Positions 1-11,939 of a stretch of 11,939 nucleotides of DNA are shown in pieces. How positions within the stretch are numbered: position 1 is the first letter of the stretch; each line of letters begins with the position of its first letter. The notes under the pieces are model-generated. The model searched no databases, had not been told where the DNA came from, and saw only the letters and a program-made list of their open reading frames with translations. Origin of the DNA: Candidatus Hydrogenedentota bacterium (GTDB taxonomy: Bacteria > Hydrogenedentota > Hydrogenedentia > Hydrogenedentales > CAITNO01); contig JAKPUV010000474.1 in assembly GCA_029554925.1 (NCBI GenBank), forward strand, positions 1 through 11,939, read 5' to 3'. The translations under genes were made by a program, and so were the position numbers.

Positions 1-437
1 CGGCGGATTTCCGACAGCACCCCCTCCATGGCCCGGTAATATTCCGGCCCGCCTGCGTGCAGCTTGCCGATGCAGGCGGGGTCGTCGCCGTAGTCAATGT
101 GCGTGGAGTAGGGCGGGTCCACGAAGACAAAGGCCGCCTTCCCGTCCTCCAGGGGCAGTTTTCGGGCGTCGCTGCGGAAGATGTCCGGCCGGGTCGGCTG
201 GAGGTCGTAGCCCAGGGCGCGCCGCCCCAGGTCGCGCGCCACGTCCAGGGTGGTGCCGCTGCCCGCCATGGGGTCCACCACGAGGTCCTTGGGCTTGGTG
301 TAGCGCTGGAGCAGGTTCCAGAGGATATACGCGGGCGTCGCGCCCTGGTAATTCTTGTCGCCCTGGCGCTCGTTCCCATATTGCTGCGAGGGAAAATCCC
401 ACAGCGTGGTGGTCATCAGTTCGGGTTTCGGGGCCAC
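1..437 (-). CDS. DNA methyltransferase (N6-adenine/N4-cytosine type), 5' part only
   Basis: This is the N-terminal 145 codons of a SAM-dependent DNA methyltransferase; the gene continues past the left edge. Motif I (SAM binding) is DPMAGSGTT at residues 55-63 and catalytic motif IV is DPPY at 107-110. The order I then IV, with an early TTTLWDFP stretch at residues 9-16, resembles orphan methylases that carry a 'WSFP...GSGTT' N-terminus rather than a restriction-linked beta-class enzyme. DPPY favours adenine-N6 methylation, but this is not decisive. I chose the GTG at 437 because an AGGAGG Shine-Dalgarno lies 5 nt upstream; an in-frame ATG at 416 is the alternative. The start is 18 nt after the stop of the thioredoxin-like gene, in the same frame, so the two are probably co-transcribed. 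No restriction endonuclease is visible. Target specificity cannot be read from this fragment. Confidence 0.85.
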   Translation of the reverse strand, partial: MAPKPELMTTTLWDFPSQQYGNERQGDKNYQGATPAYILWNLLQRYTKPKDLVVDPMAGSGTTLDVARDLGRRALGYDLQPTRPDIFRSDARKLPLEDGKAAFVFVDPPYSTHIDYGDDPACIGKLHAGGPEYYRAMEGVLSEIR

Positions 438-455
438 TCCCGCCTCCTCCCGGCC

Positions 456-1694
456 TCAGGAGGCCAGCGCCGCCTGCACCGCTTCTGTCAGCAGCTTCTC
501 GAAGTCGGGCGGCATGCCCTCGAACACCTTGGAGACCAGGCCCTTGCGGTCAACGACCACGATGAAGGGGATGCCCTGGACGCCGTAGAGGTTGCCCACC
601 TTTCCGTCCTTGTCCATGGGCACCGGCATGTCCATCTTCCTGGACTCCAGGAACTTGGAGACCGTCTCCGGGGGCTCCGCCTGGTTCACGGCGTAGAGCT
701 TCACCCCCTTGTCCGCGTGGGCGTGAACCACCTTCTCAATGACCGGCATGGCCTGGCGGCAGGGGCCGCACCAGCTGGCCCAGAAATCCAGCACCACCAC
801 CTTGCCCTTTTCCGCGGAGAGCGTCATCTCGCCGCCCTTGAACAGCGGCAGGGTGAAGTCCGGCGCGGGGGCGCCCGCCTTGAGGGACGAGCCCTGCCCC
901 TCGCCGGGTTCCGGCTCCTTGCGGTCCTGCACCTTCACCCCCTCGGGGGCGGTGAACACAAACTGCTCATCCTTGAGCTCCGGGTTGACCCGCCAGTTGG
1001 AGAACTGGAACACCACCTCGGCGGTGATCTTGTCGCCCCCGTGGTTCTGGGCGGAAACCGCCTTCGACATGTCGGCGTTGAGCTGGACCAGGCGCCGCTT
1101 CTCCCCGGGCGCGAGCCACGCCGTGACGTCAAAGCCCTCGTAGGCGAGCGCGATGCCGTCGCAGGAAAGGCCGCCAATCTCCCGCGTCCCCGCATGGGTC
1201 ACGGACTGCGCCTCGTTCACGAGTTCGGCGTTGCCGTGGAGGAAATCGGCCAGCCACACGCCCGGCGCCTTGAGCAGGCCGCCCATGGCCGCCGACGCAA
1301 GCACGGGGCGGGGCACTTCCTGCTCCAGCCGGTCGGCGCGCTTTTCGGCGGGCAGGTACACGTTGTGCACCTTTCCGTTGCTGATGATCTGCACCTCAAA
1401 CGCGCCCGACTGCTCCCGCAGGCGCTGCCACAGGTCGCTCTTGCCGCGGAGGAGCATTTCCCCCTCGAACGCCTGCTCGCTCACATCCTCCCCGCTGTCG
1501 GAAGCCTTTACCGCCCGGGTGTTTGCGGAGAAATCCACCCCCACGGAGGCAAACGAGGAGACCTCCCGCATCGCGTTTTCCAGCAGTCCCTTCGCGTTTT
1601 CATCCACTTCCTGCGCCGCCGCAAACGCGGCCAGGCACACCGCGGCCAAACACGCCGTCACCGCCGGGGCCATCCGCTGCTTCTGTGGGTTCAT
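456..1694 (-). CDS. Secreted DUF2092-TlpA fusion: thioredoxin-fold periplasmic protein
   Basis: This 412-residue exported protein has two parts. Residues 1-28 form a signal peptide: basic MNPQKQR, then an Ala/Leu-rich core ending AAFAAAQ. Residues 30-255 resemble the DUF2092/LolA-like lipoprotein-carrier fold, including a GGLSCDGIAL segment near 174-183, DVTAWLAPGEK near 189-199 and a closing F-FTAPEGV. Residues 272-412 are a TlpA/redoxin-like thioredoxin domain with WCGPC at 308-312 and the cis-proline loop GIPFI at 374-378. The active-site pair C309/C312 is intact, so a periplasmic disulfide reductase or thiol-redox role is likely; the substrate is unknown. The open frame extends to an ATG at 1796, but I reject that start because it sits in the likely promoter and would bury the signal peptide. 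An AGGAG lies about 11 nt upstream of 1694. The gene leads a probable operon with the methyltransferase. Confidence 0.85.
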   Translation of the reverse strand: MNPQKQRMAPAVTACLAAVCLAAFAAAQEVDENAKGLLENAMREVSSFASVGVDFSANTRAVKASDSGEDVSEQAFEGEMLLRGKSDLWQRLREQSGAFEVQIISNGKVHNVYLPAEKRADRLEQEVPRPVLASAAMGGLLKAPGVWLADFLHGNAELVNEAQSVTHAGTREIGGLSCDGIALAYEGFDVTAWLAPGEKRRLVQLNADMSKAVSAQNHGGDKITAEVVFQFSNWRVNPELKDEQFVFTAPEGVKVQDRKEPEPGEGQGSSLKAGAPAPDFTLPLFKGGEMTLSAEKGKVVVLDFWASWCGPCRQAMPVIEKVVHAHADKGVKLYAVNQAEPPETVSKFLESRKMDMPVPMDKDGKVGNLYGVQGIPFIVVVDRKGLVSKVFEGMPPDFEKLLTEAVQAALAS

Positions 1695-1739
1695 TTCGCT
1701 GCATGCTCCTGTTTGCTCGCTCCGAAGGTTCAAACGTCT

Positions 1740-1783
1740 CCGGGGAACACCCGGCTGACGGGCCGCATTTCGGGCACCCCCGG
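1740..1783 (-). other. Possible folded leader of the thioredoxin mRNA
   Basis: Arms CCGGGG (1740-1745) and CCCCGG (1778-1783) are complementary. Within them a GCCCG/CGGGT pairing can extend the stem, so the transcript leader on the minus strand could fold into an imperfect hairpin. There is no T tract, so it is not a terminator. It may be only a by-product of GC-rich sequence. Confidence 0.2.
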
Positions 1784-1795
1784 AAGGAATGCGCA

Positions 1796-1804
1796 TTTAT
1801 ACCA
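1796..1804 (-). promoter_or_regulatory. Extended -10 promoter candidate for the thioredoxin/methylase unit
   Basis: Read on the minus strand the sequence is TGGTATAAA, an extended -10 (TGn-TATAAA). No convincing -35 lies 16-18 bp upstream, which is tolerated for extended -10 promoters. Transcription would start near 1789 and leave a leader of about 95 nt before the ATG at 1694. The element overlaps the alternative ATG at 1796, which argues for the downstream start. Confidence 0.45.
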
Positions 1805-1949
1805 CATTCTGGCGTCAGCGCGGCGTTTTTTCAGGAGGCGTGGGGGGCGTTGCAGCCGCCGCCAAGGCGGCGCGCGTGGGTGTCCGCTGCGGAGACCGGA
1901 TGCCAAACCGAAGGGAACTGACCGGACGTGTCAAGAAAATACCCTCCCA

Positions 1950-1973
1950 TTTTGGACCCAAAACGACCGTTTT
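1950..1973. repeat. Two overlapping dyads, candidate regulator sites
   Basis: TTTTGG-AC-CCAAAA (1950-1963) and AAAACG-AC-CGTTTT (1960-1973) are inverted repeats with perfect 6-bp arms. They share the AAAA at 1960-1963, have the same AC centre, and their centres are 10 bp apart, one helical turn. They lie about 40-60 bp upstream of the predicted start of the pilus operon. No regulator can be named. Confidence 0.35.
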
Positions 1974-1978
1974 TGTCA

Positions 1979-2007
1979 TTGAACGCTGGCAGGGAACGTG
2001 CTAAAAT
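1979..2007 (+). promoter_or_regulatory. Overlapping sigma-54-like and sigma-70-like promoter of the pilus operon
   Basis: Two promoter readings fit the same bases. Sigma-54: TGGCAGG at 1987-1993 and GTGCT at 1998-2002 put GG (1988-1989) and GC (2000-2001) at the required 12-bp offset. Across the extended consensus only two positions differ (C to G after TGGCA, and T to G in TTGC). Sigma-70: TTGAAC (1979-1984), 17-bp spacer, TAAAAT (2002-2007). Both predict a start near 2012-2015. The operon encodes the sigma-54 activator PilR, which makes the sigma-54 reading biologically reasonable. Two GTGTC pentamers at 1880-1884 and 1928-1932 resemble the short (C/G)TGTC core recalled for PilR sites, but pentamers are weak evidence. 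Confidence 0.55.
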
Positions 2008-2020
2008 GAAGTTAACTTCA
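2007..2020. promoter_or_regulatory. Perfect 14-bp palindrome at the predicted transcription start
   Basis: TGAAGTTAACTTCA is a perfect inverted repeat that begins on the last base of the -10 TAAAAT and covers the predicted start site. That position suits an operator for a dimeric repressor. The cognate protein is not identifiable. Confidence 0.4.
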
Positions 2021-2030
2021 GGGTGGCTTG

Positions 2031-2049
2031 GAGGGTCAAAAAGGCCCTC
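2031..2049 (+). other. Leader hairpin upstream of the MshEN-DnaA-like gene
   Basis: GAGGGTC (2031-2037) pairs with GGCCCTC (2043-2049) around an AAAAA loop: seven pairs including one G-U. It lies in the predicted 5' leader, about 18 nt before the AAAGG ribosome-binding site. No U tract follows, so it is not an intrinsic terminator. It may affect mRNA stability or translation. It is too short to match a known c-di-GMP riboswitch. Confidence 0.35.
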
Positions 2050-2078
2050 ATAACCGAAAGAGAGATAAAGGCTCCGCC

Positions 2079-4733
2079 ATGGCGATGATGCGTCCCGCTC
2101 CCGGTTCGGCAAAGGGCAAAGGGCACAAGCGCCTGGGTGCCCTTTTAATCGAGGACGGGGCCATCACGCAGCAGCAGCTGGACAAGGCGCTGGAGGTGCA
2201 GGGGGAGAAGGGCGGGTATCTGGGGGGGATTCTGGTGGACCTTGGGCACCTCACCCAGGAGCGTCTGACGGAATTTCTTTCCAGGCAGTGCCAGATTCCG
2301 CACGTCAGCCTCATCGGCTATGAGATCAACGACCAGGTCACCAAGCTGCTCCCGAAGGAAATCTGCCTGCGTCTGAACGTCCTTCCGATTGACAGGCTGG
2401 CCCGCATCATCACGCTGGCCATGGTCAACCCGCTGGACGCCGAGGCGCTGGAGGAGGTGCAGAAGCTCTGTCCGGACCTGCGCATCAAGCCCATCCTGTG
2501 CTCTTGGGGGCACTTCAAGACCGTCACGGAGCGCCTCTTCAGCGAGACGCCCGTGCTGCGCGTTGCGGACTACAGCATCCTCAGCCGTGAGCATTCCCCG
2601 GCGAAGCCCAAATCGGCGGAAGAGCGGGCGGCGGAGCAAAAGGGCAGGGATGCCGGCCCCGGGCTGGTAGACGAAGGGGACGAGGCGGTGCCCGCGCCGT
2701 CCCGTCCGCCGACGCGCGGGCTGGGGGGCGGCCTCCAGACCATCTCCGCGGACAGCGCCCGGCAAATCGGCTCGGCCCTGAGCGAGGGGTTGCAGGAAAG
2801 CCTCGCGGAGCTTCTCACCGCCCTGCGCGAACACCGCGCCGCGCCCGCGCAGACAGACCCCGCCGACACGCTCACGGAACTGACCGCGGGGTTGCGGGAG
2901 TCCATGGAGACCTCCATCCAGTCGCTGGCGGGCGAACTCCGCGCCAGTCTGGACGGGCTGAAGGAGAGCTGGCCCCAGCCCCCCGCCGACGGCGGGGAGG
3001 ACCGGCTGGCCGGCCTGCTCCGCGAACAGCTCGGCGCCTCCGTGTCCGAGGCCATGCAGCCGCTCACCGCCCAGATCGCCGAGGTGGCCGCGGAGATGCG
3101 CCGGGGACCCGAAAAGGACTCCGCGCCGGACTTCGTCGCCCTGGCCCAGGGCATCCAGGACGGCGTGGGCGCCGCAGTGGGCACCGCCCTCGCGTCGGTC
3201 AGCGCGGAGCTGCGGTCCCTGAACGAGCTGCAGCAGCGCGTCCCGGACGGACCCACCCCCTCGGAGTGGGCCGAAGCCGCCAGTCAGAGCGTGGGCGCCG
3301 TGGTTCGCGACGCCATGGAACAGCTGGGGGAGAATCTTCGCGCCACCCTTGCGGGGCAGGCGGAGAGCCGGGAGCAGTCGGGGCAGGAACTCGCCAAACT
3401 TGCGCAGGCCCTCCAGGAGGGCGTGGCCCACGCCGTGGAGGACTCCATGGCGGGCATGGCCGTGCAGTTGAAGGACGCGCTCGCGCGCGGCGACAGCGCC
3501 GACGAGGAAAGCAGAAGCCAGGCGGCGGCCGCCTTGGCGGAGCGGCTCGCCGAGGCGGTGAACCGGGGCCTGGCCGAACTCCGCGACGCCCAGAAGGGCC
3601 AGGAATCGGAGCTGGCCCGCGTCGCCGAGACGGCCCTCGCCGCCATCGCCTCGGAAAGCCGGAACGCGCTCACGGCGCAGCAGGAGGAACTGGCCCGCAT
3701 CGCGGAGACGACGCTGCAGTCCATCCGCGAGGCCCGGGAAACCCAGGAGAGCCAGCAGTCGCAGCTGGCCAAGATCGCCGAGGCGGCGTCCCAGTCCGTC
3801 AAGCAGACCACCGAGCTGATCGAGTCGCACCTGGTCGCCGAGAGCAACCGCCGCGACCTCATGCGCCGGCGCAAGAACCGGCACGCGTCGGTGGCCCCCT
3901 TCGGCCTCGGGCCCGACGCCGACCCGGACGAGGCGACACGGGTGGACGAGTCGGACGGGCGGATTATGGACGCCCTGGACTCGGAGATCCCCCTGGAGTC
4001 CCTCACCTTTGAGAATTACTTCCCGGGGAAGGTCAACGCGTTCACTTTCAAGGTGGCGCAGGCCGTGGCCACGGCGCCCGGGGGCGACTACAACCCCCTC
4101 TTCCTCTACGGCACCGTGGGCTGCGGCAAGACGCACCTCATCAGCGCGATCGGCAACACGATCCTCACGGGCGGCGGCAAGAAGTCCAAGGGCCCCGCGC
4201 CCCGGGTGGGCTACGTGTCCGCCAGCCATTTCGCGCGGCGGCTCGCGGACGCGGTGGCCGAGGGCGCGCTGGACGCATTCCGCGAAAACTACTGCCACTG
4301 GGACGTGCTGATTCTGGACGACATCCAGTTCCTTGGCGGGCGCGTGGAGGCGCAGGAGGAGTTCTTCCACATTTTCAACGCCCTGCACCAGCAGGGGCGG
4401 CAGATCATCATCGCCGCGGACAAGGCGCCCGACCGCCTCGGCCTGCTGGAACAGCGCCTCATCTCCCGGTTTGCGAGCGGCATTGTGGCGGAGCTCAAGC
4501 CGCCGGAGTGGGAGACGCGGATGCAGATCCTCAAGCACCAGATGTCCGGGGCGGGGGTGCCGGTTCCCGAGGAGATTCTCTCCCTCATCGCCATGCGCGT
4601 GCCGGGCGACGTGCGCAAGATGATCGGCGCCCTGAGGAAGATCACCGCGTTCGCGCGGCTCATTGGAAAGGAAATCAGCGTGGAGATGGCCCAGGAGATC
4701 CTGAGCCACCTTGGCGCGGAGGAGGCCGCATGA
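2079..4733 (+). CDS. MshEN domain - helical repeat - DnaA-like AAA+ ATPase fusion
   Basis: This 884-residue protein has an unusual architecture. Residues about 17-155 are an MshEN (GspE/PilB N-terminal) domain with both tandem c-di-GMP-binding motifs: R18-L19-G20, L23, L34, L38, Q41 and then Y47-L48-G49, L52, L63, L67, Q70. Residues about 160-225 are a Pro/Ala-rich linker. Residues about 225-590 are roughly ten degenerate helical repeats, probably coiled coil. A basic cluster (RRDLMRRRKNR, 591-601) and an acidic linker follow. Residues 640-884 are the DnaA domain III AAA+ module: Walker A GTVGCGKT (678-685), Walker B with D747/D748 followed by IQF, arginine-finger region RLISRF, and a sensor-2 helix with DVRKMIGAL. 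The DnaA domain IV helix-turn-helix is absent, as in Hda. The ATG at 2079 has AAAGG 7 nt upstream; an upstream TTG at 2028 is less likely because it runs through the leader hairpin. The protein is probably cytoplasmic and linked to the pilus motor by operon position. Its function is inferred, not known. Confidence 0.85.
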   Translation: MAMMRPAPGSAKGKGHKRLGALLIEDGAITQQQLDKALEVQGEKGGYLGGILVDLGHLTQERLTEFLSRQCQIPHVSLIGYEINDQVTKLLPKEICLRLNVLPIDRLARIITLAMVNPLDAEALEEVQKLCPDLRIKPILCSWGHFKTVTERLFSETPVLRVADYSILSREHSPAKPKSAEERAAEQKGRDAGPGLVDEGDEAVPAPSRPPTRGLGGGLQTISADSARQIGSALSEGLQESLAELLTALREHRAAPAQTDPADTLTELTAGLRESMETSIQSLAGELRASLDGLKESWPQPPADGGEDRLAGLLREQLGASVSEAMQPLTAQIAEVAAEMRRGPEKDSAPDFVALAQGIQDGVGAAVGTALASVSAELRSLNELQQRVPDGPTPSEWAEAASQSVGAVVRDAMEQLGENLRATLAGQAESREQSGQELAKLAQALQEGVAHAVEDSMAGMAVQLKDALARGDSADEESRSQAAAALAERLAEAVNRGLAELRDAQKGQESELARVAETALAAIASESRNALTAQQEELARIAETTLQSIREARETQESQQSQLAKIAEAASQSVKQTTELIESHLVAESNRRDLMRRRKNRHASVAPFGLGPDADPDEATRVDESDGRIMDALDSEIPLESLTFENYFPGKVNAFTFKVAQAVATAPGGDYNPLFLYGTVGCGKTHLISAIGNTILTGGGKKSKGPAPRVGYVSASHFARRLADAVAEGALDAFRENYCHWDVLILDDIQFLGGRVEAQEEFFHIFNALHQQGRQIIIAADKAPDRLGLLEQRLISRFASGIVAELKPPEWETRMQILKHQMSGAGVPVPEEILSLIAMRVPGDVRKMIGALRKITAFARLIGKEISVEMAQEILSHLGAEEAA
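2739..3834 (+). repeat. Degenerate helical repeats encoded in the fusion gene
   Basis: The middle of the fusion protein repeats a loose unit of roughly 25-40 residues with the pattern 'LA..L.E.V..A...L..L...L'. The three clearest copies begin at residues 511, 537 and 562 (ELARVAET, ELARIAET, QLAKIAEA), with periods of 26 and 25 residues. Earlier copies such as LSEGLQESLAELL, LTAGLRESMETSIQ, LAQGIQDGVGAAVG and LAQALQEGVAHAVE are more diverged. The composition is rich in Ala, Glu, Gln, Leu and Ser, which suggests an extended helical rod or oligomerising coiled coil. Confidence 0.65.
4718..4725 (+). promoter_or_regulatory. Strong ribosome-binding site for the 13-codon coupling ORF
   Basis: GGAGGAGG sits inside the last codons of the MshEN-DnaA-like gene, 4 nt before the ATG at 4730. 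By contrast the pilB ATG at 4768 has only a poor purine-rich upstream sequence (GCGGGTG). Ribosomes loaded here would translate the short ORF and terminate on the pilB start. Confidence 0.5.
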
Positions 4734-4771
4734 CCGCCCCCGGGCGGCGCGGCAAGCGGGTGAACACATGA
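4730..4771 (+). CDS. Candidate 13-codon coupling ORF between the fusion gene and pilB
   Basis: The ATG at 4730 overlaps the stop of the upstream gene in an ATGA arrangement. The frame reads MTAPGRRGKRVNT and its TGA (4769-4771) overlaps the pilB ATG (4768-4770) in a second ATGA. With GGAGGAGG 4 nt upstream it has the best ribosome-binding site in this junction, while pilB has almost none. It could act as a translational relay that ties PilB synthesis to the upstream ATPase; the basic peptide itself probably has no function. Chance is possible for so short a frame, but the double overlap is notable. Confidence 0.4.
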   Translation: MTAPGRRGKRVNT

Positions 4772-6492
4772 AACTGCAGAAGAAGAAGCTTGAGGACATG
4801 CTCCTCTCCGAGCATCTGGTCACCAGCGACCAGATCCGGGAGTGCCTGCAACTCCACCGGACCACGGGGCACAGCCTGCCCCAGCTCCTGGTGGAGAAGG
4901 GCTATCTCAGCGAGGAGAACCTCGTCGTCACCATCAGCGAGCACCTGGGCATCCCCCACATCCGGGTGGCCAACTACAACATCCCCAAGGAGGTGCTCGG
5001 CCAGGTGCCCGAGGCGCTGGCGCGCCAGTACATGATGCTCCCCGTGTCGCTCACCGGCGAGGTGCTGACGCTGGCCATGGCCGACCCGCTCAACATCATG
5101 GCCATCGACGACCTGCGGATGATCTCGAACTACGAGATCGAGCCCGTGGTCGCCATGATGGGCGAGCTTCGCGAGGCCATCGACCGCCACTACGGCGGCG
5201 GCAAGGCCGACAAGCTTTTCAAGACCCTCACGGCGGCCCAGGCCGAGCGCGAGGAGGAGCTGGAGGGGGTGTCCGAGATCACCGAGGAGGTGGAGGACGT
5301 CTCCAACATGGAGGAGGGGGCGAACGACGAGCCGGTCCGGAACATGACCCGGTTCATCATGTTCAACGCCCTCGAGCGCGGCGCGAGCGACGTGCACCTC
5401 GAGCTGTTCGAGAAGCTCGTGCGCGTGCGCTACCGCGTGGACGGCTCCCTGGAGGAGGGCAAGGCCCCCCCGAGAAGCATGCACGCCAACATCGTGGCGC
5501 GGCTCAAGATCCTCTCCGGCTGCCGCATCGACGAGCGCCGCCTGCCGCAGGACGGGCGCTGCCGCATGCGCTACAAGGGGCGCGACATTGACTTCCGCGT
5601 CGCCTTCCTCCCCTGCAAATACGGCGAGAAGGTCGTGCTCCGCGTTCTCGACCAGAGCAGCCTCACCCTGGACCTCGACAAGCTGGGGTTCGAGCCGCAG
5701 CCCACCGAGGCCTTCCACCACGCGCTGGACATGCCCCACGGCATGATCCTCATGACGGGCCCCACCGGCAGCGGCAAGACGACCACCCTCTACAGCGCCC
5801 TGCACAAGCTCAACACGGTGGACACCAACATCGTGACGGTCGAGGACCCCATCGAGTACGAGCTCTTCGGCGTCAACCAGGTGCAGGTCAAGCAGCAGAT
5901 CGGCTTCACCTTCGCCGAGGCCCTGCGCCAGATCCTGCGCCAGGACCCCGACATCGTCATGGTCGGCGAGATCCGCGACGGCGAGACGGCCGACGTCGCC
6001 GTCAAGGCGGCCCTCACAGGCCACCTCGTCCTGAGCACCCTGCACACCAACGACGCCTCGGGCGTCTTCCCCCGTCTGATCGACATGGGGGTCGAGCCCT
6101 TCCTGGTGCAGTCGTCCGTGGCGCTCGCGGCGGCCCAGCGCCTCCTCAAGAGGGTGTGCCCGGAGTGCAAGGAGACCATCACCGTGCCCCCGGACGCGCT
6201 TGAGCGCTTCCAGTACCAGCCGTTCGACTACATCCCCGAGCCGCAGTTCGTGCGCGGGCGCGGCTGCCCCAAGTGCAAGGACACGGGGTACAAGGGCCGT
6301 GTCGCCGTGATCGAGGCCATGCTCAACTGGCCCCAGGTGCAGCCGCTGGTCCTGCAGCGCGCCGCGGGGCAGGACATCAAGCGGATGGCCATCCAGTGCG
6401 GAATGAAGACCCTGCGCCAGAACGCCCTCTCCAAGGCGGCCCAGGGCCTCACCACGCTCGAGCAGGTGCTGGAGCACACCATTGCCGACTGA
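4768..6492 (+). CDS. pilB: PilB, type IV pilus extension ATPase
   Basis: At 574 residues this matches the usual PilB length. PilB is the cytoplasmic hexameric motor that powers pilin polymerisation at the inner-membrane platform PilC. Residues 7-155 form an MshEN-type N-terminal domain. Its c-di-GMP motifs are degenerate: KLE replaces RLG at 7-9, H30 replaces the first Gln, P38 the second Gly and H59 the second Gln. The secretion ATPase core has Walker A GPTGSGKT (331-338), the Asp box EDPIEY, Walker B DPDIVMVGEIRD with catalytic E401, and the His box TGHLVLSTLHT. A zinc-binding tetracysteine, CxxC at 464/467 and 500/503, is typical of PilB/GspE and absent from PilT. The ATG at 4768 precedes the domain closely; an upstream TTG at 4711 lies inside the previous gene. 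pilT follows after 49 nt. GspE of a type II secretion system is the alternative, but the PilT neighbour argues for pili. Confidence 0.95.
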   Translation: MKLQKKKLEDMLLSEHLVTSDQIRECLQLHRTTGHSLPQLLVEKGYLSEENLVVTISEHLGIPHIRVANYNIPKEVLGQVPEALARQYMMLPVSLTGEVLTLAMADPLNIMAIDDLRMISNYEIEPVVAMMGELREAIDRHYGGGKADKLFKTLTAAQAEREEELEGVSEITEEVEDVSNMEEGANDEPVRNMTRFIMFNALERGASDVHLELFEKLVRVRYRVDGSLEEGKAPPRSMHANIVARLKILSGCRIDERRLPQDGRCRMRYKGRDIDFRVAFLPCKYGEKVVLRVLDQSSLTLDLDKLGFEPQPTEAFHHALDMPHGMILMTGPTGSGKTTTLYSALHKLNTVDTNIVTVEDPIEYELFGVNQVQVKQQIGFTFAEALRQILRQDPDIVMVGEIRDGETADVAVKAALTGHLVLSTLHTNDASGVFPRLIDMGVEPFLVQSSVALAAAQRLLKRVCPECKETITVPPDALERFQYQPFDYIPEPQFVRGRGCPKCKDTGYKGRVAVIEAMLNWPQVQPLVLQRAAGQDIKRMAIQCGMKTLRQNALSKAAQGLTTLEQVLEHTIAD

Positions 6493-6541
6493 CCCCCCCC
6501 TGTTGTAACCCCATGTGACCGCGGAAGAGAAGGGACGCCCA

Positions 6542-7624
6542 ATGCCCGAGAGTCTGAGCATCAAAGAGCTGCTGACCAAGATGATCCAGGAGGGGGCCAG
6601 CGACATGCACATCATCGTGGGCGGCCCCCCGATGATCCGCGTGCACGGCTCGGTGGAGCCGCTTCCCGGATACCGCCGCCTCACGCCGGACCAGACGCAG
6701 GAGCTCATCTACAGCGTCATGACGGAGCAGCAGGTGGCCGAGTTCGAGGCCACCCGCGAGTGCGACATGTCCTTCGGCATTGACGGGCTGAGCCGGTTCC
6801 GCCTCAATGTCTACCGCGACCGCGGCTCGGTCGTCGCCGCCTTCCGCACCATCCCCTTCGAGATACTCTCCTTCGAGCAGCTGGGGCTCCCGCGGGTCAT
6901 CTCCGACTTCGCCCACCGGCCCATGGGGCTCGTGCTTGTCTGCGGCCCCACCGGCAGCGGAAAATCCACCACCCTCGCCGCGATCCTGGACAAGATCAAC
7001 CGCGAGCGCAAGACCCACATCATCACCATCGAGGACCCCATCGAGTACCTCCACTCGCACAAGATGTCCATCATCAACCAGCGCGAGGTGGGCGCCGACA
7101 CCAACGGCTTCTCGGAGGCCCTGCGCCGCATCCTGCGCCAGGACCCCGACGTGATCCTCATCGGCGAGATGCGCGACCCGGAGACGATCCAGGCCGCCCT
7201 CACCGTCGCGGAGACGGGCCACCTGGCCTTCGCCACGCTGCACACCAACGACGCGCTCCAGACCATCAACCGCATCGTGGACGTGTTCCCCTCGGCCCAG
7301 CAGGCGCAGGTGCGCACCCAGCTCTCCTTCGTGCTTGAGGGCGTGGTGGTGCAGCAGCTCATTCCGCGGGCCGACGGCCTCGGCCGCGTCCTGTCCATGG
7401 AGATCATGATCCCCAACGCGGCCATCCGCTCGCTGATCCGCGCCGAAAAACTGGAGCAGATCCCCTCCATGATCGAAATCGGCAAGGGCGAGGGGATGAT
7501 GACCATGAACCAGTCCCTCTACCGCCTCATGCGCCGCGGCATCATCACCCCTGACATGGCGTTCAAGCGCACCATGGACCCGGAGGGGCTCCAGAATCTC
7601 GTCGAGAAGGGGCTCCGGGATTGA
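6542..7624 (+). CDS. pilT: PilT, type IV pilus retraction ATPase
   Basis: This 360-residue protein has the normal PilT length and is the hexameric ATPase that depolymerises pili, driving twitching motility and DNA uptake. It has a short N-terminal PAS-like domain with the conserved GASDMHI (residues 17-23), Walker A GPTGSGKS (135-142), the Asp box IEDPIEY, Walker B DPDVILIGEMRD and the His box TGHLAFATLHT. It also has the PilT signature AIRSLIR at 294-300 (family consensus AIRNLIRE), which is needed for retraction. It lacks the PilB tetracysteine zinc site. The ATG at 6542 has AAGG 8 nt upstream; an in-frame GTG at 6515 would add nine residues with no better ribosome site. The gene sits between pilB and pilS. 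pilC, found at this place in some clusters, is missing. Confidence 0.95.
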   Translation: MPESLSIKELLTKMIQEGASDMHIIVGGPPMIRVHGSVEPLPGYRRLTPDQTQELIYSVMTEQQVAEFEATRECDMSFGIDGLSRFRLNVYRDRGSVVAAFRTIPFEILSFEQLGLPRVISDFAHRPMGLVLVCGPTGSGKSTTLAAILDKINRERKTHIITIEDPIEYLHSHKMSIINQREVGADTNGFSEALRRILRQDPDVILIGEMRDPETIQAALTVAETGHLAFATLHTNDALQTINRIVDVFPSAQQAQVRTQLSFVLEGVVVQQLIPRADGLGRVLSMEIMIPNAAIRSLIRAEKLEQIPSMIEIGKGEGMMTMNQSLYRLMRRGIITPDMAFKRTMDPEGLQNLVEKGLRD

Positions 7625-7629
7625 GCGCG

Positions 7630-7656
7630 CCCCGCGCGGCCGGCGGCGCCGGGGAG
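7630..7656 (+). promoter_or_regulatory. pilS: GC hairpin that may cover the pilS ribosome-binding site
   Basis: CCCCG (7630-7634) can pair with CGGGG (7650-7654), and after one bulged base GCG (7636-7638) can pair with CGC (7647-7649). The GGGG arm is part of the likely Shine-Dalgarno GGGGAG (7651-7656), 8 nt before the pilS ATG. Folding could lower PilS translation unless ribosomes finishing pilT, whose stop is at 7622-7624, open it. Confidence 0.3.
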
Positions 7657-7664
7657 CGCGCCGC

Positions 7665-9344
7665 ATGAGGGGCCGCAGGCGCCGGAAACCCCTCTGGGAC
7701 AGCCCCCTGCTGCTCCGGGCGGGGAGATTCCTGCGCCCGGTGTACGACGGCCCCCCCTCCTGGCTCTGGTTCGCCGGACTCGGCCGGGCCGCCGCCATCC
7801 TCCTGATCGCCGGGGGCGCGCACACCCTCGTGCGGGACGACCTCGCCTACAACATCCTCATCGGCATCTATCTCGCCGCCGCGGTCTGCGGTGTCTCCTA
7901 CCTCTACTCGCTGCGCGCCACCTCGCATGTCACCCCCGGCCTCACCTGGACGCAGATGCTGCTCGACTTCAGCGTCGTCGCGGCGACGGTGAGCTTCACG
8001 GGGGGGCAGGAGAGCGTCTTCGTCTTCCTGCTGCTCGTGGTCGTGCTCGAGGCGGGCGTGCTGCTCGGGCTCGCCCAGGGGTTCCTCTTCTCCGTGGGCG
8101 CGGCCGCCTTCCTGCTCTGGATGTCCCTCGACAGCACCCTGCCGCAGAAATCGGCCGTCGAGCACTGGTACAACCTCTCCCTCCAGTGGGTGGCCCTCTT
8201 CTGCGCCGCCTTCATCAGCGGCTACTGGAACCTCCGCATCAGCCGGATGAAGCAGTTCCAGCGGGAGATTCTGGACAACATGAACGGGGGGTTCCTCCTC
8301 GTGGGCCGCAACGGGGCCGTAGAGGGGGCCAACCGCGCCGCCTGCGGCATCCTGGGCATTGACGAGGCGCGCCTGCGGGGCCGCCCCGTGGACACGGCGC
8401 TGGTCCCGGAGGACGGCTCGGAGTGCCCCGTGGTCACCGCGCTCCGCGAGGGCCGCGACTTCCTGAGCTACGAGTGCGCCGTCCGGACGCCCAAGGGCGG
8501 GGTGCGCCTGCTCGGCCTCAGCACCAACCACCTGTACGACGCGCGGGGGCGCCTGGAGACCCTGATCGTCTCCTTCACCGACCTCACGGAGATGGACCGC
8601 ATCCGGAAGGAGATGATGCGCCAGGCGCGCATGGCGTACATCGGGGAGATGGCCGCCGAACTTGCCCACGAAATCCGCAACCCCGTGACCTCGATCCGCG
8701 GGGCCATGGAGGAGCTCGGCCGGGGCAACCTGCCCCCCCAGACCGCCGAGCGCCTCACGGCGATCACCCTGCGCGAGTCCGACCATCTGGAGAAGGTGGT
8801 CGCCGGCTTCCTCGACTTCGCGCGCAACCCCGAACTGCGCCGCGCGGCGGTCTCGCCGGCCGCGCTCGCGGGGGAAATGCGCGACCTTTTCGAGAAACGC
8901 CACCCCGGGCTGCGGGTGGAGGTCCGTGCGGAGTCCGGGGAGCAGGAGATCCACGCCGACCCCACCCAGATGCGCCAGCTCTTCATCAACCTCTGCCAGA
9001 ATGCCGCCGACGCCATGAAGGGCGAGGGGCGCCTGGACATTGTGATCCAGCCCCGGGAAAACTCGGTGGAGATCCGGTTCGAGGACTGCGGCCCCGGCAT
9101 CCCGCCGGACAAAGTTGCGCGGATATTCGAGCCGTTCTATACTGAGAAGGAGCGCGGCGTGGGCATGGGCCTCGCGGTCTGCAGCAGGATCGCGACGGTG
9201 CATGACGGCACGATACAGGCCGCGACACGGCCGGGGGGGGGCGCGGCCTTTGTCGTCCGCCTGCCCAGGGCCCTTCCCGGCGCGCCCGAAGGCGACGAAA
9301 CCGGCCGGACGGCGGCGTCGGGCCCGGAGGAAACCCAAGCGTGA
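7665..9344 (+). CDS. pilS: PilS-type membrane sensor histidine kinase
   Basis: This 559-residue protein has about six transmembrane segments (around 33-52, 61-82, 96-112, 115-130, 131-154 and 171-188) and almost no periplasmic domain, as in PilS kinases that sense within the membrane. A PAS domain covers about 198-315. The HisKA dimerisation domain holds the phospho-accepting H335 in HEIRNP. The ATPase domain has the N box with N446, the G1 box DCGPGIP (474-480), an F box around FEPFY (488-492) and the G2 box GVGMGL (498-503), so the kinase looks complete. It should autophosphorylate and pass phosphate to D55 of PilR. The coding end overlaps the pilR start by 4 nt (GTGA), indicating translational coupling. 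The assignment to PilS rather than another sigma-54-linked kinase rests mainly on topology and on pilB/pilT next door. Confidence 0.88.
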   Translation: MRGRRRRKPLWDSPLLLRAGRFLRPVYDGPPSWLWFAGLGRAAAILLIAGGAHTLVRDDLAYNILIGIYLAAAVCGVSYLYSLRATSHVTPGLTWTQMLLDFSVVAATVSFTGGQESVFVFLLLVVVLEAGVLLGLAQGFLFSVGAAAFLLWMSLDSTLPQKSAVEHWYNLSLQWVALFCAAFISGYWNLRISRMKQFQREILDNMNGGFLLVGRNGAVEGANRAACGILGIDEARLRGRPVDTALVPEDGSECPVVTALREGRDFLSYECAVRTPKGGVRLLGLSTNHLYDARGRLETLIVSFTDLTEMDRIRKEMMRQARMAYIGEMAAELAHEIRNPVTSIRGAMEELGRGNLPPQTAERLTAITLRESDHLEKVVAGFLDFARNPELRRAAVSPAALAGEMRDLFEKRHPGLRVEVRAESGEQEIHADPTQMRQLFINLCQNAADAMKGEGRLDIVIQPRENSVEIRFEDCGPGIPPDKVARIFEPFYTEKERGVGMGLAVCSRIATVHDGTIQAATRPGGGAAFVVRLPRALPGAPEGDETGRTAASGPEETQA

Positions 9345-10732
9345 CGGTTAAACACCGTGTGCTTGTCGTTGACGACGAGCTGAGCATGCGCGAACTCCTC
9401 GAGATCGTGCTCGAAAGCGCGGGCTACGAGGTGCACTGCGCCTCCGGGGAGGACGAGGCCCGCGCCGCCATGGACGGCGTGCAGTTTGACGCCGCCATGA
9501 CCGACCTCCACATGGGGGGCGACCGCAACGCCGGCCTGCGCCTCCTCGCCTGGATGCGCGAAAACGACCCGCGCATGCCCGTGGTGGTCATCACGGCCCA
9601 CGGCTCGGTCGAGACGGCCGTGGAGGCCATGCGCCTCGGCGCCGCCGACTACGTCCAGAAGCCCTTCCGCTCCAATGATGAAATCCGCCTGCGCGTGGCG
9701 CGGGTCATCTCCGAGCGCAACCTCCGCCGAGAAAACGAGGCCCTCCGAAAGGACCAGGCCCACCGCAGCAGCCCCGGAAACATGGTCGGAAAGAGCCCCG
9801 CCTTCCTGGAGGTGCTCTCCATGGTCCGGCGCGTGGCGGGACTCCCCAGCACCGTGGCCGTTTACGGCGAGAGCGGCGCGGGAAAGGAGCTGGTCGCCCG
9901 GGCGCTCCACCATCTCAGCCAGCGGGCCGAGAAGCCCTTCGTCGCCATCAACTGCGGCGGCATTCCGGAAACCCTTCTGGAGAGCGAGCTCTTCGGCTAC
10001 AAGAAGGGCGCCTTCACCGGCGCCAACGAGGACAAGGAGGGTCTTTTCGTGGTCGCCAACGGCGGCACCCTCCTGCTCGACGAGATCGGCGAGATGCCGA
10101 TGAAGCTCCAGGTGAAGCTGCTCAGGGTGCTGGACAACAACTCGGTGACCCCCGTCGGCGGCACGGCCTCCATCAACGTCAACGTCCGCATTGTCTCCGC
10201 CACAAACCGCAACCTGGAGGAGATGGTGGAGCAGGGGGATTTCCGCAAGGACCTCTTCTACCGCCTCAACGTGATTCCCATCCACGTCCCGCCCCTGCGG
10301 GACCGGGGCGAGGACATTCCCCTGCTCACGCGGCATTTCATCCAGAAACACGCGGTGAACATGGGGTGCCCGGTGAAGGAGGTCTCCCCGGAGGCCGAGT
10401 CCCTTCTGCTGCGCTACTCCTGGCCCGGAAACATCCGGGAGCTGGCAAACGTGGTCGAGCGCGCCCTCGCCCTCAGCGGCGAGACCATCGAGCCGAGGGA
10501 TCTGCCGCCCGCGGTGCGGGAGTACGCGCCCCCGCCCGACATGCCGCTGGCCGACCTTCCCGAGGGCGGCGTCAATCTGGAGGCCATCATCTCGGACGTG
10601 GAGCGCAAGTACATCGAGCAGGCCCTCGAGCGCGCGCGCTTCTCCCAGATACGCGCGGCGGGCCTCCTCGGGCTCACCCCCCGCTCCCTGCGCTACCGCC
10701 TCCAGAAATACGGGCTGTCCGCGCAGGACTGA
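9341..10732 (+). CDS. pilR: PilR-type sigma-54-dependent response regulator
   Basis: This 463-residue NtrC-family activator has three domains. The receiver (about 5-120) has the acidic pair D11/D12, phospho-acceptor D55 and K107. The AAA+ domain has Walker A GESGAGKE (176-183), the sigma-54 contact loop GAFTGA (223-228) and Walker B around LLLDEIGEMP. The C-terminal Fis-type helix-turn-helix is at about 426-463. All features needed for phosphorylation-controlled, ATP-driven opening of sigma-54 promoters are present. In known systems PilR activates pilin (pilA) transcription; no pilA is in this window. The GTG at 9341 overlaps the pilS stop and has GGAGGA 9 nt upstream. A sigma-54-like promoter at the head of this operon makes autoregulation possible. 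A generic NtrC-type regulator is the alternative name. Confidence 0.9.
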   Translation: MTVKHRVLVVDDELSMRELLEIVLESAGYEVHCASGEDEARAAMDGVQFDAAMTDLHMGGDRNAGLRLLAWMRENDPRMPVVVITAHGSVETAVEAMRLGAADYVQKPFRSNDEIRLRVARVISERNLRRENEALRKDQAHRSSPGNMVGKSPAFLEVLSMVRRVAGLPSTVAVYGESGAGKELVARALHHLSQRAEKPFVAINCGGIPETLLESELFGYKKGAFTGANEDKEGLFVVANGGTLLLDEIGEMPMKLQVKLLRVLDNNSVTPVGGTASINVNVRIVSATNRNLEEMVEQGDFRKDLFYRLNVIPIHVPPLRDRGEDIPLLTRHFIQKHAVNMGCPVKEVSPEAESLLLRYSWPGNIRELANVVERALALSGETIEPRDLPPAVREYAPPPDMPLADLPEGGVNLEAIISDVERKYIEQALERARFSQIRAAGLLGLTPRSLRYRLQKYGLSAQD

Positions 10733-10736
10733 CCCC

Positions 10737-11939
10737 TCAGCCCGCCGCCGGACGGAGGTCCTTCAGGATGAGCTGGATGGACCCGTCCATGGCCCGCTCG
10801 TCAAACACCGGATTGAAGGCGATGTCCACCAGCGCCGGAAAGTTGCCCGCAAAATAGCGCTCCGCATGGCGGAACCACAGGGCGGCGAAGGCCTTGTCCC
10901 CCTGGCGCAGCGACATCTTCAGGTGCTGGTCCTTGAGCACGCGCACCGACGAGGGGACCACCTCCACGCCGTAGGCGGCGAACACCGGCGCGGGGTTTCC
11001 ATTGCCGAAAGGCTCCATCGCCTCCAGTGACCGCAGCAGCCCCTCGTCCACCATGCTCAGGGCCACCTGGGCGTCCACGTCGAGCAGGGGGCCCTGCGCG
11101 CCGGCCCCCTCCTGGCTTTCCACCGCGCGCACGAAATCCGCGGCAAAGGCGTCTATGGCGTCCCGGTTCAGGGTCATCCCCGCGGCGGCGCGGTGCCCCC
11201 CGTACTTGGTGAAATGGGCGCGGCACGCGTTCAGCGCCTCCATCAGGTCCACCCCCGGCACCGCGCGGGCGGACCCCCGGGCCACGCCGTTTTCCACGCA
11301 GAGCACGGCCACGGTCCGGTGAAACCGCCCGACAAGGCGCGAGGCCACGATGCCGACGACGCCCTGGTGCCACCCCGTGCGGGCAACCACGATGGCCGCG
11401 CTCCGGTGCAGGCCCAGCGCCTCGATCTCCTCCACGGCCTCGTTAAAGATGCGCTGTTCGATTTCCCGGCGCTCGTTGTTCGCCGCGTCGAGCAGGTCCG
11501 CCAGGCGTTCGGCCTCCTCGGGGCATTCGGCCAGCAGCAGGTCCAGGGCGGCCCGCGCGTCGTCAAGGCGGCCGATGGCGTTGAGGCGCGGCCCGAGCCG
11601 GAAGCTGATGCGCTCCGAAGTCACCCCTTTGAGGCTGAAGTCCGAAACCGCGGCCAGCCGCGCAAGCCCGAGGCGCTCGTAGCGCTTCATGTGCCGGATG
11701 CCCAGGGCCACCAGAACGCGGTTCTCCCCCACCAGCGGCATCATGTCCGACACCGTGCCCAGGGCCGCCATGTCCAGATCGTTGGGGGTGCCGTTGAGCG
11801 CGCAGCCCAGCTTGAAGGCCACCCCCGCGCCGCAGAGGGCGGCCCCGGGGTGCCCGTCGGCTTCGCGCCGCGGATTGATGACCGCGTCCGCGGGCGGAAG
11901 CTCTCCTTCGAAACTGTGGTGGTCCGTGATGACGAGGCC
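10737..11939 (-). CDS. recJ: RecJ single-stranded-DNA exonuclease, C-terminal part
   Basis: The last 400 codons of recJ are present; the 5' end lies beyond the right edge. RecJ is a Mg/Mn-dependent 5'-3' single-strand DNA exonuclease of the DHH family, acting in recombination and mismatch or base-excision repair. The fragment begins just before the DHH motif (ITDHH, fragment residues 4-8). It continues with LCGAGVAFKL, a GTVSDMMPLVGENR segment and RLNAIGRLDDAR. It then has GWHQGVVGIVASRL, the DHHA1 domain with GSARAVPGVDL and KYGGHRAAAGMTL, and a C-terminal OB-like domain around PFGNGNPAPVF. The upstream DHH-domain motifs (DxD) would lie outside the window. The apparent GTG start at 11822 is internal, since the family-conserved sequence continues upstream of it to the edge. 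The stop is 4 bp from the pilR stop, convergent. Confidence 0.93.
   Translation of the reverse strand, partial: GLVITDHHSFEGELPPADAVINPRREADGHPGAALCGAGVAFKLGCALNGTPNDLDMAALGTVSDMMPLVGENRVLVALGIRHMKRYERLGLARLAAVSDFSLKGVTSERISFRLGPRLNAIGRLDDARAALDLLLAECPEEAERLADLLDAANNERREIEQRIFNEAVEEIEALGLHRSAAIVVARTGWHQGVVGIVASRLVGRFHRTVAVLCVENGVARGSARAVPGVDLMEALNACRAHFTKYGGHRAAAGMTLNRDAIDAFAADFVRAVESQEGAGAQGPLLDVDAQVALSMVDEGLLRSLEAMEPFGNGNPAPVFAAYGVEVVPSSVRVLKDQHLKMSLRQGDKAFAALWFRHAERYFAGNFPALVDIAFNPVFDERAMDGSIQLILKDLRPAAG

Follow-up and report, generated by a model that had tools for sequence, protein, structure and literature searches.

The c-di-GMP-binding motif of MshEN domains, as set out in its published description (PMC5013675), consists of two 24-residue motifs joined by a 5-residue spacer, with key residues R, L, G, L, L and Q in each. 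Thermus thermophilus PilF, an MshEN-regulated motor of the PilB type, has three GSPII/MshEN domains, one of them apparently non-binding: according to PMC11731258, GSPII-B has Lys and Leu for the two Args yet binds c-di-GMP at 6 nM, and GSPII-A has a degenerate motif II, with data that point to no c-di-GMP binding. All MshEN domains of PilF lie within the motor itself, whereas in the locus described here the intact one lies in a separate AAA+ protein. Vibrio cholerae MshE (PDB 5htl) has the same fold and two-motif c-di-GMP site as the MshEN domain of that protein, but has a T2SSE motor attached where the fusion has a DnaA-type AAA+ core.

The targets of Hda, DnaC and IstB are other replication or transposition proteins, and for DnaA-clade AAA+ proteins the target is often a further oligomeric machine: DnaB for DnaA and DnaC, IstA for IstB. 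Like the fusion, Hda, DnaC and IstB have an AAA+ core without domain IV (structural matches 3bos, 3ec2 and 5bq5); unlike these three, the fusion adds MshEN, long helices and pilus neighbours, and it reaches 47.0 bits with the IstB model (cut-off 200). DnaA domain III (8btg, 2z4r, 1l8q) has in common with it the AAA+ fold, ATP site, Arg finger and sensor 2, whereas the fusion is without domain IV, has the H-motif residue mostly and the AID-1 residue always replaced, and carries MshEN and long helices in front. Among open-licence papers, searched by titles and the starts of abstracts, neither a DnaA-type AAA+ protein as a type IV pilus part nor any description of the fusion protein itself was found.

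The window, a stretch of 11,939 nucleotides from a Candidatus Hydrogenedentota genome, was initially annotated from its letters as encoding an MshEN domain, a long repetitive helical region and a DnaA domain III in one frame, followed by pilB, pilT, pilS and pilR. Pfam and NCBIfam matches and an AF2 model confirmed the former, and domain matches the gene order; the features are as follows.

456..1796, minus strand: divergent gene for a thioredoxin-like (redoxin) protein (DUF2092 match)
2079..4733, plus strand: fusion of MshEN, helical repeats and DnaA domain III (884 aa, one frame)
2130..2288, plus strand: predicted c-di-GMP-binding region, residues 18-70, 53 residues (NF053729, 57.5 bits against a cut-off of 38)
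2292..2549, plus strand: Pfam MshEN domain, residues 72-157 (PF05157, 2.8e-14, 53.3 bits against a cut-off of 23.1)
2748..3881, plus strand: helical repeat region, residues 224-601 (eight predicted helices, AF2 model)
3879..3902, plus strand: conserved RHASVxPF stretch, residues 601-608, directly before the AAA+ domain (conservation over 120 listed homologues)
4002..4709, plus strand: DnaA-type AAA+ domain III with lid, residues 642-877 (PF00308, 2.1e-51)
4768..6492, plus strand: pilB, pilus assembly ATPase (PF00437, 3.8e-131; TIGR02538, 630.4 bits, just below the cut-off of 675.65)
6542..7624, plus strand: pilT, pilus retraction ATPase (TIGR01420, 474.7 bits, cut-off 319.1)
7665..9344, plus strand: pilS-like PAS histidine kinase (HisKA, HATPase_c, PAS)
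9341..10732, plus strand: pilR-like sigma-54 response regulator (Response_reg, Sigma54_activat, HTH_8)

Both the MshEN and the AAA+ regions of the fusion thus match their families in profile searches, and structural modelling gave an MshEN fold (pLDDT about 90 or more up to residue 150), eight long helices and DnaA-type structural matches for the AAA+ part. The predicted c-di-GMP-binding region follows the published layout, with a 5-residue spacer between its two 24-residue motifs, but motif II opens with Tyr instead of Arg. Helices in the linker are spaced by about 42-45 residues in the model, and comparing the linker with itself gives peaks at offsets 45 and 42. The protein stops at residue 884, soon after the lid, with no further Pfam match and so no domain IV, and no PF00437 match to a T2SSE ATPase domain was found in it. 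One sigma-70-like promoter match lies 5' of the gene (1979-2007; one found against 0.1 expected in shuffles), and matches to the divergent redoxin/DUF2092 gene were seen upstream of the fusion in five other loci (L095, L096, L099, L104, L105). A defence system was ruled out, there being no PADLOC match at E 0.001. Elsewhere in the window's genome are PilM, a separate DnaA-type gene (contig C1146, a 520-aa frame with a stronger DnaA match than the fusion), and three GGDEF matches over cut-off, from which c-di-GMP can probably be made there. A third, weaker Bac_DnaA match in this genome (G000:C665:4268-4714, seen in L003 and L148) scored 56.3 bits in a 429-aa frame.

Among 7992 candidates scored from about 5.8 billion proteins, at least 274 homologues had E <= 0.001. 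PF05157 and PF00308 were both present in 118 of the 120 listed homologues, MshEN being missing from P0020 and P0026, and the seven listed homologues with an organism name (P0012, P0037, P0047, P0054, P0061, P0081, P0112) are all Hydrogenedentes or Hydrogenedens. A source names 14 of the 120 'chromosomal replication initiator protein DnaA', which is a naming problem. With an AAA+ profile (A2) made from the window and 28 sequences, all 28 from these Hydrogenedentota genomes, family members were found in 54 of 68 Hydrogenedentota genomes, the window's own included, at 359.6-546 bits, whereas true DnaAs of the phylum reach at most 303.3 bits with the same profile; a tally of 64 genomes also includes DnaA matches. 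An assembly or frame artefact was ruled out by the two domains in 118 homologues and the family in 54 genomes. The same profile found no family member, and no match above 304 bits, in 487 genomes of five other groups (Elusimicrobiota 79, Sumerlaeota 40, Omnitrophota 126, Verrucomicrobiota 125, a Bdellovibrionales-locus group 117), a scan that misses a very distant member scoring like DnaA and that had Planctomycetota and many others outside its sample. A contig search with the fusion says nothing on distribution: the best 80 loci, the only ones listed, match from query residue 565 on (the AAA+ region), and the list may lack records close to the window.

Fourteen of the 68 Hydrogenedentota genomes were without a full match. 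In two (G050, G055) the fusion copy is cut by a contig end, and in three (G019, G037, G063) the operon-type PilB occurs only at a contig edge, so that the site upstream of it is unreadable. Six others (G013, G014, G016, G025, G061, G065; 66-93% complete) have no full match and also no operon-type PilB, which was counted in favour of PilB as the partner, though several of these genomes are incomplete. In G027 the slot before pilB (L143, ORF 9699-11603) holds MshEN and a linker with no AAA+ domain. In genus g6 (G006, G011; 95 and 96% complete), pilB and pilT stand behind an unrelated gene, oxidoreductase-like by eye; the fusion is thus not always needed. Some members have divergent AAA+ cores (e.g., L127, L140). 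Elsewhere in a genome of the window's order, MshEN was found fused to a cyclic nucleotide-binding domain (L145:9000-10349).

The genes around the fusion were examined in 53 loci from 53 carriers other than the window. In 51 of these the next pilus gene is PilB, within 900 bp of the fusion stop codon, so that the homologues do not lie scattered without pilus neighbours; the remaining two contigs end 701 and 291 bp past the AAA+ match. The order after the fusion is PilB-PilT-PilS-PilR in 34 loci, PilB-PilT in 10 and PilB alone in 7. Six of the last (L101, L102, L103, L109, L112, L113; families f7 and f10) have 5-10 kb of room and yet no pilT, pilS or pilR near the fusion and pilB, so PilT must be elsewhere or absent there. 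Since PilB comes next in each of the 51 loci with enough downstream sequence and PilT does not always follow, PilB is taken as the constant partner, a refinement of the initial reading.

Alignment of 53 fusions with E. coli DnaA as reference, 21 DnaAs of the phylum and 24 other DnaAs was used to evaluate the AAA+ core, the roles of the Walker, sensor, Arg finger, H-motif, B-motif and AID residues being taken from PMC5742627. Walker A Lys178, Walker B Asp235 and Asp236, the Arg finger (Arg285) and sensor 2 Arg334 are each present in 53/53 fusions, and sensor 1 Asp269 is kept in 47. The ssDNA-binding H-motif position (E. coli Val211) is Ile or Val in 21/21 phylum DnaAs examined and in 23/24 others, whereas among the 53 fusions it is Ile or Val in 2, Ile, Leu or Met in 5, and Ala in 20, including that of the window. 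Likewise AID-1 Arg227 is found in 21/21 phylum DnaAs examined and in none of the 53 fusions (Cys in 41). The AID-2 Leu290 position is Ile in 43 fusions and Box VII Arg281 is kept in 41. B-motif Arg245 is replaced by Glu or Asp in 45 fusions, but this position says little, because the 21 DnaAs of the phylum themselves have Ala, Ser or Gly there (the Arg is also missing in 12 of the 24 others). Judged by these residues, the fusion core is expected to bind ATP, may be able to assemble as DnaA does, and is unlikely to handle DNA in that protein's way. Identity as the DnaA replication initiator was rejected on the missing domain IV, the mostly replaced H-motif residue and a TIGR00362 score of 276.2 bits (cut-off 343.9), and identity as Hda on a TIGR03420 score of 97.2 bits (cut-off 194.8).

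Scores for the c-di-GMP motif were obtained from 46 fusions and from 49 PilBs of the operon type that have a fusion next to them; these counts leave out L142 and L143 (MshEN with no visible AAA+), the PilBs of L143, L210, L211, L218 and L219, which have no visible fusion AAA+ beside them, and the PilB of L120, which was unaligned over the motif. In the window, the fusion has 11 of the 12 key residues, only the motif II Arg being replaced, against 4 of 12 in its PilB. The motif glycine is kept in 44/46 fusions for motif I and 41/46 for motif II, compared with 19/49 and 0/49 in the partner PilBs; in solved PilBs (5zfr/5tsg and 3jc8, of Geobacter and Myxococcus) it is kept in both motifs. By the strict 12-residue score, the fusion stood above its PilB in 26 of 42 pairs, with 8 ties and 8 below (means 8.9 and 7.4); with the doubtful pairs L120 and L143 added (44 pairs), the figures were 27, 8 and 9. 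In 44/46 fusions the motif II Arg position is Phe or Tyr, a difference from MshE; GSPII-B of Thermus PilF tolerates Leu there. GSPII-A of Thermus PilF reads SLA at motif II, as do many PilBs beside fusions. From motif integrity and the parallel with PilF, c-di-GMP is probably bound by the fusion and probably not by the partner PilB. The PilBs of genus g6, with no fusion beside them, also have broken motifs, so the sensor role did not return to PilB there.

Taken with the PilB neighbourhood, these findings led to a model, given even chances, in which the fusion is an accessory ATPase of type IV pili that serves PilB specifically, gated by c-di-GMP and switched by ATP. Its MshEN domain would bind c-di-GMP, a task apparently lost by the partner PilB, and the long helical arm would tether this sensor to the DnaA-type AAA+ core, which would bind ATP and form head-to-tail assemblies by way of the Arg finger; c-di-GMP and the ATP/ADP state would then jointly govern the assembly of PilB, its docking on the pilus base or its firing. 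The c-di-GMP binding, the ATP-driven oligomers, the contact with PilB and the direction of control are predicted from sequence, and conserved neighbouring genes do not prove that fusion and PilB touch. Points that speak against the model are genus g6 and G027, the 8 ties and 8 losses among the 42 motif pairs, the motif I glycine retained by 19/49 PilBs, the five fusions with Ile, Leu or Met at the H-motif position, and the divergent AAA+ cores of some members. A nucleotide-switched, c-di-GMP-responsive ATPase acting on the pilus motor had been proposed at the outset, and that proposal is supported, by inference, through the ATP-site residues, the near-intact motif and PilB as the next gene. 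If the model is right, c-di-GMP no longer controls the assembly motor through PilB itself but through a second ATPase, and the core of a replication initiator has come to regulate a different ATPase; the locus suggests the reuse of a replication-type machine for pilus control. PMC5013675 and PMC11731258 describe the action of c-di-GMP on pilus motors as still open, and the fusion offers a testable handle on it.

Polar hubs of type IV pili gather components in other bacteria. The fusion might similarly be a positional scaffold: its AAA+ oligomers and helical arm would label a place in the cell and bring PilB to it, with ATP setting assembly and c-di-GMP release. The linker varies from 176 to 744 residues, with a median of 380 (lengths were obtained for 113 of the 120 listed homologues), which would suit a tether, and PilB is the constant neighbour; the fully conserved residues of the ATP site and sensor 2, however, suggest more than a passive scaffold, and this reading is considered unlikely. 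MshEN-type domains are present in both fusion and PilB, encoded side by side, and the fusion could instead be a brake or decoy whose MshEN competes with the PilB N-terminal domain for the platform (PilM or PilC) until c-di-GMP or ATP releases it. The gene in G027, with MshEN and linker but no AAA+ domain, has the form a pure binder would have. Such competition leaves no role for the AAA+ core kept in 54/68 genomes and must be judged quite unlikely. The accessory ATPase dedicated to PilB remains the preferred reading.

A link between the replication cycle and pilus activity, offered initially as a more speculative option, would have the AAA+ domain bind true DnaA or DNA. The domain is of DnaA type and, with the Arg finger kept, hetero-oligomers with DnaA are conceivable, but domain IV is absent, the H-motif (2/53) and AID-1 (0/53) residues contrast with 21/21 in the phylum DnaAs for each, and the downstream neighbours are pilus genes. 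With a separate DnaA-type gene (C1146) also in the genome, the link was not supported and appears highly improbable. It is equally improbable that the fusion feeds the PilS-PilR two-component system rather than the motor, as the gene order of the 34 four-gene loci would allow, given the six roomy f7 and f10 loci where only pilB accompanies it.

The relation of the fusions to other DnaA-type proteins was examined in a tree of 75 sequences (18 of the 53 fusions, 12 of the 21 phylum DnaAs, 14 of 22 Elusimicrobiota and 10 of 14 Sumerlaeota proteins, 20 of the 24 other DnaAs, and E. coli DnaA). The fusions form one group with support 100; they group with the Sumerlaeota proteins at support 92, not starred. 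Neither a clade of the fusions with their phylum's own DnaA (p-AU 0.31) nor one with the Elusimicrobiota fusions (p-AU 0.415) was rejected.

In Elusimicrobiota, 23 long DnaA-III proteins were picked by a frame of at least 531 aa and a strong score, and 22 loci were examined (G151 left out). These fusions have an N-terminal domain, DnaA-III and a C-terminal domain (L030, L169-L188, L208), with no MshEN match in the 22 loci. In 17/22 loci the fusion is preceded by a same-strand PilT gene no more than about 3 kb from the AAA+ domain (the others being L172, L181 at a contig edge, L183, L188 and L208), and 12/22 have a histidine kinase match nearby. The L030 operon holds a GGDEF protein; because GGDEF matches occur near only 2/22 of these fusions (L030, L171), no general c-di-GMP link is claimed for them. 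DnaA-III modules may thus have joined pilus motors more than once. By analogy with DnaA-clade proteins that act on oligomeric machines, which suggests a motor loader, the Hydrogenedentota fusion might load or remodel the hexameric PilB ring under c-di-GMP gating, as DnaA and DnaC do with hexameric DnaB, a similar module having been recruited beside PilT in Elusimicrobiota and replication-initiator AAA+ cores being recurrent in motor control; this broader idea is tentative and, on balance, rather doubtful. A second, very divergent DnaA-like AAA+ was also seen in long frames of Elusimicrobiota (L189-L194), with the sensor 2 Arg missing in 6/6 examined.

In Sumerlaeota no PilB or PilT was found in the 14 loci examined. 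In this group 31 of 40 genomes have DnaA-III in long frames of 900-2160 aa (e.g., L200:5918-10006 and L015:5510-10762), and of the 14 proteins examined 13 retain the hydrophobic residue of the H-motif and 13 retain Arg245. The L200 protein has TPRs and ends in DnaA-III; by eye it seems to begin with a primase-type zinc finger, for which no Pfam match was listed.
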